Of a stretch of 64,000 nt of DNA, positions 1 through 64,000 are shown piece after piece (within the stretch, counting starts at the first letter, position 1; each line of letters starts with the position of its first letter). A model generated the notes under the pieces. It saw only the letters and a list, made by a program, of their open reading frames with translations. It was not told the DNA's origin and did no database searches. This DNA is from Leptothermofonsia sichuanensis E412 (GTDB taxonomy: Bacteria > Cyanobacteriota > Cyanobacteriia > Leptolyngbyales > Leptolyngbyaceae), in the NCBI RefSeq assembly GCF_019891175.1, contig NZ_CP072600.1, forward strand, positions 930,001-994,000, in the 5' to 3' direction. Made by a program: the position numbers and the translations under genes.

Positions 1-917
1 CCCACATCGTTCATGCGGCTTTGCAGGCTGTCGAGGAATTCGTGTAGCCCCTGGTCAATGATGTCATCAATGGTGAGGTAGTCCAGATCGGTACGGAGGC
101 GACCGAGGGCACGTTCAACCGGGGTGCGCCAGGTGCCAACGGGGGTGCCGGTAATTTGATGGAGCGATCGCTCTGCCTGGATAATCGAAAAGCGGATAGA
201 GCGGGGAAACTCCTGGTCCAGAATCAAAAACTCGGCAACAGAATTGGGGGAAATTCGGTGTTGCCCACGTTTGCGGTACATTTCATAGGCACTGGCGGAC
301 TTTAACAGAGCAATCCACTGTAGCTCATCCAAAGTGCTGCCCACATAATTGATCGAGGGCAGGAGAATGAAATACTTGACATCCAGGATCCGAGCGGTTT
401 TATCTGCCCGCTCCAGCAGTCTGCCAATCTGCCCGAAGTGCCAGCCCTCACTGTGGGTCATGGTCGCATCCATGACTCCGGCAAACAGGTGGCTTGCCAT
501 TTTCACTTCTTCATAAAACTTGAGAACCGTGGCAAGATCCTGGAGGGTTTTGGATTCAGCCGCCTCCATCACCATCAGATAAAACGAGTTGACGTTCTGC
601 CACATCTCAGAGGAAATAATTTCCCGCACCGATCGCGCATTTTCCCGTGCTGAACGCAAACAGGAAAGGATGGAATTAGGATAATCGCTATCAAACGTAA
701 GGAACCGGATGACATTTTCTGATGTTGCTTCCCCGTACCGCTGTTTAAACAGGGGAAGATCGCCTGTGGTCAGCACAATCGGTTCCCACTGCTGGGTAAA
801 TCCACTGGGGGAGTCCAGCAACAGGTTCAGGTTGACATCCACAAATCGGGCAACGTTCTCTGCCCGTTCAACATAACGATTAAGCCAGTAGATGGAATCA
901 GCAACGCGACTAAGCAT
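1..917 (-). CDS. Alpha-E domain protein (DUF403/COG2307), 3' end cut by window edge
   Basis: About 305 residues are visible from the ATG at 917; the C-terminus lies beyond base 1. The N-terminus (MLSRVADSIYWLNRYVERAE) and the later GRLLERADKTARILDVKYF are hallmarks of the all-helical alpha-E family. These proteins are usually encoded next to a circularly permuted ATP-grasp enzyme, and that gene lies just upstream here (ends 1151, same strand). The pair is thought to belong to a peptide-ligase-like pathway, often with a transglutaminase-like protease, but the substrate is unknown. A gap of about 230 bases with repeat-like sequence separates the two genes, so co-transcription is likely but not certain. 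Confidence 0.9.
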   Translation of the reverse strand, partial: MLSRVADSIYWLNRYVERAENVARFVDVNLNLLLDSPSGFTQQWEPIVLTTGDLPLFKQRYGEATSENVIRFLTFDSDYPNSILSCLRSARENARSVREIISSEMWQNVNSFYLMVMEAAESKTLQDLATVLKFYEEVKMASHLFAGVMDATMTHSEGWHFGQIGRLLERADKTARILDVKYFILLPSINYVGSTLDELQWIALLKSASAYEMYRKRGQHRISPNSVAEFLILDQEFPRSIRFSIIQAERSLHQITGTPVGTWRTPVERALGRLRTDLDYLTIDDIIDQGLHEFLDSLQSRMNDV

Positions 918-1150
918 GTTATGGCAGGGGACAGAGGACAGGGAAAGTTTTAGTTGACTTGTTCCAGGCTTCTAGCCTGGAATGGAGGTTTAGAGGCTCT
1001 GCCTCCAGTGCACCTGGAAAGCGACTCTGCCTCAACAAGACGTTATTAGTTGTTATACCGAATTTAAACCGCGGATAAGGCAGATACTGATTGAACGCTA
1101 TGGGCTGTGGGGCTTTACAATCTACAATCCAAAATCCAAACTGGTCTGAA
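918..1150. repeat. Intergenic repeat-rich spacer
   Basis: The spacer holds GGGACAG-type heptamer repeats (about 926-945) and a hairpin-forming segment with GAGGCTCTGCCTCC near 992-1005. The latter resembles the sequence at 19435-19452. No gene is seen. Confidence 0.5.
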
Positions 1151-2584
1151 TTATTTACAGACAACCCAGGTATCCTTACTCCCGCCGCCCTGGGAGGAGT
1201 TGACAACGAGTGAACCGCGTCGGAGGGCTACGCGAGTCAAGCCACCGGGATTCACGTAAATCTCCTTGCCATACAGAATGTAAGGGCGCAGATCCACATG
1301 GCAACCTTCCAGGCGATCGTCTATCAGGGTGGGGACTCGTGAGAGGCAGAGGGTTGGCTGGGCGATATAGTTGCGGGGAGAGGTTTTGATTCGTTCAGCG
1401 AAGTCACCCCGCTGTGCATGGGTGGCATGGGGTCCAACCAGCATTCCGTAGCCACCGGATTCATTGGCGGCTTTAACCACCAGCTTATCCAGGTTTGCCA
1501 GTACATAACTCTGCTGCTCCGGTTCCCAACAGAGATAGGTTGGAACGTTGGACAGGATGGGGTCTTCATTCAGGTAGTAACGGATCATCTGAGGCACATA
1601 GGCATAGATCACCTTGTCGTCTGCCACTCCAGTTCCCAGGGCATTGGCGATCGCCACCCGGCCTGTCCGGTAGACCTCCATCAACCCCAGTACGCCCAGC
1701 AGTGAGTCTGGTCGAAAGACTTTGGGATCGATAAAGTCGTCATCAATTCGACGGTAGACTACATCGACCCGTCGCAAACCCTTTGTGGTGCGCATTTGTA
1801 AGTAACCATCCTGCACAACCAGGTCCCGTCCTTCCACCAGTTCTACCCCCATCTGCTGCGCCAGGAAGGAGTGTTCAAAATAGGCGGAGTTGTAGATACC
1901 GGGAGTCAGGACAACGACCGTGGGGTCAGAAAGATGCACGGGTGCCAGGTTCAGCAACGTCTCTAACAAATGACTGGAGTAATCTTCTACGGGCTGGATC
2001 TTCATCGTATTGAACACCAGCGGGAAAGTGCTTTTCATCACCCGCCGATTCTCCAGAACATAGGAGACACCCGATGGGCAGCGCAGATTGTCTTCCAGAA
2101 CGTACCATTGACCGTCGCGATCGCGTACCAGGTCAGTTCCCGTAATATGACACCAGATACCGCCGGGTGGATGCAGTCCGAGGCAGGGTTCCAGAAACCC
2201 GGTTGCAGAGTAGATCAGTTCCGATGGAATGACCCGATCGCGCAGAATTTTCTGTTCTCCGTAGATATCGGCAATAAACAGGTTGAGCGCATGAATCCGC
2301 TGTTTTAACCCTTTCTCTAGAAACTCCCATTCATAGGCAGAAACAATGCGGGGAATAATATCAAATGGGAAGATTCGCTCTGTCCCCTGACCATCACTGT
2401 AGACATTGAATGTGATCCCCATCTTAAACATGGCAATTTGAGCCGACTGCTGCCGCCGCAGGATCTCCTCAGTCGAAAGGGAGTTGATGCGGTCAATCAG
2501 GGGGACAGACTCTGGGCGCGGTTGCCCTTTAGCCACGAAAAGCTCGTCGTAAAAATCTCCAGGGTCGTAGTCGTTAAACTGCAC
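1151..2584 (-). CDS. Circularly permuted ATP-grasp protein (DUF404/DUF407, COG2308)
   Basis: The protein has about 477 residues. The GTG at 2584 is preferred because it gives [16 protein letters not shown], the usual family N-terminus; an in-frame TTG lies at 2593. Visible family landmarks are [74 protein letters not shown] (nucleotide-binding loop) and the C-terminal [20 protein letters not shown]. Family knowledge: these proteins probably ligate an amino or carboxyl substrate with ATP and are genetically linked to alpha-E proteins, as here. The substrate is not known. Full length, no sign of damage. Confidence 0.92.
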
Positions 2585-3068
2585 AGCAATCAATCCGATG
2601 GGTTTTCCATAACGTTAACTGAGAACCAGAGCAAGCTGAGCCAGTGTCTCAGGCATCTATTAATTTTTCCTACTTTTTTCTACTTCCGGAATCAGCAACG
2701 CCTTTCCCCCCTACTGAATACGGGTGTCAGGAATCTCAAACTGTAGCTCCTGATACGATTTGCCCACCTCGATAGCCACAAAAGTCCGTTAGACATTCTG
2801 GCAGCCCTGAAAGCTCCCTGAAAGACTAAGAATTCGGTCATTCTTAAAATTTTCAGTAGAGTTGCCGTGAGTTTTATATAGCGATCCTATCTGGATTGTG
2901 AGAAAGGATTCCCCAGGAATCCTTTCTCACAAAGGCTCTCCTCTCACAACTGATTTAAGACTGCTATATGTAACAGGAGACAGGGGACAGGGGACAGAGG
3001 ACAGGGAAGGAAAGATAACCGAATTGGGGGTTGAGCGTTCTGATTGGTTCTGATCTGGATGGCTACCG
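2585..3068. other. 484-base intergenic region
   Basis: It contains the upstream region of the ATP-grasp gene (no promoter I can call), a perfect 17-bp-stem palindrome at 2896-2932, and the first copy of a dispersed repeat from about 2971 that also occurs at 5462-5560. No coding sequence is supported. Confidence 0.6.
2896..2932. repeat. Perfect 37-base palindrome (17-bp stem, 3-nt loop)
   Basis: The left arm TTGTGAGAAAGGATTCC (2896-2912) is exactly complementary to 2916-2932. It lies about 137 bases past the stop of the ABC ATPase gene on the minus strand. It may act as a transcript end or be a REP-like repeat; there is no following T-run on the minus strand. Confidence 0.75.
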
Positions 3069-3080
3069 CTATAAATTTTG
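2971..3080. repeat. Dispersed repeat F, copy 1
   Basis: Heptameric GGGACAG units are followed by a degenerate segment ending in GGATGGCTACCGCTATAA. It matches 5462-5560 over roughly 100 bases with scattered changes. The 3' end of the ABC ATPase gene (stop at 3069) lies within it. Confidence 0.7.
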
Positions 3081-4739
3081 TTTTGAAAGAAGAGGGGCTG
3101 CCTGTAAGAGAGTTTGTGTGTAAGGGTGCTGGGGATGGTTAAAAATATCCTGGGTTTGCCCCAGTTCGACAATTTTGCCCGCATTCATAACCGCAATGCG
3201 ATCGCAAAAGAACCTCGCTACCCACAGATCATGGGTGATAAATAAGTAGGTCAGGTTAAACTCCTGTTTCAACTCGCGCATCAGTTCCAGCACTTGCGTC
3301 TGCACACTGGCATCCAGCATACTCACAGGTTCATCACAGATCAGCAGTTGGGGACGGGTGATCAGGGCACGGGCGATCGCCACCCGTTGCTGTTGTCCTC
3401 CCGATAGCTCCGCTGGATAGCGATGGTAGAACTCCTCAACCGGAAGCAGACCCACTCGCTCCAGCATTTGCCTGACCTGCCCCTCTGCCTCTGAAGGGGA
3501 CGCCAGGTGATGAATTAATAATGGGTCAGCAATCCCTTCTCCGACCGTCATCATTGGATTCAGACAGGCATGGGGGTCTTGAAACACCATCTGCATCTGC
3601 CGCCGTTGCTGACGGAGCGCCTGCCGCCCCATGCCGGTCAACGTCTTCCCCAAAAACTCTACCGTCCCGGCGGTTGGACGAATCAGTTGCAGAATGGTGC
3701 GGGAGAGCGTACTCTTACCGCAACCCGACTCCCCCACCAGCCCCAGGGTTTCTCCCGGATAGAGTTCCAGGGTAATGTTGTCCACGGCTTTAATGGTCCG
3801 GTCGTCTCTGGACAGGAGCCGGGCCACAAAATTCTGCTCCAGGGTGTAGTGCTGTTTCAGGTTCTGGAGGCGCAGCAGAGGAGTCAGGGACGCCGTCAGG
3901 GATGCAGGAGTTGAGCCAGGCTTTTCCTTCTTTTTCCCACCGTTCCCACTCTGCAAGTGGAGTGCAGCCTGCAATAGCGATCGCGTGTACTGGTGTTGCG
4001 GTTGTTGCAAAACAGCCGCTGTCTGCCCAACTTCTACAAACCTGCCGTCATACATCACCGCAATCCGATCGCAATACTCCCCAATCATCGCCAGATCATG
4101 GGAGATGACCAGCAGTGCCATGTGGCGCTCATCGCAAAGGCGGGTAAGCTCCTGCAAAATTTGGGCTGAGACGGTCACATCCAGACTGGTGGTTGGTTCG
4201 TCTGCCACAATCAGCTTTGGATTCAGCAATAATGCCAGCGCGATCGCTACCCGTTGCCGCATTCCTCCACTGAATTCATGGGGATACTGTGCCCACCGGC
4301 TGGCAGGAATTTTGACTGCCTCCAGCATTTCCAGTGCCCGTTCCTTTGCCTGGCGTTGAGAAAGCTGCGGCTGGTGCGATCGCAATGTTTCCAGACAATG
4401 CTCCCCAACCGTCATTAACGGATTCAGCCGGGTCATGGGATCCTGGAAAATCAGTGCCACCGCCTCTCCTCGAAACCGCCGCAATTCAACTGGCGAAAGA
4501 TCAAAGACGGATTGACCGTCAAACATCACGGCCCCTTCAACGCGGGTGTCTTCTGGCAGCAGTCGCATCACTGCCCGTCCCAAGGTAGACTTGCCACAGC
4601 CTGACTCTCCTACCAGTCCCAGCTTTTCCCCTGGACGCAAGCTAAACGAAACATTGTCAACCGCCCACAGCGTTTGCCCCGTCCCCCGCTGCGGATAAGC
4701 CACCCTCAACTGTTCAACCTCAAGCAACAAATCCCTCAT
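3069..4739 (-). CDS. Dual-ATPase ABC transporter protein, peptide/nickel type (DppD-DppF fusion)
   Basis: This 556-residue protein carries two complete ABC ATPase domains. Domain 1 (about 1-260) has GLVGESGCGKST, signature FSGGMRQRVAIA and LIVADEPTTSLD. Domain 2 (about 290-550) has a second [24 protein letters not shown] and LLICDEPVSMLD. Each ends in the oligopeptide-transporter tail (QHQYTRSLLQAA; HPQHPYTQTLLQAA). Family knowledge: it energises an importer for peptides, nickel or similar solutes (DppD/F, YejF, GsiA type). No permease or binding protein lies beside it, so the substrate cannot be assigned. The extreme C-terminus runs into dispersed repeat F, so the last residues may be repeat-derived. 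Confidence 0.9.
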   Translation of the reverse strand: MRDLLLEVEQLRVAYPQRGTGQTLWAVDNVSFSLRPGEKLGLVGESGCGKSTLGRAVMRLLPEDTRVEGAVMFDGQSVFDLSPVELRRFRGEAVALIFQDPMTRLNPLMTVGEHCLETLRSHQPQLSQRQAKERALEMLEAVKIPASRWAQYPHEFSGGMRQRVAIALALLLNPKLIVADEPTTSLDVTVSAQILQELTRLCDERHMALLVISHDLAMIGEYCDRIAVMYDGRFVEVGQTAAVLQQPQHQYTRSLLQAALHLQSGNGGKKKEKPGSTPASLTASLTPLLRLQNLKQHYTLEQNFVARLLSRDDRTIKAVDNITLELYPGETLGLVGESGCGKSTLSRTILQLIRPTAGTVEFLGKTLTGMGRQALRQQRRQMQMVFQDPHACLNPMMTVGEGIADPLLIHHLASPSEAEGQVRQMLERVGLLPVEEFYHRYPAELSGGQQQRVAIARALITRPQLLICDEPVSMLDASVQTQVLELMRELKQEFNLTYLFITHDLWVARFFCDRIAVMNAGKIVELGQTQDIFNHPQHPYTQTLLQAAPLLSKQNL

Positions 4740-4819
4740 TTTCCCTCACCCCACCATTCGAGAACGCCAGAGGCGAACACCCCTCTCTCTTCGCTAACCA
4801 CCAACCACCAACCACTAAA

Positions 4820-5386
4820 TTACTGATCAAACCTCCGCATCAAGTAAGCAACCCCAAAGTCCCCATTTGGGTGCTGTGCCAGAACCTCAGCCAACTCAAA
4901 AATGCGAGCCGCCAGTTCTGGACCCAGCTTTTCAATCGTGGCACGCCGTTCCTGGGCAAACAGTTCCCGTTCCCGAACCAGTGCCTGCCATTCGGTCGAA
5001 AACAATCGATCAATGATCCGATGCAATCCGGTCTTTTCCAGGACCTCCCATTCACCGCGATCGCACCAGATGCCCTTACAGTTGGGGCACCGCTCCAGGT
5101 AAAACGGAGTCTTCGTACTGACCTTCACCCGCGCCAGGTAGCATTTACAGGCCGGGCACAGGGAAGCGATGCCATCCGTTGGCGATGGTGTCGCGTCTGT
5201 TTCCAGCACCCGATCAATCAACTCAGATGGATCGTCTACGCTGGGCTGATGCTCCTGCCATTCTCCATAGGACTGCGGTGGAAGCCAGGCTCCCTGACAA
5301 TCCGGGCAACATAGAACAGGCAACTGCCCCATCAATGTGCCATCCATCAACGTTGTTTTCCGGTCTTTTGGACACTGCACAACCAC
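4820..5386 (-). CDS. Zinc-ribbon protein (zf-TFIIB type)
   Basis: The protein has 188 residues from a GTG at 5386 (another GTG at 5380). It carries two TFIIB-like zinc ribbons: CPKD near the start with CCPDCQGAWLP (about residues 27-38), and CPACKCYLA with RCPNCKGIWCDRGEWEVLEK (about 73-115). The conserved pattern C-P-x-C-x-G-x-W-x-D/xxE is typical of small bacterial zinc-ribbon proteins of unknown role. The C-terminal third is helical and lacks the membrane segment some relatives have. It lies 80 bases downstream of the ABC ATPase start and is probably a separate unit. Confidence 0.8.
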   Translation of the reverse strand: MVVQCPKDRKTTLMDGTLMGQLPVLCCPDCQGAWLPPQSYGEWQEHQPSVDDPSELIDRVLETDATPSPTDGIASLCPACKCYLARVKVSTKTPFYLERCPNCKGIWCDRGEWEVLEKTGLHRIIDRLFSTEWQALVRERELFAQERRATIEKLGPELAARIFELAEVLAQHPNGDFGVAYLMRRFDQ

Positions 5387-5461
5387 TCTCCCTGATCAGC
5401 CAACATTCTAATTTAACCGGAGAGTGGGCAGCGATGGGGACAGCGGGGATGTGGTAGATAT

Positions 5462-5594
5462 GGCAGGGGACAGGGGACAGGGAAGAAAAGGATAACGGAA
5501 TCAGGTGTTGAGTGTTCTAATTTGTCCTGACCTGGATGATTACCGCTCTAACCTGAATAATTCATCAGAAGGATAGCCCTGGTGTCCAGACTCT
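5462..5594. repeat. Dispersed repeat F (copy 2) joined to repeat E (copy 1)
   Basis: 5462-5560 matches the repeat at 2971-3080. 5552-5594 is the exact reverse complement of 19561-19603 (43 of 43 bases). The two repeats abut between the zinc-ribbon gene and mutS2. Confidence 0.8.
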
Positions 5595-5597
5595 GTG

Positions 5598-5625
5598 CCC
5601 CCTCTCCCAAGTTTGGGAGAGGGGG
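5598..5625. terminator. 13-bp-stem G/C-rich hairpin downstream of mutS2
   Basis: The arms CCCCCTCTCCCAA (5598-5610) and its exact complement (5613-5625) enclose a 2-nt loop. It lies 53 bases past the mutS2 stop on the minus strand. It may serve as a transcript-end hairpin or be a REP-like repeat; no strong T-run follows. Confidence 0.5.
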
Positions 5626-5678
5626 ACGCAGGGGGGTGAGGGCAGCACAGATTTTGCAAGTTATTTAATTCTTATTCC

Positions 5679-8219
5679 TTAGCGCAGGTAAGCAATCGTC
5701 ACACCCGCCCCTCCATCCTCCCGTTTGGCTAACTCGAAACGTTCAATCTGGGGATGCTGCTGTAAAAAAGCATGGACTCCCTGGCGCAGTTTGCCCGTTC
5801 CATGCCCGTGGATAATCCAGAGGACCCCTGCCTCCGGTGCCTCAGCGATCGCCCGTTCAATCAGAGGTTCTGCATCCGCCACGCGACTGCCGCGAATGTC
5901 AAGGGTGTTGCGAGACGTGCGGATGAGGGGGGTGTCAGAGGGAAGAGACGGTTTCTCCGCGCTCGTTTCTGAAGCGTTGGAAGAGGCAGGGGAAATGGAT
6001 TTTCGGTTTCCGGTACCTGCTCCCTTGTTCCGCCGCTCCTGCTGACTCACGGGCTTTTCCCCATCCAGGGATTCTACATCCTCCAGGGAGACGGTCATTT
6101 TCATGAAGCCGAAGCGGACGGTGAGTTCATCGTTATCGTCAGGGGCAGTCAAGACCTCAGCCGTTTGCCCAAGACGGGGAATGCGGACGCGATCGCCCAC
6201 CTGGGGTTGAAAGCCGGGTTTTGGCTTAGGTTGTTGGCGAGAAGGCAGTTGGCGATCAGCAATCGTATTAATCGCATCTGTGGCTTGCTGTGCTGCCTGG
6301 GCAGTCATCGGACCTTGCTGCAACTGACGGATGACCTGAGCAATTTCCTGTTTTGCCTGAGCGATCGCCGCCTGGATTGCCTGCTCCTGTGCCTGCTGAA
6401 GTTGCTGTTCCCGTTCTTTCAGGGAGGCGGCTTTGCGAGCAACTTCCTGGTGGAGCCGTTCAGCATGGTCCAAAATCTTAGCGGCTTCCTCAGATTTTTT
6501 TTCCTGCCGCCGGCGTTGCGCTTCCAGCCCGGCAATGACCTGATTCACCTCTTCTGATGCGCCACCGGCATAGGTCTGTGCCTGGTTGACGATCTCCTCC
6601 TTCAATCCCAGGCGACGGGCAATGGCCAGTGCATTTGATCGTCCTGGAATCCCCCATAGCAACCGGTAAGTGGGGGACAGCGAGACATCATCAAATTCCA
6701 CAGAAGCATTCTCAAATCGCTCATCCTGATATTTCAATGCCTTCAGTTCGCCAAAATGGGTTGTGGCAATGGTCAACCTGGCATGATCTGCCAGGTACTT
6801 GAGCAGGGCGATCGCCAGAGCGCTGCCCTCGGTTGGGTCGGTTCCCGCTCCCACCTCATCAAGCAACACCAGGGATTGGGGAACGATTGTGGGTTCTGGG
6901 TTGTGGGTTGTGAATGAGTTGGATGCTTCCCCAACGTCCTCCACATCCTCCACGTCCTCCTGCTTTCCTTGCCGCTGCCCCTCTCCACCCAGAGCCTCCA
7001 GGATCCGGCTGATCCGCCGGATATGTCCAGAGAACGTAGACAGGCTTTGCTGGAGAGATTGTTCATCCCCGATGTCTGCCAGGATTTGATCAAACCAGGG
7101 CAGTTCAACGGGTTCACGGGCGGGGACAAATAGCCCTACTTTTGCCATCAACACCGCCAGACCCAGGGTTTTGAGTGTGACCGTTTTACCGCCAGTATTG
7201 GGTCCTGTAATGGCGACTACTCGAATTTGGGGTTGAATCACCAGGTCAATCGGAACGACGGGTTTTCCCTGCTCATGGCGCTGCTGCCAGATCAGAAGAG
7301 GATGGCGGAGATGGCGGAGGACGATTGGTTCTGAAGGCTGAATAAACCGGGGCGGATTTCCCTCGATCCATAGAGAATATCGGGCACGGGCAGTGGCAAG
7401 GTCAAGGGTGGTGGCGATCGCCAGTAGCCTTTCCAGATCGGCTTTAACAGCAGCCACCTGCCTGGTCAGGGTACGTCTGATCGCTTCGGCTTCGGCTTCT
7501 TCCTGCCGTTGAAGCTGGCGGAGCTGATTATTCAGGTTGACGGTGGGTTGGGGTTCCACATAGAGCGTTGCACCGCTTACGGAAATATCGTGGACAATGC
7601 CCGGAATGGCATCTTTCTGAGGCGCTTTGACCGGGATAACAAACCGTCCTTCTCGCTGGGTAATCAGATGTTCCTGGATGGCGCTGGCTTTCCGTTGGAG
7701 GATGCCTTGCAGAATGTCATAGACCCGATCGCGCAATTGCCGCTGCTGTTCTCGAATACCTGCCAGTTTTGGGGTTGCCCGATCAGCCACCTGTCCCCGG
7801 TCATCGATACAGCGATGAATTTCCTGCTCCAACTCTGGATAGGTGCGCAGGTCTGCCACAAGCTGGTTTAAGGTTTCCAGATCGGGGTGATCGTCAATCA
7901 CCCGACGCAGATTCCGTGTCCCTGCCAGCGTGGTGGCGATCGCCAGTAGTTCTTCTCCAGACAGAATCCCCTTGAGAATGGCTCGTTCCAGCGATTCCCC
8001 CACATCGCTGATCCCCTCAAAGCTCAAACCACGGGTTAAACGGTTTTCTAATTCGCAGGTTTCCTGGGTCTGGTGCAGCAGCGTCTGAGTATCTTCCAAT
8101 CTGACGGGAATTTTAAGATGTTGAGCTGCGATCGCCCCTAACTTGGTTGCCGCGAAGGTTGAAAGGTGACGGCAGAGGCGAGACCATTCCAGTAGTTCGA
8201 GCGTTTCAGCCTGAATCAA
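5679..8219 (-). CDS. mutS2: Endonuclease MutS2
   Basis: This 846-residue protein starts at a TTG (8219). Order of domains: MutS core helices (about 1-310), P-loop ATPase with GPNTGGKT and DEVGAGTDPTEGSALA, THFGELKALKY switch, long coiled coil rich in Q/E/A (about 530-640), KOW-like segment, and a C-terminal Smr nuclease domain with LDIRGSRVADAEP, HGHGTGKLR and GGAGVTIAYLR. Family knowledge: MutS2 binds branched DNA or collided ribosomes and suppresses recombination; it is not the mismatch-repair MutS. Odd: between Walker A and Walker B lies a low-complexity insert (EDVEDVEDVGEASNSF and following), and the linker before Smr is also extended. Both look like simple-sequence expansions. Confidence 0.95.
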   Translation of the reverse strand: MIQAETLELLEWSRLCRHLSTFAATKLGAIAAQHLKIPVRLEDTQTLLHQTQETCELENRLTRGLSFEGISDVGESLERAILKGILSGEELLAIATTLAGTRNLRRVIDDHPDLETLNQLVADLRTYPELEQEIHRCIDDRGQVADRATPKLAGIREQQRQLRDRVYDILQGILQRKASAIQEHLITQREGRFVIPVKAPQKDAIPGIVHDISVSGATLYVEPQPTVNLNNQLRQLQRQEEAEAEAIRRTLTRQVAAVKADLERLLAIATTLDLATARARYSLWIEGNPPRFIQPSEPIVLRHLRHPLLIWQQRHEQGKPVVPIDLVIQPQIRVVAITGPNTGGKTVTLKTLGLAVLMAKVGLFVPAREPVELPWFDQILADIGDEQSLQQSLSTFSGHIRRISRILEALGGEGQRQGKQEDVEDVEDVGEASNSFTTHNPEPTIVPQSLVLLDEVGAGTDPTEGSALAIALLKYLADHARLTIATTHFGELKALKYQDERFENASVEFDDVSLSPTYRLLWGIPGRSNALAIARRLGLKEEIVNQAQTYAGGASEEVNQVIAGLEAQRRRQEKKSEEAAKILDHAERLHQEVARKAASLKEREQQLQQAQEQAIQAAIAQAKQEIAQVIRQLQQGPMTAQAAQQATDAINTIADRQLPSRQQPKPKPGFQPQVGDRVRIPRLGQTAEVLTAPDDNDELTVRFGFMKMTVSLEDVESLDGEKPVSQQERRNKGAGTGNRKSISPASSNASETSAEKPSLPSDTPLIRTSRNTLDIRGSRVADAEPLIERAIAEAPEAGVLWIIHGHGTGKLRQGVHAFLQQHPQIERFELAKREDGGAGVTIAYLR

Positions 8220-8335
8220 ATTTTATTCGTCCCCGGTAATCCTTTCCCTATTTTAGAGAGTTGTGAAGCGGGAGAGGGAAGCGGAAAGGGGTTCGAAGAA
8301 GACGGTTTTCTCTTTCCCAACCTCGCCCTCCGCCC

Positions 8336-8839
8336 TCACCTCGCTCTCACCGTCAATGTATAGTTTCGTTGCATTCCCGGATCCGCCGTACCAACCCAAA
8401 TTTTGTAACTGCCAGCCGCCCAGTCAGTATCGGTGATGCCAGCATCCTTCTTGGGTCCCGTGTCGTTACCGCAACGCATCACGCCATCCGATCCTTGAAT
8501 TACCAGGGTGGTATCAAACCCACCACTATTAACTTTCAGGGCTAATTGGGAAAATGGCTGCTGTAAAATCAAAATATGGTCGGGGGTCGGGTCACCAAAG
8601 CCGAGACAGGGATTGTTGTGGCGATCGCGGTTGCTGGTAATCGCTGGTAAAGATGTGGAACCCCCCGTGGAGCCAGTCAGCATCCCGCCAGGCTTTTCAG
8701 CCGTCAGAGTCAATGAACCAAAGTTAGCCACCTGACTTAATCCAGGAGTTACCACAAAGACAACAAGCCCTGCCACCGAGGACAACCCCAGCCAGCAGAC
8801 TTTCACATTCACTGAGCCAGACTTAGATGCCACTTGCAA
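8336..8839 (-). CDS. Exported protein of unknown function
   Basis: Up to 167 residues from a TTG at 8839. In-frame GTG codons a few residues in (about 8806-8812) are plausible starts and would avoid overlapping the divergent small gene. A hydrophobic segment (VCWLGLSSVAGLVVFVVTPG) looks like a signal peptide. The mature part has PCLGFGDPTPDHILILQQPF, LALKVNSGGFDTTLVIQGSDG, CGNDTG and AGSYKIWVGT. This pattern resembles small beta-sandwich, PPC-like secreted proteins of cyanobacteria. Function unknown; monocistronic. Confidence 0.7.
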   Translation of the reverse strand: MQVASKSGSVNVKVCWLGLSSVAGLVVFVVTPGLSQVANFGSLTLTAEKPGGMLTGSTGGSTSLPAITSNRDRHNNPCLGFGDPTPDHILILQQPFSQLALKVNSGGFDTTLVIQGSDGVMRCGNDTGPKKDAGITDTDWAAGSYKIWVGTADPGMQRNYTLTVRAR

Positions 8840-8982
8840 TCCTGACGGTCTTAATGGTTATTTGCATTTTAATCACCCAAATCATTGGGCTGCCGGTTCA
8901 CTGGTTGAACCAGCTCAGTCTACCAAATTGGCTGTGGTTAGCTGCAATGCTGGGACTGGCTGCCTGGCTTATGAAGGATTGA
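8827..8982 (+). CDS. Small two-helix membrane protein (51 aa)
   Basis: An ATG at 8827 opens a 51-residue frame ending at TGA 8980-8982. Two hydrophobic segments are visible: AILTVLMVICILITQIIG and WLWLAAMLGLAAWLM, separated by LPVHWLNQLSLPN, and followed by a charged KD terminus. It diverges from the exported-protein gene, overlapping its most upstream possible start by 13 bases. I do not recognise a named family. The compact hydrophobic layout and clean frame argue for a real gene, but codon evidence from 51 residues is limited. Confidence 0.55.
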   Translation: MPLAILTVLMVICILITQIIGLPVHWLNQLSLPNWLWLAAMLGLAAWLMKD

Positions 8983-9096
8983 GTGATCGCCCCAATGCAT
9001 TTTTTTGATTAAGTCACAACACCCTGATCGGCTATTTTCTGCTTTGATTTAGAAAGTTTTGGTAGACAATTGCGGTAGAAGGGCACACTTTTATCA

Positions 9097-9138
9097 TTGT
9101 TTACACACAATTGTTTATACACAATTGTTTACAAACAA
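9097..9138. promoter_or_regulatory. Three tandem 14-bp palindromic repeats upstream of the hybrid kinase
   Basis: Units TTGTTTACACACAA, TTGTTTATACACAA and TTGTTTACAAACAA follow each other without spacers. Each begins TTGT and ends ACAA, so each is an inverted repeat. They lie 88 bases before the kinase start, a likely protein-binding cluster (inference). Confidence 0.6.
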
Positions 9139-9226
9139 TTGACCTTACAGGGTTAGCTGAAAGCTGACTACACCCTGTCAGCCAATTTGTCCAGAATCGT
9201 TGACTTCCGCTTCGTAGGACCCCGTC

Positions 9227-12200
9227 ATGACATCGCTACTGCCAGACAACGAAGCAACAAGCCTGAGAACAATGGTTGCACATCAGGCTTCAGACTGGTC
9301 TGGAGGTGAAGCACTGGGGGATATGGCGCAGTTGGCAGCCCTGATCGGTGAAACCCAGATTGGTGTAATCGTCACCTTAACCAGTAATCCCAGGAACCGT
9401 AATCTCGCTGACGATACCGATTCATTGATTGTCCAGGCAACCTTTGGACTGGACGCTGCCGACGCCATCCCGCTATTCCCCTTCTGCCACCGCTGCATCC
9501 GCCAGGACAGCCCACTGGTTGTGTCCGATACCCTGGCAGAGGAAACCTTTGCCCCCGATCGCGTTGCCATTGAGCCGTCCCAGTTTCGTTTTTTTGCTGG
9601 AGTTCCTCTGGTAACTATCGATGGTCTGCTGGTGGGAGTACTGGGCATTGCAGATTGGGTTCCTCGTTGCCTCAGTTCGAACCAGATTCAGGCACTGCAA
9701 CTCCTGAGCCGTCAGGTGTGCAGCCAGTTGGAACCCGTCCATAGCCATGGGGCTTTCGCAAGTGGTTTAACGGTCTGTAGTCAGGGACAAGAGGCAATCC
9801 AAACTGGCGCAGAAATTTTTTACGATCTGATTCAAAATCTCCAGGTGGGAGTCCTGCTTCAGGGACCCGATAGCGAAATTTTGATGAGCAACCCGGCAGC
9901 ATTAGATTTGCTGGGTCTGGAGGAAGACCAGTTGCTGGGAATGACTTCTTTTGATCCCAACTGGCGGGTCATCCATGAAAATGGCTTGCCGTTTCCTGGT
10001 GAAACCCATCCTGTGCCCCAAGCGATCGCCACGCGCCAACCCGTTCACAATGTGGTGATGGGCGTGTATCGTCCCAAATTCAACGACCTGATCTGGTTGC
10101 TGGTCAATGCCGATCCTCAATTTGCGGCAGATGGTAGGGTCTGCCAGGTTATTTGTACCTTCAATGACATCACCGAGCGCAAACGCATGGAAGAAGCGCT
10201 CAGCCGGAGCGAATTCAGGCATCGCGCCCTGGTCAACGCCATCCCTGATTTGATGCTGCGCGTCAATCGGGATGGCGTATACCTGGACGTAAAACCGGCC
10301 AGAGACTTTGGGACGTTACTCCCCCCAGACGAGATGATTGGGCTGCGAGAAACCGAACTGCTGCCACCGGAGGTTGCCCGTCGCCGTCAGGCATGTCTGG
10401 AGCGGGCTTTGCAGACAGGCGAGGTGCAATTCTGTGAATATGAACTGTTGCTGGATGACGGTATTCATTACGAAGAAGCCCGCATCATTGCCAGTGGAGA
10501 GGACGAAGCCCTGATTATTGTTCGGGATGTGACCCAGCGCAGGCAGGCAGAAGAGGAACTCCAGAGCCAGAACCACCGGGCATACCTGCTGACTGCAATT
10601 GCCCTCCGGATTCGCCAGTCTCTCAACCTGGATGAAATTCTGGCAACGACCGTGGCTGAAGTGCGCCAGTTTCTCCAGGCAGACCGGGTCATGATTTATC
10701 GATTTGATCCCAACTGGGAGGGCACTGTAGTCGTGGAGTCAGTGGACCCGGAGTGGACATCTGCCCTGGGTTCTATCATTCAAGACACCTGTTTCAAAGA
10801 AGGACTCTGGCAAAAGTACTATCGTGGCAAGATCCAGGCAATTGATGATATTGAGCAGACCGTGCTCTCGCCCTGTCATCGGGCCATGCTCGATCAATTT
10901 CAGGTGAAAGCAAATCTGGCTGTGCCGATTATTCAGGGGCGGGGGGCGATAGGCAAACCCCAGCTCTGGGGATTACTGATTGCCCATCAGTGTTCTGGTC
11001 CCAGGCAATGGCGCGCCTTTGAAATTGACTTTCTGTCTCAACTGGCGGATCAGGTTGGGATTGCGATCGCCCAGGCATGGTTACTGGAGCGTGAAACCCA
11101 GCAGCGAGAAGAGCTTGCCCAACATAACCGTGCCCTGGAAGAAGCCCGCAGGGAAGCCGAACGCGCTTCTGAAATGAAAAGCATTTTCCTGGCAACCATG
11201 AGTCATGAAATTCGCACTCCAATGAACGCAGTGCTGGGTATGACTGGTTTGCTCATGGATACTGATCTGAATCCAGAGCAGCAAGACTTTGTGGAAACAA
11301 TTCAGACCAGTGGCGAAACTCTCCTCACTCTGATTAATCAAATCCTGGATTTCTCCAAGCTGGAAGCGGGTGAAATGGAGCTGGAAGTTTTAGGGTTTAA
11401 CCTGAACACCTGCATTGAGGAAATCGCTGACCTGCTGGCATCTTCTGCCCACGCCAAAGGGCTGGAATTGGCAACCCTGGTGTACAAAAACCTGCCCCTT
11501 CAGCTCAAGGGGGATATCAGCCGCCTGCGGCAGATACTCACCAACCTAGTCAGCAATGCAATCAAATTCACCACGGCTGGCGAAGTTGTGATTCAGGCAG
11601 CGCTCAAGTCTGAAACGCCTACGACTGCCACAATCACTTTCTCTGTCACAGATACGGGGATTGGCATTCCTGCTGATGCCCGGGAAAAGCTGTTTAAGCC
11701 TTTTTCCCAGGTGGATGCCTCTACGACCCGACGCTATGGGGGCACAGGACTGGGACTGGCAATCTCAAAGCAACTGGTTGAACTGATGGGCGGTGAAATT
11801 GGGGTAGAGAGCACAGAGGGCAAAGGTTCCCGGTTCTGGTTTACCCTCACGTTCGATAAACAAATCGAGGATGATGCCGATCATCTATCTTTTGCGTCAG
11901 TCCCCCACAATCTGAACCAACTGAAGCTGTTAGTGGTTGATGACAACACCACCAACCGCACAATCTTGCGCTATCAGGTATCTTCCTGGGGCATGCAGGT
12001 GGATGAAGCAGACAGTGCAGCCGCTGCCCTGGAAATGCTGCGACAGCAGGCAAGCACAGGGATGCCATACGACCTGGCAATTTTAGATATGCAGATGCCC
12101 GAAGTGGATGGTGAAATGCTGGGGATGCAAATTAAATCCGATCCGCTGATTGCGGCTACTCGCCTGATTATGATGACTTCCCTCAATAACCGGGGCAGTG

Positions 12201-13213
12201 CCCGCCGGGTCATGAGCCTGGGATTTTCTGCCTACCTGGTCAAACCGGTGAAACAATCTCGCCTGCTGGACTGCATTATGGAAACCCTGGCGACCCCCAT
12301 CAACCAGCAAATACAAGCGTTTCAGGCGCAACAGAAGCGATTTCAAATCAGCCAGCCCATCGCCAGCCAATCAACCTGGGGTATGACAACATCCGCTCCG
12401 ATCAGGCTCAAGATTCTGCTGGTCGAAGATAATGTGGTCAATCAAAAGGTGACCCTGAAGCAATTAGAAAATTTGGGCTACACGGCTGATGTCGCTGCCA
12501 ATGGGCAAGAGGCGTTACAGATGATGGCTCGCATTTCCTACGACCTGGTCCTGATGGACTGCCAGATGCCTGTTTTAGACGGCTATTGTACGACCCGTGA
12601 AATTCGTTCTTTAGAAGGAAATACGCGCCACACGGTTGTCATTGCCCTGACTGCCAACGCGATGAAAGAAGATCGGCAACGATGTCTGAACGCAGGCATG
12701 GATGACTATCTCAGCAAGCCTATTTTGAAAGAAAAACTGGCCGCGAAGTTAGCTGAATGGGGACAGGCAATCCGGGAGGCTCAGAGTGCAGAATCGAATT
12801 ACCCGGCAGGCGATAGAACTATTCACTACCAGGACTCTTCCTCCTTCATTTCTCCTTCTACTTTGGAAATTGACTGGAACCACCTGCATCAAATCTCAGA
12901 TGGTAGCGAAGAGTTTGAGCTGGAGCTACTGCAAGCATTTGCAACCGATACCCAGGTGCACCTGGAAGCCATTGCGGATGCGATCGCTACCCAGAACCTC
13001 AGCCAGCTTGCCCAGGCGGCCCATCACGTTAAAGGGGCGAGCGCCAATGTAGGGCTGTTCAGGATGCAGGCTGTGGCTGGACAACTCGAACAAAATGCCG
13101 ATCAGCAGCAATTGCAGGGGGCTTCAGAATTGCTTACCGGGCTTCGTCAATCCCTGGCACAACTCCAGGCGTTTTTAGCCACCCGGTTGCTCTCTACCGA
13201 AACCCCCCACTAG
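9227..13213 (+). CDS. Hybrid histidine kinase with GAF-PAS-PAS-CBCR-like GAF-HisKA-HATPase-REC-REC-HPt
   Basis: The protein has 1328 residues. Order: GAF (about 30-172), PAS (about 195-315), PAS (about 325-440), second GAF (about 455-640), HisKA with [10 protein letters not shown] (His660), HATPase_c with [17 protein letters not shown] and [10 protein letters not shown], receiver 1 (Asp954 in [13 protein letters not shown]), receiver 2 (Asp1111 in [13 protein letters not shown]) and HPt (His1266 in AHHVKGAS). The second GAF looks like a cyanobacteriochrome: it has a DTCF motif (Cys522) and a Cys-His (Cys550) exactly 28 residues later, in [20 protein letters not shown]. All phosphorelay residues are present, so a complete relay within one chain is expected. 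No partner regulator is adjacent. Three tandem 14-bp repeats precede it. Confidence 0.95.
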
Positions 13214-13248
13214 AACATGGCACTGAACTGTGGCAAATACGAACACCC

Positions 13249-13281
13249 AGATCTCCAACTTCTCGAAGAAGTTGGAGATCT
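13249..13281. terminator. 33-base perfect palindrome between convergent genes (copy 1)
   Basis: The arm AGATCTCCAACTTCT pairs with its exact complement across a CGA loop. It lies 36 bases after the kinase stop and about 100 bases after the convergent membrane-protein gene, a good place for a bidirectional terminator. An identical 33-mer occurs at 38938-38970. Confidence 0.7.
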
Positions 13282-13380
13282 TTCACCCCTTATGTCAGTG
13301 ATGTTCTACCGTAGCCCATTACACCTGGATTAACGAAATGCCAGGGATTGGGGCTACCAGGTTGCCCATCCCGTTACTGA

Positions 13381-14028
13381 TTACTGAGAATAGGGTTCAG
13401 TCACTCGATTGCCATTTACCCGAGGGGGACGGTTGCCTACTGTGGCTCCAAAGAGAGCCGTAACCAGACCCAGCAGAGAACCCAGGGCAAAAGACCAGCC
13501 AACGGTTGCCGCATTACTCGCAAGATCACGCGCCTGTTGAGCCGTGACGTTGGGATCTACGGCGTCTGGAGTTACCCCACTCTGCTGCGCCTGACGCAAT
13601 AATTCACCCGCATTGGATGCGACAATTCCAAATGCTCCCGATACCCCGGCAGAAAGCAACCATCCGCTGATTGCCAGGGTGGTTGCCCAGAGAACCGCTC
13701 CGTTCAGCAGGGCGGTGTTGCGGTTGATGGGTCCACAGGCACGAGCGGTAAACCAGCCACCAATAAACAGGGAAATCAACAGGGCGACGATCGCTCCGAT
13801 GCCAACGGCAGAACCCACACCCGGCGCATCAGAGCGGGGAGCGCCTGAACCTGCAATTGTGGATAAACCAATCGCGGCAGCAATTCCACTCAAAACCAAC
13901 TGCGAACTGATGGCTATAAACAGGCCTGCAAGCACAGGACCCCAGCGAACGCGGTCATGATAATCAATCACCGGAACACTGGGAACACGCTCAACTACTG
14001 TGCCCCTCGGGTCATCACCATACACCAT
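13381..14028 (-). CDS. Membrane protein of unknown function with four hydrophobic segments
   Basis: 215 residues. A soluble N-terminus (about 1-28, with VPVIDYHDRVRWGPVLAG) is followed by hydrophobic segments at roughly 30-52, 70-95, 105-130 and 175-200. These include LFIAISSQLVLSGIAAAIG, VGIGAIVALLISLFIGGW and a glycine-rich ALGSLLGLVTALFGATVG. The region between segments 3 and 4 is polar. This resembles cyanobacterial and bacterial conserved membrane proteins beginning with an 'RVRWGPVLAG' motif, but I know of no assigned function. It converges on the sensor kinase. Confidence 0.75.
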   Translation of the reverse strand: MVYGDDPRGTVVERVPSVPVIDYHDRVRWGPVLAGLFIAISSQLVLSGIAAAIGLSTIAGSGAPRSDAPGVGSAVGIGAIVALLISLFIGGWFTARACGPINRNTALLNGAVLWATTLAISGWLLSAGVSGAFGIVASNAGELLRQAQQSGVTPDAVDPNVTAQQARDLASNAATVGWSFALGSLLGLVTALFGATVGNRPPRVNGNRVTEPYSQ

Positions 14029-14334
14029 ATATTTCGCTCCTAAAAAATATTTTCAAAGGTTTTAATCCCAGTGGTCTGTCCCATTCAATTTGACGGGTAA
14101 CGGATGGCTTCAACGTTAGTGGATGTTAAATTTTGAGAGTCTGTGACCCGTCAAACGTTTCCTGACGGAACACCAGTCACAGATTCAACTTAGGTAAACT
14201 CAAAAGGCTTCACATCTGTCGTAAGAAATAAGCTTGATGTAACAATATTCAAAGGATTGTGGATTCAATGAACCGAAAAACTCAGGGTTTTACCACAGAG
14301 GCACAGAGAGCACAGAGTAACTTCTTTTGGTCCT
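14029..14334. other. 306-base intergenic region
   Basis: It carries a MITE-like element (14070-14175) and a half-copy of the CACAGAG-type repeat (about 14291-14318) just ahead of the cobalamin gene. I looked for a cobalamin riboswitch here and do not see one. Confidence 0.5.
14070..14175 (-). mobile_element. MITE-like element C, copy 1
   Basis: About 106 bases, in inverse orientation to 44208-44310. Shared landmarks are AGTGGTCTGTC at one end, GTTAAATTTTGAG followed by TCTGTGACCCGTC inside, and TTTCCTGACGGAACAC at the other end. It has no coding capacity. Ends resemble those of the IS630-family elements in this window. Confidence 0.75.
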
Positions 14335-16353
14335 TTGCACAGGAATTGTGAATTGATTTTTCAAGACTTCCAACCCATCGCGGCGATCGCCACTACTCCC
14401 GCGGGTATCAATCAGCTTCAACCCCTACTTCAGAACCACACTGTTACCCTCTGGATCCCCGCATCGCTGGTCAGCCCAACGTCTTCTTTCCCTCCTTCTC
14501 TCCCCCGGCCTCTTCCCTATCCTGGCTCCCTTAAAGATCAGATTGCCGCCCTCTGGACTTCTCACCGCAGTTTTATTTTCTGCCTTGCCACTGGCGCGGT
14601 TGTGCGTTTGATTGCTCCTTTGCTGCAAGACAAATCCTCCGATCCAGCCGTGATTGTGGTGGATGAATCCGGAGAGTTTGTTATCAGCCTGTGTGGAGGA
14701 CACCAGGGGGGGGCCGATCAACTGGCACGTTTAGTCGCGCTTCAGCTCGGAATGACGCCAGTGATCACCGGAGCTGCCCATCGAATTAAAGTGCCGGGAA
14801 TTGATGTACTGGGCATTCCCTTTGGCTGGCAGAAAGGGGATGGGGACTGGACCGGGGTGAGTGCTGCGATCGCCCGCCAGGAACCTGTGGAAGTGATTCA
14901 AGAAGCGGGTTCTACCCTCTGGCAGAAGCCTCTACCAGAGGGGCATCCGTTTGAGTGGGTGGAACCAGCGACAGGGCACAGAAGCAGGGGGACGGGGAAC
15001 GGGGGATGGGGAACCGGGGCAAGGATATGGATCAGTCCTGCGCTGGGGGAACTGGACACCCGACAGCAGACCGCCTCGATTCAGCACCCAGCCCCTTCCC
15101 CCACTGCTAATCGACCCCCAATTCCTGAAGTCCACTGGCATCCCCGTGTCCTCTGGGTTGGGATTGGCTGCGAACGGGGAAGTTCCAAAAGGTTGATTGA
15201 ACATGCAGTACGGGAGGTTCTGCGATCGCAGCAACTATCTGAACAGGCGATCGCGGGTGTTGCCACCATTGACCTGAAAGCAGATGAGCGGGGACTGGTC
15301 GAGTACTGTCGCGATCGCAACCTGCCCTGTCGCTACTTTCCGGCTGCCCTTTTACGCACAATCGTCACTCCAAATCCCTCCGCCATTGTGGAAGCGGAAG
15401 TGGGTACTCCCAGTGTCGCGGAAGCGGCTGCTCTGGCAGGAGCCAGTCTGACTGCGGCTGCCCTGACTTTATCGGCGGATCCGTTTCAGCCACCACTGCT
15501 CAGGGTTCCGAAACAGATTATTCGGCTGGATGGAGAGCCGGGAGCCGTCACCATCGCGGTTGCCCAGTCCCCCCAGGAATATACCGGGCGCATCGGCAAG
15601 CTCTGGTTGGTGGGCACCGGACCGGGGCAACTGGATCAGATGACACCAGCCGCCCAGACGGCGATCGCCCAGGCAGATCTGGTCATTGGCTATTCTCTTT
15701 ACCTCGATTTAATCAGGCCGTTACTGCGTCCCGGTCAGATCGTAGAGGCGTCTTCCATTACCCAGGAACGACAGCGGGCAGAACGGGCGATCGCCCTGGC
15801 GAACTGGGGCTTAACGGTGGCGGTTGTCTCTTCGGGTGACTGTGGTATCTATGGCATGGCAGGACTGGTGTTCGAGCAATTGCAGGCACAGGGGTGGGAT
15901 GGTCACCAACCTGAGGTCCAGGTTTTTCCCGGTATCACGGCTTTACAGGCAGCCGCCTCGCGGGTGGGGGCACCCCTGATGCACGATTTTTGTGCCATCA
16001 GCCTCAGCGATCTGTTAACCCCCTGGGAGGTGATTGAAAAACGTCTGATGGCGGCTGCCCAGGCAGATTTTGTGGTGGCACTGTATAACCCCAGATCCCA
16101 GACTCGGACACGACAGATTGAAATGGCTCAAAAGATTTTTCTCGATTGTCGGGCGGCTGGAACTCCCGTTGCGATCGTCCGCTCTGCCTATCGCGCCGAT
16201 GAACAGATTACCCTGACGACACTGGCAGAGTTTTTGACCGTTCCCATCGATATGTTGACCATCGTGCTGATTGGCAATCAAAGTAGCCGCTTTCATGCCA
16301 ACTGGTTTGTGACTCCACGGGGCTATCTGGGATTCGAGCGTCCAGTCTCCTGA
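14335..16353 (+). CDS. cobJ: CbiG-CobJ fusion: cobalt-precorrin-5A hydrolase / precorrin-3B C17-methyltransferase
   Basis: About 672 residues from TTG 14335 (another in-frame TTG at 14353; the start is uncertain). The N-terminal half (about 1-390) is CbiG-like: HRSFIFCLATGAVVRLIAPL, DPAVIVVDESGEFVISLCGG, HQGGADQLA, then the C-terminal CbiG domain with VGIGCERGSSK and AGVATIDLKADE. The second half (about 420-672) is the methyltransferase: LWLVGTGPGQLDQMTPAA, ADLVIGYSLYLDL, VVSSGDCGIYGMAG, QVFPGITALQAAASRVGAPL and ALYNPRSQTR. Family knowledge: both steps belong to corrin-ring formation, and the fusion is common in cyanobacteria. Odd: the linker between CbiG domains contains a glycine/threonine-rich stretch (GTGNGGWGTG) encoded by GGGGAAC-like repeats. 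Confidence 0.93.
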   Translation: MHRNCELIFQDFQPIAAIATTPAGINQLQPLLQNHTVTLWIPASLVSPTSSFPPSLPRPLPYPGSLKDQIAALWTSHRSFIFCLATGAVVRLIAPLLQDKSSDPAVIVVDESGEFVISLCGGHQGGADQLARLVALQLGMTPVITGAAHRIKVPGIDVLGIPFGWQKGDGDWTGVSAAIARQEPVEVIQEAGSTLWQKPLPEGHPFEWVEPATGHRSRGTGNGGWGTGARIWISPALGELDTRQQTASIQHPAPSPTANRPPIPEVHWHPRVLWVGIGCERGSSKRLIEHAVREVLRSQQLSEQAIAGVATIDLKADERGLVEYCRDRNLPCRYFPAALLRTIVTPNPSAIVEAEVGTPSVAEAAALAGASLTAAALTLSADPFQPPLLRVPKQIIRLDGEPGAVTIAVAQSPQEYTGRIGKLWLVGTGPGQLDQMTPAAQTAIAQADLVIGYSLYLDLIRPLLRPGQIVEASSITQERQRAERAIALANWGLTVAVVSSGDCGIYGMAGLVFEQLQAQGWDGHQPEVQVFPGITALQAAASRVGAPLMHDFCAISLSDLLTPWEVIEKRLMAAAQADFVVALYNPRSQTRTRQIEMAQKIFLDCRAAGTPVAIVRSAYRADEQITLTTLAEFLTVPIDMLTIVLIGNQSSRFHANWFVTPRGYLGFERPVS

Positions 16354-16366
16354 TTCCCCCGGTGGG

Positions 16367-16440
16367 GTTGCTGACTCTGGATATGAAAAAGGTGCTATGT
16401 GCTCGAAACTTCGTTTCGATGCATATTGCTTTTCAGCAAC
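16367..16440. mobile_element. 74-bp palindromic element D, copy 1
   Basis: It begins GTTGCTGA and ends TTTCAGCAAC, with an internal stem TCGAAAC/GTTTCGA. It has the same length and layout as 47605-47678. No coding capacity. Confidence 0.75.
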
Positions 16441-16506
16441 GCCAGCCATGCTCAGGGGGATGGCTTCTGATTAAACTGAGAAGGGCAGGTCATTGAAACA
16501 CTATTT

Positions 16507-17133
16507 ATGCTCTTTACAAAATTTATTTCAAAATCTATTTCTGCGATCGCCCTGGATGTCGCGGCTTATCTGGGAATTCTGAAGCGCTGGCTGCCCCGCC
16601 AGGTTGTTGACAGAACAGGGACTTTAAGCCTGATTTTTACGGGGCTGCTGGTCATCTGGCTGGGGTTGCCGTTGCCCGCCCAGGCAGAAACGCAGTCGGG
16701 ACTGCCCTATGCCAGGCAATATGCCCCGCCCCTGTCCTACAGTAACGCATCCCTTCAGGGGAAGGATTTCTCCGGTCAGATGTTGCAGGTAGCGGAGTTT
16801 TCTAACGCCAATTTGAATCAGACGAATTTTTCCAATGCCAATTTGCGGGGAGCCGTCCTGAGTGCCTCAACCATGACTGAAACCAACCTCCAGGGAGCAG
16901 ATCTGACCCAGTCACTGATGGATCAAATTCAATTTACCCGTGCCAACCTGAGGGATGCAATTTTAGAAAACGCGATTCTGTTGCGATCGACCTTTAGCGA
17001 CGTGGATATTACGGGCGCAGATTTCACCAATGCCATGTTGGATGGATTGCAGGTCAAACAGTTGTGTCAGATCGCCAGTGGGACAAATTCTAAAACGGGG
17101 GTTGATACGAGGGAGTCGTTGGGGTGTAAGTGA
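16507..17133 (+). CDS. Exported pentapeptide-repeat protein
   Basis: 208 residues. A long N-terminus with a hydrophobic stretch LSLIFTGLLVIWLGLPLPAQA (about 37-58) looks like a signal for export to the thylakoid lumen or periplasm. The mature part has pentapeptide repeats from about residue 80: ANLNQTNFSNANLRGAVL, TNLQGADLTQSLM, ANLRDAILENA and ADFTNAML, ending in QLCQIASG and a Cys-containing C-terminus (LGCK). Such lumenal pentapeptide proteins are common in cyanobacteria, but their role is unknown. Its stop overlaps the most upstream purK start (GTGA), suggesting coupled translation. Confidence 0.85.
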   Translation: MLFTKFISKSISAIALDVAAYLGILKRWLPRQVVDRTGTLSLIFTGLLVIWLGLPLPAQAETQSGLPYARQYAPPLSYSNASLQGKDFSGQMLQVAEFSNANLNQTNFSNANLRGAVLSASTMTETNLQGADLTQSLMDQIQFTRANLRDAILENAILLRSTFSDVDITGADFTNAMLDGLQVKQLCQIASGTNSKTGVDTRESLGCK

Positions 17134-18323
17134 CGGGTAGTCAGGGAAAAGCAATGGCGGTAGTGAAACGGGTTGGGGTGATTGGCGGCGGGCAGCTTGC
17201 CTGGATGATGGCAGGGGGGGCTGAGAAGTTGGGTGTGGAGCTAATTGTGCAAACACCTTCCAGATCTGACCCGGCAGTGGCGATCGCCACAGAGGTCATT
17301 CTGGCTTCAGTGGGGGATGCTTCAGCCACGGCTGAACTGGCGGCTCAGTGTGATGTCATTACGTTTGAGAATGAATTTGTGGATTTGCCAGCCCTCTCCT
17401 TGCTGGAGCAGCAGGGTCTGTGTTTCCGTCCTTCCCTCAGTGCCCTGGAGCCACTGCTGGATAAGTACAATCAACGTTCTTATCTGCAATCCCTGGGTCT
17501 CCCGGTTCCCAGATTTATGCCATTACACCCGGAGCAGATGCCAGAAATCTCTCTGTCGCCGTCTGCGCCTTCAGGAAAGCTGGAATTTCCCCTGGTGCTG
17601 AAAACGCGCCGTCATGGGTACGACGGTCAGGGTACGTTCATCATCAAAGATCGGGCAGCCTTGCAGGCAACCCTGGCAGAGTTAAGCCATGTGCCGTTAC
17701 TGCTGGAAGAGTTTGTGCCCTTTGAGCGAGAGTTAGCCGCGATCGCTGCCCGCTCTGTGAAGGGGGAAATCGCCATTTTTCCTGTGGTCGAAACGCAGCA
17801 GGTAGAGCAGGTCTGCCGTCGGGTGTTTGCCCCGGCAACCATCAGTCGAACCGTCCAGGCAGAGGTGGAAGCGATCGCCCACACCCTGCTGAACCATTTG
17901 CAGGTAGTGGGGGTCTTCGGGATCGAACTGTTTCTTACCCCGGATGGGCGGGTGCTGGTTAACGAAATTGCTCCCCGTGTGCATAACTCTGGGCACTTTA
18001 CCCTCGATGCCTGTGAAACTTCCCAGTTTGAGCAGCACTTGAGGGCGGTATGTGGGTTGCCCCTGGGCAGCCCAGCCATGAAGTGTCCGGCGGCTGTAAT
18101 GGTCAACCTGCTGGGCTACGAACATTCCATCCGGGACTATGCCGCACAACGCCAGCAACTCGCCGCCATTCCCCAGGCGCGGGTTCACTGGTACGGCAAA
18201 ACGGAATCCCGTCCTGGACGAAAGTTGGGACATGTTACGGTGTTGCTGGAAGAGCCTGGAGACGACCAGCGGGAGCGAGCAATCGCGACGGAACTGGAAG
18301 CGATCTGGTACGGCAGGGAATAG
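17130..18323 (+). CDS. purK: 5-(carboxyamino)imidazole ribonucleotide synthase (PurK)
   Basis: 397 residues from GTG 17130, or 389 from ATG 17154 (MAVVKRVGVIGGGQLAW), which is closer to the family N-terminus. It is an ATP-grasp enzyme. VGVIGGGQLAWMMA is the pre-ATP-grasp loop, VITFENEFVDLPAL and LVLKTRRHGYDGQGTFI form the nucleotide-binding region, and VLLEEFVPFERELAAIAARS and LVNEIAPRVHNSGHFTLDAC supply metal and substrate residues. It makes N5-CAIR from AIR, bicarbonate and ATP in purine synthesis. Full length. It may be co-transcribed with the pentapeptide gene upstream. Confidence 0.96.
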   Translation: MTGSQGKAMAVVKRVGVIGGGQLAWMMAGGAEKLGVELIVQTPSRSDPAVAIATEVILASVGDASATAELAAQCDVITFENEFVDLPALSLLEQQGLCFRPSLSALEPLLDKYNQRSYLQSLGLPVPRFMPLHPEQMPEISLSPSAPSGKLEFPLVLKTRRHGYDGQGTFIIKDRAALQATLAELSHVPLLLEEFVPFERELAAIAARSVKGEIAIFPVVETQQVEQVCRRVFAPATISRTVQAEVEAIAHTLLNHLQVVGVFGIELFLTPDGRVLVNEIAPRVHNSGHFTLDACETSQFEQHLRAVCGLPLGSPAMKCPAAVMVNLLGYEHSIRDYAAQRQQLAAIPQARVHWYGKTESRPGRKLGHVTVLLEEPGDDQRERAIATELEAIWYGRE

Positions 18324-18412
18324 ATTGAATAGATTGGTTGTTAGTGAGGAGTGAGGAGAGGGAAGGATTGTGGGTTGGATAGTGTTCTAGATTGGAGCGT
18401 CCAGGATTCAGT

Positions 18413-19303
18413 ATGGTTCAGTGGGATCAGATTGCGGCCCATATTCGTCAGGCTACGGGCAAACCGTTTGAACCGGGCGATCGCCGTTCGGTTGGGGGAG
18501 GCTGCATTAATCAGGGCTATCGTCTGTCCGATGGGGATCGGACCTATTTCGTGAAACTGAACCAGGCAAGCCAGATTGCCATGTTTGAGGCTGAAGTTGC
18601 CGGGCTGCGGGATATGGAAGCAACCGGCACAATTCGGGTGCCCAAACCTGTCTGCTATGGGACCAATGGTTCAACCGGCTACCTGGTCCTGGAATGGATC
18701 GACCTGGGGCGAGGGAGCAGCCAGGCATGGAACGCGATGGGACGACAGCTTGCCGCCATGCACCGGGCAACGAGTCGCAGCGGCTTTGGCTGGCAGATCA
18801 ACAATACGATTGGTTCCACCCCTCAGGTGAATTCCTGGACTGAAGACTGGACGGAGTTCTGGATCAAACACCGGATCGGGTTTCAACTCAACCTGGCAAA
18901 ACGTCGCGGTGGGTATTTCCCCCAGGAAAAGCAACTTCTGGAGGCTATTCCTGCTCTGTTAGCTGACCATGCCCCTCAACCCTCTCTGGTGCATGGAGAT
19001 CTCTGGTCGGGTAATGCTGCCATCAGCCATGCAGGTGAGCCAGTCATTTTCGACCCAGCCGCCTATTACGGCGATCGCGAAGTTGACATTGCCATGACTG
19101 AACTATTTGGCGGCTTTCCGTCGGAGTTTTACCAGGGCTATAACCAGGTATGGGCACTGGAACCGGGCTATCAGCAGCGTAAACTGCTCTATAACCTTTA
19201 CCACATCCTCAATCACTTCAATCTTTTTGGCGGTGGCTACGAGTCCCAGGCAAACCGGATGATTGAGCAGATTGTGGCGGGGAGGTACAGCAGTCGCCAC
19301 TAA
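18413..19303 (+). CDS. Fructosamine-3-kinase family protein
   Basis: 296 residues from ATG 18413 (MVQWDQIAAHIRQATG); an upstream TTG would add seven unlikely residues. It has an aminoglycoside-phosphotransferase-like kinase fold: glycine-rich GGGCINQGYRLSDGDRTYFV with the ATP lysine, LVLEWIDLG hinge, catalytic LVHGDLWSGNAAI and VIFDPAAYYGDREVDIAM. These are diagnostic of fructosamine kinases, which phosphorylate ketosamine adducts on proteins so that they break down. It lies 90 bases after purK with no functional link that I know of. Confidence 0.93.
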   Translation: MVQWDQIAAHIRQATGKPFEPGDRRSVGGGCINQGYRLSDGDRTYFVKLNQASQIAMFEAEVAGLRDMEATGTIRVPKPVCYGTNGSTGYLVLEWIDLGRGSSQAWNAMGRQLAAMHRATSRSGFGWQINNTIGSTPQVNSWTEDWTEFWIKHRIGFQLNLAKRRGGYFPQEKQLLEAIPALLADHAPQPSLVHGDLWSGNAAISHAGEPVIFDPAAYYGDREVDIAMTELFGGFPSEFYQGYNQVWALEPGYQQRKLLYNLYHILNHFNLFGGGYESQANRMIEQIVAGRYSSRH

Positions 19304-19474
19304 CCTGTATTATTTATGACTTTTCTGAAAAATACTTAGATTCTTTACCTGGAGATGCTTTGAGCGATTGCTCAGGTTCGACAGGGTGTTTTTGCAGGCG
19401 GTTCTCGTTCCCATGCTCTGCGTGGGAATGGGTTCTGGAGGCTCTGCCTCCCGTATCAGCGGCAGAGCCGCATT

Positions 19475-19544
19475 AAAGCTTATCCGAAAACTTCCTCAGT
19501 CTGGATTTGAGTGTTGTCCATTGGGGCTTTTCGGATAGGCTTTT
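19475..19544 (+). mobile_element. MITE-like element A, intact copy
   Basis: About 70 bases with terminal inverted repeats: AAAGCTTATCCGAAAA at the left and TTTTCGGATAGGCTTTT at the right. The inner sequence carries CTTCCTCAGTCTGGATTTG. Related copies or fragments lie at 31683-31711, 54572-54733 and about 62963-63007. Non-coding. Confidence 0.8.
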
Positions 19545-19560
19545 AGAAAGCTATCCAGGC

Positions 19561-19603
19561 AGAGTCTGGACACCAGGGCTATCCTTCTGATGAATTATTC
19601 AGG
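19561..19603. repeat. Repeat E, copy 2
   Basis: A 43-base segment starting AGAGTCTGGACACCAGGG. It is the exact reverse complement of 5552-5594. Confidence 0.85.
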
Positions 19604-19648
19604 CCAGGGTTAGAATGAAAAATCTTCTCTTCAGTCCATCTTCCACGG

Positions 19649-20929
19649 TCAATTTGCCCAGGAAATCTCCCGATTTGCTGTATCCTGCGCTCTTTGCATG
19701 GCATCACTGAGGGGCTGTTCACCCAATAAAGCACTGATAAACTGGTTGTTAAAATTCATCCGAATAGTAGGAAGATGTTTCCCTGCCTGCCAGATGGTAG
19801 CGTAGCGTGCTCCGGCAACAAAGGGGGCATAGAGCGTATTTTTATCGTATCCAAGTTCACCCAGGACTGAACGGCGAGCAGGTAGGGCTAACCCCTGATC
19901 TGCCCAGGCTTTCATGCCCTCCTTACCCGTCAGGTAAGCAATCAATTTCCAGGCTGCTTCTTTATGCCTGGTTTTGCGATTCATCACGTAGGCAACCGTA
20001 TAGGCCATTGTGCCAGGCTTACCATTGATGGCAGGCACTTCCGCCGTCCCAAACTCCAGAGCCGGAAAGGTTTCCTTAAAGTAGGGAATGGACCAGGGAC
20101 CCTCAATTACCATTGCGGCTTTTCCCTGCCCCAACATTTCACTCCCCCAGGTTGCGCCAACGTCTGTCGGTTGGGCGGCGGTGCGATCGCGGCGATACTG
20201 GTTCACGATCAGTTCCAGACCTCGTAAGCTGTTGGGGGCAGCAAAGGTCGCAAAACCATTCTGGTCAACCAACTGCCCGCCAAAGGCTTTAATCATAAAT
20301 GTTTGTCGTGCCAGTTCAGGCGCAATGCCAAACCCGTACTGGTCAATTTTTCCATCTCCATTGCGGTCTACCGTTAGCTTCCTGGCGGCCACCGTAAACG
20401 CTGCCCAGGTTTTTGGGGGGTGGGTAATTCCAGCCGCCGCCAGGGCTTGTTTGTTATAGATCAGCGCCAGAGTCGAAAAGTCTTTGGGCAACCCGTAAAG
20501 CTGGTTCCTGTATCGGAAGGCATTCAGCAGAGACGGTTCAAAATCTGCCAGGTTAAACTCAGGGGTTATGTAACGATCTAAAGGCTCCAGCACCTGATAT
20601 TGCATTAACAGCGGTGCTTCAAACCCATCCAGATAAAACACATCGGGAGCTACATCCCCAATCAGGCGAGTTTTAATTACATCCATATACTCGCTATTGA
20701 TCGTTTCGTATTTGACCTGAATCGTGGGATGGGTTTTCTCAAACTTCCTGAGCAGATAGTCCAGACGTTGCTTTTCATTAGGGTTACTCTGCCAGCCGCT
20801 TAATCGCAGGGTGATGATCTGCCCGGACGGTTGGGAAGCGGGGCGGCAACCAGGAAGGGCGATCGCCGCCATCGCTAACAAGAATATTCCAGCCGATCGA
20901 GTTACAACATTCATCCCCAGAATCTTCAA
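19649..20929 (-). CDS. Sugar-type extracellular solute-binding lipoprotein (family 1)
   Basis: 426 residues. The N-terminus has a hydrophobic signal and lipobox (MAAIALPGC, Cys about 27), so the protein is probably anchored on the outer face of the plasma membrane. The body fits MalE-like binding proteins: LRLSGWQSNPNEKQRLDYLLRKFEK, HPTIQVKYETINSEYMDVIK, APDVFYLDGFEAPLLMQY, YGLPKDFSTLALIYNKQAL, AAMVIEGPWSIPYFKE and EAAWKLIAYLTGKEGMKAW. It should feed an ABC importer for a sugar or oligosaccharide, but no permease or ATPase is adjacent. It starts 9 bases downstream of the cysH stop on the same strand, so co-transcription with cysH is possible. Confidence 0.9.
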   Translation of the reverse strand: MKILGMNVVTRSAGIFLLAMAAIALPGCRPASQPSGQIITLRLSGWQSNPNEKQRLDYLLRKFEKTHPTIQVKYETINSEYMDVIKTRLIGDVAPDVFYLDGFEAPLLMQYQVLEPLDRYITPEFNLADFEPSLLNAFRYRNQLYGLPKDFSTLALIYNKQALAAAGITHPPKTWAAFTVAARKLTVDRNGDGKIDQYGFGIAPELARQTFMIKAFGGQLVDQNGFATFAAPNSLRGLELIVNQYRRDRTAAQPTDVGATWGSEMLGQGKAAMVIEGPWSIPYFKETFPALEFGTAEVPAINGKPGTMAYTVAYVMNRKTRHKEAAWKLIAYLTGKEGMKAWADQGLALPARRSVLGELGYDKNTLYAPFVAGARYATIWQAGKHLPTIRMNFNNQFISALLGEQPLSDAMQRAQDTANREISWAN

Positions 20930-20938
20930 TGCCCGCCA

Positions 20939-21691
20939 TCAAGAACCCTGAACCGGATTGATGGCATGTAAACCACATTCTTTCTTACCAGCATCTTCCC
21001 ACCACCAGCGACCTTCCCGCTCATGCTGGTTGGGCAGAACTGCACGGGTGCAGGGTTCGCAACCAATGCTAATAAACCCCTTTTCATGTAAAGGATTGTA
21101 GGGGATTTCATAGGAGCGGATATACATCCAGACATCCGCAGAAGTCCAGTTGGCAAGGGGGTTGAATTTGATCAGGGCGCGATCGCCCGTCGAAAATGCG
21201 GTATCCTGTTGCACCACGGGAACACTGGCGCGGGTAGAGGGGTTTTGATCCTTCCGTTGTCCCGTAATCCAGGCATCCAGGGTCGCCAGTTTACGGCGCA
21301 GAGGAGCCACTTTGCGAATGTCACAACACTCTTTGTGTCCGTCCTCGTAGAAGCTGAACAACCCTTTTGCGTTCACCAGCGCTTCGACCTGGGCAGCATC
21401 GGGATACATCACCTCAAGTTCAATCCCGTAGTGCCTTCTGACATGATCAATAAACTGGTAGGTTTCAGGATGGAGCCGACCTGTATCCAGGCTAAAAACC
21501 TTGACATCGCGCTTAATTTTGCAGGCCATGTCAATCAAAACAACATCTTCAGCCCCGCTGAAGGAGATGGCGATATTATCGAATAAGCTCAATGCCCGTT
21601 CCAAAATTTTTTGGGGGCTTTGGTTAGAAAGCTCTGTCTCAAGTGCGGCAATATCAAGTTCAGCCACGGTTTGCCCGGTCAACTGCGTCAT
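20939..21691 (-). CDS. cysH: Phosphoadenylyl- or adenylyl-sulfate reductase (CysH)
   Basis: 250 residues. [14 protein letters not shown] is the PP-loop, [16 protein letters not shown] and [19 protein letters not shown] are family motifs, and KECGLH (Cys239) carries the catalytic thiol near the C-terminus. It reduces activated sulfate to sulfite in assimilation. The sequence also has a Cys-Cys pair (122-123) and CEPC (211-214), the pattern of the [4Fe-4S] cluster in APS-type reductases, so the substrate could be APS rather than PAPS. A 9-bp-stem hairpin lies in the leader (21748-21772). Confidence 0.93.
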
Positions 21692-22090
21692 AATGGGTCG
21701 TCCTTAGAAGCGGTGTTCTCCTTGAGATAAGGAAGTTGAGATCAGGAAGACGAAACAGGGATAGTTTCGTCTCTCCGTCCCATTTTATCAAGCAGGAGCC
21801 GCTGAAATTATTGTCTGGTCAGCTTTCCCAAAAGTGACAATCCTAAAATTAAGCTGTGCCGCCGCTCTGGCTCCAGCTCGAATCTGCTTTTATACTGAAG
21901 AGAAGTATGGTTTGGTAAGGATCAAGGATGTACTGACCTGTAGAACGAACCACGAAGGCACAAAGGACACAAAGCAAGTTGCTGGTGATCTTTGTGTATT
22001 TGTGGTGTATTTGTGGTTCTGTTCAGTACAGTATCCTAATCCATTCACATGCTTAAGTGTGGTATTGGATGTCAGTTTCCAGGTTCCTGA
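21692..22090. other. 399-base intergenic region between divergent genes
   Basis: Holds the cysH leader hairpin (21748-21772) and an inverted pair of CACAAAG-type repeats (about 21945-21980 and 21992-22022), which would form a long imperfect hairpin. No coding sequence is supported. Confidence 0.55.
21748..21772 (-). promoter_or_regulatory. Hairpin in the cysH leader
   Basis: AGACGAAAC (21748-21756) is exactly complementary to GTTTCGTCT (21764-21772), with a 7-nt loop. It lies 57 bases ahead of the cysH start on the minus strand. It could be a regulator site or a leader structure; its role is unknown. Confidence 0.4.
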
Positions 22091-22741
22091 ATGAGTGAAA
22101 CCTATCAACGTCCAACGATTCTGAAACCGGGAGAGTCTTACACCTTTCGGCGTTATTTTGAGCTGCGTTTTAACCCGGCAGATATTCTGCAAGAGCTGGG
22201 TGCAAGTCTGCAACGATCGCCACTTACATTACCTAAAATTAGTGCTATACCCGCTCAGTTTGACCTGGCAGGATTGCAGAAACGTCTGGAACAGGCAATC
22301 GTCCGAGTGAGTCTCACCAGTGAAGCCGCCCGTCGGGAAGCCCTGGTTGCACCTGTGTTGCTAGAAATTGCAAACCTGACAGATGCCAGCATCAACATTG
22401 AATATCCCATTGAAGTGAATCAATACCTGCGAGGTGAAATTGATTACTTCCTTCAATCCCAGCACTCTTTACTTATCGTAGAAGCAAAACAGGCTGATCT
22501 AACCCGTGGCTTTACTCAACTGGCAGTGGAGTTATTAGCCTGCGATCGCTGGATCACCTCCGATGACCCTATCCTCTATGGCGCGGTTACAACAGGCGAT
22601 ATCTGGCAGTTTGGTAGCCTTAATCGTGCCAGTTACCTGATTACTCAGGACACGCTGCTTTACCGAATCCCGACAGATCTGGTTCCCATCGTTTGTATTC
22701 TGGCGGGTATTCTTGCGCCAGAACGGATGAATATTGAGTGA
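22091..22741 (+). CDS. Stand-alone PD-(D/E)XK-like protein of unknown function (1)
   Basis: 216 residues. The central part reads INIEYPIEVNQYLRGEIDYF followed by LLIVEAKQADLTRGFTQLAV. This is an Asp, a strand, then E-x-K, the core pattern of the restriction-endonuclease-like fold. The next block, ILYGAVTTGDIWQFGSL, resembles the end of that fold in HsdR-type N-terminal domains. There is no helicase or methylase partner nearby. A similar arrangement occurs in the protein at 23595-24236. Function unknown; it may be a nuclease or a degenerate relative. Confidence 0.7.
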   Translation: MSETYQRPTILKPGESYTFRRYFELRFNPADILQELGASLQRSPLTLPKISAIPAQFDLAGLQKRLEQAIVRVSLTSEAARREALVAPVLLEIANLTDASINIEYPIEVNQYLRGEIDYFLQSQHSLLIVEAKQADLTRGFTQLAVELLACDRWITSDDPILYGAVTTGDIWQFGSLNRASYLITQDTLLYRIPTDLVPIVCILAGILAPERMNIE

Positions 22742-22815
22742 GGTACGGTGATGTGAGGTACGGTGGGGTACGGAGCACCCTGACTGTACCTCACACCTTT
22801 GAAAAGGGCTATAAT
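22738..22815. repeat. Dispersed repeat G, copy 1
   Basis: GTGAGGTACGGTG-type units are followed by GAGCACCCTGACTGTACCTC and a TTTGAAAAGGGCTATA end. An inverse, related copy lies at about 39258-39340. It sits between the nuclease-like gene and the cytochrome b gene and includes the stop codon of the former. Confidence 0.65.
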
Positions 22816-22857
22816 TATAGGCTCATACAACACAGGTCCATTACAACCACTCTAGAT

Positions 22858-23526
22858 ATGCCGCAATCTGGTCCATACCAACCTGCTTTACTACGAATAT
22901 TGCACGGTGTTGCTGCGATACTAACTGTTTTAGCTTTGATTTCAGGTTTTTGGGTTTACAACACTTATGATAAACGCTGGGGTAGTCTTGCTTTACCTGT
23001 GCTGGCAGATATTCAAGATATTCATGGCACAGTTGCTCTGACTTTCCTGTTATTTTTACCAGTTTTTGCCCTATATAGCTTTCATCTTGGCTATCGCCGT
23101 CTAGTGCAGGAGCAATCTTTTAGCCAATTGAAACAGATTGGCAAGCCAGTTTGGTGGATATCAATACAACGGTTTGTCAACACATTAATGCTGATTGCAG
23201 CAACGTTTGCAGTGGTGACTGGTCGAATGATGAAAGAAGAATGGCTTCCTGCTGGAGAAATTCATCATCAATGGTATCTAGCTCATCTGGTGGCGTGGAT
23301 ATGTGTGTTCATCAGTCTTGCATTACATCTACTGGTTGGAGCCAGAGTTGGCGGAGTTTCATTGCTAGGATCGATGTTTAGTTGGAAGATGCATGACGAA
23401 GATACCCTACGTTCCTGGCTTCAAGGAATCACAATTAAACACTCTAGTCTGGTTTTGAAGATCATCGAAGGTATTGTAATTGGAGGCATCATTATGGCAT
23501 TTATTCTGCCAGTTTTTAACTCCTAA
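22858..23526 (+). CDS. Cytochrome b561-like membrane protein
   Basis: 222 residues from ATG 22858 (MPQSGPYQPALLRILHG); a longer frame from 22738 would translate a dispersed repeat and is rejected. Four to five hydrophobic segments carry histidines suited to b-type haem: RILHGVAAI in segment 1, DIQDIHGTVAL in segment 2, and HHQWYLAHLVAW with LALHLLVG later. The layout matches the cytochrome b561/Ni-hydrogenase cytochrome b type, which passes electrons across or along the membrane. Codon use looks more A/T-rich than its neighbours. The redox partner is not evident. Confidence 0.8.
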   Translation: MPQSGPYQPALLRILHGVAAILTVLALISGFWVYNTYDKRWGSLALPVLADIQDIHGTVALTFLLFLPVFALYSFHLGYRRLVQEQSFSQLKQIGKPVWWISIQRFVNTLMLIAATFAVVTGRMMKEEWLPAGEIHHQWYLAHLVAWICVFISLALHLLVGARVGGVSLLGSMFSWKMHDEDTLRSWLQGITIKHSSLVLKIIEGIVIGGIIMAFILPVFNS

Positions 23527-23594
23527 AAATGCAGACTGTCAATTCATCCGGCTATTCCGCATTACCTTTTCAGGAAGTATAGGGGAGAGAATGT

Positions 23595-24236
23595 GTGACC
23601 AAAACAATTGCTGCCGATACAATTACCCTCTACGACCTGGAGCAGCAGTTCCAGTTAAGGCAATCCGCAGACCCTTCATTCTTTCCAGAATGGCAGGCAG
23701 ACTTGCCTGCACTTACGGAAGCCGAACAGCAGCGGTTGCAACGGATTCAGGCGATCGTTGCCAACTTAGAGCAGCGATCTGTGCTTGAGACCACAGTAAA
23801 ACTGGCAGTAGTGGCTCCACTGCTGGATTTGTCTGGGCTGTTTTTGCCACCATTCTATGTCAGTACGGAAGACTCAGTGGCAATTGAAGCCACCGATGGC
23901 AGTCTTGTGGTGCGGGGTCGGATTGATATCCTGGTACTGAAAGAACGACTGTGGGTACTGGTAATTGAGTCAAAACGAGCTGAATTTTCTGTGAAGGTCG
24001 GAGTTCCTCAGGTTTTGTCTTATATGCTGGCATCTCCCCAAAAGAATGATCCTCTCTATGGATTAGTTACTAACGGTACCGATTTCGTGTTTCTAAAACT
24101 ATTGATTCAAGATGTTCCGTGCTATGCCAGGTCAAAGCAGTTTATCTTAGGTCAGGATCATGATCTGGAACAGGTGTTGCAAATTCTTAAACGCCTGGCG
24201 GAAGCCGTTGGATCAACTACCAATGACCTGGATTAA
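23595..24236 (+). CDS. Stand-alone PD-(D/E)XK-like protein of unknown function (2)
   Basis: 213 residues from GTG 23595. The N-terminal third is helical (ADLPALTEAEQQRLQRIQAI). The core has LVVRGRIDILVLKERLWVLV then IESKRAEFSVKVGVPQVLSYM: Asp, strand, E-x-K and a conserved Gln helix, typical of restriction-endonuclease-like folds. PLYGLVTNGTDFVFLKLL resembles the fold's last strands. It is similar in layout, though not closely in sequence, to the protein at 22091-22741. No modification enzyme is nearby, so a classic restriction system is not supported. Confidence 0.75.
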   Translation: MTKTIAADTITLYDLEQQFQLRQSADPSFFPEWQADLPALTEAEQQRLQRIQAIVANLEQRSVLETTVKLAVVAPLLDLSGLFLPPFYVSTEDSVAIEATDGSLVVRGRIDILVLKERLWVLVIESKRAEFSVKVGVPQVLSYMLASPQKNDPLYGLVTNGTDFVFLKLLIQDVPCYARSKQFILGQDHDLEQVLQILKRLAEAVGSTTNDLD

Positions 24237-24431
24237 AAATGTCCTGGATTAAATGGTAGATCAGGTAAATTTGGTAACTTCATTGGACTTAATCGATAAT
24301 AAATCGTCCATGCTCTGAATTGATGAAAAGATCGCCAGAATTGACGAATTTATGTCAAGAATTTATAGCTGAATGGCACTGACATAAGGGGTTAAAGAGA
24401 TAGTGATGAGATAGTGGCGTTGCCCGTCCAA

Positions 24432-25148
24432 TCAGGTAATGTTTTTTACGCCTGACTGAGCCTCCCGGCGCAAACCAGCCGCAATTCTAAAGAGTTCCTG
24501 TCCGGTGTGCAGGTAATACTCATCGTAGTTCAGGGTATAAAATTCAAATTGTTCAATCCCGTCATTAATCTGGTTCAGGCAATGGTAAAGGCTGGCAGCC
24601 GCTCCGGCCAATGACGGTGGGTTGGGCAAAGACCGAAAAATCGCTTCAGCCCGACTTAAGCGATCGCGGCAATCTTCCAGATAGGTCTGAAAATCTGCCA
24701 TAAGTTCATCGTCAAACGGATCGGCAGACAGATCATCGATCTGATCTCGGATGGGTTTCAAAATTTGCTGAATCATACGGCTGACAGGTGTGTAGACCCG
24801 GTTCAGCCACAGGTGTAACTGTTCATCGGTCTGGCGGGCAGCGCGTTGTTGCCGATAACGGGCCTGGGCCGCCGCGTTACGCTGTTCGCGGGTAGATTCC
24901 TCAGTCGCAAACCCAGCAGACTCTAACTGAGCGTGGTACTGACGCTGGTGGTCATAGGACCGGCGACTGTCAGGATCACCCAGCACTTCGTAAGCTGCAT
25001 TGACGTTAGCAATCTTTTCGTGGTTAGCCGTTTCCCGATTGCCATCAGGATGAAACTGCTTTGCCAGCCGTCGATACGCCCGTTTGATTTCCTCCTGGGT
25101 GGCAGTCGGGTTGACATTCAGGGTGCGGTAGTGATCAGAAATAGCCAT
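24432..25148 (-). CDS. DnaJ-domain protein
   Basis: 238 residues. The J-domain fills about residues 1-68: ISDHYRTLNVNPTATQEEIK, RAYRRLAKQFHPDGNRET with the HPD motif that stimulates DnaK ATPase, and ANVNAAYEVLGDPDSRRSYD. A charged linker follows (about 80-105), then a helical C-terminal domain without zinc fingers or the usual client-binding domains. It is thus a type III J-protein, probably a specialised co-chaperone. The partner is not evident from the neighbourhood. Confidence 0.92.
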   Translation of the reverse strand: MAISDHYRTLNVNPTATQEEIKRAYRRLAKQFHPDGNRETANHEKIANVNAAYEVLGDPDSRRSYDHQRQYHAQLESAGFATEESTREQRNAAAQARYRQQRAARQTDEQLHLWLNRVYTPVSRMIQQILKPIRDQIDDLSADPFDDELMADFQTYLEDCRDRLSRAEAIFRSLPNPPSLAGAAASLYHCLNQINDGIEQFEFYTLNYDEYYLHTGQELFRIAAGLRREAQSGVKNIT

Positions 25149-25328
25149 AGGGTCATTTTACCGCGGTCATTCCCCACCGCACCGGGAGTCAACGTGGAAT
25201 GGACTCCTTCTTCCCTGGTTCTTCTCGATTACTGTTTACCGTGACAGGTAGTTCCCAATCCCCCACCGTGCTTTGGCTCTCTCTGAAGATGCATTCCGTG
25301 GATCATTCCCAATCTCTCAGGAGCCTTG

Positions 25329-25619
25329 ATGATGAAAACCAAAAACCGTCATGACCAGCCAGTAAAACTCGTCGCCAGTTCTGTACCCAGGCAACGCCGG
25401 ATATTTGACCCGGTCATGACCTGGTTGACTCGAGTGGGGCAGGCAATCGCCAATGCCGTCTGTTCAAACCACGAACCCCAGGTATGGGAGAAAAAAGACC
25501 GCAATGGCACCCTCTACTGGAACGTGTATGACCCGGCCACAGGATACTCTGCCCGCCTGGCGTCTGAGATGGAAGTTCGTATCTGGCTTGAGCGTCACTA
25601 CACCCGCTCTTTCGATTAG
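25329..25619 (+). CDS. Small WNxYDP-type protein (1)
   Basis: 96 residues from ATG 25329 (also ATG 25332). The C-terminal half reads VWEKKDRNGTLYWNVYDPAT then ASEMEVRIWLERHY. This matches the protein at 27518-27826 (VWQTIDDEGSLWWNIYDP, SSEAEVISWLDEYY), so the two are paralogues. The fold and function are unknown to me; similar small W/Y-rich proteins are widespread in cyanobacteria. It lies 87 bases ahead of the TPR-protein gene. Confidence 0.75.
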   Translation: MMKTKNRHDQPVKLVASSVPRQRRIFDPVMTWLTRVGQAIANAVCSNHEPQVWEKKDRNGTLYWNVYDPATGYSARLASEMEVRIWLERHYTRSFD

Positions 25620-25706
25620 CCCCACCCTTTCACCCCTGTTCACGGTTTCCCTGCCTCCTACCCACCCCCACCCTTCCTAACCCCTCCGTTCTTAAGGAAT
25701 TTTCCA

Positions 25707-27419
25707 ATGAAAAAACAAGCAGCTTTCCTGTTGAGCCTGATAGTTGCGGTTGGGTTGGTTCTAGGGTCGGTGGTATCCACACAACCAGCGATAACTCATG
25801 AATTCATAGCCAGTCAACCAAAGTCAGCCGGGCCTGCCAGCCCCAAAGCCTCTAAACCTCACGCCCCCCTCTATGAAAACCTGGGCAACCTGCACCATCC
25901 CATTTCCACCCAAAATAAACTTGCCCAGCGCTACTTTGACCAGGGGCTAACCCTTGCCTACGGCTTTAACCATGATGCCGCTGCCCGCTCCTTCAAGCAG
26001 GCCGCTAAACTCGACCCTGACTGTGCCATTTGCTACTGGGGGGTTGCCTATGTTCTGGGTCCCAACATCAACGCTCCGATGGAGAAAGATGTGCTACCGG
26101 AAGCCTGGGACATGCTCCAGACTGCAATCCGGTTGAGCAAAAATGCCAGTGAAAAGGAGCAGGCCTATATCCAGGCATTAGCTACGCGCTATCCCCGGCA
26201 GCATCTTGAAGACCGCAAATCCTATGATATTGCCTATGCCAATGCGATGCGGGAAGTCGCCAATCATTACCCGGACGACCTGGATGCTGCGACCCTGTTT
26301 GCAGAGGCACTGATGGACACAACTCCCTGGGACTACTGGGAAGCGGATGGGACACCAAAACCGGAGGGGGTTGAAATCATGGCAACTCTGGAACGAATTT
26401 TGCAGCGAAACCCAAACCATGCGGGGGCTAACCACCTGTATATTCATGCAGTGGAAAAGGAGCGTCCTGAACTGGGTTTAGCTGCTGCCGATCGCCTGAT
26501 GAAACTGGTTCCTGGCTCTGGACACCTGGTTCATATGGCATCCCACATCTACATCCGTACCGGACGCTATCACGATGCGGTTCTCTCCAATCAATTGGGG
26601 ATCAAAGCTGACGATGCGTATGCCGCCATTTGCCATGCCCGGGGCATCTATGCGGATGCCTACATGCCCCATAACCATCACTTTCTCTGGTTTGCGGCAT
26701 TGATGACCGGGCAGAGTCGGGTGGCTATGAATGCCGCACTGCAAACGGCAACGGTGAATCCCCAAACCATGCGTCAGCCTGAAATGGCAGGGTCGTTGCA
26801 GCATTACTACACGATCCCTCTGTTCACCCGTGCCCGCTTTGGGCAGTGGGATGAAATCCTGGCGCTGGCGGCTCCCGATGCCGATCTCAAGTATCCCAAT
26901 GGGGTTTACCAGTATGTGCGGGGGAGGGCGTTGCTGGGGAAAGGACAACCGCAGCAGGCAACCCAGGCGTTAAAGCAGTTGCAGGCGATCGCCACCGATC
27001 CGTCATTGAACGCAATCAAAATCTGGGGATTTAACTCGACAGCAGATATCCTGACCATTGCTTCGGAAGTCCTTGCGGGGGAACTGGCGGCAAGCCAGGG
27101 TAACTATGAGGCGGCGATCGCCCACTTACAAACGGCTATCAAACGAGAAGATGCCCTGGTTTACACCGAACCAGCGGACTGGTATCAACCTGCACGCCAA
27201 TCGCTGGGGGCTGTCCTACTCAAAGCAGGTCGTGCCCCCGAAGCCGAGCAGGTCTATCGAGAGGATTTGAAGATCTACCCTGACAATGGCTGGTCGCTTT
27301 ATGGATTAGCCCAAAGCCTGCAAGCGCAGGGGAAAACCCAGGAGGCTCAGACGGTGAAGAAACGCTTTCAAGAAGCCTGGAAATACGCAGATGTGCAAAT
27401 CATCGCTTCCCGGTTTTAG
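25707..27419 (+). CDS. Exported tetratricopeptide-repeat protein
   Basis: 570 residues. A signal peptide is visible (MKKQAAFLLSLIVAVGLVLG). The mature protein opens with a family-specific region, ISTQNKLAQRYFDQGLTLAY and GFNHDAAARSFKQAAKLDPD, followed by CAICYWGVAYVLGPNINAPM. Further TPR-like helices run to the C-terminus, ending with YREDLKIYPDNGWSLYGLAQ. HAVEKERPELGLAAADRL and HMASHIYIRTGRYHDAVLSN are also typical of this large secreted TPR family. Function unknown; probably a periplasmic scaffold. It lies between two paralogous small genes, which is notable. Confidence 0.88.
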   Translation: MKKQAAFLLSLIVAVGLVLGSVVSTQPAITHEFIASQPKSAGPASPKASKPHAPLYENLGNLHHPISTQNKLAQRYFDQGLTLAYGFNHDAAARSFKQAAKLDPDCAICYWGVAYVLGPNINAPMEKDVLPEAWDMLQTAIRLSKNASEKEQAYIQALATRYPRQHLEDRKSYDIAYANAMREVANHYPDDLDAATLFAEALMDTTPWDYWEADGTPKPEGVEIMATLERILQRNPNHAGANHLYIHAVEKERPELGLAAADRLMKLVPGSGHLVHMASHIYIRTGRYHDAVLSNQLGIKADDAYAAICHARGIYADAYMPHNHHFLWFAALMTGQSRVAMNAALQTATVNPQTMRQPEMAGSLQHYYTIPLFTRARFGQWDEILALAAPDADLKYPNGVYQYVRGRALLGKGQPQQATQALKQLQAIATDPSLNAIKIWGFNSTADILTIASEVLAGELAASQGNYEAAIAHLQTAIKREDALVYTEPADWYQPARQSLGAVLLKAGRAPEAEQVYREDLKIYPDNGWSLYGLAQSLQAQGKTQEAQTVKKRFQEAWKYADVQIIASRF

Positions 27420-27517
27420 AAGCGTTTCTTGATGACTGCCCACTGCCTGACAATCCCCCCTCCCTTCTCTCTCACAACCAACAACTGACAACGCTTCCCT
27501 CATCACTCTCCACCATC

Positions 27518-27826
27518 ATGCCCACGAACGCTCAAATTAAATGGATGATTTATAAAGAACTGGAACTCATCCCTGATTGGGTGCCTGAACCGAAACGGAC
27601 GTATCCACAACCCGCGCTGTCCTGGCTGACTGGAATCTGGCAAAAGCTGGTGCATGGGATGGCTCATGGGATGGCTCCCAGTGGTGAACTCAAAGTCTGG
27701 CAGACTATCGATGATGAGGGCAGCCTCTGGTGGAACATCTATGACCCGCTGAGTGCTCATACCTTTTACATGAGTTCAGAAGCCGAAGTGATAAGCTGGC
27801 TCGATGAGTATTACGGTCCTGGTTGA
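27518..27826 (+). CDS. Small WNxYDP-type protein (2)
   Basis: 102 residues from ATG 27518. It shares the C-terminal motif VWQTIDDEGSLWWNIYDP and SSEAEVISWLDEYY with the protein at 25329-25619; the preceding helix (PALSWLTGIWQKL versus PVMTWLTRVGQAI) also aligns. Paralogous origin by duplication on either side of the TPR gene is likely. Function unknown. Its stop overlaps the first possible start of the MFS gene, but the more likely MFS start is 33 bases further on. Confidence 0.75.
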   Translation: MPTNAQIKWMIYKELELIPDWVPEPKRTYPQPALSWLTGIWQKLVHGMAHGMAPSGELKVWQTIDDEGSLWWNIYDPLSAHTFYMSSEAEVISWLDEYYGPG

Positions 27827-27858
27827 CAGTCATTCAACTGCTTATAGATTTGCATCCA

Positions 27859-29058
27859 ATGAAAAAGAACGTTCTCCTGTTAGCGCTCTGTCAGGCACTG
27901 GCCATGACTGGCAATATCATTCTGTTCACCGTGGCAGCCCTGATTGGTCAAACCCTGGCAACGGATAAGTCCCTGGCAACTCTACCGCTGGCCCTCCTTC
28001 AACTTGCTACCATGAGCGTTATTTTTCCGGCATCTATGCTGATGCGCAGGGGTGGGCGGCAATTTGGGTTTATCACTGGCATCCTGATTGGACTGGCTGG
28101 GGCAGGATTGGGAATCTATGCCGTGTTTACCCACCATTTTGGGCTGTTTTGTCTGTCTGCTATCCTGTTTGGCAGCTTTAACAGTTTTGTTGGCTTCTAT
28201 CGCTTTACGGCGGTTGAAGTGGCAACCGATGCTTTTCGATCGCAGGCGATCGCCCTGGTAATGGCAGGGGGCGTGGTGGCTGCCCTGGTCGGCCCCCAGT
28301 TAGCCACCTGGTCTAAGGATTGGCTACAACCGGCAACCTTTGCCGGGTCGCTGGTTATGATTGCAATCCTGCAAGTCCTATCTCTGGGAATTCTGCTGGG
28401 CTTGAAGTTGCCCCGTCCCGTCATCACGGAACTTCAGTCACCGGGGCGATCGCTGCCCGTTATTATGCAGCAACCTCTATTCATTGTGGCAGTCTTGGGC
28501 AGTATGTTGGGCTATGGGGTGATGGTCATGGTAATGACAGCCACACCCTTAGCCATGGTCGCCAATGCCCATCCTTTCCATGAAGCTGCCACGGTCATCC
28601 AGTGGCATGTTCTGGGAATGTTTGCCCCATCTTTTATCACCGGGTTTTTAATTGCCCGATTTGGAGTCCTGACCATCCTCGGATGGGGAGGAATGATCAG
28701 TCTTCTGTGTATCCTGATCAATCTGTGGGGCAGCGGTCTACTCAGTTTTATCGTTGCGCTGATGCTGCTGGGAATTGGCTGGAATTTTCTGTTCATCGGG
28801 TCAACCACCCTGTTAACTGAAACCTACACCCCCGCTGAAAAGGCAAAAACCCAGGCAGTACACGACTTTCTCATGTTTGGATTTGTTGCCTTTGCCACCA
28901 TCCTTTCCGGCAGCCTGTTTCAAAACCTGGGCTGGCGAGCCGTCAACCTGGCTGGAATTCCAATGGTTGTGAGTATTCTGGCAGCCATCATCTGGCTCCA
29001 GCAACAACAGGCTGAAGCCAGACAACCCATGCAAGAACCCATCCAACCTGACTTGTAG
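27859..29058 (+). CDS. Major facilitator superfamily transporter
   Basis: 399 residues from ATG 27859 (MKKNVLLLALCQALAMTGN). About twelve hydrophobic segments are visible. Loop 2-3 has MLMRRGGRQFGFITG, a relaxed form of the MFS motif A. ATDAFRSQAIALVMAGGVVAAL and AEKAKTQAVHDFLMFG match a YbfB/YfmO-like group annotated only as MFS transporters. The exported substrate is unknown. The TTG at 27823 would give an implausible N-terminal extension. It probably shares a transcript with the small gene upstream. Confidence 0.88.
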   Translation: MKKNVLLLALCQALAMTGNIILFTVAALIGQTLATDKSLATLPLALLQLATMSVIFPASMLMRRGGRQFGFITGILIGLAGAGLGIYAVFTHHFGLFCLSAILFGSFNSFVGFYRFTAVEVATDAFRSQAIALVMAGGVVAALVGPQLATWSKDWLQPATFAGSLVMIAILQVLSLGILLGLKLPRPVITELQSPGRSLPVIMQQPLFIVAVLGSMLGYGVMVMVMTATPLAMVANAHPFHEAATVIQWHVLGMFAPSFITGFLIARFGVLTILGWGGMISLLCILINLWGSGLLSFIVALMLLGIGWNFLFIGSTTLLTETYTPAEKAKTQAVHDFLMFGFVAFATILSGSLFQNLGWRAVNLAGIPMVVSILAAIIWLQQQQAEARQPMQEPIQPDL

Positions 29059-29103
29059 CAACCTCCAGTCCTCTACTGTTACTTCTCCCCTATCCTCCAA
29101 CAA

Positions 29104-30210
29104 TCAGGCTGGATGATAGTAGAACGCTACTCCGAGTAGAAGGTAGGTTGCCAGGAGTAATGCGCCATCCAGCCAGTTTGAGCGCCCACCGGAACTGATC
29201 AAATTGGTGACGGAGACGGCGATCGCCAGAGCCGCAACTTCAAACGGGTTGAAATTAAGGTCAAGGGGCTGACCAATGAATTGACCCACAAAAACCAGCA
29301 CAGGAGCAACAAACAGGGCAATCAGCAGGCTGTCGCCCGTGGCGGTGGCAATGGTCAGATCCATCTGGTTTTTGATTGCAAGCCGGGTAACGGTAACAAA
29401 GCTTGCAATGTCGGTCACAAATGGAATCAGGATGACGCCGGTAAACAGGGGGGTGAGTCCCAGCCGCTCAGTTTCTGGTTCTACCACACTGACAAACAGA
29501 TCGGATTCAAAGGCTACGGTAATCGTGGAGAGCAACAGGACACCAATCCAGATTGCTAACTTTGTGGTTTTTGAGTTTTGCGTCAATCCCTCATGAAAAC
29601 CATCCGGTGAATCCATTAAATCTTCATCCGCCAGCCCAACATCGTACAGGTAACTGTGAGTTTTGAGGGAAAACAACAAGGTTAATCCATAAACGACCAT
29701 CAGCACGGTTGCAGTTGCAATTGAAATGTCGGGAATGTCTACCACATCAAATCTGCCGGAGGTGCTGATTACCAGCGTGGGGAGGGCGATCGCAATCACC
29801 GCCAGAGTAATCGATGAACCATTTACCCTGGTCAGAATCGGTTTGAATTCCTGTTCTTTGTAGCGCAGTCCCCCAGAAAACATGGCAAGTCCCATCAGCA
29901 CCAGCAGGTCGCTCAAAATGGTACCCGTAATGCTGGCTTGAACAATGTCAATCAATCCGGCTCTCAGTGCCACCAGGGCAATCACCAGTTCAGTGGCATT
30001 CCCAAACAAGGCATTGACCAATCCACCAATCGATGGACCTGTAAAGATAGCAATTTTTTCTGTTGCGGTGCTGAGCCAGATGGACAACGGTGCGATCGCC
30101 AGTGCAGAGGTGATAAAAACTGCCGTAGATCCCCACTGTAAAAAGTCGGCAGCCGCGGAAACAGGCACAAAGACGAGGAGAAGCAGTGGAATCAGATCTT
30201 TGGTTTTCAT
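29104..30210 (-). CDS. CAX-type cation/proton antiporter with altered second repeat
   Basis: 368 residues with about eleven hydrophobic segments. The alpha-1 repeat is clear: LFGNATELVIALVALRAG, followed by SITGTILSDLLVLMGL. The alpha-2 repeat is recognised by AIKNQMDLTIATATGDSLLI and ALFVAPVLVFVGQFIG, but where the family has GNAAEH this protein has TDIASF, so the conserved Glu-His is missing. Family knowledge: CAX proteins exchange Ca2+ or Na+ for H+, using one Glu from each repeat. Loss of the second Glu suggests changed coupling or specificity (inference). NWLDGALLLATYLLLGVAF closes the protein as usual. Confidence 0.88.
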   Translation of the reverse strand: MKTKDLIPLLLLVFVPVSAAADFLQWGSTAVFITSALAIAPLSIWLSTATEKIAIFTGPSIGGLVNALFGNATELVIALVALRAGLIDIVQASITGTILSDLLVLMGLAMFSGGLRYKEQEFKPILTRVNGSSITLAVIAIALPTLVISTSGRFDVVDIPDISIATATVLMVVYGLTLLFSLKTHSYLYDVGLADEDLMDSPDGFHEGLTQNSKTTKLAIWIGVLLLSTITVAFESDLFVSVVEPETERLGLTPLFTGVILIPFVTDIASFVTVTRLAIKNQMDLTIATATGDSLLIALFVAPVLVFVGQFIGQPLDLNFNPFEVAALAIAVSVTNLISSGGRSNWLDGALLLATYLLLGVAFYYHPA

Positions 30211-30430
30211 TGATGACCCTGCTGATTGGACTAAAAGCTATAGCGATCCTATAGCGTTTCCCTTCTGGTTGAGGTCTATCTCATCAGTTTGACCCAATGG
30301 TTTGTAGGATAGGGGGCAGGGGTCAAGGGGAATGGGGCAAGGGAAAGTTCGATTACATTCAGATCACGTTCAGCTCCCATTTAAATTCCATTTAGATCCC
30401 ACTCATTACATTCAGACCATTCAACTTCCA

Positions 30431-31615
30431 ATGTTTCTTGTTTTTGAAATTCTATTCACTGTTCTCATCATTGGCTCTATCGCTTTCTACTTCGCCTGCG
30501 CCTTTTTCACCTACCAGTTCTTTTCAAATCCCCGGAACCAGGGGGAACCGTTAGCCCTTCAAGGTACAGACTCCCTCGCTCCCCCCTTCAGCCCTTCCCT
30601 TCCCCACCCGCCCATCTCTCTCCTCATCCCCGCCTGTGGCATTGATGCGGGGGCATGGGACAATTGGACTTCGCTCTGCACTCAGACCTATCCCAACTAT
30701 GAAGTGCTGTTTGGCGTGACAGATCCCCAGGACCCCTGTATTCCTGTGATCAAAAACCTGATGGTGGCCTATCCTGAAAGGGTACGCCTGTATGAGGGAT
30801 TAGAGCCGCGTGGCTTTAACTATAAAGACAGCAATCTGAGTTATCTGCTGGAAAAGGCAAACCATGATCTGATCGTCTTTGCAGATAGTGATATTCGGGT
30901 CCATTCAGACTACTTACACACGGTCACAGCCCCTTTAGCCGATGAGCGGGTTGGGATGGTGACCTGCGCCTTTATTGGCTATGAGCCGCAGTATGTGGGA
31001 GCCGCGATCGCCTCCCTGGGGCGTTGTGTCGATTTTATTCCCAGTCTGCTGATTGCCCGATCACTGGATGGGGGGTTGCGCTGTGCTGTGGGAGCGACGA
31101 TCGCCACCCGTCGGTCTGCCCTGGATGCCTACGGGGGACTGCACATGAACCGGATTGGCTCGGACTACAATATTGGCAAACGGGCAGTAGAGGCGGGCTA
31201 CCGGGTAGAGTTGTCTCCCTATGTCCTGGATTCGGACACCGGCACTGAAACGGTACAGCAGGTATTTCAACGGGAGTTACGCTGGTCCAGAACGATTCGC
31301 TTTAATCGGGGTGCCCAGTATTACACGATGGTGTTTTGTTTTGGGACGGTTTACTGCCTGCCCTTGCTGCTGGTCAGCGGGTTTGCCGGGTGGGCGATCG
31401 CCCTGACGTTGCTTACCTTTACCATTCGTTATTTGCAAGCCCTGGTTGCCATTTCCAGTATCGGTGCGCTGAAACTGATGGGATGGCTGTGGCTGCTTCC
31501 GTTTCGGGATTTACTCAGCTTTGCCAGTTGGGTCATGGGTGCCTTTGGGCGGGGCGTCTACTGGCGCGGTCGCCGGTTGCGAATTGAAGGAGATGGACTG
31601 ATTACCCAGTGGTAA
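30431..31615 (+). CDS. Glycosyltransferase family 2, ceramide-glucosyltransferase/HpnI-like
   Basis: 394 residues from ATG 30431 (MFLVFEILFTVLIIGSIAFY); an upstream ATG at 30332 would put 33 polar residues before the membrane anchor and is less likely. An N-terminal membrane helix is followed by a GT-A domain. ISLLIPACGIDAGAWDNW opens the fold, VFADSDIRV holds the DxD metal site, and QRELRWSRTIRFNRG is the family Q/RxxRW motif. Two or three C-terminal hydrophobic helices follow. Relatives transfer sugars to lipid acceptors such as ceramide or hopanoid. The acceptor here is unknown. Confidence 0.88.
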   Translation: MFLVFEILFTVLIIGSIAFYFACAFFTYQFFSNPRNQGEPLALQGTDSLAPPFSPSLPHPPISLLIPACGIDAGAWDNWTSLCTQTYPNYEVLFGVTDPQDPCIPVIKNLMVAYPERVRLYEGLEPRGFNYKDSNLSYLLEKANHDLIVFADSDIRVHSDYLHTVTAPLADERVGMVTCAFIGYEPQYVGAAIASLGRCVDFIPSLLIARSLDGGLRCAVGATIATRRSALDAYGGLHMNRIGSDYNIGKRAVEAGYRVELSPYVLDSDTGTETVQQVFQRELRWSRTIRFNRGAQYYTMVFCFGTVYCLPLLLVSGFAGWAIALTLLTFTIRYLQALVAISSIGALKLMGWLWLLPFRDLLSFASWVMGAFGRGVYWRGRRLRIEGDGLITQW

Positions 31616-31682
31616 GGTCTAGTGCAGGTTGCCGAAAATAACCCGCCAGTTTCAGGTTGAACCACAAAGACGCAAAGCGCAC

Positions 31683-31711
31683 TAAAAGCCTATTCGAAAA
31701 GCCCCAATGGA
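31683..31711 (-). repeat. Fragment of MITE-like element A
   Basis: AAAAGCCTATTCGAAAAGCC followed by CCAATGGAC matches one end of the intact copy at 19475-19544 in inverse orientation. Preceded by a CACAAAG-type repeat (about 31660-31680). It abuts the MgtE remnant. Confidence 0.65.
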
Positions 31712-31979
31712 CGAAGCCTCGATAGATCCCCTGCTGGTCAATCATAAAAACCAGATCCAGGGTGTTATCGCCAAGCTGGGATTCTCGCACAGATGCCAGG
31801 ACTGCGCTGACTTTTGAGCCTTCTCGCACCGCCAGATAGCGCAGATTCATCCGCCGTCCAGCACTGCCTTCGGGATAGCCCAGCAGCAAATCGACGGCTT
31901 CACGAGAGGTGGGTCTCAATTGGCTGAGCAGTCGCTTGGATAAGGTTTGTAGCTTCAGATCCGATCCAGGTCGGACTTG
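31712..31979 (-). pseudogene. Remnant of magnesium transporter MgtE (regulatory domain)
   Basis: An open minus-strand frame bounded by a stop at 31980-31982 reads KRLLSQLRPTSREAVDLLLG, then YPEGSAGRRMNLRYLAVREG and later LDLVFMIDQQGIYRGFV. This matches the end of the MgtE N-domain and the start of its CBS domain (LLxYPExSAGRxM pattern). The membrane part is absent: the frame runs directly into MITE-like element A at 31711. It is therefore a dead fragment of about 89 codons. Confidence 0.75.
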
Positions 31980-32147
31980 TCACTGTTTGCAGATATTTGA
32001 GGCGGTGGGGAACAACCACAAAGCTGTACAGGCGACCCCGAATTAATGCTCAGGTTTGCAGTCTGCTGATCTTGAAATGCATGAAGCTATCAAGATAGGA
32101 TGCACTTCGAGTTCTAACATATTCGATTCAGTAATAGCCGATACACT

Positions 32148-33209
32148 ATGAAACGTATTCGAAAGAGTCTGTTTGCTCTATTGCTTTCAACAACGCTCTT
32201 CGTTGCAGTACCTGCCGAAGCCTGCACGCGAGCCGTTTACCAGGGTCCCGCAGGGCGTGTCCTCACTGGGCGCACCATGGACTGGAAGCTCGAAATTCTT
32301 AGCAATTTGTGAATTTTTCCACGGGGAATGACGCGGAACGGCGCGGCGGTCGGCCCCAACTCAATGCGGTGGATTTCTAAGTACGGCAGCCTGATCGTCA
32401 GTGGCTATAACATTTCCACCGTAGACGGAATGAATGAGCCGGGACTGGTGGTGAATGCCCAGTAGCTTGTTACGTCGAAATATCCCAAAAACGACGGCAG
32501 AACGCCGCGTCTTTCGCTATCCATCTGGCCACAATACTTTCTAGATAACTTTGCAACAGTGGCGGAAGCAGTCGAACATATCCGCGCTAACCCGTTTCAC
32601 GTAGGGGCGGGCGAAGTACCTGGTCAGCCGGGGCGGCTAGCGACGATTCACCTCTCGCTGTCGGATGCAACGGGTGACAGCGCCATTATGGAATGGGTAA
32701 ATGGGGAATTGCAAATTCACCACAGCCGCGAATATCAGGTGATGACCAACGAGCCAGTGTTTGAACAGCAGCTTGCTGTCACATCTTATTGGCAGCAGAT
32801 AGACGGACTCAGCTTTTTGCCCGGAACCAGCCGCGCCACCGACCGCTTTGCCCGCGTCAGCTTTTATATCAATGCTATTCCCAAAACTGACGATCCACGT
32901 ATTGCCGCCGCATCCGTATTCAGCGTTATGCGAAATGCATCGGTTCCCTACGGCATCAGCCTGTCTGACCAGCCTAACCTGTCCACTACGCGCTGGCGTG
33001 TTGTAGCTGATCACAAGGACAAGCTCTATTACTTTGAGTCGGCGATTTCGCCCAATGTGTTCTGGGTGGATCTAAAAAAGGTAGATTTTTCGCCCAACTC
33101 TGGGGTCAGGACGCTGAATCTGGGTGATAGACAGCAGATTATCTTCTCTGGCGAAGTCTCCAGGCAGTTCGTGTCAGCCGCACCGTTTGTGTTTGAGCCG
33201 TCTGATTGA
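32148..33209 (+). pseudogene. Choloylglycine hydrolase/penicillin acylase family protein with two in-frame stops
   Basis: One frame of 354 codons from ATG 32148 is interrupted by TGA (32310) and TAG (32463). The N-terminus is a signal peptide ending AEACTRAVYQGP, where Cys26 would be the N-terminal nucleophile of this Ntn-hydrolase family. GRTMDWK, NGAAVGPNSMRWISKYGSL, DGMNEPGLVVN and later TGDSAIMEWVNGELQIHHS match the family. Both stops fall where relatives tend to have tryptophan, so each could be a single TGG change. The family cleaves linear amides such as bile-acid conjugates or acyl-homoserine lactones. Apart from the stops the frame is intact, suggesting recent loss. Confidence 0.85.
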
Positions 33210-33256
33210 TTGGTTAACAAGTTAAAACACGATGTGCAACTACTTATAGCTACTGC

Positions 33257-33585
33257 GAGACGAGCTGATTGAATGCAAGGGCTGGATACTGTGTTGGTTG
33301 AGCCACTGACAGCCATATGGGCTAGCAGTTTACGATTGGTGCGACTGGTTAAATGCCACACATCTCGTGTCCAGCCTTTTTCCATCGAGAAAGGTTCGAC
33401 TGATTGCCCAACGATTTGCCCAATGATGGTTTCAATCGATTGTCTGATGCGTTTGAGTAACGCCACCCAACTCGATTGATGAGGGTCGTGCAGATTGGAG
33501 TACAAAGCGATCGCACCAGTTCCGTGACACTGAGTTGATTGGCAGTCAACTTAACCGTACCTAACTCCTTGGGTTGATTCAGCAA
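33257..33585 (-). pseudogene. Frameshifted transposase remnant (IS982-like, uncertain)
   Basis: Minus-strand pieces in different frames read IRQSIETIIGQIVGQSVEPF, GWTRDVWHLTSRTNRKLLAH and, after a shift, a C-terminus QYPALAFNQLVSQ before a stop near 33257. Arg...IETxxGQ and the Lys-Leu-Leu-Ala-His helix are typical of the end of DDE transposases of the IS982/IS4 type. The N-terminal half is missing. Confidence 0.5.
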
Positions 33586-33683
33586 TTCTTTGAATGCATT
33601 TTGTGTCCTAGGAAACCTCTTCTTGCTTACAGTTGAATGAGTTAAGTCTGGATAATGTTTATCGATAAAGTTGTGATCTCTAA

Positions 33684-34451
33684 GAGGATGTTTGAAAAGT
33701 ATTGAGGGGTCATATTTTATGCTAGTCGCCTGACCATAATCCGGATCATGGCAAGGTAGATAAACGTTATGAAGGGGTTGCCGTCAAATCCCCCATCGAC
33801 CCAAATCGTGTGCAGTCGAGTCATGGCTTGACCCATCTGCTGGGTGCGTTGCAGAACTTGCTTGCCCCCTTCCCGTTCCCCAACACTGGCGGCTATCACC
33901 AGCACCCGCAAGACTAAGCCCAAGGTATTAACGCTCATGAACCGCTTGCACCCCTTGATGTGTTTGCCCGCATCGTAGCCGACCGCTTCATGCACCATTG
34001 CCGCACTTTTGACACTTTGACTATCGATACTGGCGTCCGTTGCTGCAGCTTGCTTCCCGCAGGGTTGGACTCCGAGGACGCTCCTGCTCCAGGCAGGTGA
34101 ACTTTCGTAAGCGGTCATGGATGGCAATCCAGGTGCCGTCTTTGCGCCAGTTCCAAAAGTAGGTGTACACTGGTTGCCACGCCGGAAAGTCTGCGGGTAA
34201 GCCACGCCCAGAGCAGCCCTCCACTAACACGTAGAAAATTGCGTTGAGCACTTCCCACAGATCGACTTGACGGGGGCAACCGCCGGATTTTGCGTCCGGG
34301 AGCAAGTCATTGAGATAGTCAAATTGGGCTTGGCTCAAGTTACTCGGATATGCCTTACTCATGATGCTCGCTCAGCGCTGGGCGTTTTTGCTATTTGCCG
34401 CTTACACTGAGTGAGCTTTTTTACTATTTCACCGAATTTTCAAACACCCTC
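33684..34451 (-). mobile_element. IS5-family (IS1031-like) element, internally deleted
   Basis: About 768 bases with 15-bp terminal inverted repeats, GAGGATGTTTGAAAA at the left and TTTTCAAACACCCTC at the right (one mismatch), flanked by TAA on both sides. A TNA target duplication fits the IS1031 group. The internal transposase is broken, so the copy is non-autonomous. Confidence 0.85.
33717..34362 (-). pseudogene. IS5-family transposase, frameshifted and internally deleted
   Basis: The N-terminal frame from ATG 34362 reads MSKAYPSNLSQAQFDYLNDL and EGCSGRGLPADFPAWQPVYT, typical of IS1031-type transposases. It loses frame near 34090; the second frame continues DSQSVKSAAMVHEAVGYDAG (first catalytic Asp) and WVDGGFDGNPF (second Asp). 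It then jumps to AMIRIMVRRLA, the normal C-terminus. The segment with the catalytic Glu (roughly 50-60 residues) is therefore deleted. Confidence 0.85.
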
Positions 34452-34519
34452 TAAGTATCCGGTAGGAGAAATCCGATAATCCGATTTCTGTACCGGTGTT
34501 TTAGAACTGCTATATGTCA

Positions 34520-35299
34520 CTACTTGATGAGCTGAGGGTAAATTTTGCGAATGGCCAGATTCACAAAGAGGAGCATCAATGTAACGAGCCAGAGGATCTG
34601 TAGCCACCAGTAAGGTGGAAGCCCCAAATTCCACCGCAGGAGGTCGATCAGGGAGGACAGGGGCAGCACCGTTGCAATGGTGTGCAGGATGGAAGGTAGG
34701 GTTTCACGGGGAAAGTAAGTGCCACACAGCGTAAACATGGGAATGATGAACAGGAAGATGGGGATATTGATCTGGTCAATTTGGCGGACACTACCAGCGG
34801 TGAAAAGACCCATTGCTCCAAACAGGAAACTGCCCAGTAGCATGAGGGGTAAAGAGAGTAACAAATTGAGTGGAGAATACAGTCCCCAGATAATTGCCAC
34901 GAGTCCTGTTAAACTGCCTGCAATCATGCCCTTGGTGGCTGCCCAGAGCCAATCTCCCAAAAATACGTCTGTAAAACTTAAGGGAGCAGTCAGTAACGCT
35001 TGCCAGGTTTTTTGAAAATTGAGCCGGATGAAACTGGAGTAAGCACCTTCAAAAAAGGACTGAAACAGAACCCCGATCGCGATCATTGCAGGGGCGATGA
35101 ACCGGAGATAGGTTACCTGTTGACCGGCATAGGTAATTTCTCCAACCAGGGGAGACAACCCAAAGCCGAAGGCAATCAGATACATGATCGGTTCAGAGAT
35201 AGGAGGGAGGCAGTTGACCAGCCAGGTACGCTGATAAACTTTGGCATGGCGATGCCAGACCGAGTAAACTCCCCAGGGATTCACAGATAGTCGTTTCAT
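34520..35299 (-). CDS. ABC-2 type transporter permease
   Basis: 259 residues with six hydrophobic segments. YLRFIAPAMIAIGVLFQSFF, FQKTWQALLTAPLSFTDVFL and a late FIIPMFTLCGTYFPRETLPS are typical of NodJ/DrrB-type ABC-2 permeases. It is encoded downstream of the matching ATPase with a 4-base ATGA overlap, so the two form one exporter. Likely cargo classes are drugs, lipids or polysaccharide precursors; the sequence does not decide. The C-terminus IRKIYPQLIK is basic and cytoplasmic. Confidence 0.9.
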   Translation of the reverse strand: MKRLSVNPWGVYSVWHRHAKVYQRTWLVNCLPPISEPIMYLIAFGFGLSPLVGEITYAGQQVTYLRFIAPAMIAIGVLFQSFFEGAYSSFIRLNFQKTWQALLTAPLSFTDVFLGDWLWAATKGMIAGSLTGLVAIIWGLYSPLNLLLSLPLMLLGSFLFGAMGLFTAGSVRQIDQINIPIFLFIIPMFTLCGTYFPRETLPSILHTIATVLPLSSLIDLLRWNLGLPPYWWLQILWLVTLMLLFVNLAIRKIYPQLIK

Positions 35300-36234
35300 T
35301 CCAAAACTTTTCCTGTTAAGCGAAGGAACACATCTTCAAGGTTGGCGTGACGACGGGTCAGGCGTTGAGGTTCAGTGGCAACCAGGTGATCCCAAAGGGG
35401 GGTATGGGCCTCCGGTAATGCCAGCAGGTAACCACTGCCAAAGGGACGGCACCAGGTATTGAACTGCGTTGCCAGTGCCTGGAGTCTGGTTTCATCGACG
35501 CCTTCGATTTCCACTACTTCTTTGCCAATGGTGCGCTCGATCAGTTCAGCCGGGGTTCCCTGGTCAATCACCTGACCTTGCTGAAGCAGCAGCAGGCGAT
35601 CGCATAAACGTTGTGCCTCATCCATATAGTGGGTAGTCAGCAGAACACCACAGCCCTGTTGCTTGAGGGCAATCACCAGTTTCCAGAATTCCTGCCGGGC
35701 ATCGGGATCCAGCCCAGTGGTCGGTTCATCCAGGAAGACAACATGGGGATGGTTAATCAGGGCGCGGGCAAGCACCAAGCGACGCTTCATTCCCCCAGAA
35801 AGTTCATCGATTCGTTTTTGGGCGTGTTCTTCCAGATTGACCTGTGCCAGCAGTTCGCCAACCCGCTTTCTGGCAGCCTTTCCAGTGAGATGGTAATGGT
35901 GGGCAAAGTAAAGCAGGTTTTCAAATACAGAGAAATCTGGATCGAGGTTGTCTTCCTGGGTGACAACGCCCATTTTGGCACGAGCCGTGCGTCCGTCACT
36001 CTGTACCTGACTGGAGCCAAGCTGGACAAACCCACGATTGGGAGCGACTCCGCCGTAGAGCATTCCCACAATGGTCGTTTTTCCGGCACCGTTCGGACCT
36101 AATAAGCCCAGAATTTCGCCAAAGTTGAGGGTAAAACTAACCTCCTGAACCACAGGGGTTTCACTATACTGTTTGTACAAATCATAAGCAACCAGGGCGG
36201 TTGTACCGATTTTTGGAGAATTAAATGTCAGCAT
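35296..36234 (-). CDS. ABC-2 type transporter ATPase
   Basis: 312 residues from ATG 36234 (MLTFNSPKIGTTALVAYDLY); a longer frame to 36291 adds 19 unlikely residues. It has one ABC domain: GLLGPNGAGKTTIVGMLYGG, Q-loop VVTQEDNLDPDFSVFENL, signature LSGGMKRRLVLARALI, Walker B VVFLDEPTTGLDPDARQEFW and LLTTHYMDEAQRLCDRLLLL. A C-terminal regulatory region of about 80 residues with LEDVFLRLTGK is usual for DrrA/NodI-type exporters. It overlaps the permease gene by 4 bases. Confidence 0.94.
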   Translation of the reverse strand: MLTFNSPKIGTTALVAYDLYKQYSETPVVQEVSFTLNFGEILGLLGPNGAGKTTIVGMLYGGVAPNRGFVQLGSSQVQSDGRTARAKMGVVTQEDNLDPDFSVFENLLYFAHHYHLTGKAARKRVGELLAQVNLEEHAQKRIDELSGGMKRRLVLARALINHPHVVFLDEPTTGLDPDARQEFWKLVIALKQQGCGVLLTTHYMDEAQRLCDRLLLLQQGQVIDQGTPAELIERTIGKEVVEIEGVDETRLQALATQFNTWCRPFGSGYLLALPEAHTPLWDHLVATEPQRLTRRHANLEDVFLRLTGKVLE

Positions 36235-36639
36235 ACATGGGGATCTGGGGTGAGCAACTTCTGCCGCAATGTACTGGAGCGCAACATTCAATGTTCACCA
36301 GCACCGTGTCAATCACGATACTACATTGTATTACAAAAGTAATCACCCGGTCGCATGACTCTGATCATCTGAGATCATCTGGATTACTGGTTGTGTCGGG
36401 TAGCTGGTTTCCCTGGCTGGCTATAATCTGAAATTCACCACAGAGACACGGAGGGCACAGAGGAATGGCGCTATTGCCTCTGTGCTTTTTGGTAAAACCC
36501 TGAGGTTTTCGGTTTATTTAATTCACGCTTCTGAGTGCACTCAGAAGCTTTGTGGTCCTTTCTTTGTGGTGAGCAAATGCCGCCACAATGCACTGGGATT
36601 TGAGCAATAATCAGGGCAGCCAGATTTAAGAGTTGCATC
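36235..36639. other. 405-base intergenic region with CACAGAG-type hairpins
   Basis: From about 36436 an ACCACAGAGACACGG segment, an imperfect CACAGAGG/CCTCTGTG hairpin and a perfect 22-base palindrome (36527-36548, arm GCTTCTGAGTG) precede the DUF1003 gene. The left part holds the ABC-2 operon's upstream region. No coding sequence is supported. Confidence 0.55.
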
Positions 36640-37266
36640 ATGTCCCATGCAGATGACATTCGCCATCGTTCAGCAAGCCGCTCAGAAACCGGCACCCCCA
36701 ACTTGAAAACTGCCCGAAATCCAGTACTCACAGCTCCTTTACCAGACCCGATCACCAAAAATATTGAAGCGATTACAGCTCTACACGCTCGAGAAGTAAA
36801 AGAGATATCTGCCCACCAGCGTCTTCTCGAAGCGATCGCCACCTTCTTTGGGCGATCGACCTTTCTCTATAGCTTACTGGTCATCCTGGCACTCTGGATT
36901 CTGGGCAGTTCTTTTGAGTCTCTGTTGCCATTCACCCTGCCCGCATTTAGCTGGTCATCCCATGGATTAGATGCAGCCGCGCTGGTGATTTCAACTGGGG
37001 TGCTGGTACGACAAACCCGTCAGGAGAATTTTGCTGAACAGCGATCTCAACTGATGCTCCAGCTTAACCTGCTCTCCGAGCAGAAAATTGCCAAAATTAT
37101 TGCACTTTTAGAAGAACTCCGGGCGGATTTGCCTGAGGTGGTTGATCGACTCGATCCGGAGGCTGAAGTCATGCAGGAAGCGGCTGACCCAATCGCGGTG
37201 CTGGAAGTACTCCAGGAAAACCTGGCACAAGAACTATCCTCCCCAGAAGAACCGAATAGAAGTTAA
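36640..37266 (+). CDS. DUF1003 membrane protein
   Basis: 208 residues. A polar N-terminus of about 60 residues is followed by AIATFFGRSTFLYSLLVILA, LWILGSS, and a second hydrophobic helix containing GLDAAALVISTGVLVRQTRQ. A helical, likely coiled-coil tail follows (about 130-165). This is the DUF1003 layout (FGxxxF ... two membrane helices ... RQxxxAEQRSQL). The role is unknown. No partner gene is evident; it is followed 124 bases later by the amylase gene on the same strand. Confidence 0.82.
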   Translation: MSHADDIRHRSASRSETGTPNLKTARNPVLTAPLPDPITKNIEAITALHAREVKEISAHQRLLEAIATFFGRSTFLYSLLVILALWILGSSFESLLPFTLPAFSWSSHGLDAAALVISTGVLVRQTRQENFAEQRSQLMLQLNLLSEQKIAKIIALLEELRADLPEVVDRLDPEAEVMQEAADPIAVLEVLQENLAQELSSPEEPNRS

Positions 37267-37390
37267 TTGCGCTTCATCTTTAGACTTCTGTTTCTATCTG
37301 TTGGTAGACAAAGACAGAGCAGCCTCTGGACTATAGTCATCATGGTCACAGTTAAAGTTAACCACGTTTACTCCTAAAGGATGAGAATAT

Positions 37391-38869
37391 ATGGCTCAGT
37401 TAAATGGCGTGATGATGCAGTACTTCCATTGGTATATTCCGGCAGATGGTAGCCTTTGGAATGAGTTTGCAGAAAGAGTGCAGGGGTTGGCAGAGGTGGG
37501 GGTTACTTCTGTCTGGTTACCCCCTGCCTACAAAGGAACCGCTGGAGGCTACGATGTTGGCTACGGGGTTTACGATCTGTATGACCTGGGCGAGTTTGAT
37601 CAGAAAGGCTCGGTACGGACAAAGTACGGGACGAAAGACGAGTACATTGCGGCGATTCAAGCAGCGAAAGCGGCAGGTGTCCGCGTGTATGCAGATATTG
37701 TCCTTAACCACAAGTTAGGAGCAGATGGGATGGAAGAGGTAGAAGCAACTCCCTATAATCCCGCCGATCGCAATCAGGCGATCGGCGATATGCACCTGAT
37801 TAAAGTCTGGACTCACTTTACTTTTCCTGGTCGCCAGGGTAAGTACTCTGATATGGAATGGCACTGGTGGCACTTTGATGCGGTAGATTACAACGTCTAC
37901 AACGAAGGAGAAAACGCAATTTACTTATTCAAAGATAAGAAATTTGACGATCAGGTTGACCTGGAAAAAGGCGCATTTGACTATCTCATGGGATGCGATC
38001 TTGACATGGAGCATCCTGAAGTGCGCGACGCATTAAATCGTTGGGGAGAATGGTTTGTCGATACTACCAATGTCGATGGCTTCCGGTTTGATGCCGTTAA
38101 ACATGTCAAAGCCAGCTTTTTCCCAGAATGGCTCAACCACTGTCGTCAACATGCCCGGCGCAACCTCTTTGCTGTTGGTGAGTATTGGTCTTACGATGTT
38201 GAAGCGCTACACCATTTCATTGAAGTGACTGGTGGTGATGTGCTGTTATTTGACGCACCTCTGCACTATAACTTCAGGGTTGCCAGCACCCAGGGCAATG
38301 ACTATGATATGCGCCAGATATTTGATAATACTCTGGTGCAGCACCAACCAGCCCTCGCGGTCACCCTGGTTGATAATCATGACTCTCAACCCTTACAGGC
38401 ATTAGAGTCTGTGGTGGAAGGCTGGTTTAAGCCATTAGCCTATGCCTTGATTCTTCTTCGCCGGGAAGGCTATCCCTGTATTTTTTACGCAGATTACTAT
38501 GGTGCTCACTACAAAGATAAGGGGCGCGATGGCAATGAGTATGAGATCTGGCTTGACAGCCATCAATGGCTGATTGATAAATTCTTGTATGCGCGTCAAA
38601 CCTACGCCTATGGCGATCAGTATGACTACTTTGATCATGCAAACACCATCGGCTGGACTCGCCTGGGGGACGAAGACCATCCTGGTGGTATGGCGGTTGT
38701 GTTGAGCAATGGTGATGAAGGGACGAAGTGGATGGAAGTTGGGCAACCCAACCGCACCTATATTGACATCACTGAACATGTGAGTGAGTCCATCACCACG
38801 AATGATGAGGGGTGGGCTGACTTCCGATGCAAGGCAGGTTCTGTTTCGGTGTGGGTTCCTCAGCCATAG
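37391..38869 (+). CDS. Cytoplasmic alpha-amylase (GH13)
   Basis: 492 residues without a signal peptide. The four GH13 regions are present: DIVLNHKLGAD (I, about 100), GFRFDAVKH (II, nucleophile Asp about 232), VGEYWSYDVE (III, acid/base Glu about 262) and TLVDNHDSQPLQ (IV, about 330). MMQYFHWYIPADGSLWNEF and the C-terminal all-beta domain match the AmyA/maltohexaosidase subfamily. It would degrade glycogen-derived glucans inside the cell. A perfect 33-base palindrome lies 69 bases past the stop. Confidence 0.95.
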   Translation: MAQLNGVMMQYFHWYIPADGSLWNEFAERVQGLAEVGVTSVWLPPAYKGTAGGYDVGYGVYDLYDLGEFDQKGSVRTKYGTKDEYIAAIQAAKAAGVRVYADIVLNHKLGADGMEEVEATPYNPADRNQAIGDMHLIKVWTHFTFPGRQGKYSDMEWHWWHFDAVDYNVYNEGENAIYLFKDKKFDDQVDLEKGAFDYLMGCDLDMEHPEVRDALNRWGEWFVDTTNVDGFRFDAVKHVKASFFPEWLNHCRQHARRNLFAVGEYWSYDVEALHHFIEVTGGDVLLFDAPLHYNFRVASTQGNDYDMRQIFDNTLVQHQPALAVTLVDNHDSQPLQALESVVEGWFKPLAYALILLRREGYPCIFYADYYGAHYKDKGRDGNEYEIWLDSHQWLIDKFLYARQTYAYGDQYDYFDHANTIGWTRLGDEDHPGGMAVVLSNGDEGTKWMEVGQPNRTYIDITEHVSESITTNDEGWADFRCKAGSVSVWVPQP

Positions 38870-38937
38870 GTTGACCCTGATGTTATCAGGATGTGTCCAT
38901 TCATCCATAGAAGAATGGCATTGACCTGAGAGGTGAG

Positions 38938-38970
38938 AGATCTCCAACTTCTCGAAGAAGTTGGAGATCT
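38938..38970. terminator. 33-base perfect palindrome (copy 2)
   Basis: Identical to 13249-13281: arm AGATCTCCAACTTCT, loop CGA. It lies downstream of the amylase gene. Both copies occupy 3' flanks, consistent with a mobile terminator-like repeat. Confidence 0.7.
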
Positions 38971-39106
38971 GAGCGATGATGTTTGGCTTAATTCTGTGCC
39001 ATTCGTTCATAGAACTTCTGTTTCTCATGGCGCTTCTCAATTGAGTGAGGTATGGGAGTGTGCTGTTATTGCCCTTAACAAACTTCGTCATAACTCCCAA
39101 TATCAA

Positions 39107-39260
39107 TTAGCAAGGTTTATTTGCTTCCTGTTTCTGGATTGTCAACGAATCAAACACAATCCGACAATCATATTCCACCCTACAAGCCCAGGATCCCGCT
39201 AATTGACCTTTGAGTTTATGGGTTTGGAACGTTGGCTTAAAGGGAGTAACTGCCAAGGTT
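39107..39260 (-). pseudogene. RelE/YafQ-family toxin remnant
   Basis: The minus-strand frame reads FKPTFQTHKLKGQLAGSWAC then RVEYDCRIVFDSLTIQKQEA, matching the core of type II toxin RNases (HKLKGxLxGxWxCxVxYDCRIVF). The expected C-terminal strand and catalytic His region (IGTHDEVY) are missing, and the frame ends early. No antitoxin gene is seen. The upstream part merges into dispersed repeat G. Confidence 0.6.
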
Positions 39261-39340
39261 CTCAAGATATAGCCCTCTTCAAGGGTGTGAGGTACAGTGA
39301 GGGTGCTCTGCACTCCACTGCGCCTCACACTCCCGTACTT
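39258..39340. repeat. Dispersed repeat G, copy 2 (inverse)
   Basis: Reverse complement shares GAGCACCC followed by CTGTACCTCACACC and GAAGAGGGCTATA with 22738-22815. It lies between the toxin remnant and the IS island. Confidence 0.6.
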
Positions 39341-39430
39341 TACTCAATTGAAAAACGCTACATCTACTGAGTCTACTAGTGATACCGATTTAAATTGGAT
39401 ATAGGGCAAATAGAGTAGACTGAGAGGGTA

Positions 39431-39664
39431 GTAGTCTGTCAACTTTGTTTTGATGGATAGATTAGGGGAGAATGGAGAGGCAGATACCTCTTACCAACCA
39501 TGCCCCAAAAGAGATACATCGTAGCCCTTAGCTGTGAAGAGCGGGAGACTTTAGAAAGTCTGACAACAACCGGAAAAACATCCGTTTATAAACTCAATCA
39601 TGCTCGAATTTTGCTGAAAGCTGACATCAACCAGGAAGGCGGCGGTTGGCGGGATCAAGATATA
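39431..39664 (+). mobile_element. IS630-family element 'a', truncated copy
   Basis: It matches the intact copy at 41276 onwards without a visible mismatch for about 230 bases, including the left terminal repeat GTAGTCTGTCAACTTTG and the transposase start at 39500. At 39664 it is cut by the inserted IS630-family element 'b'; its right part is missing. Confidence 0.9.
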
Positions 39665-40789
39665 CCTTGTCAGGGTATAGTTTTTACTTGTTTAAAGGAC
39701 TGAAAACGCAAGGTTAACAGTGAATCTAACTCAGGTTTATACGTCGTATGACACTGGTTGAGACAAGCAGTAATCGCCTCCTTAAATGCAGAGAAGTCAG
39801 CATAATAAATCGAATATAAGCATTGCTTCTTGACAAACTTCCACAAGCGCTCAATCAAGTTGAGATTGGGAGAATAGACCGTTAGATACAACAACTCAAT
39901 GTTCAATGATTGAGCCAACTCCATCACAACCGCACACTTCTGATACCGAGCGTTATCCAACACAAGCGTAATCGGAATGTCTAATCCCAGAGCTGCCAGT
40001 TTGTGCAGTAATTCACAGACACTTTGAGCGTTGATATAAGTCTCATTGGTGACGGTGATTAACGCATGAGTCACGGCGTTGAGGGCCCCTAAGACATTGA
40101 ACCGTTGCCTTCCTGCCCCCGACTTGATAAACAAGCGTTCAAAGCACCACAAAAACCCTAAGTAGGCCCCCAGAACAAAATGGGCAGCATCGACAAAGAA
40201 GACGGCTCTCTGACCTGCTTTTGCCTCTTGCAGTCGTGGGTCTAGTTTTTTTTGACGAACTCCTCCTGCGCTTCTACATCAGCTTTGGCGGGCAACATCC
40301 CCACTCGCCGACAACGCATCCCCATCGATTTGAGAAACACCCTCACTTGCTCCCGACTACGGACAATACCAGTCAGTTCTTCGATCTTGGCGCAAGCCTG
40401 CGCTAGGGTCTTTGGAGGATTTGCCCGGAAGTATGCTTCCAAAGTCTGTTGATGTTGTTTCAGTTCACTCTGGGGTCGATAAAAGGTCAATTCTTTGAGA
40501 TTGCCGATCCCCCCAGTTTCATAATCTCGCAGATAGCTCAACAACGTTGGTTTTGTCACCCGAAGCAACCGGGTAATTTCCTGATGCGAGTATCCTTGAC
40601 TTTTGAGATACAACGCTTCCATTTTTTGTTGCACACGCGGATGTGGATGGTGAAAGCGTTCGTAATGTAGTTGCTCAATCTCTTCGGCACTAAAGCTCAG
40701 TTGGATCATTGGGAGGCACCGTGCTCAACACTCAACGGTCTACCTCATTTCTACTTTATCTAGAGGGTAAAATCTATACCCCGGCAAAG
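39665..40789 (-). mobile_element. IS630-family element 'b', apparently complete
   Basis: About 1125 bases, with ends CCTTGTCAGGGTATAGTTTT and TCTATACCCCGGCAAAG, which are imperfect inverted repeats. TA lies on both sides (39663-39664, 40790-40791), as expected for this family. The left flank is IS 'a' but the right flank is a CHASE2 fragment, so the flanks are not one interrupted sequence. Confidence 0.85.
39670..40709 (-). CDS. IS630-family transposase in two frames (element b)
   Basis: The first frame (40709-40242) has an N-terminal helix-turn-helix region: RVQQKMEALYLKSQGYSHQE and ITRLLRVTKPTLLSYLRDYE. It ends EEFVKKN at a run of eight A (40246-40253, read on the minus strand). A -1 shift on that run continues KKLDPRLQEAKAGQRAVFFV, giving the catalytic residues: Asp in FFVDAAHFVLGAYLGF, Asp in LVLDNARYQKCAV and Glu in YSPNLNLIERLWKFVKKQ. 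Both halves are intact, so a programmed -1 frameshift is more likely than decay. Fused length would be about 346 residues. Confidence 0.85.
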
Positions 40790-40792
40790 TAT

Positions 40793-41137
40793 AACATTCA
40801 AACCATCGCTGGGGTTGAAGTTCAGGCCCATATGGTCAGTCAAATTCTCAGTGTCGTCCTGGATCAACGCCCCCTGATTGGGGCATTGCCCCAAGCTGCC
40901 GAACAGGGGTGGATCCTCGCCTGGGCATGGATCGGAGGGCTACTTGCCTGCTGGCTGCGGACACTGCCACGCTGGCTGTTAATCAGCGGGATGGCGATCG
41001 CCCTCCTCTATGGTGGCTGTCTCGCTATCCTGACCCTGGAAGGGGGATGGTTGCCTTTCGTTCCAGGTGCGATCGCCTTCCTGCTGACGGGCAACCTTGT
41101 GGTTCTGATACCACGGTTACAGCCGGACCACTTGTGA
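40793..41137 (+). pseudogene. Fragment of a CHASE2-domain protein
   Basis: About 115 codons, open from IS element b: IAGVEVQAHMVSQILSVVLD followed by three hydrophobic helices (AWAWIGGLLACWL, WLLISGMAIALLYGGCLAIL, FVPGAIAFLLTGNLVVLI). This is the end of a CHASE2 sensor domain and its membrane helices, found in cyanobacterial kinases and cyclases. The N-terminal part is absent, replaced by the insertion sequence, and the frame ends at 41137 with no effector domain. Confidence 0.75.
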
Positions 41138-41275
41138 GCACTATACCCAATCCTGTCTCCATGCCTGGGTTCTCAAAAATTGCCCCAAGCGAACGGTGTA
41201 ATCCCTCAAGCAACTGCTATGCCTTTTATCAGGGAATGGACCTTATTTTCTTGCAAGCCTGAAGACGCCAGGCTA

Positions 41276-42491
41276 GTAGTCTGTCAACTTTGTTTTGATG
41301 GATAGATTAGGGGAGAATGGAGAGGCAGATACCTCTTACCAACCATGCCCCAAAAGAGATACATCGTAGCCCTTAGCTGTGAAGAGCGGGAGACTTTAGA
41401 AAGTCTGACAACAACCGGAAAAACATCCGTTTATAAACTCAATCATGCTCGAATTTTGCTGAAAGCTGACATCAACCAGGAAGGCGGCGGTTGGCGGGAT
41501 CAAGATATCAGTGATGCACTCGATATTAGGGTATCTACGATTGAACGAGTCCGGCAACGCTTTGTTGCACAGAGTTTAGAGGCTGCCTTAGGGCGTCAAA
41601 CTCCAAGTCGAACCAAGCCCCGCTTACTCGATGGCGAACAAGAAGCGCATTTGATTGCGCTGGCGTGTGCCGAGACTCCTGAAGGACAAGGGAAATGGAG
41701 CGTTCGCCTGTTAGCAGACCAACTGGTTGAGTTGGGATATGTAGAGAGCATTTCGCATGAAACCGTGCGGCAAACGCTGAAAAAAACGAACTCAAACCCT
41801 GGTTGCAGGAATGCTGGGTAATTCCGCCGAAGTCCAATGGCGAGTTTGTTTACTACATGGAAGATGTTTTGAGCGTTTATACACGCCCTTATGACCCGCG
41901 CTACCCGGTCGTTTGTTTCGATGAAACCAGCAAACAATTAGTCCTCGAAACGCAAGTTCCCCTCCCCCCCCAACCCGGTCAACCGAAGCGCTATGACTAT
42001 GAATATGAACGCAATGGGGTCTGTAATCTCTTCATGATTTCTGAACCCTTAGCTGGATGGCGGCATGTAGAAGTCACTGAACGGCGCACCAAACAAGACT
42101 ATGCCAAACAAATGAAATATCTGGTGGATGTGCGTTACCCCGATGCCGAATGGATTACCATCGTGCATGACCAACTCAATATTCATGACCCATCTGCCTT
42201 GTATGAGACGTTTGCACCTCAAGAAGCCAAGCGGATTCTAGACAAATTAGAGATTCATTACACACCAAAACATGGCAGTTGGCTTAACATGGCAGAAATT
42301 GAACTCAGTGTTTTAGCCCGTCAGTGCTTGGATCGTCGCATCCCAGATCAAGATACGTTGAAACGGGAAATTGCTGCTTGGGAAGAACGCAGAAATGATC
42401 AATCTCGCACCATTGATTGGCAATTTACGACTGAAGATGCTCGCATCAAACTTAAGCGACTCTATCCCTCAATTCTTTCTTGACAAGCTAC
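41276..42491 (+). mobile_element. IS630-family element 'a', complete copy
   Basis: About 1216 bases with terminal repeats GTAGTCTGTCAA at the left and TTGACAAGCTAC at the right (imperfect), flanked by TA on both sides (41274-41275 and 42492-42493). It encodes one transposase in two frames. The truncated copy at 39431 matches its first 230 bases. Confidence 0.9.
41345..42483 (+). CDS. IS630-family transposase in two frames (element a)
   Basis: The first frame starts MPQKRYIVALSCEERETLES and contains the helix-turn-helix part DALDIRVSTIERVRQRFVAQ. A run of seven A at 41780-41786 lies just before its end; a -1 shift there joins KKNELKPWLQECWVIPPKSN of the second frame. The second frame has Asp in VVCFDETSKQLV, Asp in IVHDQLNIHDPS and Glu in HGSWLNMAEIELSVLA, the complete DDE set. 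Both frames are undamaged, so frameshifted synthesis of an active protein (about 379 residues) is plausible. Confidence 0.88.
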
Positions 42492-42858
42492 TAGCCAATC
42501 GTCGCACAACGATTTGAGAAAAGATAAGAAAATCTTTATTATCCATATAGCAACTATAAATAGAAGATCTCATTGATCTTTGAGGACTGGAAAGCTAAAG
42601 TATTTTCAGAATAGATTTTAAGCTATTCAATCTTTAGTATTTATAGATTTTTATAAATACTAAAGATTTGCAGGCTCAATTGTCCCTGTTGCCTGTCAGG
42701 ACATCATGACTGGTCTTCAGGGAGAAGGCTTTCAACGATCTCAGGTGAATGTTTGGTGTGCTTTTTCCGGTGCACTTCCTTTTAGCCTGCCGTTTTTGAG
42801 TGGTACGTGCATAACCCCTTGATAATTTCAAACCTGCTTTGGGAGGTCAGGAGTTTCT
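42492..42858. other. 367-base upstream region of cmpA
   Basis: It is A/T-rich in its left half and contains a perfect 17-bp inverted repeat (42629-42645/42652-42668). A GGAGGT-like stretch about 15 bases before the cmpA ATG may be the ribosome-binding site. No other gene is seen. Confidence 0.6.
42629..42668. promoter_or_regulatory. 17-bp perfect inverted repeat upstream of cmpA
   Basis: The arm AATCTTTAGTATTTATA and its exact complement flank a 6-base spacer. It lies about 190 bases before cmpA. The A/T-rich dyad could be a LysR-type (CmpR-like) operator or a transcript-end hairpin for the IS upstream; the sequence does not decide. Confidence 0.5.
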
Positions 42859-44208
42859 ATGTCTATTTTTTCAAAGGTTTCTCGTCGTCGGTTCATCACG
42901 ATTGCAGCGGCATCCTCCAGTGCTGTGCTACTGAAGGGTTGTTTGGGTAATCCTCCCGAAACAACATCGACAACTCAACCCACTACGGCTGCCAGTCCAG
43001 TTGCAGATTCAAACCCAGAAGCGATGCCAGAGGTCAAAACTGCAAAGTTGGGTTACCTGCCAATCGTGGAAGCAGCCCCCTTAATTGTAGCCAAGGAGAA
43101 GGGGCTGTTTGCTAAATACGGGATGCCGGATGTGGAAATTTCCAAACAGGCAAACTGGGGTTCAGCGCGGGATAATGTGAAAATCGGTTCTGCCGGCGGT
43201 GGCATTGATGGCGGACAGTGGCAGATGCCCATGCCTTACCTGATTTCAGAAGGCATCATTACCGACAATACTAAAGTGCCCATGTATGTGCTGGCGCAGT
43301 TGAATACCCAGGGCAATGGTATTGCGATCGCCAATAAGCACCTGGGCAAGGGATTATCACTCAAAATTGGAGAACAGGTTGCTTTCTTTGACAAACTCAA
43401 GTCAGAAGGATCGAAATTTAAAGCGGCATACACCTTTCCTAAGGCAAACCAGGAATTTTGGATTCGCTACTGGCTGGCAGGAAATGGCGTCGATCCGGAT
43501 CAGGAGGTTGAATTGTTAACCGTGCCAACGGCTCAGACTGTTGCAGATATGAAGCGGGGTGCAATGGATGCCTTCAGCACTGGCGACCCCTGGCCTTACC
43601 GGATTGTGGCAGATAAAATCGGTTTCATTTCAGCACTGACAGCGGAAATCTGGAAGAATCACCCAGAGGAATACCTGGCGATGCGGAAGGACTGGGTTGA
43701 TAAGCATCCAAAAGCAACCAAAGCAATTCTGAAAGCAGTGATGGAAGCTCAACAGTGGTGTGATAACTTTGATAACCGCAAAGAGCTGGCAAGCATCCTG
43801 TCCCAGCGGGAATACTTCGGTGTGCCAGAGGCAATTTTGATTGATCCGCTCATGGGTAAGTACGATTTGGGTGAGCGATCGGTTAATGACAGAACAATGG
43901 CCACCCTTTACTGGAAGGATGAGAAAGGTAGCGTGTCCTACCCTTATCAGAGCCATGATTTATGGTTCTTGACAGAAAGTGTGCGTTGGGGCTTTTTGCC
44001 AGCAGACACTCTGTCAAAGGCGAAAGATCTGATTAAGCAGGTGAACCGTGAGGATATCTGGCGGGAAGCCGCAAAGGAACTGGGCGTTGCGGCAGCCGAT
44101 ATTCCATCCAGTACGTCTCGCGGTGTGGAAGAGTTTTTTGACGGAACCCGGTTTGACCCTGAAAATCCCCAGGCTTATCTGGACAGTTTGAAGATTAAGC
44201 GAGTCTAG
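42859..44208 (+). CDS. cmpA: Bicarbonate ABC transporter substrate-binding lipoprotein CmpA
   Basis: 449 residues. A twin-arginine-like start ([20 protein letters not shown]) with lipobox Cys is followed by a Thr/Pro linker and the NrtA/CmpA binding fold: [34 protein letters not shown] and [36 protein letters not shown] and [15 protein letters not shown] agree with CmpA rather than NrtA, so bicarbonate is the expected ligand. It is first of cmpABCD, the high-affinity, low-CO2-induced importer. A MITE begins at its stop codon. No cmpR gene is seen nearby. Confidence 0.9.
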
Positions 44209-44310
44209 TGTTCCGTCAGGAAAATTTTGACGGGTCGCAGACCCTCAAAATTTAACTTCAATCAGCCTTTCAGTATTCAGTTACCTGTCAAATTTAATTT
44301 GACAGACCAC
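44208..44310 (+). mobile_element. MITE-like element C, copy 2, at the cmpA stop
   Basis: 103 bases, GTGTTCCGTCAGGAAAATTT at the left and TTTGACAGACCAC at the right, flanked by TA on both sides (44206-44207, 44311-44312). The cmpA stop TAG is made from the TA target plus the first G of the element. Removing the element would also leave TAG. Confidence 0.85.
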
Positions 44311-44393
44311 TAGGGGAATAGAGCTGATACAGTGCCATTCGAGTTCAGACGCATTCAATATTTTCAACATTTTTTAATTAGGAGGCTACACCC

Positions 44394-45239
44394 ATGACCA
44401 TTGCCCGTAAACGATCGAGGGAGACCCTGCTGGATGCTTCCTTCATGACCCGCCTGAAATTGAAAGAACGATTCGGTGATTTAATACCTCCCATAATCGC
44501 GATCGCGGCCTTTCTGGTTATCTGGCAACTGTTCTCATGGCTTCCCGGAGCAACCCTGCCAGGCCCAATCAGAGTGGTGCAGGAGACATGGGTCCTGATC
44601 CTGTATCCTTTCTATGATAAAGGCGATACCGACAAAGGACTGTTCTGGCAGGTATTTGCCAGTTTGCAACGGGTTGCGATCGGATACAGCCTGGCTGCAT
44701 TGGTTGGGATCAGTTTAGGGATTTTGGTTGGGCTGAACAAAACTCTGTCTAAAGCCTTTGATCCCATTTTTCAATTGCTCCGAACCGTCCCTCCTCTGGC
44801 GTGGGTTCCGATCGCTCTTGCCGCTTTGCAGAAGAACCAGCCTGCCGCGTTGTTTGTGATCTTCATTACGGCGGTGTGGCCGATTCTTATCAACACCGCT
44901 GTTGGTGTACGCCAGATTCCACAGGACTACAACAACGTAGCGCGTGTATTGCGGCTATCGTGCAAGAAGTATTTCTTTAAGGTGCTGTTTCCCGCTGCAT
45001 TGCCCTACATTTTTACGGGATTACGGATTTCCATTGGTCTGGCATGGTTAGCGATTATTGCGGCTGAAATCGTGATGTCTGGAATTGTTGGCATTGGTTT
45101 CTTCATCTGGAATGCTTACCAGAACAGTCAGATCAGTGAAATCATTCTGGCACTGGTTTACATCGGTGTTGTGGGACTGTTGCTTGATAAGTTTATGGCC
45201 TGGTTGCAGACAAAAATTCTGCCAGAGGAGCAGCGGTAG
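44394..45239 (+). CDS. cmpB: Bicarbonate ABC transporter permease CmpB
   Basis: 281 residues with about six hydrophobic segments. The coupling region matches the NrtB/CmpB/SsuC type: AAEIVMSGIVGIGFFIWNAY and the EAA-like VARVLRLSCKKYFFKVLFPA. FQLLRTVPPLAWVPIALAAL is highly typical of this group. It forms the membrane channel for CmpA-delivered bicarbonate. It follows cmpA after a spacer of 185 bases that contains MITE C, with AGGAGG about 11 bases before its ATG. Confidence 0.93.
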   Translation: MTIARKRSRETLLDASFMTRLKLKERFGDLIPPIIAIAAFLVIWQLFSWLPGATLPGPIRVVQETWVLILYPFYDKGDTDKGLFWQVFASLQRVAIGYSLAALVGISLGILVGLNKTLSKAFDPIFQLLRTVPPLAWVPIALAALQKNQPAALFVIFITAVWPILINTAVGVRQIPQDYNNVARVLRLSCKKYFFKVLFPAALPYIFTGLRISIGLAWLAIIAAEIVMSGIVGIGFFIWNAYQNSQISEIILALVYIGVVGLLLDKFMAWLQTKILPEEQR

Positions 45240-45563
45240 GAAAAGGGTGAGGGGTGTTCGCCTTTGGCGTTCCCGCAGGGTGGGGTGAGGGGTTTTAGTC
45301 AGTGGTCAGTAGCCTTCTGCTCTCTACCTTTTACCCTCTGCCTTCCACCGTCAAAACGTTAACTTTGAACGCTCAATTTTCAACTCTTCCCCTTCCATTT
45401 TTCATCCTGCTCTTCGCAACAAGCCGCACATCCTTCACCAATTACCCGTTACCCATTACCGATTGCCATACACTTTTCCCTCGTTTTCCCTCGTTACGAG
45501 GCAGAGCCTGGGAACGAGCTTTATCTCCTGTCCTTTCGTCCCCCATTTCCATTCCTTACTCCT
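45240..45563. other. 324-base spacer inside the cmp operon
   Basis: Holds pyrimidine-rich degenerate sequence (CTCTACCTTTTACCCTCTGC and similar) and an AGGCAGAGCCTGGGAACGAG REP-like segment near 45500. No gene is supported. It separates cmpB from cmpC and is unusual for an operon. Confidence 0.55.
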
Positions 45564-47570
45564 ATGAATACCTTTGTTGCTGTTGAAAATATTGAGAAGA
45601 CGTTTCCTTTAGCCAACGGCGATCGCTACGTCGCATTAAAAGGAATTGACCTGGAAATTCGTAAAGGTGAGTTTATCTCACTGATTGGTCACTCCGGCTG
45701 TGGCAAGTCAACCTTACTGAATATGATCGCCGGGCTGGATTTGCCCACCGATGGTGTGGTCCTGCTGGATGGTGAAAGCATTCGGCGACCCGGACCGGAC
45801 AAGATGGTGGTGTTTCAAAATTATTCACTGCTGCCCTGGTTGACGGTACGAGAAAACATTGCCCTGGCCGTGGATGAAGTGTTGTCCCACCTGCCAGCTC
45901 CGGAGCGGCGGGAGATTGTAGAACATCACATCGACTTGGTGGGCTTACGCCACGCGGTGGACAAACCCCCGGCGCAATTGTCGGGTGGCATGAAACAGCG
46001 GGTAGCGATCGCCCGTGCCCTGGCAATTCGTCCCAAACTGCTGTTGCTGGATGAACCCTTTGGGGCACTGGATGCCCTCACCCGCGGCAATTTGCAGGAA
46101 CGCCTGATGCAAATCTGTGAGGAAAGCCATGTAACTTCGGTGATGGTGACTCATGATGTGGATGAAGCGCTGCTGTTGAGCGATCGGGTGGTTATGCTGA
46201 CCAATGGACCTGAATCCAAAATTGGGCAGATTATGGAGGTCGATATACCCCGTCCCCGCAAACGGCTGGAGGTGGTGAATCATCCCAGTTACTATTCCAT
46301 GCGGAGTGAAATCATCTACTTTCTGAATCAACAGAAGCGCATTAAACAACTGCGATCGCGCAGGCAAGGAGTCATTGCCCGTCACGGGTTAGAAAAGGTC
46401 AACCTGGAAATTGGTTTTGTCCCGCTGACGGCCTGCGCTCCGCTTGCGATCGCCAAAGAGAAAGGGTTCTTCGCCCATCATGGTCTGGATGAAGTCAACC
46501 TGGTGCGGGAATCAAGCTGGCGCGGAATTCAGGATGGAATTGCTGGACGGTATCTGGATGCGGCTCAAATGCCTGCGGGAATGCCAATCTGGTTAACGCT
46601 GGGGGGAATGGATGGACAGCTTCTGCCAACGGTTACTGCCCTCACCCTGACTCGCAACGGAAATGCCATTACTCTTGATAAACGCTTCTATGACCGGGGA
46701 ATCCATACCTTACCAGACCTGAAGCACATGCTGCTGGAAAGCCAGAGTCAACAACATGTTTTCGGCATGGTTCATCCCGCTTCTATGCATAATCTGTTGT
46801 TGCGCTATTGGCTGGCGGCGGGTGGTATTCATCCCGACCAGGATATCCAACTGAAGACCATTCCGCCCGCCCAGATGATCGCCAATTTGCAGGCTGGCAA
46901 CATTGATGGATTTTGCGTGGGCGAACCCTGGAATGTGCGAGCAGCGGTTGAGGGCATTGGGTACACAATCGCGACCGATCTGGAGGTGTGGAATGGGCAC
47001 CCCGGTAAAGTTCTGGGTGTGCGAGAGGAGTGGGCACTGTCCTACCCCAACACCCATATTGCCCTGGTGAAAGCGCTTTTAGAGGCATGTCGCTACTGCA
47101 CAGACCAGGCAAACCATGAAGAAATTCGTGAAATCCTGGCCCGTCGGGAGTACCTGGGAACCGCACTGGAATATATCTACCTGGGCGACCCCAACCCCCT
47201 CGTATGCAGTATCCATCCCTCGCCAAAGGAATACGCCCATCACCAGTTCTACGGTCAGGGTGTCAACCGCCCCAGCCGGACTGAACACCTGTGGATGATG
47301 GCCCAAATGGCACGCTGGGGTGACATTCCCTTCCCTCGCAATTGGGTTGAGATTCTGGAGCGGGTTTGCCGTGTGAGTGCTTTCAGTACAGCAGCGAGGG
47401 AACTGGGCCTGTCGGATATCACCTACAGTCGGGGACCAATTCAGTTGTTTGATGGCACAAGCTTTAACGCCGATGATCCGATCGCCTATCTCAATAGCCT
47501 GGAAATCAAACACGACATCTACATGGCAGACGTGCCAATGACCCATTCCTTAATAACCAGTCACCAATGA
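45564..47570 (+). CDS. cmpC: Bicarbonate ABC transporter ATPase with fused binding domain CmpC
   Basis: 668 residues. The ABC domain (about 1-260) has [56 protein letters not shown] and [12 protein letters not shown] CmpA/NrtA-like solute-binding domain follows (about 280-668): [49 protein letters not shown] and [16 protein letters not shown]. In NrtC/CmpC the fused domain is a regulatory solute sensor. The ATPase pairs with CmpD. Full length with clear [14 protein letters not shown] start. Confidence 0.94.
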
Positions 47571-47604
47571 CCCATATTTCCATCCTCTAACCGTGACAGT
47601 AGGC

Positions 47605-47678
47605 GTTGCTGAATCTGGGGATGAAAAAGGTGCTGGACGCTTGAAACCCGGTTTCAATTCATCCTGCCTTTCAGCAAC
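47605..47678. mobile_element. 74-bp palindromic element D, copy 2
   Basis: It starts GTTGCTGAATCTGGGG and ends CTTTCAGCAAC, with an internal stem TTGAAAC/GTTTCAA. Relative to copy 1 (16367-16440) both arms of the inner stem differ in a compensating way. It lies between cmpC and cmpD. Confidence 0.8.
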
Positions 47679-47712
47679 GCATCACATTAAATGTTCAATC
47701 ACCTTTCTAACC

Positions 47713-48564
47713 ATGCAAACTCTAACAATGCAGAAATTTACGACCCAATCTCCCACTGAAGCCCGACTTTCCAGCAAGGAACCATTTCTCATCATTGATC
47801 AGGTATCGAAAGTCTATCCAACGCCAAAAGGCGATTATGTTGTGTTGGAGCAGGTTGATCTAAAAATTCACCAGGGTGAGTTTGTTTGTGTCATCGGGCA
47901 TTCCGGGTGTGGTAAGACAACGCTGCTGAATATGGTATCAGGCTTTGCCAGACCGACTCACGGAACCGTGACCCTGCATGGCAAACAGATTACTGAACCC
48001 GGACCTGATCGTATGGTCGTGTTCCAGGGCTATGCCCTGTTACCCTGGCTGACTGCCTACGAAAATATTTACCTGGCAGTGGACTCGGTCCATCCCAATA
48101 AACCCGAAGCTGAAAAGAAGCAGATCGTCCGGGAACACCTGGCAATGGTTGGACTGGGGGATGCTGCCCACAAGCAACCGGGTCAACTATCGGGGGGAAT
48201 GCGCCAGCGGGTGGCGATCGCCCGTGCCCTGGCCATTCGCCCAGAGGTGCTGATTCTGGATGAACCCTTTGGTGCCCTTGATGCCATTACCAAGGAAGAA
48301 TTGCAGGTCGAACTGCTGAAAATCTGGAATGAGCAACGCTGCACTGTGTTGATGATTACCCACGATATTGATGAAGCCTTGTTCCTGGCGGATCGTCTGG
48401 TTATGATGACAAATGGACCAGCAGCTAAGGTTGGGGAAATCTTAGAGATTCCCTTTCCAAGACCCCGCGATCGCGATCGGATCATGGAAGACCCGGAATT
48501 CTATAAGCTGCGGAACTACATTCTGGATTACCTGTACAACCGCTTTGCCCACGATGATGAGTGA
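47713..48564 (+). CDS. cmpD: Bicarbonate ABC transporter ATPase CmpD
   Basis: 283 residues from ATG 47713 (another ATG at 47728). A longer frame from 47593 would translate the 74-bp repeat and is rejected. One ABC domain: [77 protein letters not shown] and MITHDIDEALFLADRL. It is the second ATPase of the CmpABCD importer. The downstream gene overlaps its end. Confidence 0.94.
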   Translation: MQTLTMQKFTTQSPTEARLSSKEPFLIIDQVSKVYPTPKGDYVVLEQVDLKIHQGEFVCVIGHSGCGKTTLLNMVSGFARPTHGTVTLHGKQITEPGPDRMVVFQGYALLPWLTAYENIYLAVDSVHPNKPEAEKKQIVREHLAMVGLGDAAHKQPGQLSGGMRQRVAIARALAIRPEVLILDEPFGALDAITKEELQVELLKIWNEQRCTVLMITHDIDEALFLADRLVMMTNGPAAKVGEILEIPFPRPRDRDRIMEDPEFYKLRNYILDYLYNRFAHDDE

Positions 48565-49423
48565 TCCATCATTCCAGGATCCCTTTTGCAACAGAACTGG
48601 TGTACTGGCGACCATGCACCGGAAAGAACAGATTATGGCTCCTCTTCTTGAACAAAAGCTTGGGGTACAAATTATCGTACCCCAGGCATTCAATACAGAC
48701 GAGTTTGGCACATTTACCCGTGACATCAAACGCCCCGGCGATCAACTCAGTACCGCCAGACTCAAAGCTGAAAAAGCCATGTCCTTAACCGGGCTGACGC
48801 TGGCATTTGCCAGTGAGGGCAGTTTTGGTCCCCATCCATCCATTCCATTCCTGCCCTGTGATCGTGAGATTGTATTATTGAGCGATCGCACCCACGACTT
48901 AGAAATTGTGGGTCAGGCCATTTCAACCGAAACAAACTACTGTGCTCAACCAGTAACCAACCTGGAAGCAGCCCTGGCGTTTGCCCAAAAAACTGGCTTT
49001 CCTGATCATGGGTTAGTCGTCATGTCTGATCCAGAATCGGTAGTGTCATCCTCCATTTTCAAAGGCATCCGGGATGAAGCTCAGTTGCTGGAAACCGTGA
49101 CCTGGTTTCTGAAAAAGTTTGGCAAGGCACACCTGGAAACCGATATGCGAGCAATGCATAATCCCACCCGGATGAAGGTAATTGCTGAAGCCACCGATGA
49201 TCTAATTCAAAAAATTAATCAACAGTGCCCTGCCTGTGGCTGTCCAGGATTTTCGTCTGTGGAATACAAACCTGGGTTGCCCTGTAGTCTGTGTGGGTTT
49301 CCCACCGAGTTAACCCTGTCCGTAACTCACCATTGCAAAAAATGTAATTTTACCCAGGTTACGCCTTTCCCGAATGGCCAGGAGTTTGCCGATCCAGCCC
49401 AATGCCCCTACTGCAATCCATGA
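48554..49423 (+). CDS. DUF6671 zinc-ribbon protein coupled to cmpD
   Basis: About 289 residues from ATG 48554 (also ATG 48557), overlapping the last 11 bases of cmpD, so translation is probably coupled. TGVLATMHRKEQIMAPLLEQ opens the protein. LTLAFASEGSFGPHPSIPFL and DCREIV-like PCDREIVLLSD follow. The C-terminal third has Cys pairs in CPACGCPG, LPCSLCGFPTE, HCKKCNF and CPYCNP, probably two zinc sites. The family is of unknown function. Its position as the fifth gene of the cmp operon hints at a role in inorganic-carbon supply (inference). Confidence 0.78.
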   Translation: MMSDPSFQDPFCNRTGVLATMHRKEQIMAPLLEQKLGVQIIVPQAFNTDEFGTFTRDIKRPGDQLSTARLKAEKAMSLTGLTLAFASEGSFGPHPSIPFLPCDREIVLLSDRTHDLEIVGQAISTETNYCAQPVTNLEAALAFAQKTGFPDHGLVVMSDPESVVSSSIFKGIRDEAQLLETVTWFLKKFGKAHLETDMRAMHNPTRMKVIAEATDDLIQKINQQCPACGCPGFSSVEYKPGLPCSLCGFPTELTLSVTHHCKKCNFTQVTPFPNGQEFADPAQCPYCNP

Positions 49424-49783
49424 CCGGCGAGTAGAGTAAAGACCTGACATGGAAACTTACCCATCATTTTATTCTTCGATAATATAAAACCATGAAAGGG
49501 CTGGTGTTCAGTTCTAAGGATAGTGGATTAAATAAACCGCAAAGTTTGGGGTTTTACCACAGAGGGAACAGAAAAATTGCTCTGTGTTCTCTGTGCCTCT
49601 GTGGTGAGATTTTAGATTATAAAGTCCTTATTCCTTAAAGATCACTAAATTCTCAATCCTGAATGGTGAGCCATTTCAAGAACGGGCACAATTAAATCAG
49701 GTTTGGCGTCAGCAGGGGGTAGAATTGTCCGAGAATTCAGTGCTCCCCGCTCTGGACGAGCTGTTCACCAAACCTCCACACCC
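49424..49783. other. 360-base intergenic region with CACAGAG-type hairpin
   Basis: An ACCACAGAGGGAACAGA segment (about 49557-49573) pairs with TCTGTGCCTCTGTGGT (about 49590-49605). The rest shows no clear gene; a frame running from 49703 into the next gene is considered an upstream extension. Confidence 0.55.
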
Positions 49784-50482
49784 ATGCACTATCATGCTGT
49801 TGACTGTCCCCACCACGCCCATCAAGATCCGGCGATTGATCCCAAAACCAAGCAGTTCCAGTTGGCCATCGCCCTGCTGTTAATTGGCACCTTTGCCATC
49901 GCAGAATTTGGAATTGGGTTGGTGAGTCACAGTCTGGCACTGGTTGCCGAAGCAGGGCACCTGGCATCCGATAGTCTGGCATTAGTCCTGGCTCTCCTGG
50001 CAACCTGGATTGCCCAACTGCCCAGGTCAGGGTTTGCAGGCAAACCACACCTGGAAACGGTGGCTGCCCTGGTGAATGGAACCGCACTGCTTGTACTAGC
50101 CGGCTGGATTGGTTGGGAAGCGATTGAACACCTGAAACTGCCAGCCGCAGAGATTGCCAGTCTACCAATGTTGCTGACTGCCATTGCTGGAACCGTCATC
50201 AACGGCATCAATGTCGCTCTTCTGCATCGCGGCAGCCGTTATGATCTCAACCTGAAAGCCGCTTTTCTGCATGTACTGGCGGATACAGTCAGTTCGATTG
50301 GTGTGGTGTTAGCCGCGATCGCGATCTCCCTGTTGCACTGGTTCTGGGTCGATGGAGCCATCAGCCTCTTTGTCGCCGGATTAATTTTCTTCAGTGCCCT
50401 GCCCCTGGTGATTGAAAGCATAAAAACCCTCTGGCAACCCGGACCAGCCAGTCACGACAACTTCCAGCCCCCCAGATCCTGA
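49784..50482 (+). CDS. Cation diffusion facilitator transporter
   Basis: 232 residues from ATG 49784 (MHYHAVDCPHHAHQD), preferred over a frame start at 49703. A His-rich cytoplasmic N-terminus precedes six hydrophobic helices. Metal site residues appear as AGHLASDSLAL (helix 2) and HVLADTVSSIG (helix 5), the HxxxD pairs of Zn/Co/Cd CDF exporters. The usual C-terminal cytoplasmic dimer domain is very short or absent, as in some small CDF proteins. The ion is probably Zn2+ or similar. It stands alone. Confidence 0.85.
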   Translation: MHYHAVDCPHHAHQDPAIDPKTKQFQLAIALLLIGTFAIAEFGIGLVSHSLALVAEAGHLASDSLALVLALLATWIAQLPRSGFAGKPHLETVAALVNGTALLVLAGWIGWEAIEHLKLPAAEIASLPMLLTAIAGTVINGINVALLHRGSRYDLNLKAAFLHVLADTVSSIGVVLAAIAISLLHWFWVDGAISLFVAGLIFFSALPLVIESIKTLWQPGPASHDNFQPPRS

Positions 50483-51026
50483 AGAAGTTAATTTCAATGA
50501 GCCTGGGAAACTGTTTGTAAACCAGTATTAAACCCCCCAGGTATCGACAGCTCAAAGGGTTCAGTTCAGATCGTTTGTTCTATAAAATCTTAGATTCCTT
50601 GCTTGTCAGGGCGTTTACGTTCATTTACAAATAGTTTCTGAGTCAGCTCATTCAGCTATCAGGAATCTGACCAGAGCAATAGCAATGCGAATCCTCCTTA
50701 TTCTCCCCCTCCCATTTTCCAGACAACCGTGCAAAACTTGAGACATCAGGGCAATCTACTGAAAGAGGACCTCCTTTCCAGATTCACCCCCTTAAAAATC
50801 AGCCCATTCTCGCTGAATCCGCTCATTTTCTTATTCTCCCCCAACTTCCCTTCTACCCACCCACTCCCATCCCCAACAACCAGCAGCCCCCAACTTCTCC
50901 CCCCTCACTCTTCTCTAACCACCAAACTAACAATTAACAACTGCCCACTCACTCCTCTCTCCTCACTCCTCTTTTCTCCCTGACTGAAACTCCAATGACC
51001 TGAACCCAGTTTGCCAGTACCCCCCT
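50483..51026. other. 544-base pyrimidine-rich spacer
   Basis: From about 50700 to 50985 it consists of degenerate C/T-rich units (CCCACTCC, CTCACTCCTC, AACCACCAA). Similar texture occurs at 27425-27515, 45305-45545 and 58390-58460. An 84-codon frame here has a composition set by the repeat and is not accepted as a gene. The left part shows no feature. Confidence 0.55.
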
Positions 51027-53411
51027 ATGGACAACGATCTGCTGACATCAGAACTCAAGGGACACCGTACACTGGCAACGGTTGTGTTTACTGATTGTGT
51101 GGGTTTCAGTGCCCGGATGTCAGTCAATGAAGACCATACCCTGGATCTGATCCGGCGTGACCTGAAACTGATGAAACGGGTCTGTGATCAGTATGAAGGG
51201 CGGGTCCTCAAATCAACAGGGGATGGCTTATTGATGTGCTTCATCAGTGCCGTTAAAGCCGTTGAGTATGCTATTGAAATCCAGCGTCGCCTGATCGAGA
51301 AGTCTGCCCAGCGTCCTCCCGAAGATTCTTTACAGCACCGAATTGGGATTCATCTGGCGGATATTTTTATTAATGAAACGGATGTTATGGGCAATGGCGT
51401 CAACATTGCCGCCCGCCTGCAAACCCTGGCAGAACCGGGAGGAATCTGCATTTCTCAAACGGTCTATGACGTCGTCAAGGCTGGCATGACCCTGGAAATC
51501 CGCTATCTGGGTCCCCAGGAACTGAAAAACATTCGAGAGGTGGTTCCCACTTATAAGATTATCCTGGACGCCAGTGCTGAGTCTGCTGATCCTTATGCTG
51601 ATACCCTTCGCCATCTGGAACAGCATCGAGACTTCCCGCGGATCAAGAAACTTCTGGTCTATGCCTGTCACAATACCTGGGAGAGTAACCCGGACCGCCT
51701 GTCAGCAATGAACCTGCGAGATCTGTTGCAGGCTGTTCTCAGGCTTGCCCCTACCCCGGAGCGGTTGCAATATTACCTGGATTCGGCGGTCAAAACCTTA
51801 AGCAAACCAACCGAATATGGACTGGTCGCCAGGACGATTGTGGAAGAAGTGAGCAAGCTTTGCCTGAACTTACAACAGCAGGCACAGGCCAGCCAGCCAA
51901 ACACTCAATCTGTCACCAACGCGATCGCCCCCCTCCGACCACCCACCCCCACCGATCTGGTTTTCCTCTACGAACAGGTGGCTCAGGAACTGGAGCAGAC
52001 CGGGAACCAGCCGCGGATTAAAAAGTTGATGTACTACATCTGCCGCCGGCAGTGGGAAAATGATCCCGAACAACTCAGTGGTGTGCGGCTGCAAGACCTG
52101 GTTGCCGAACTTTACCAGCTTGCCCCAACGCCTGAGCAGTTACGGACTACCCTCAATGCCTTCATCCAAACTCTCAGCAAACGGGCAGAATATACGCTGA
52201 TCGGGAATGCAATTACCGGCAAGTTTCAACGGCTCTACAGCGGGGCAAAAGCCAGTGACCTCACTCAAGCCAATTTCCCTCCGGTGACGATGGCTGAGGA
52301 AACTGTATTTAATGTTCCTCCCCATCCCCCCGTTCCTGAACCGGAACACCCGACTGCTTACACTGAAATTGCTGCAAAACTGGAGCAAAATCCCAACGCC
52401 ACCCGGATCAAAAAGTTGATCCTGTATGTCTGTCGGCGGCAGTGGGAAAGTAATCCAGAAACCCTCAATCGCTATTCTTTCAACGAGCTGCTGGCAGAGC
52501 TTTTTGATCTGACCCAAACCCGCGAACAGCTTGAGTTAGCCTTGAATGCAGTTGCCCGTTCACTGAACAAGCGGGAAGAGTATGGCGCGATCGCCCGGGC
52601 AATTGTTTATCAGATGAGTTCCCTCTACCCTGACCACCGGGACCCTGAACCGGAACCACCTGCGGAAGCAGCTATTCTAAATGAACCTGGAACCACCCCC
52701 CCTCCGGTGGAAGAAGTCGCTTCAATCACGGCTCCCCCGGAAGAAGTGGAAAGTGACGAAGAGGAAGAAGAGGAGGAAGATCCAGCAGACTCCAATAATC
52801 TGGTAGACTCCGGCAATCTGGCAGATTCGGAAGAACCGGAGTCCTCCGACGCTCCTGACCCGGTGCTCGATGGGGTCAATCTGGAAAATCCTCTGGATAA
52901 TCCTCAAAAAACCTTTACCAGTCTGTTCGACTATCGACTGGGGATTATGAAGTACGCCAACCCACTCCGGGCAAAAATTTTGTTGTTCTCTGCCCTGCAT
53001 GGAGACTTTACCTACGGCGACCAGGACTGGTTCAACCTGAAAATGCACGAACTCGATGGTCTCATACGCCATCTCTTAAAAACCTGCAAATTCTATACCG
53101 ATCTGGAAGCTGCGCTCTATGGCACTGCCCGACGGCTGAGAGAGCCTGAAGAAAACATTCAGACAGCCACAGCAGTTATTCGGTGTCTTCGCCCCCTCTA
53201 TCTCGATCGCAGCGTAGTTCAGACTATCGATAGTCTCACGGATGAAACTCGTATCCGGCTTGATGATTTTGAGGAAACCACGCTAGAAATTTCCCCTGCC
53301 AGTGATGAGGATGGGTTGACCTGCCAGATTTTAACCCCTGCCCACAATCCAACTCGCATCACTGAGCCAGCCAGTGCCAAAGCTTCTGAGGGAACGAATG
53401 GACGCGAGTGA
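51027..53411 (+). CDS. Class III nucleotide cyclase with C-terminal helical repeats
   Basis: 794 residues. The cyclase domain (about 15-180) has VVFTDCVGFSARM (metal Asp23), LKSTGDGLLMCF (Lys62, Asp66) and DVMGNGVNIAARLQTLAEPG (Asp119, Asn126, Arg130); these support an active, probably cAMP-forming enzyme. Behind it lie three clear copies of a helical unit of about 90 residues, each starting near RIKKL-x3-C-x3-W-E (about 205, 330 and 465), and a fourth degenerate copy (about 635-730). A Glu-rich, low-complexity linker (about 570-620) sits before the last. I do not recognise the repeat. The downstream pentapeptide gene overlaps by 14 bases. Confidence 0.88.
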   Translation: MDNDLLTSELKGHRTLATVVFTDCVGFSARMSVNEDHTLDLIRRDLKLMKRVCDQYEGRVLKSTGDGLLMCFISAVKAVEYAIEIQRRLIEKSAQRPPEDSLQHRIGIHLADIFINETDVMGNGVNIAARLQTLAEPGGICISQTVYDVVKAGMTLEIRYLGPQELKNIREVVPTYKIILDASAESADPYADTLRHLEQHRDFPRIKKLLVYACHNTWESNPDRLSAMNLRDLLQAVLRLAPTPERLQYYLDSAVKTLSKPTEYGLVARTIVEEVSKLCLNLQQQAQASQPNTQSVTNAIAPLRPPTPTDLVFLYEQVAQELEQTGNQPRIKKLMYYICRRQWENDPEQLSGVRLQDLVAELYQLAPTPEQLRTTLNAFIQTLSKRAEYTLIGNAITGKFQRLYSGAKASDLTQANFPPVTMAEETVFNVPPHPPVPEPEHPTAYTEIAAKLEQNPNATRIKKLILYVCRRQWESNPETLNRYSFNELLAELFDLTQTREQLELALNAVARSLNKREEYGAIARAIVYQMSSLYPDHRDPEPEPPAEAAILNEPGTTPPPVEEVASITAPPEEVESDEEEEEEEDPADSNNLVDSGNLADSEEPESSDAPDPVLDGVNLENPLDNPQKTFTSLFDYRLGIMKYANPLRAKILLFSALHGDFTYGDQDWFNLKMHELDGLIRHLLKTCKFYTDLEAALYGTARRLREPEENIQTATAVIRCLRPLYLDRSVVQTIDSLTDETRIRLDDFEETTLEISPASDEDGLTCQILTPAHNPTRITEPASAKASEGTNGRE

Positions 53412-54393
53412 GTTACTGCAACGCTATCAGGCAGGGGAAATCGATTTTCGAGGAATCAACCTCAATGGAGCAGACTTAAACGGTGCTGATTTGATTGGTG
53501 CCGACCTCAGCGGTGCTGACCTGGCTAACGCAAGCCTGATCTTCGCCTACCTCAATCGGGCAAATCTGAGCAAGGCAAACCTGATGGGTACGAAGTTATG
53601 TGGCGCAAACCTGAGCCAGGCAGACCTGCTGAATGCCAAACTGCGGGATGCGGATCTGCATGGTGCCAACCTTTACGGTGCTGATCTGAGGGGAGCCGAT
53701 ATTACCCTGGCAAACCTGATCGATGCCAACCTGATTACGGCTGACATGAGGAGTGTCAACCTGAGTGGGGCAAACCTGCGTGGTGCCTGCCTGCGGGGTG
53801 CCAACCTGCGGTTTGAAAAGCGCTGCTATGCCGGTGCCAATCTGCGGGGCACAGACCTGCGGAAAGCAGACTTGCGGGGTGCCAATCTGACTGGGGCAGA
53901 CCTGACCAAGGCGGATCTGCGAGGTGCAAACCTGAGCGAAGCCAGCCTGCGGGAAGCCAATCTGACGGGAGCCAATCTGAGGGCTGCCTTTATGAAAGGA
54001 ATCTTTCTAACGGACGCGGTGCTGGCTGAAGCGCACCTGCGCCAGGCAAATCTGGTAGACGCCAAGCTAGAGCGGGCAACCCTGACGGAAGCGAATCTGG
54101 CAGCGGCTGACCTGACTGGAGCCAACCTGACCAATGCCATTTTGAGTAAAGCCATTCTGACGGAAGCCACCCTCAAGCGGGCACGGTTTAACCGGGCAGA
54201 TCTGAGTCGGACGGACCTGCGACAGACCAATCTGAGCAATGCCACCCTGATTGATGCTTACCTGGGGCGAGCCGACCTGCGTGATGCCGACCTGACGGAA
54301 GCAAATCTGGCAAAGGCAGAACTGAGTAGCGCTAATCTGACTGGAGCAATCCTTCAAGGGGCGACCATGCCGGATGGGTCAGTTCATGAATAG
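53398..54393 (+). CDS. Pentapeptide-repeat protein
   Basis: 331 residues from ATG 53398 (MDASELLQRYQAGEIDFRGI). A frame opening at 53374 exists, but this start gives the standard N-terminal helix of the family. Nearly the whole chain is A(N/D)LXX repeats: NGADLNGADLIGADLSGADL and so on, over more than 50 pentapeptides, forming a right-handed quadrilateral beta-helix. One break, RFEKRCYAGANLRG (about 140), interrupts the pattern. No signal peptide, so cytoplasmic. The start overlaps the cyclase gene, so it may be made together with the cyclase. Role unknown. Confidence 0.9.
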   Translation: MDASELLQRYQAGEIDFRGINLNGADLNGADLIGADLSGADLANASLIFAYLNRANLSKANLMGTKLCGANLSQADLLNAKLRDADLHGANLYGADLRGADITLANLIDANLITADMRSVNLSGANLRGACLRGANLRFEKRCYAGANLRGTDLRKADLRGANLTGADLTKADLRGANLSEASLREANLTGANLRAAFMKGIFLTDAVLAEAHLRQANLVDAKLERATLTEANLAAADLTGANLTNAILSKAILTEATLKRARFNRADLSRTDLRQTNLSNATLIDAYLGRADLRDADLTEANLAKAELSSANLTGAILQGATMPDGSVHE

Positions 54394-54571
54394 GAGGATA
54401 GAGGGCAAAAAACCATAAAAAGAGACGCTCCAGCAGAGTTTCAGAACCGAAGATGTAATAGTCTAAAAGACTTACCACAAAGACACAAAGCAAGATCTGA
54501 GTGCTCGATTCTCTCTGGGCAGGTATCACCAGTGTGTCTTTGTGGTTCTGTTTCACAACAACATCTTAATT

Positions 54572-54733
54572 AAAAGCCTATCCGAAAGCTTCCTCAGTCT
54601 AGTAGTTTGTCAACTTTGCAGTTGTGGGTCTGGGATAGAGAAGGGATTATTTTGGGATTTTCAATCCACAAAATAATTCTTGACAGACCATCAGGTTTCG
54701 ATTTTGACAGTTGGGGCTTTTCAGATAGGCTTT
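54572..54733 (+). mobile_element. MITE-like element A interrupted by element B
   Basis: The outer ends AAAAGCCTATCCGAAAGC and TTTTCAGATAGGCTTT match the intact copy at 19475. At about 54601 it is split; its second half resumes with GTTTCG and TTGACAGTTGGGG near 54694. Confidence 0.8.
54601..54692 (+). mobile_element. MITE-like element B nested in element A
   Basis: About 92 bases with ends AGTAGTTTGTCAACTTTG and TTCTTGACAGACCA, imperfect inverted repeats. They resemble the ends of IS630-family element a (GTAGTCTGTCAACTTTG). It has no coding capacity, so it could be mobilised by that IS in trans (inference). Confidence 0.75.
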
Positions 54734-54745
54734 AGTTCACATTCC

Positions 54746-56443
54746 TTAGAATGAGAAGGTCGTCCGAATAACACCAACAAACTGGGTGGCGTTGTCGCTA
54801 TTATGCTCTGGATTAAGGATAACGATCAGACCTGGCGTAATTGCGATATTTGGAGTAATCCGATGGCGATACAGAGCTTCCAGATGGATTGATGTATCGT
54901 TATCCTCACGGTTGGCAATATCGTTATCGATAACTTTGGGAGGAACTCCCACAATAATACCGCCCAGGTTACCCTTCTTACCCAGGTCAGGAAATGCCAG
55001 GAATGCAGCTCCATTCAAGAGTCTTGCGTCATTGTTACCATTCTGCTGAGTTGCCCAGGAATAGCCAAACCAGCCACCCAGGATGAACTGGGGACTGAGT
55101 TTCCATTGGAGTTGAGCGGAAACGGTATCTGAGGAGGTGGGTCTACGCAGAATTGCAGTTGAACCAAAGGGATTGGCAGCAAATCCACTACCTGTGCTTG
55201 AGGTCAGGTTTACTTCATTACCAGGGAAGTAGGAGCGGGCATAGGTAAACGCCACGTCAAAGGTTTTGCTGGGCTTGATAACAACCTGTCCCAGAGCGGT
55301 GAAGGCACCATTAAACAGACCGTCTTTTGGGCTGGGAACGTTGCTGTTTGTGTCAGCAATATAGCCCCCCTCCAGACTAAGGAAACTGCTGAACTTATAG
55401 GCGAAGGTAAACCCTGCACCAGCGGCATTACTCCGGTATACCGGGTTGAAACGCCCAAACCGGGACAGCGCACCACCGCCACTGCTTGCAAAGGGGCTGA
55501 GCGTGCTCACCAGACCGTTGTAAAACTCGTTCCCAACAGCGTCTACCTGAATCCGGAGGTTATCGCCAACCGGGAAACGATAGTAGACCTTACTAACGTC
55601 AACCTGGTTGTTGTTGTTGCCATCAAACCCCAGGCGGGTCATATTGGTCCCTGTGAAAGCACCAGAGAAGGGGGTGACATTGCGTGCCTGTGTCCGAATC
55701 CTTAATGTATCCTTACCCGTAAAGCTGCTATCGAAGTTGAGCCGCACCCGGTTTACAAAGATCGGTTCAGTCTGGTCATCCTTTAAGCGATCTTCGTTGC
55801 GGGCATTAATTCCACTTAAGAAGCCATCACTACCGTTACGGGTGGCGCGATCGCCGAACGTATCTGCGACAGCAAAGATAACTTCACCCACCAGTTTGGT
55901 TGTGGTCGAAAATTGCTGTTTTTCCAGGGTCGCGGTGCGCACTTCGAGCTGGTCTACCCGACCGCGCAGGACTGCCAGCTCAGCCGCGAATTCTTCCTGG
56001 AGCTTTTGCAGTGCCAGCAGATCTTCTTTCCGAACCAAATCAGCGGTAGCCGCAGTAATTAGCTCATTAATCCGATCCAGACAGGCGTTAAGCCCGGCTG
56101 CAAACTCATAACGGCTGAGGGCGCGGTTGCCTCGATAGGTCCGATCTGGGTAACCCACGATACAGCCATAACGTTCGACCAGGGATTGTAGTGCCTGGAA
56201 CGCCCAATCTGTCGGTCTGACATCGGTTAACTGAGAAACGGAAGTTACCTGACCTGATACCGTCGTAAATTCGCCATTACTGTAATCGGCAACCTTCTCT
56301 AGAGTTGACCGGGTTAAGGGACTGGCAGAGTTTTGATTACTCTGGATGCTCTCAGCCTGCTGAGCCAGAGCAGCGTTAGCCAGTACAGTTGCCCCTAACA
56401 TTGCTGGAGCAACTAACAAAATGCTGCGTACTACACGATGCAT
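54746..56443 (-). CDS. SLH-domain porin (iron-uptake/OprB-like, SomB type)
   Basis: 565 residues. A signal peptide ends at ANAALAQ (about 28). A single SLH domain (about 70-135) reads VSQLTDVRPTDWAFQALQSL, VERYGCIVGYPDRTYRGNRA and LSRYEFAAGLNACLDRINEL; it anchors the porin to cell-wall polymers. A coiled coil (about 140-180) precedes the OprB-type beta-barrel, which ends with TTFSF, a C-terminal Phe as in outer-membrane proteins. Such porins pass small solutes and inorganic ions. Divergent from pstS, with a 752-base shared upstream region. Confidence 0.93.
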   Translation of the reverse strand: MHRVVRSILLVAPAMLGATVLANAALAQQAESIQSNQNSASPLTRSTLEKVADYSNGEFTTVSGQVTSVSQLTDVRPTDWAFQALQSLVERYGCIVGYPDRTYRGNRALSRYEFAAGLNACLDRINELITAATADLVRKEDLLALQKLQEEFAAELAVLRGRVDQLEVRTATLEKQQFSTTTKLVGEVIFAVADTFGDRATRNGSDGFLSGINARNEDRLKDDQTEPIFVNRVRLNFDSSFTGKDTLRIRTQARNVTPFSGAFTGTNMTRLGFDGNNNNQVDVSKVYYRFPVGDNLRIQVDAVGNEFYNGLVSTLSPFASSGGGALSRFGRFNPVYRSNAAGAGFTFAYKFSSFLSLEGGYIADTNSNVPSPKDGLFNGAFTALGQVVIKPSKTFDVAFTYARSYFPGNEVNLTSSTGSGFAANPFGSTAILRRPTSSDTVSAQLQWKLSPQFILGGWFGYSWATQQNGNNDARLLNGAAFLAFPDLGKKGNLGGIIVGVPPKVIDNDIANREDNDTSIHLEALYRHRITPNIAITPGLIVILNPEHNSDNATQFVGVIRTTFSF

Positions 56444-57195
56444 GTTTCTTTCCTCACATCCAATAGGTTTTGAACACTGAATTCATTTGCAAAACTCTGT
56501 TAAATCAAGAGCTTACATTTCCAGAATTCAAACAGACAATTGAGACAACTGGAGTACACCAAATGTACTCGCTAGATACCTGATTTACTACCCCAAAAGG
56601 GATACACCTAATAACCCTACAACCAGACCCGTTAATTGAAAACCAACAGAAACATAATCGAAAGTTAAGGTTAGTTAAAGACAGGATTAAGCTATTACCG
56701 GGTAGTCAGGTTTCGTCAGGTATTGGTGGTTTCCCTGCAATGCCAACCATTCTTTTTGTAGTGTTTTGAACAGCTATTGTAAAAGTCAGAAATCCTATAT
56801 TGGCAGGGGTCTAAGCCAAATTTCAGATTTTACCTCCTGCCTTCCGCATCCTAATCCTACCTGAATATTTTGCTTAATCCAGACAGCCCAATGTCAACAG
56901 ATTTAGATAACTCCAAAGTTATCTTGTCTGGACAGACGAATGGTTAGCCAGAGTCTACTGTCCCCCTGATTACCTCATTAATGAAAATTAATAGAAATAA
57001 GACCTGTCAGGATAACTTGGAGTTAAATATCCTGTTTTCTTTACCTTTTGATTATAATTTGTTAACCGAGAATTAACCTTATCATATTACTTTACCCCGT
57101 ATAAGCTTTGACATCATAGACCCTTAACCTTGGGCGTGTATCGTAACTAAGTTGATATTTTTTGTGCATGTGTAGCTTCACGGAGTAGATGGTTT
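56444..57195. other. 752-base divergent upstream region (porin / pstS)
   Basis: It is A/T-rich and gene-free. The pst-proximal part contains a Pho box (57039-57079) and a further CTTAACCT at 57123-57130. On the minus strand, near 56660-56680, two TTAAC units spaced by 10 bases face the porin; spacing and match are too poor for a firm Pho-box call. Confidence 0.6.
57039..57079 (+). promoter_or_regulatory. Pho box upstream of pstS
   Basis: Four 8-base units with 3-base A/T-rich spacers: CTTTACCT, GATTATAA, GTTAACCG and ATTAACCT. The third and fourth are the best matches to the cyanobacterial PhoB/SphR consensus CTTAACCT; the second is weak. The 11-bp period is exact. It ends 116 bases before the pstS ATG. 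Confidence 0.8.
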
Positions 57196-58218
57196 ATGGC
57201 AATCAACGCACTGAAATCTAAGCTCAATCGCTTTACGGTTCTGGGTGCGATCGCGGCATCAGCTACAGTGGCTGGACTTTCTATCCCGTCCGTTCAGTCC
57301 CAAAGCATCATTAAGGTTGACGGGTCCAGTACTGTTTATCCCATTACCGAACGGATTGCAGAAGGTTTTCAGAAGACTGGGAAAGGAAGAGTAACGGTTG
57401 GTATTTCTGGCACAGGTGGTGGCTTCAAGAAGTTCTGCAACGGGGATACCGATATTTCTAATGCTTCTCGTCCCATCCTGGAAAAGGAAATGAAGGTTTG
57501 TGCTGAGAAGGGGATCCGGTACATCGAACTGCCCGTAGCATACGACGCTCTGACAGTCATGGTTAATCCCCAGAACAACTGGGTAGACAGTATGACCGTC
57601 GCTGAACTCAAAAAGATCTGGGAACCCGCTGCTCAGGGTAAAATTACCAACTGGAGCCAGGTTCGCTCTGGATTTCCCAATGCACCGTTGAAACTGTTTG
57701 GGCCTGGTGCTGACTCTGGAACCTTTGACTACTTTACAGAAGCCATTGTTGGTAAGGCTAAATCCAGCCGGACTGACTTCACGGGCAGTGAAGACGATAA
57801 CGTTCTGGTGCAGGGGATTGCCCGTGACAAGAATGCCCTCGGATTTTTTGGATTGGCTTACTACGAAGCCAATAAGTCACGCTTAAAGTCTGTGAAAATT
57901 GTCAATCCAAAGACTGGTCAGGCCGTTCCTCCCTCAGCCAAAACAGTTATCGATGGCACTTATCAGCCCCTGTCCCGGCCTATCTTCATTTATGTCAATG
58001 CCAAGTCAGCGGAGAGACCCGAAGTGAAGGCATTTGTTGAGTACTATATGAAAAATGCCCAGGCAGCGGTCAATGCCGTTAAGTATGTGCCATTGACCAG
58101 TGGAGATTACACCAAAGCACTGGCTCGGTTCCAGAAGAGACAAATTGGCACCGTGTTTGGTGGCAAGGAAGAGATTGGGGTGAAGGTGGCAGACATCCTG
58201 AGCCGCACTCCCAAGTAG
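57196..58218 (+). CDS. pstS: Phosphate ABC transporter substrate-binding protein PstS (SphX-like)
   Basis: 340 residues. The signal peptide runs to about 35 ([11 protein letters not shown]). Phosphate-loop motifs are [46 protein letters not shown] and [13 protein letters not shown]. It delivers phosphate to the PstCA channel in the periplasm. It resembles the SphX subgroup. A Pho box precedes it, and a hairpin lies between it and pstC, which would favour more pstS than pstCAB product. Confidence 0.95.
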
Positions 58219-58284
58219 GCGTAAGTTTTTGCCGGGCATTTACTGGGTGCTCAGGCAACAGCCCTCACACCAAATACCATGCAT

Positions 58285-58311
58285 AGAAGTCAGTTCACGG
58301 GACTGACTTCT
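58285..58311 (+). terminator. Hairpin between pstS and pstC
   Basis: AGAAGTCAGT pairs with ACTGACTTCT across a 7-base loop, followed by GGCTTATTTTCT. It is a likely partial terminator that leaves pstS in excess over the downstream genes. Confidence 0.65.
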
Positions 58312-58462
58312 GGCTTATTTTCTCCACCCCTGGATTTGATCGTCCCCACGCTTAAGAACCATCGGCATGATGTAATCACAGTTGATCTGTCTACCTCTCC
58401 TGAGTTCTGATTCCTGACTCCTCCGCCTTCTCCAAAAACTAACCCCTCATCCCCCCTGTCCC

Positions 58463-59395
58463 ATGACCGATCCCTTCCTATCCATCGTTGGATCTACCCG
58501 GTTCACTGAGCGCAAGGTAAGTCGTGAACTTAAGGAACGGGCGATCGCCACTGTTCTATTCCTTGCTGCTCTAGTATCGGTGGCAACGACCGTTGCAATT
58601 ATGTGGATTCTGATCAGCGAATCCATCCAACTGTTTCAGCACGTTTCCCTCTGGGAATTTCTGACCGGTACGGAATGGGCACCCCTGTTTGAACCACCCC
58701 GCTACGGAATTTTGCCCCTGGTGTGCGGCACCCTGGTCACCTCCGGGGTTGCACTCTTTGTTGCTGTGCCCATGGGCACGATCGCGGCCCTTTATCTAAC
58801 AGAGTTTGCCTCTCCCAGACTGCGGGAAGCGGTAAAACCCATTCTGGAACTGCTGGCAGGCATCCCCACCGTAGTTTATGGCTACTTCGCACTTCTGTTT
58901 GTCACGCCTCTACTGCAACTTCTGCTACCTGAACTACCAGGCTTCAATATGCTGAGTCCAGGGCTGGTCATGGGTATTATGATCACCCCCTTAATTAGCT
59001 CTATCAGCGAAGATGCTATGCGAGCAGTGCCCCTTGAACTGCGGGAAGGTTCCTACGCCGCTGGGGCAACCCGGTTTCAAACCGCCTGGAAAGTGGTGTT
59101 TCCAGCCGCCATTTCAGGCATTTCAGCCTCCTACATCCTGGGCATTTCACGGGCAGTAGGGGAAACCATGATCGTGGCGATCGCCGCCGGGCTTCAGCCC
59201 ATCATCACCCTCAACCCGCTGGACTCTGCTGCCACCATCACCGCGTACATTGTGCAGGTCAGCCTGGGCGACATTCCCCACGGTACGCCTGAATATCAAA
59301 CAATTTTTGCTGCTGGTCTAACCCTGGTGGTGATCACGCTGATTTTCAATATCATCGGCTACTTCTTAAGTAGACACTATCGGGAAAAGTATTAG
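58463..59395 (+). CDS. pstC: Phosphate ABC transporter permease PstC
   Basis: 310 residues with six hydrophobic helices. Family motifs: SLWEFLTGTEWAPLFEPPRY, GILPLVCGTLVTSGVALFVA, EFASPRLREAVKPILELLAG and IPTVVYGYFALLFVTP. The coupling loop is RAVPLELREGSYAAGATRFQ, followed by VGETMIVAIAAG. With PstA it forms the membrane channel for phosphate. It begins MTDPFLSIVGSTRF at 58463. Confidence 0.95.
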   Translation: MTDPFLSIVGSTRFTERKVSRELKERAIATVLFLAALVSVATTVAIMWILISESIQLFQHVSLWEFLTGTEWAPLFEPPRYGILPLVCGTLVTSGVALFVAVPMGTIAALYLTEFASPRLREAVKPILELLAGIPTVVYGYFALLFVTPLLQLLLPELPGFNMLSPGLVMGIMITPLISSISEDAMRAVPLELREGSYAAGATRFQTAWKVVFPAAISGISASYILGISRAVGETMIVAIAAGLQPIITLNPLDSAATITAYIVQVSLGDIPHGTPEYQTIFAAGLTLVVITLIFNIIGYFLSRHYREKY

Positions 59396-59446
59396 GGAAA
59401 AGAGAGAAGTAAGGAGTCAGAAGTTAGCAGTGAGGGGCGAGGTCCT

Positions 59447-60397
59447 ATGACGGTCAAAAACTTGCAACAGCAAAATCAAACGCCAGAACTAGAGGAATTG
59501 CGAGCCAATATTGACCGCCGCAAGCTCTTGAGCGCTCTGTTTGCTGTCATTGGGCTGCTGTCAATTCTGGCGGGTTTAATTGTGATCCTGGCACTGGTGA
59601 TCCAGTTAGCCGTCGAGGGAATTCCCCGGCTCTCCTGGCAGTTTTTCACCTCCTTTCCCAGCAGTGATCCTGAGATGGCAGGGATTCTGTCTGCCTGGGT
59701 TGGAAGTTTCCTGGTGATGCTGGTGACAACAGCAGCAGCGGTGCCATTGGGAATAGCAGCAGGTATTTATCTGGAAGAATATGCCCGTAAAGATTGGTTG
59801 TCAGCGCTCATTGAAATTAATGTGACAAACTTGGCAGGGGTGCCTTCGATTGTTTATGGGCTGCTAGCGCTGGGATTTTTCAATTACATCCTCAATCTGG
59901 GCGAGAGCATTTTGACGGCTGGCTTGACCCTGGGGTTACTGATTTTGCCCGTGGTGATTGTGACCACCCGCGAAGCATTGCGAGCAATTCCAGATAGCTT
60001 GCGGGAGGCAGCTTATGCCCTGGGTGCGAGCAAATGGCGCACGATTTGGGATCATGTGTTGCCCTACTCGGCAGGCAGTATTTTGACCGGCATAATTATT
60101 GGCCTGTCCCGGGCGATCGGGGAAACGGCTCCGCTGGTCACAATTGGTGCCCTCACCTTTATTGCTTTCCTGCCCCCTTCACCAATTCAGCCAGAATTTC
60201 CATTTTTCTCGCTAGAGTGGTTGAAGTCGCCCTTTACGGTCATGCCAATTCAAATGTTCAATTGGGTTTCTCGTCCTGAAATTGAGTTTCAGGTCAACGC
60301 GGCGGCAGCAGGTGTGGTTCTGGTTTTCATGACCCTGACCATGAACGGTCTGGCAATTTACCTCCGTTATCGGTTTCGGAAGGGGATCAAATGGTAG
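59447..60397 (+). CDS. pstA: Phosphate ABC transporter permease PstA
   Basis: 316 residues from ATG 59447. Six hydrophobic helices; [60 protein letters not shown] and the coupling loop [20 protein letters not shown] are typical. [15 protein letters not shown] marks the end of the transport domain. It partners PstC. Its stop overlaps the pstB start by 7 bases. Confidence 0.95.
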
Positions 60398-61194
60398 AAG
60401 ATGTATCCAGCTCTTTGCATCGTCTGAGTGCAATTCAACCCAAGGCTCAGGTCAGAGATCTGAGTTTTTATTACGATGGCTCCGTTGGCGTCTTGAAAAA
60501 CATCAATCTGACGGTTGCCAAACATCAGGTGACAGCCCTGATTGGTCCATCCGGGTGCGGCAAAACAACGTTACTGCGGTGCTTTAACCGGATGCATGAC
60601 CTTTATCCCGGCAATCGCTATGAAGGGGAAATTGTCTTGGATTCCAGTGTCAACATTCTCGATCGGCGGGTTGATCCGATCGAGGTGCGGATGCGGATCA
60701 GCATGGTGTTCCAGCGTCCAAATCCATTCCCCAAGTCAATTTATGAGAATGTGGCTTATGGTCTGAGGGTGCGGAATGAACGTAGACGAAGCGTGATTGA
60801 TGAAAAAGTGGAGCAGTCACTCCGACTGGCTGCCCTCTGGGATGAAGTGAAAGACCGTCTGCAAGAGCCAGCTTACAACCTCTCAGGAGGACAGCAACAA
60901 CGCCTCTGCATTGCCCGCGCCCTTGCAACCGATCCAGAAATGCTGTTGTTTGATGAACCAACTTCAGCGCTGGATCCCATTGCCACTGCCAGTATTGAAG
61001 AACTGATGACCGATCTCAAGCAGCACGTCACCATCCTGATTGTGACCCACAGTATGCAGCAGGCAGCAAGACTTTCCGATTACACCGCTTTCATGTTCCT
61101 GGGTGAACTGGTGGAGTTCAATGAAACAACGGCTCTATTTAACAATCCCTTAAAGAAACAAACCGAAGATTATATCAAGGGACGTTTTGGGTAA
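60391..61194 (+). CDS. pstB: Phosphate ABC transporter ATPase PstB
   Basis: 267 residues. Walker A is [21 protein letters not shown]-loop region [20 protein letters not shown], signature [20 protein letters not shown] and Walker [38 protein letters not shown] is diagnostic of PstB. It powers the PstSCA importer. The start overlaps pstA; 16 bases after its stop comes the first TonB-like gene. Confidence 0.96.
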
Positions 61195-61210
61195 GTAAGA
61201 AGACTAGAGT

Positions 61211-62002
61211 ATGGCGAATTTATTGCCCCTGAAAGCTAGAAAACTGCCATCAACCGTTGCTTTTTTATGGCGACCCATGCTGCTCATTGCTTTGGGATGC
61301 CATGCTCTGCTCCTGTTTGTTCCTCTGGGCGAGCAGAAGAAAGCCCCACCCAAGGCGGATGAGAAGGCCGTGAAAATCACCCGCATTCCCAAAACCAAAA
61401 CCAATCTCAATCAACCACCAAAACCGGCTGTCAGAACCAGACCTGCGGTGCAGCAGCGGCGGACAACCCCGCCACCACCAGTAATTGTCACCAAACCATC
61501 CCCTACTCCTTCCCCTGCTACCAGCCCAAATCCAAAAGGTTCTCCAGCCGCTAAGAGCGATCAGCCTGGTGGAGCAGAAGGACCAAAAGTCGATGAGGTG
61601 ACAGAAGCTTTCACGGAACCGTTTGCTGAGTTTGTGGTGAATCGGACTCAGGTTGACGGGAGCGTGCTTCCGGAACCACTTCGTGCTCCAGCCGATGCCC
61701 CCGTGACGGCTGAATTGTTTCCCGATCCCAATGCGTTTTTTTCTGACCCAGCCAAGTTAACAAAGCGGAAGGGGTTAGTGGCGTTCGATTGGTTCAGTCC
61801 AATTAAGCCGGACATTCTTTACTATGAGCACATCGAACCGATCTATAAAGGGAAGGGCTATACGCTGACGCGGAAGGGAGAGTACGGTGGTGGGGATTTG
61901 TACGAAGTGAAAAAGGGAAGCAATGTTCGCTACTTCAACATTGTGCCCACTGGAGACAAGACCGGGACGCTGATTATGGTGTGGAAGGATTCACCTGTGT
62001 AA
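61211..62002 (+). CDS. TonB-like single-helix protein (1) in the pst operon
   Basis: 263 residues. An N-terminal cytoplasmic stub precedes a membrane helix, FLWRPMLLIALGCHALLLFV (His31), then PLGEQKK and a long Pro/Thr/Lys-rich segment (about 50-120). The C-terminal domain includes GEYGGGDLYEVKKG, VRYFNIVPTG and TLIMVWKDSPV. This stub-helix-with-His, proline rod and small C-domain layout is that of TonB/TolA; the C-terminal sequence is not a TonB domain I recognise. It is 44% or so alike to its neighbour by eye in the last 50 residues. It starts 16 bases after pstB, so it is likely Pho-regulated. Confidence 0.75.
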   Translation: MANLLPLKARKLPSTVAFLWRPMLLIALGCHALLLFVPLGEQKKAPPKADEKAVKITRIPKTKTNLNQPPKPAVRTRPAVQQRRTTPPPPVIVTKPSPTPSPATSPNPKGSPAAKSDQPGGAEGPKVDEVTEAFTEPFAEFVVNRTQVDGSVLPEPLRAPADAPVTAELFPDPNAFFSDPAKLTKRKGLVAFDWFSPIKPDILYYEHIEPIYKGKGYTLTRKGEYGGGDLYEVKKGSNVRYFNIVPTGDKTGTLIMVWKDSPV

Positions 62003-62026
62003 TGATTTTCATCTGTGGAACTATCA

Positions 62027-62902
62027 ATGATGGATACCCAACTGTCTGCTACAACCAAGAACCTGCCTGCTGTTTTCAGTCTCCTCTGGCGACCGATGTT
62101 GTTTCTGGCGCTGGGGTTGCACGCTTTTTTCCTGTTCGTACCGTTGGGCGGTGCCCAGAAAGAATTGCCCCAGGTGACTGAGCAGCCTGTCAAATACAAC
62201 CGACTACCAGACTTGAAGCCTATGGCTCAGAAACCGACTCAAAAATCGCCTCAGAAACCAGCGGTAGCAGCGAGTCAACCCATCCAGCAGGCGACGATCG
62301 CCCCAGTTCCATCGCCATTAACCTCCCCCAATCCGGCACCCCCTTCTTCCTATACCCCACCCCCAGCTGAATCTGCTCCAACGAAGCCGGTAGACTCTAC
62401 CGACTCCACTGACGACACTCCCCTGGCAAGGGTAGGTTCCACTCCAATGCCCGGCAGTTCCCCACCGGCGGAACCAGCAGATGTTTCTACGGCTGAACCT
62501 ACCGTAGCCGCTGCTACTCAAAGACCTGAACTTGATTCGGATACGCAGGCGATCGTGGAACGCTTGCAAAATCTAGAGGATGGCCGCCAGATTACGGATA
62601 ACGACAGGGTGGAAGACCTGTTTACACAGGAAGCCGCAACCAAATTCTTCGCCAATCCGGAGAAGAAGGAAGGCAAACCGGGCTTAATTGGTGTGGAATA
62701 TCTTTTGCCCCAGACGCCTGCTGAAGTATACGAAAAACTGGCCATGCTTTACTCAGATTTCTCCTTGAAAAAAGTGGGAGAGTACGGCGGTGGTCCAGTG
62801 TATGAAGTCAGGCGAGATGACTATGTGCGCTATTTCAACTTAGTTAAAGGCAAAGAGGATAAGAGTACCCTGATCGTCCTGTGGCAGGATTCCCCTCTTT
62901 AG
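62027..62902 (+). CDS. TonB-like single-helix protein (2), tandem paralogue
   Basis: About 291 residues from ATG 62027 (a GTG at 62015 is also possible). The helix LLWRPMLFLALGLHAFFLFV shares the RPML...L-H pattern with the preceding protein. A long Pro/Ser/Thr-rich rod follows (about 55-165), and the C-terminal domain ends GEYGGGPVYEVRRD, VRYFNLVKG and LIVLWQDSPL, again like its neighbour. A tandem duplication is evident. Rod length and acidic middle (ELDSDTQAIVERLQNLEDG) differ, so the two may reach different partners. The gap to the first gene is about 24 bases; same transcript. Confidence 0.75.
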   Translation: MMDTQLSATTKNLPAVFSLLWRPMLFLALGLHAFFLFVPLGGAQKELPQVTEQPVKYNRLPDLKPMAQKPTQKSPQKPAVAASQPIQQATIAPVPSPLTSPNPAPPSSYTPPPAESAPTKPVDSTDSTDDTPLARVGSTPMPGSSPPAEPADVSTAEPTVAAATQRPELDSDTQAIVERLQNLEDGRQITDNDRVEDLFTQEAATKFFANPEKKEGKPGLIGVEYLLPQTPAEVYEKLAMLYSDFSLKKVGEYGGGPVYEVRRDDYVRYFNLVKGKEDKSTLIVLWQDSPL

Positions 62903-63082
62903 TGCAGGTTCTCGAAAATAACCCACCAGGTCTGGCTTGAACCAAAAGGACACAAAGCACGCTAAAGCCTATTCGAAAACTTCCTCAGTCTGGATTTGGG
63001 CTTTAACAGCCAGGGCTTTGAGGCATTACCCTGTGTTCTCTGTGTCTCTGGGGCGAAATTTCAGGTTATGAAGTCCTCATTC
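62903..63082. repeat. Repeat-filled spacer between convergent genes
   Basis: A CACAAAG-type repeat (about 62903-62962), part of MITE-like element A (about 62963-63007) and a CACAGAG-type half-repeat (about 63029-63055). 62903-62980 also resembles 31620-31700, where the same repeats border the MgtE remnant. No gene. Confidence 0.65.
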
Positions 63083-63499
63083 CTAAGACTTTTGCTCTAC
63101 GGCCAGAGAAACGCTGTCGCCCCCAATGTCCCGCATAATTTCCAGCAGACTGGCAACTTTGGCGTAATCCAGCTTCTGGTCTGCCTTGAGGACAATGATG
63201 CCGTTGGGGTGGGTATCCAGATAGGTAGACATCTGTTGTGCCAGTTGATCAATGGTGACAGGTTGCCCCTGGACCAGAATTTGACCCTGACTATCCATCC
63301 CGACAATCATGGTGTCGGTTGATTGCTGCTCCTTCACTCCCAGTCGGGCAGTGGGCAGATCAACTTTAACGGCTGCCTGTTGCCCAGTGAGAGTCATGGA
63401 AATGATGATGAAAAAAGTTAAAACCGTCATCAGCACATCCATCATCGGCACTAGATTGACTTCGGGTACCCCCGGATTGGTTTGCTGTCTTCGCCTCAT
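63083..63499 (-). CDS. ExbD/TolR-family biopolymer transport protein
   Basis: 138 residues. A short N-terminus (MRRRQQTNPGVPEVNLVPMM) precedes the single helix DVLMTVLTFFIIISMTL, which carries the essential Asp (about residue 21) at its start. A periplasmic domain follows with IVGMDSQGQILVQGQPVTID, VLKADQKLDYAKVASLLEIM and GGDSVSLAVEQ. ExbD proteins sit in the ExbB pentamer and use proton flow to work TonB/TolA. It is convergent with the TonB-like genes. A second ExbD gene lies directly upstream, separated by MITE C. Confidence 0.92.
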   Translation of the reverse strand: MRRRQQTNPGVPEVNLVPMMDVLMTVLTFFIIISMTLTGQQAAVKVDLPTARLGVKEQQSTDTMIVGMDSQGQILVQGQPVTIDQLAQQMSTYLDTHPNGIIVLKADQKLDYAKVASLLEIMRDIGGDSVSLAVEQKS

Positions 63500-63510
63500 A
63501 ACGATTCTGC

Positions 63511-63614
63511 CAGTATGTCAACTTTGTTTTGATGAGTCCCTGAATGACGGAAAGCTGATTAGGGTTAAATTTTGAGGATCTGCGACCCTTTAAAGTTTTC
63601 TTGCCGGAACACAG
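63511..63614 (-). mobile_element. MITE-like element C, copy 3, between the exbD genes
   Basis: About 104 bases, inverse orientation, AGTATGTCAACTTTGTTTTG at one end and TTGCCGGAACACAG at the other, with GGTTAAATTTTGAGGATCTG inside. It resembles 44208-44310, and its left end resembles the end of IS630-family element a. Confidence 0.75.
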
Positions 63615-63633
63615 GTTCTTCAATGCCAGTTGT

Positions 63634-64000
63634 TTAACCTTCCAGTGCCAGGGAGACGCGATCGCCCCCTATAGTTTGCATTTCACCCAATAGCTGAACC
63701 ACCTGTTCATACTTAAGACTGCGGGAAGGCTGCAAAAGGACGGCTCCCTTTGGATTCTTGACCAGGTAGTCCTGCATGGCTGCCATCAGTTCTTCTCTGG
63801 TGACGGAAGTTTGGGCGATCGTAATTTGTCCACCGGGGTTCAGTTCCACAATTAACGGTTCCGGCAGGACTTCCTGGGGAGAAGGGCTGACCCGATTGCT
63901 GGGAATCGCTACATCAACGGCTTGCAGGTTGCGCAGGGTTGCCGTAATCATGACAAAGAATGCCAGAATCCCCATCATCACGTTCATCATCGGAATCAGG
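63634..64000 (-). CDS. ExbD/TolR-family protein with Asn in place of the membrane Asp; 5' end beyond window
   Basis: About 122 residues are visible; the start lies beyond 64000. The helix reads LIPMMNVMMGILAFFVMITA, aligning with LVPMMDVLMTVLTFFIIIS of the adjacent ExbD, so the usual Asp is Asn. The periplasmic domain is complete: LIVELNPGGQITIAQTSVTR, GAVLLQPSRSLKYEQVVQLL and GGDRVSLALEG. Family knowledge: the Asp is needed for proton-driven movement, so this copy may be a partner subunit without proton relay. An ExbB gene is expected upstream, outside the window. Confidence 0.88.
   Translation of the reverse strand, partial: LIPMMNVMMGILAFFVMITATLRNLQAVDVAIPSNRVSPSPQEVLPEPLIVELNPGGQITIAQTSVTREELMAAMQDYLVKNPKGAVLLQPSRSLKYEQVVQLLGEMQTIGGDRVSLALEG

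Follow-up and report, generated by a model that had tools for sequence, protein, structure and literature searches.

Many cyanobacterial genomes share a conserved pair of predicted ExbD paralogues, one with the canonical Asp of the membrane helix and the other without an acid at that site. One such pair lies at the end of the window, the whole stretch of 64,000 nucleotides from Leptothermofonsia sichuanensis E412 that was analysed (Table 1). We propose that an ExbB pentamer holding one Asp-bearing subunit (ExbD-beta) and one acid-less subunit (ExbD-alpha) would constitute a fixed asymmetric Ton motor, probably devoted to phosphate acquisition, and consider this somewhat more probable than its negation; the mixed assembly, the gearing and the substrate of this motor are our inferences from the observations below.

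Table 1. Features around the exbD pair, numbered as in the window; positions above 64000 are outside it.
Feature	Position	Strand	Remarks
SLH-OprB outer-membrane porin	54746..56443	-	divergent from pstS
Pho-box-like triple repeat	56661..56691	-	score 21 of 24; some 0.2 kb upstream of the porin gene
PstS-family phosphate-binding protein	57196..58218	+	TIGR02136 above cut-off
PstC permease	58463..59395	+	TIGR02138 above cut-off
PstA permease	59447..60397	+	TIGR00974 above cut-off
PstB, phosphate ABC transporter ATPase	60391..61194	+	TIGR00972 above cut-off
TonB-like protein 1 (TonBL)	61211..62002	+	N-terminal hydrophobic helix with AxxxH, Pro-rich spacer, unmatched C-terminal domain
TonB-like protein 2 (TonBL), same family	62015..62902	+	AxxxH
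Partner ExbD (ExbD-beta)	63083..63499	-	canonical Asp; next gene downstream of alpha
Acid-less ExbD (ExbD-alpha)	63634..64000	-	Asn at the site of E. coli Asp25; gene crosses window end
exbB	64069-64758	-	outside window; directly upstream of alpha
DUF4333 protein	64915-65751 (L014 10916-11752)		outside window; before exbB, directly upstream

An earlier note on this DNA had aligned the two ExbD helices (PMMDVLMTVL in beta, PMMNVMMGIL in alpha) and claimed that the essential Asp is changed to Asn in the second. The alignment holds, and so does the change: the Asn of alpha (residue 27 of the 142-residue form) faces Asp25 of ExbD chain 7ajq_F in the PDB alignment, where the proton-carrying Asp of the single membrane helix was not found in alpha. 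The alpha reading frame starts beyond the window, at 64050 (ATG, 138 amino acids) or 64062 (GTG, 142 amino acids), and the flank past 64000, where the same note had wished to look for exbB, does contain this gene, ending 6-18 bp upstream of the alpha start; its product scores 109.2 bits against MotA_ExbB PF01618. Alpha itself scores 80.3 bits against Pfam ExbD PF02472 (cut-off 25.4) and falls below the equivalogue cut-offs of TIGR02801 (59.0 of 127.3), TIGR02803 (42.6 of 152.95) and TIGR02804 (21.8 of 123.45), as do beta and the three other paralogues of the genome. The structure model of alpha has a mean pLDDT of 74.9, with 85-92 in the periplasmic blocks, and the eight best PDB matches of its periplasmic part are all TolR/ExbD periplasmic domains (5by4, 8vgc, 8p9r and others); the domain is predicted to have the ExbD/TolR fold. 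Alpha resembles the ExbD/TolR family (PF02472, ExbB5-ExbD2 motor) in its N-terminal helix, in this periplasmic domain and in the adjoining exbB, but differs from it in having Asn or Thr instead of the essential helix Asp. By its sequence it is classed as an ExbD homologue and not as a proton-carrying ExbD, and alone it would not be expected to work as one. A passage of PMC9008036 calls Asp25 of the ExbD helix strictly conserved and essential, and E. coli ExbD D25N is described, in a passage of PMC11658791, as inactive and failing to crosslink to TonB.

The presence of the acid-less helix was surveyed in 388 cyanobacterial genomes with a broad profile, which matched 221 of them at E <= 1e-28. 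One hundred regions from 99 of these genomes were fetched (two from one genome; one belongs to the own family); they were ranked by an Asn-type profile and are a sample rather than a census, the acid-less helix being found also in genomes outside the fetched set by a search that leaves the codon at the site free. This search matched 66 of the 388 genomes at one place each, the site being Asn in 28, by either codon, and Thr in 38, by any of the four codons; neither Asp, Glu nor any other residue appeared at the site among the 66 matches, in a search whose flanking helix letters are of the acid-less type and whose count thus leaves Asp-type helices outside, and a reversed control pattern had no match. 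A forerunner search for Asn only had found at least 25 of the 388 genomes. At this site Thr is as common as Asn, a point which, like the TonBL proteins and the pst linkage described below, the earlier note had not noticed; the loss of the acid is conserved, but not as Asn alone. By locus, the 100 fetched regions comprise 29 with Asn, 34 with Thr, nine with a pair of Asp copies and 28 where one Asp copy alone is in view, the last class including the damaged locus L208. Over all open reading frames of the fetched, family and named loci there were 154 with Asp at the site, 66 with Asn, 34 with Thr and 3 with a gap, figures in which some sequences are counted in more than one set and further paralogues are included. 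Twelve coded families have Asn, and Thr is found in one plus the damaged locus.

A scan of named genomes of all species retrieved 33 loci, all titled cyanobacterial, among them Coleofasciculus, Gloeocapsopsis, Symploca, Nodosilinea, Acaryochloris, Crocosphaera, Cyanothece and Spirulina; its pattern, PM[ML]NVMM, contains the Asn and is biased to it, so the scan was not used to claim fixation, and some of its genomes overlap with those of the class set. Within the own family alpha is present in only 4 of 42 genomes, with the gene order exbB-alpha-beta in all four, and among the 30 best own-family loci read, the 26 without alpha show Asp only. The survey shows that the acid-less substitution is conserved across many cyanobacterial families. 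Two unusual frames were set aside: that of L208, containing both exbDs in one frame as if naturally fused, comes from a draft genome in which the frames look damaged and was left out of the 63 intact loci, and the 366-residue frame of L197 is merely an upstream open frame overlapping exbB. In L086/L142 (Leptolyngbyaceae cyanobacterium SM1_4_3 / G262) the acid-less and the Asp exbD are separated by a third, shortened ExbD-like frame in which the start of the helix is missing.

Alpha is judged from its codons to be a maintained gene, neither a chance frame nor a base-call error. Comparing 136 of its codons between the window genome and a congener (G025) gives 73% protein identity, a dN of 0.157 and a dS of 1.388; for four other gene pairs in this comparison dS was saturated or could not be computed. 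The Asn codon differs silently between the two genomes, AAC versus AAT. These codons, the dN/dS and the restriction of the site to Asn and Thr in 66 genomes rule out a sequencing error or a sporadic change, and the restriction to two residues together with the conservation of the helix rules out a decaying pseudogene. The further statement of the earlier note, that the rest of the protein is well kept and seems selected, agrees with these values, and the conservation and the pairing with an Asp ExbD extend far beyond the window genome.

The acid-less copies probably form one branch of an older ExbD duplication. A quick IQ-TREE analysis was made with the site column removed, on 127 of 219 sequences thinned by similarity (a single row gapped at the site was dropped), from an alignment of few columns rooted on two paralogues of the own genome. 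It gave a support of 99 to a wider alpha branch whose earliest members bear Asp and, within it, a SH-aLRT of 87 (not starred) to an acid-less branch of 35 Asn, 14 Thr and two Asp rows; the acid and no-acid labels change three times on this site-less tree. FastTree, with the 219 sequences (two short rows dropped), suggests a second, separate Asn origin for L102, L183 and L203, whereas IQ-TREE puts L102 on the acid-less branch. Asn and Thr are interchanged within one coded genus (g92). The two Asp exceptions of the acid-less branch are L173 (G201, 4045-4458) and L224 (G168, 4068-4523): in 90 bp around the helix 67 and 81 of their bases, respectively, match their own partner, compared with 52 and 53 in the controls L014 and L099. 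It is likely, and clearer for L224, that their helices were replaced by gene conversion from the Asp partner. Orthologues with Asp, regarded in the earlier note as the mark of a sporadic change, do exist on the early alpha branches and as these two exceptions, but not as scattered point differences.

Helices were compared between 82 acid-less ExbDs and 60 partners encoded at the same loci; these counts, and those of the ExbB and TonBL motifs below, refer to distinct sequences only. Pro at −3, Leu at +6 and Phe at +8 and +9 are invariant in both alpha and beta. Position +7 is Ala in all 82 acid-less proteins versus Thr in 47 of the 60 partners, and at +4 all but one of the 82 have Gly, Ala or Ser, versus Thr or Ser in all 60. 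Helices have a mean pairwise identity of 0.76 among alpha and 0.86 among beta proteins, and since that of the periplasmic part is 0.43 and 0.40, respectively, alpha seems to drift no faster than beta outside the helix. Six residues before the site, Asp or Glu is found in 60 of 83 distinct acid-less sequences (34/35 of the Thr type, 26/48 of the Asn type) and Asn in 57 of the 60 partners; the charge is apparently shifted down the helix in acid-less ExbDs, but not in the window alpha, which like 22 of the 48 Asn-type proteins has Asn there. The ExbBs of acid-less loci keep the motif residues Thr, Glu and Thr in 73 of 75 cases, and hence their pore looks built for protons. Glu176 of ExbB is listed among the conserved, essential residues in a passage of PMC8599685.

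The genome of the window (6.43 Mb, one contig) has five ExbD genes and four ExbB genes. The four ExbDs other than alpha all have the Asp, and since the three that are neither alpha nor beta each have an adjoining ExbB, one ExbB is left for the alpha-beta pair; neither PstS nor TonBL is found near those three loci. Around and partly within the beta gene, the stretches 62900-63005, 63012-63092 and 63512-63612 match dispersed repeats of about 100 bp, with 55 rows in the own genome, one of them the region itself.

An Asp ExbD of the partner type is present in all 63 class-survey genomes with an intact acid-less locus. In 47 of them it lies in the same fetched stretch, alpha and beta being together in either gene order, and in the other 16 it is unlinked, 52-57% identical to the window beta and with Asp in each; among the named loci the Asp partner is visible in 24 of 33. 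Fifteen of the 16 split loci belong to one coded family (f13) and the remaining one to f6, and the DUF4333 gene is beside alpha in 13 of them. The regions around the unlinked betas (the 16 genomes and G201), several of which are short contigs, hold both PstS and TonBL in 5 of 17 cases and neither in 12. Because of those five, both halves of some split genomes would still point to one system; in another split genome (G046) PstS and TonBL are beside exbB-alpha and not beside beta.

In the window, pstS, pstC, pstA, pstB and the two TonBL genes follow one another on the forward strand and the exbD genes converge on them; the SLH-OprB porin may possibly be the outer-membrane component of the system. 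Among 138 loci (100 class, 33 named and 5 own family) TonBL was found in 44, DUF4333 in 36 and a PstS-type protein in 35. Split by class, PstS accompanies 13 of the 29 Asn loci, 3 of the 34 Thr loci, 2 of the 9 with double Asp and 5 of the 28 with a single Asp; for TonBL the numbers are 14, none, 3 and 8, respectively. As the all-Asp loci, double and single, also carry both, the linkage to pst and TonBL belongs to the wider ExbD family and not to the acid loss, which is not needed for the system.

SxxxH is the motif of the TonB N-terminal helix. In the TonBL family this pattern was found in the N-terminal helix of 29 of 39 distinct proteins and AxxxH in three, which include both window proteins; neither was found in the other seven. 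TonBL resembles TonB in the Pro-rich spacer, but differs from it in having no TonB C-terminal domain by Pfam. The window TonBL proteins matched nothing in Pfam (E <= 0.001) or NCBIfam, and six homologues gave no TonB match in Pfam at E <= 0.1, one having a weak LysM match below its cut-off. The C-terminal domain of TonBL protein 2 was modelled by AlphaFold with a mean pLDDT of 88.7; Foldseek returned nothing at E <= 0.001 (best 3.1e-2), the best VIA-align Z was 5.7, and no TonB domain was among the structure matches listed. The modelled domain appears to have no clear PDB fold relative among those matches. The TonB mutant H20A is called inactive in a passage of PMC11658791.

Pho-box-like sites were searched with a simple score out of 24 against a Pho-box consensus. 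The repeat upstream of the porin gene is the best in the 73 kb scanned, the best of five shuffles being 20. Leaving out upstream stretches that were shorter than 150 bases, contained N or were identical, scores of at least 20 were obtained upstream of PstS in 14 of 31 regions, TonBL in 4 of 37, exbB in 7 of 96, exbD in 1 of 187, DUF4333 in 0 of 31, PstB in 0 of 16 and other genes in 8 of 623. Compared with other genes, Fisher p is 0.0016 for exbB and 0.003 for TonBL, in counts to which related genomes contribute as non-independent members. Upstream of the exbB of the window genome no sense-strand site scores 19 or more. A tandem repeat with a spacing of 11 bp lies outside the window between this exbB and the DUF4333 gene (64874-64925, in L014), with Pho-box-like scores of 19 of 24 on the strand opposite exbB.

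Taking into account that one ExbB gene stands beside both exbDs, a mixed axle, the dimer of an active and an inactive subunit that the earlier note had brought up, would be the simplest reading. If the arrangement of five ExbB around two ExbD is assumed from the solved relatives, the ExbB pentamer would hold one beta and one alpha subunit. The beta helix alone would carry protons, with about five protonation events per turn and not ten, while alpha would occupy the other axle position, supply the second half of the periplasmic ExbD dimer and offer the TonB-like protein one fixed docking side on the complex; such a motor would most likely drive TonBL-dependent outer-membrane work in phosphate acquisition. 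The mixed motor is favoured by the site confined to Asn and Thr, the single branch, the pairing in all 63 genomes with an intact acid-less locus, the five unlinked betas that lie with PstS and TonBL, the four ExbBs for five ExbDs in the own genome, the predicted ExbD/TolR fold, the conserved ExbB motif, the SxxxH or AxxxH helix in 32 of 39 TonBL proteins and the PstS genes near Asn loci, and its phosphate role also by the Pho-box-like sites upstream of some exbB and TonBL genes. Against the motor speak the inactive D25N protein, the 16 of 63 genomes that keep the exbDs apart (with the arrangement in G046), the 12 of 17 unlinked-beta regions without PstS or TonBL, the all-Asp loci that also carry TonBL and pst, and the presence of alpha in so few own-family genomes; against the phosphate role, the scarcity of PstS and the absence of TonBL near the 34 Thr loci, the exbB of the window genome, which has no sense-strand Pho-box-like site scoring at least 19, and the relatedness of the genomes behind the Pho-box counts. 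The complete scheme, a permanently asymmetric 5:2 motor with a never-charged Asn/Thr axle subunit, five protonations per revolution and an undescribed TonB-like protein in phosphate acquisition, is more tentative, and we would put it at clearly less than even chances.

Some of the same observations could be read otherwise. Alpha homodimers in some ExbB pentamers might be non-conducting decoys, or a brake titrating ExbB or TonBL, leaving the work to beta homodimers. The D25N phenotype (PMC11658791, in the passage cited) and the 16 genomes in which alpha has no adjacent beta are in line with such a role; yet the conservation of the alpha helix (0.76, against 0.86 in beta) seems beyond the needs of a mere blocker, all 66 matches have either Asn or Thr at the site, and a single exbB accompanies the pair in the own genome, which together make the decoy unlikely in our opinion. 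If alpha and beta shared one ExbB but served separate tasks or times, with an alpha homodimer in a role needing no proton flow, then the DUF4333 gene beside alpha in most split loci and the PstS and TonBL genes around five unlinked betas would be accounted for. Their occurrence together, in either order, in 47 of the 63 loci argues against this division of labour, and we hold it to be quite unlikely. Alpha might also carry protons by another route, through the acid six residues earlier or through a water chain along Asn or Thr, as the acidic residue in 60 of 83 acid-less sequences but Asn in nearly all partners would allow; this route via −6 is not general, given the Asn of the window alpha and of 22 Asn-type proteins, and in an ideal helix position −6 would fall off the face of the site, leaving such conduction very improbable.

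The mixed motor of alpha and beta would have partial counterparts among known systems. According to a passage of PMC9008036, the two Asp residues of the ExbB-ExbD structure from S. marcescens are in different surroundings, and a two-state rotary model was proposed. The tonB1-exbB1-exbD1-exbD2 operon of Sphingobium SYK-6 likewise has two exbD genes behind one exbB, but both of its ExbDs keep Asp25 as described in a passage of PMC8599685. The AglR-AglQ/AglS gliding motor of Myxococcus also has two MotB/ExbD-like subunits per channel protein; in the relevant passages of PMC9389320 AglQ and AglS are both described with Asp and have a different task, unlike the alpha-beta pair, and their heterodimer formation is stated as unknown. 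Among the matches listed in open-PMC full text, neither a natural Asp-less ExbD nor a pst-linked Ton system of this kind was found to be reported. Tandem exbDs similar to those of SYK-6 occur elsewhere.

A widespread natural pair of an Asp and a non-Asp ExbD makes it directly testable how many carriers the 5:2 motor needs and whether its two axle subunits differ in role. Moreover, the loci described here provide cyanobacteria with a candidate powered outer-membrane system that may be linked to their phosphate supply, and a family of TonB-like proteins unmatched in Pfam and NCBIfam.
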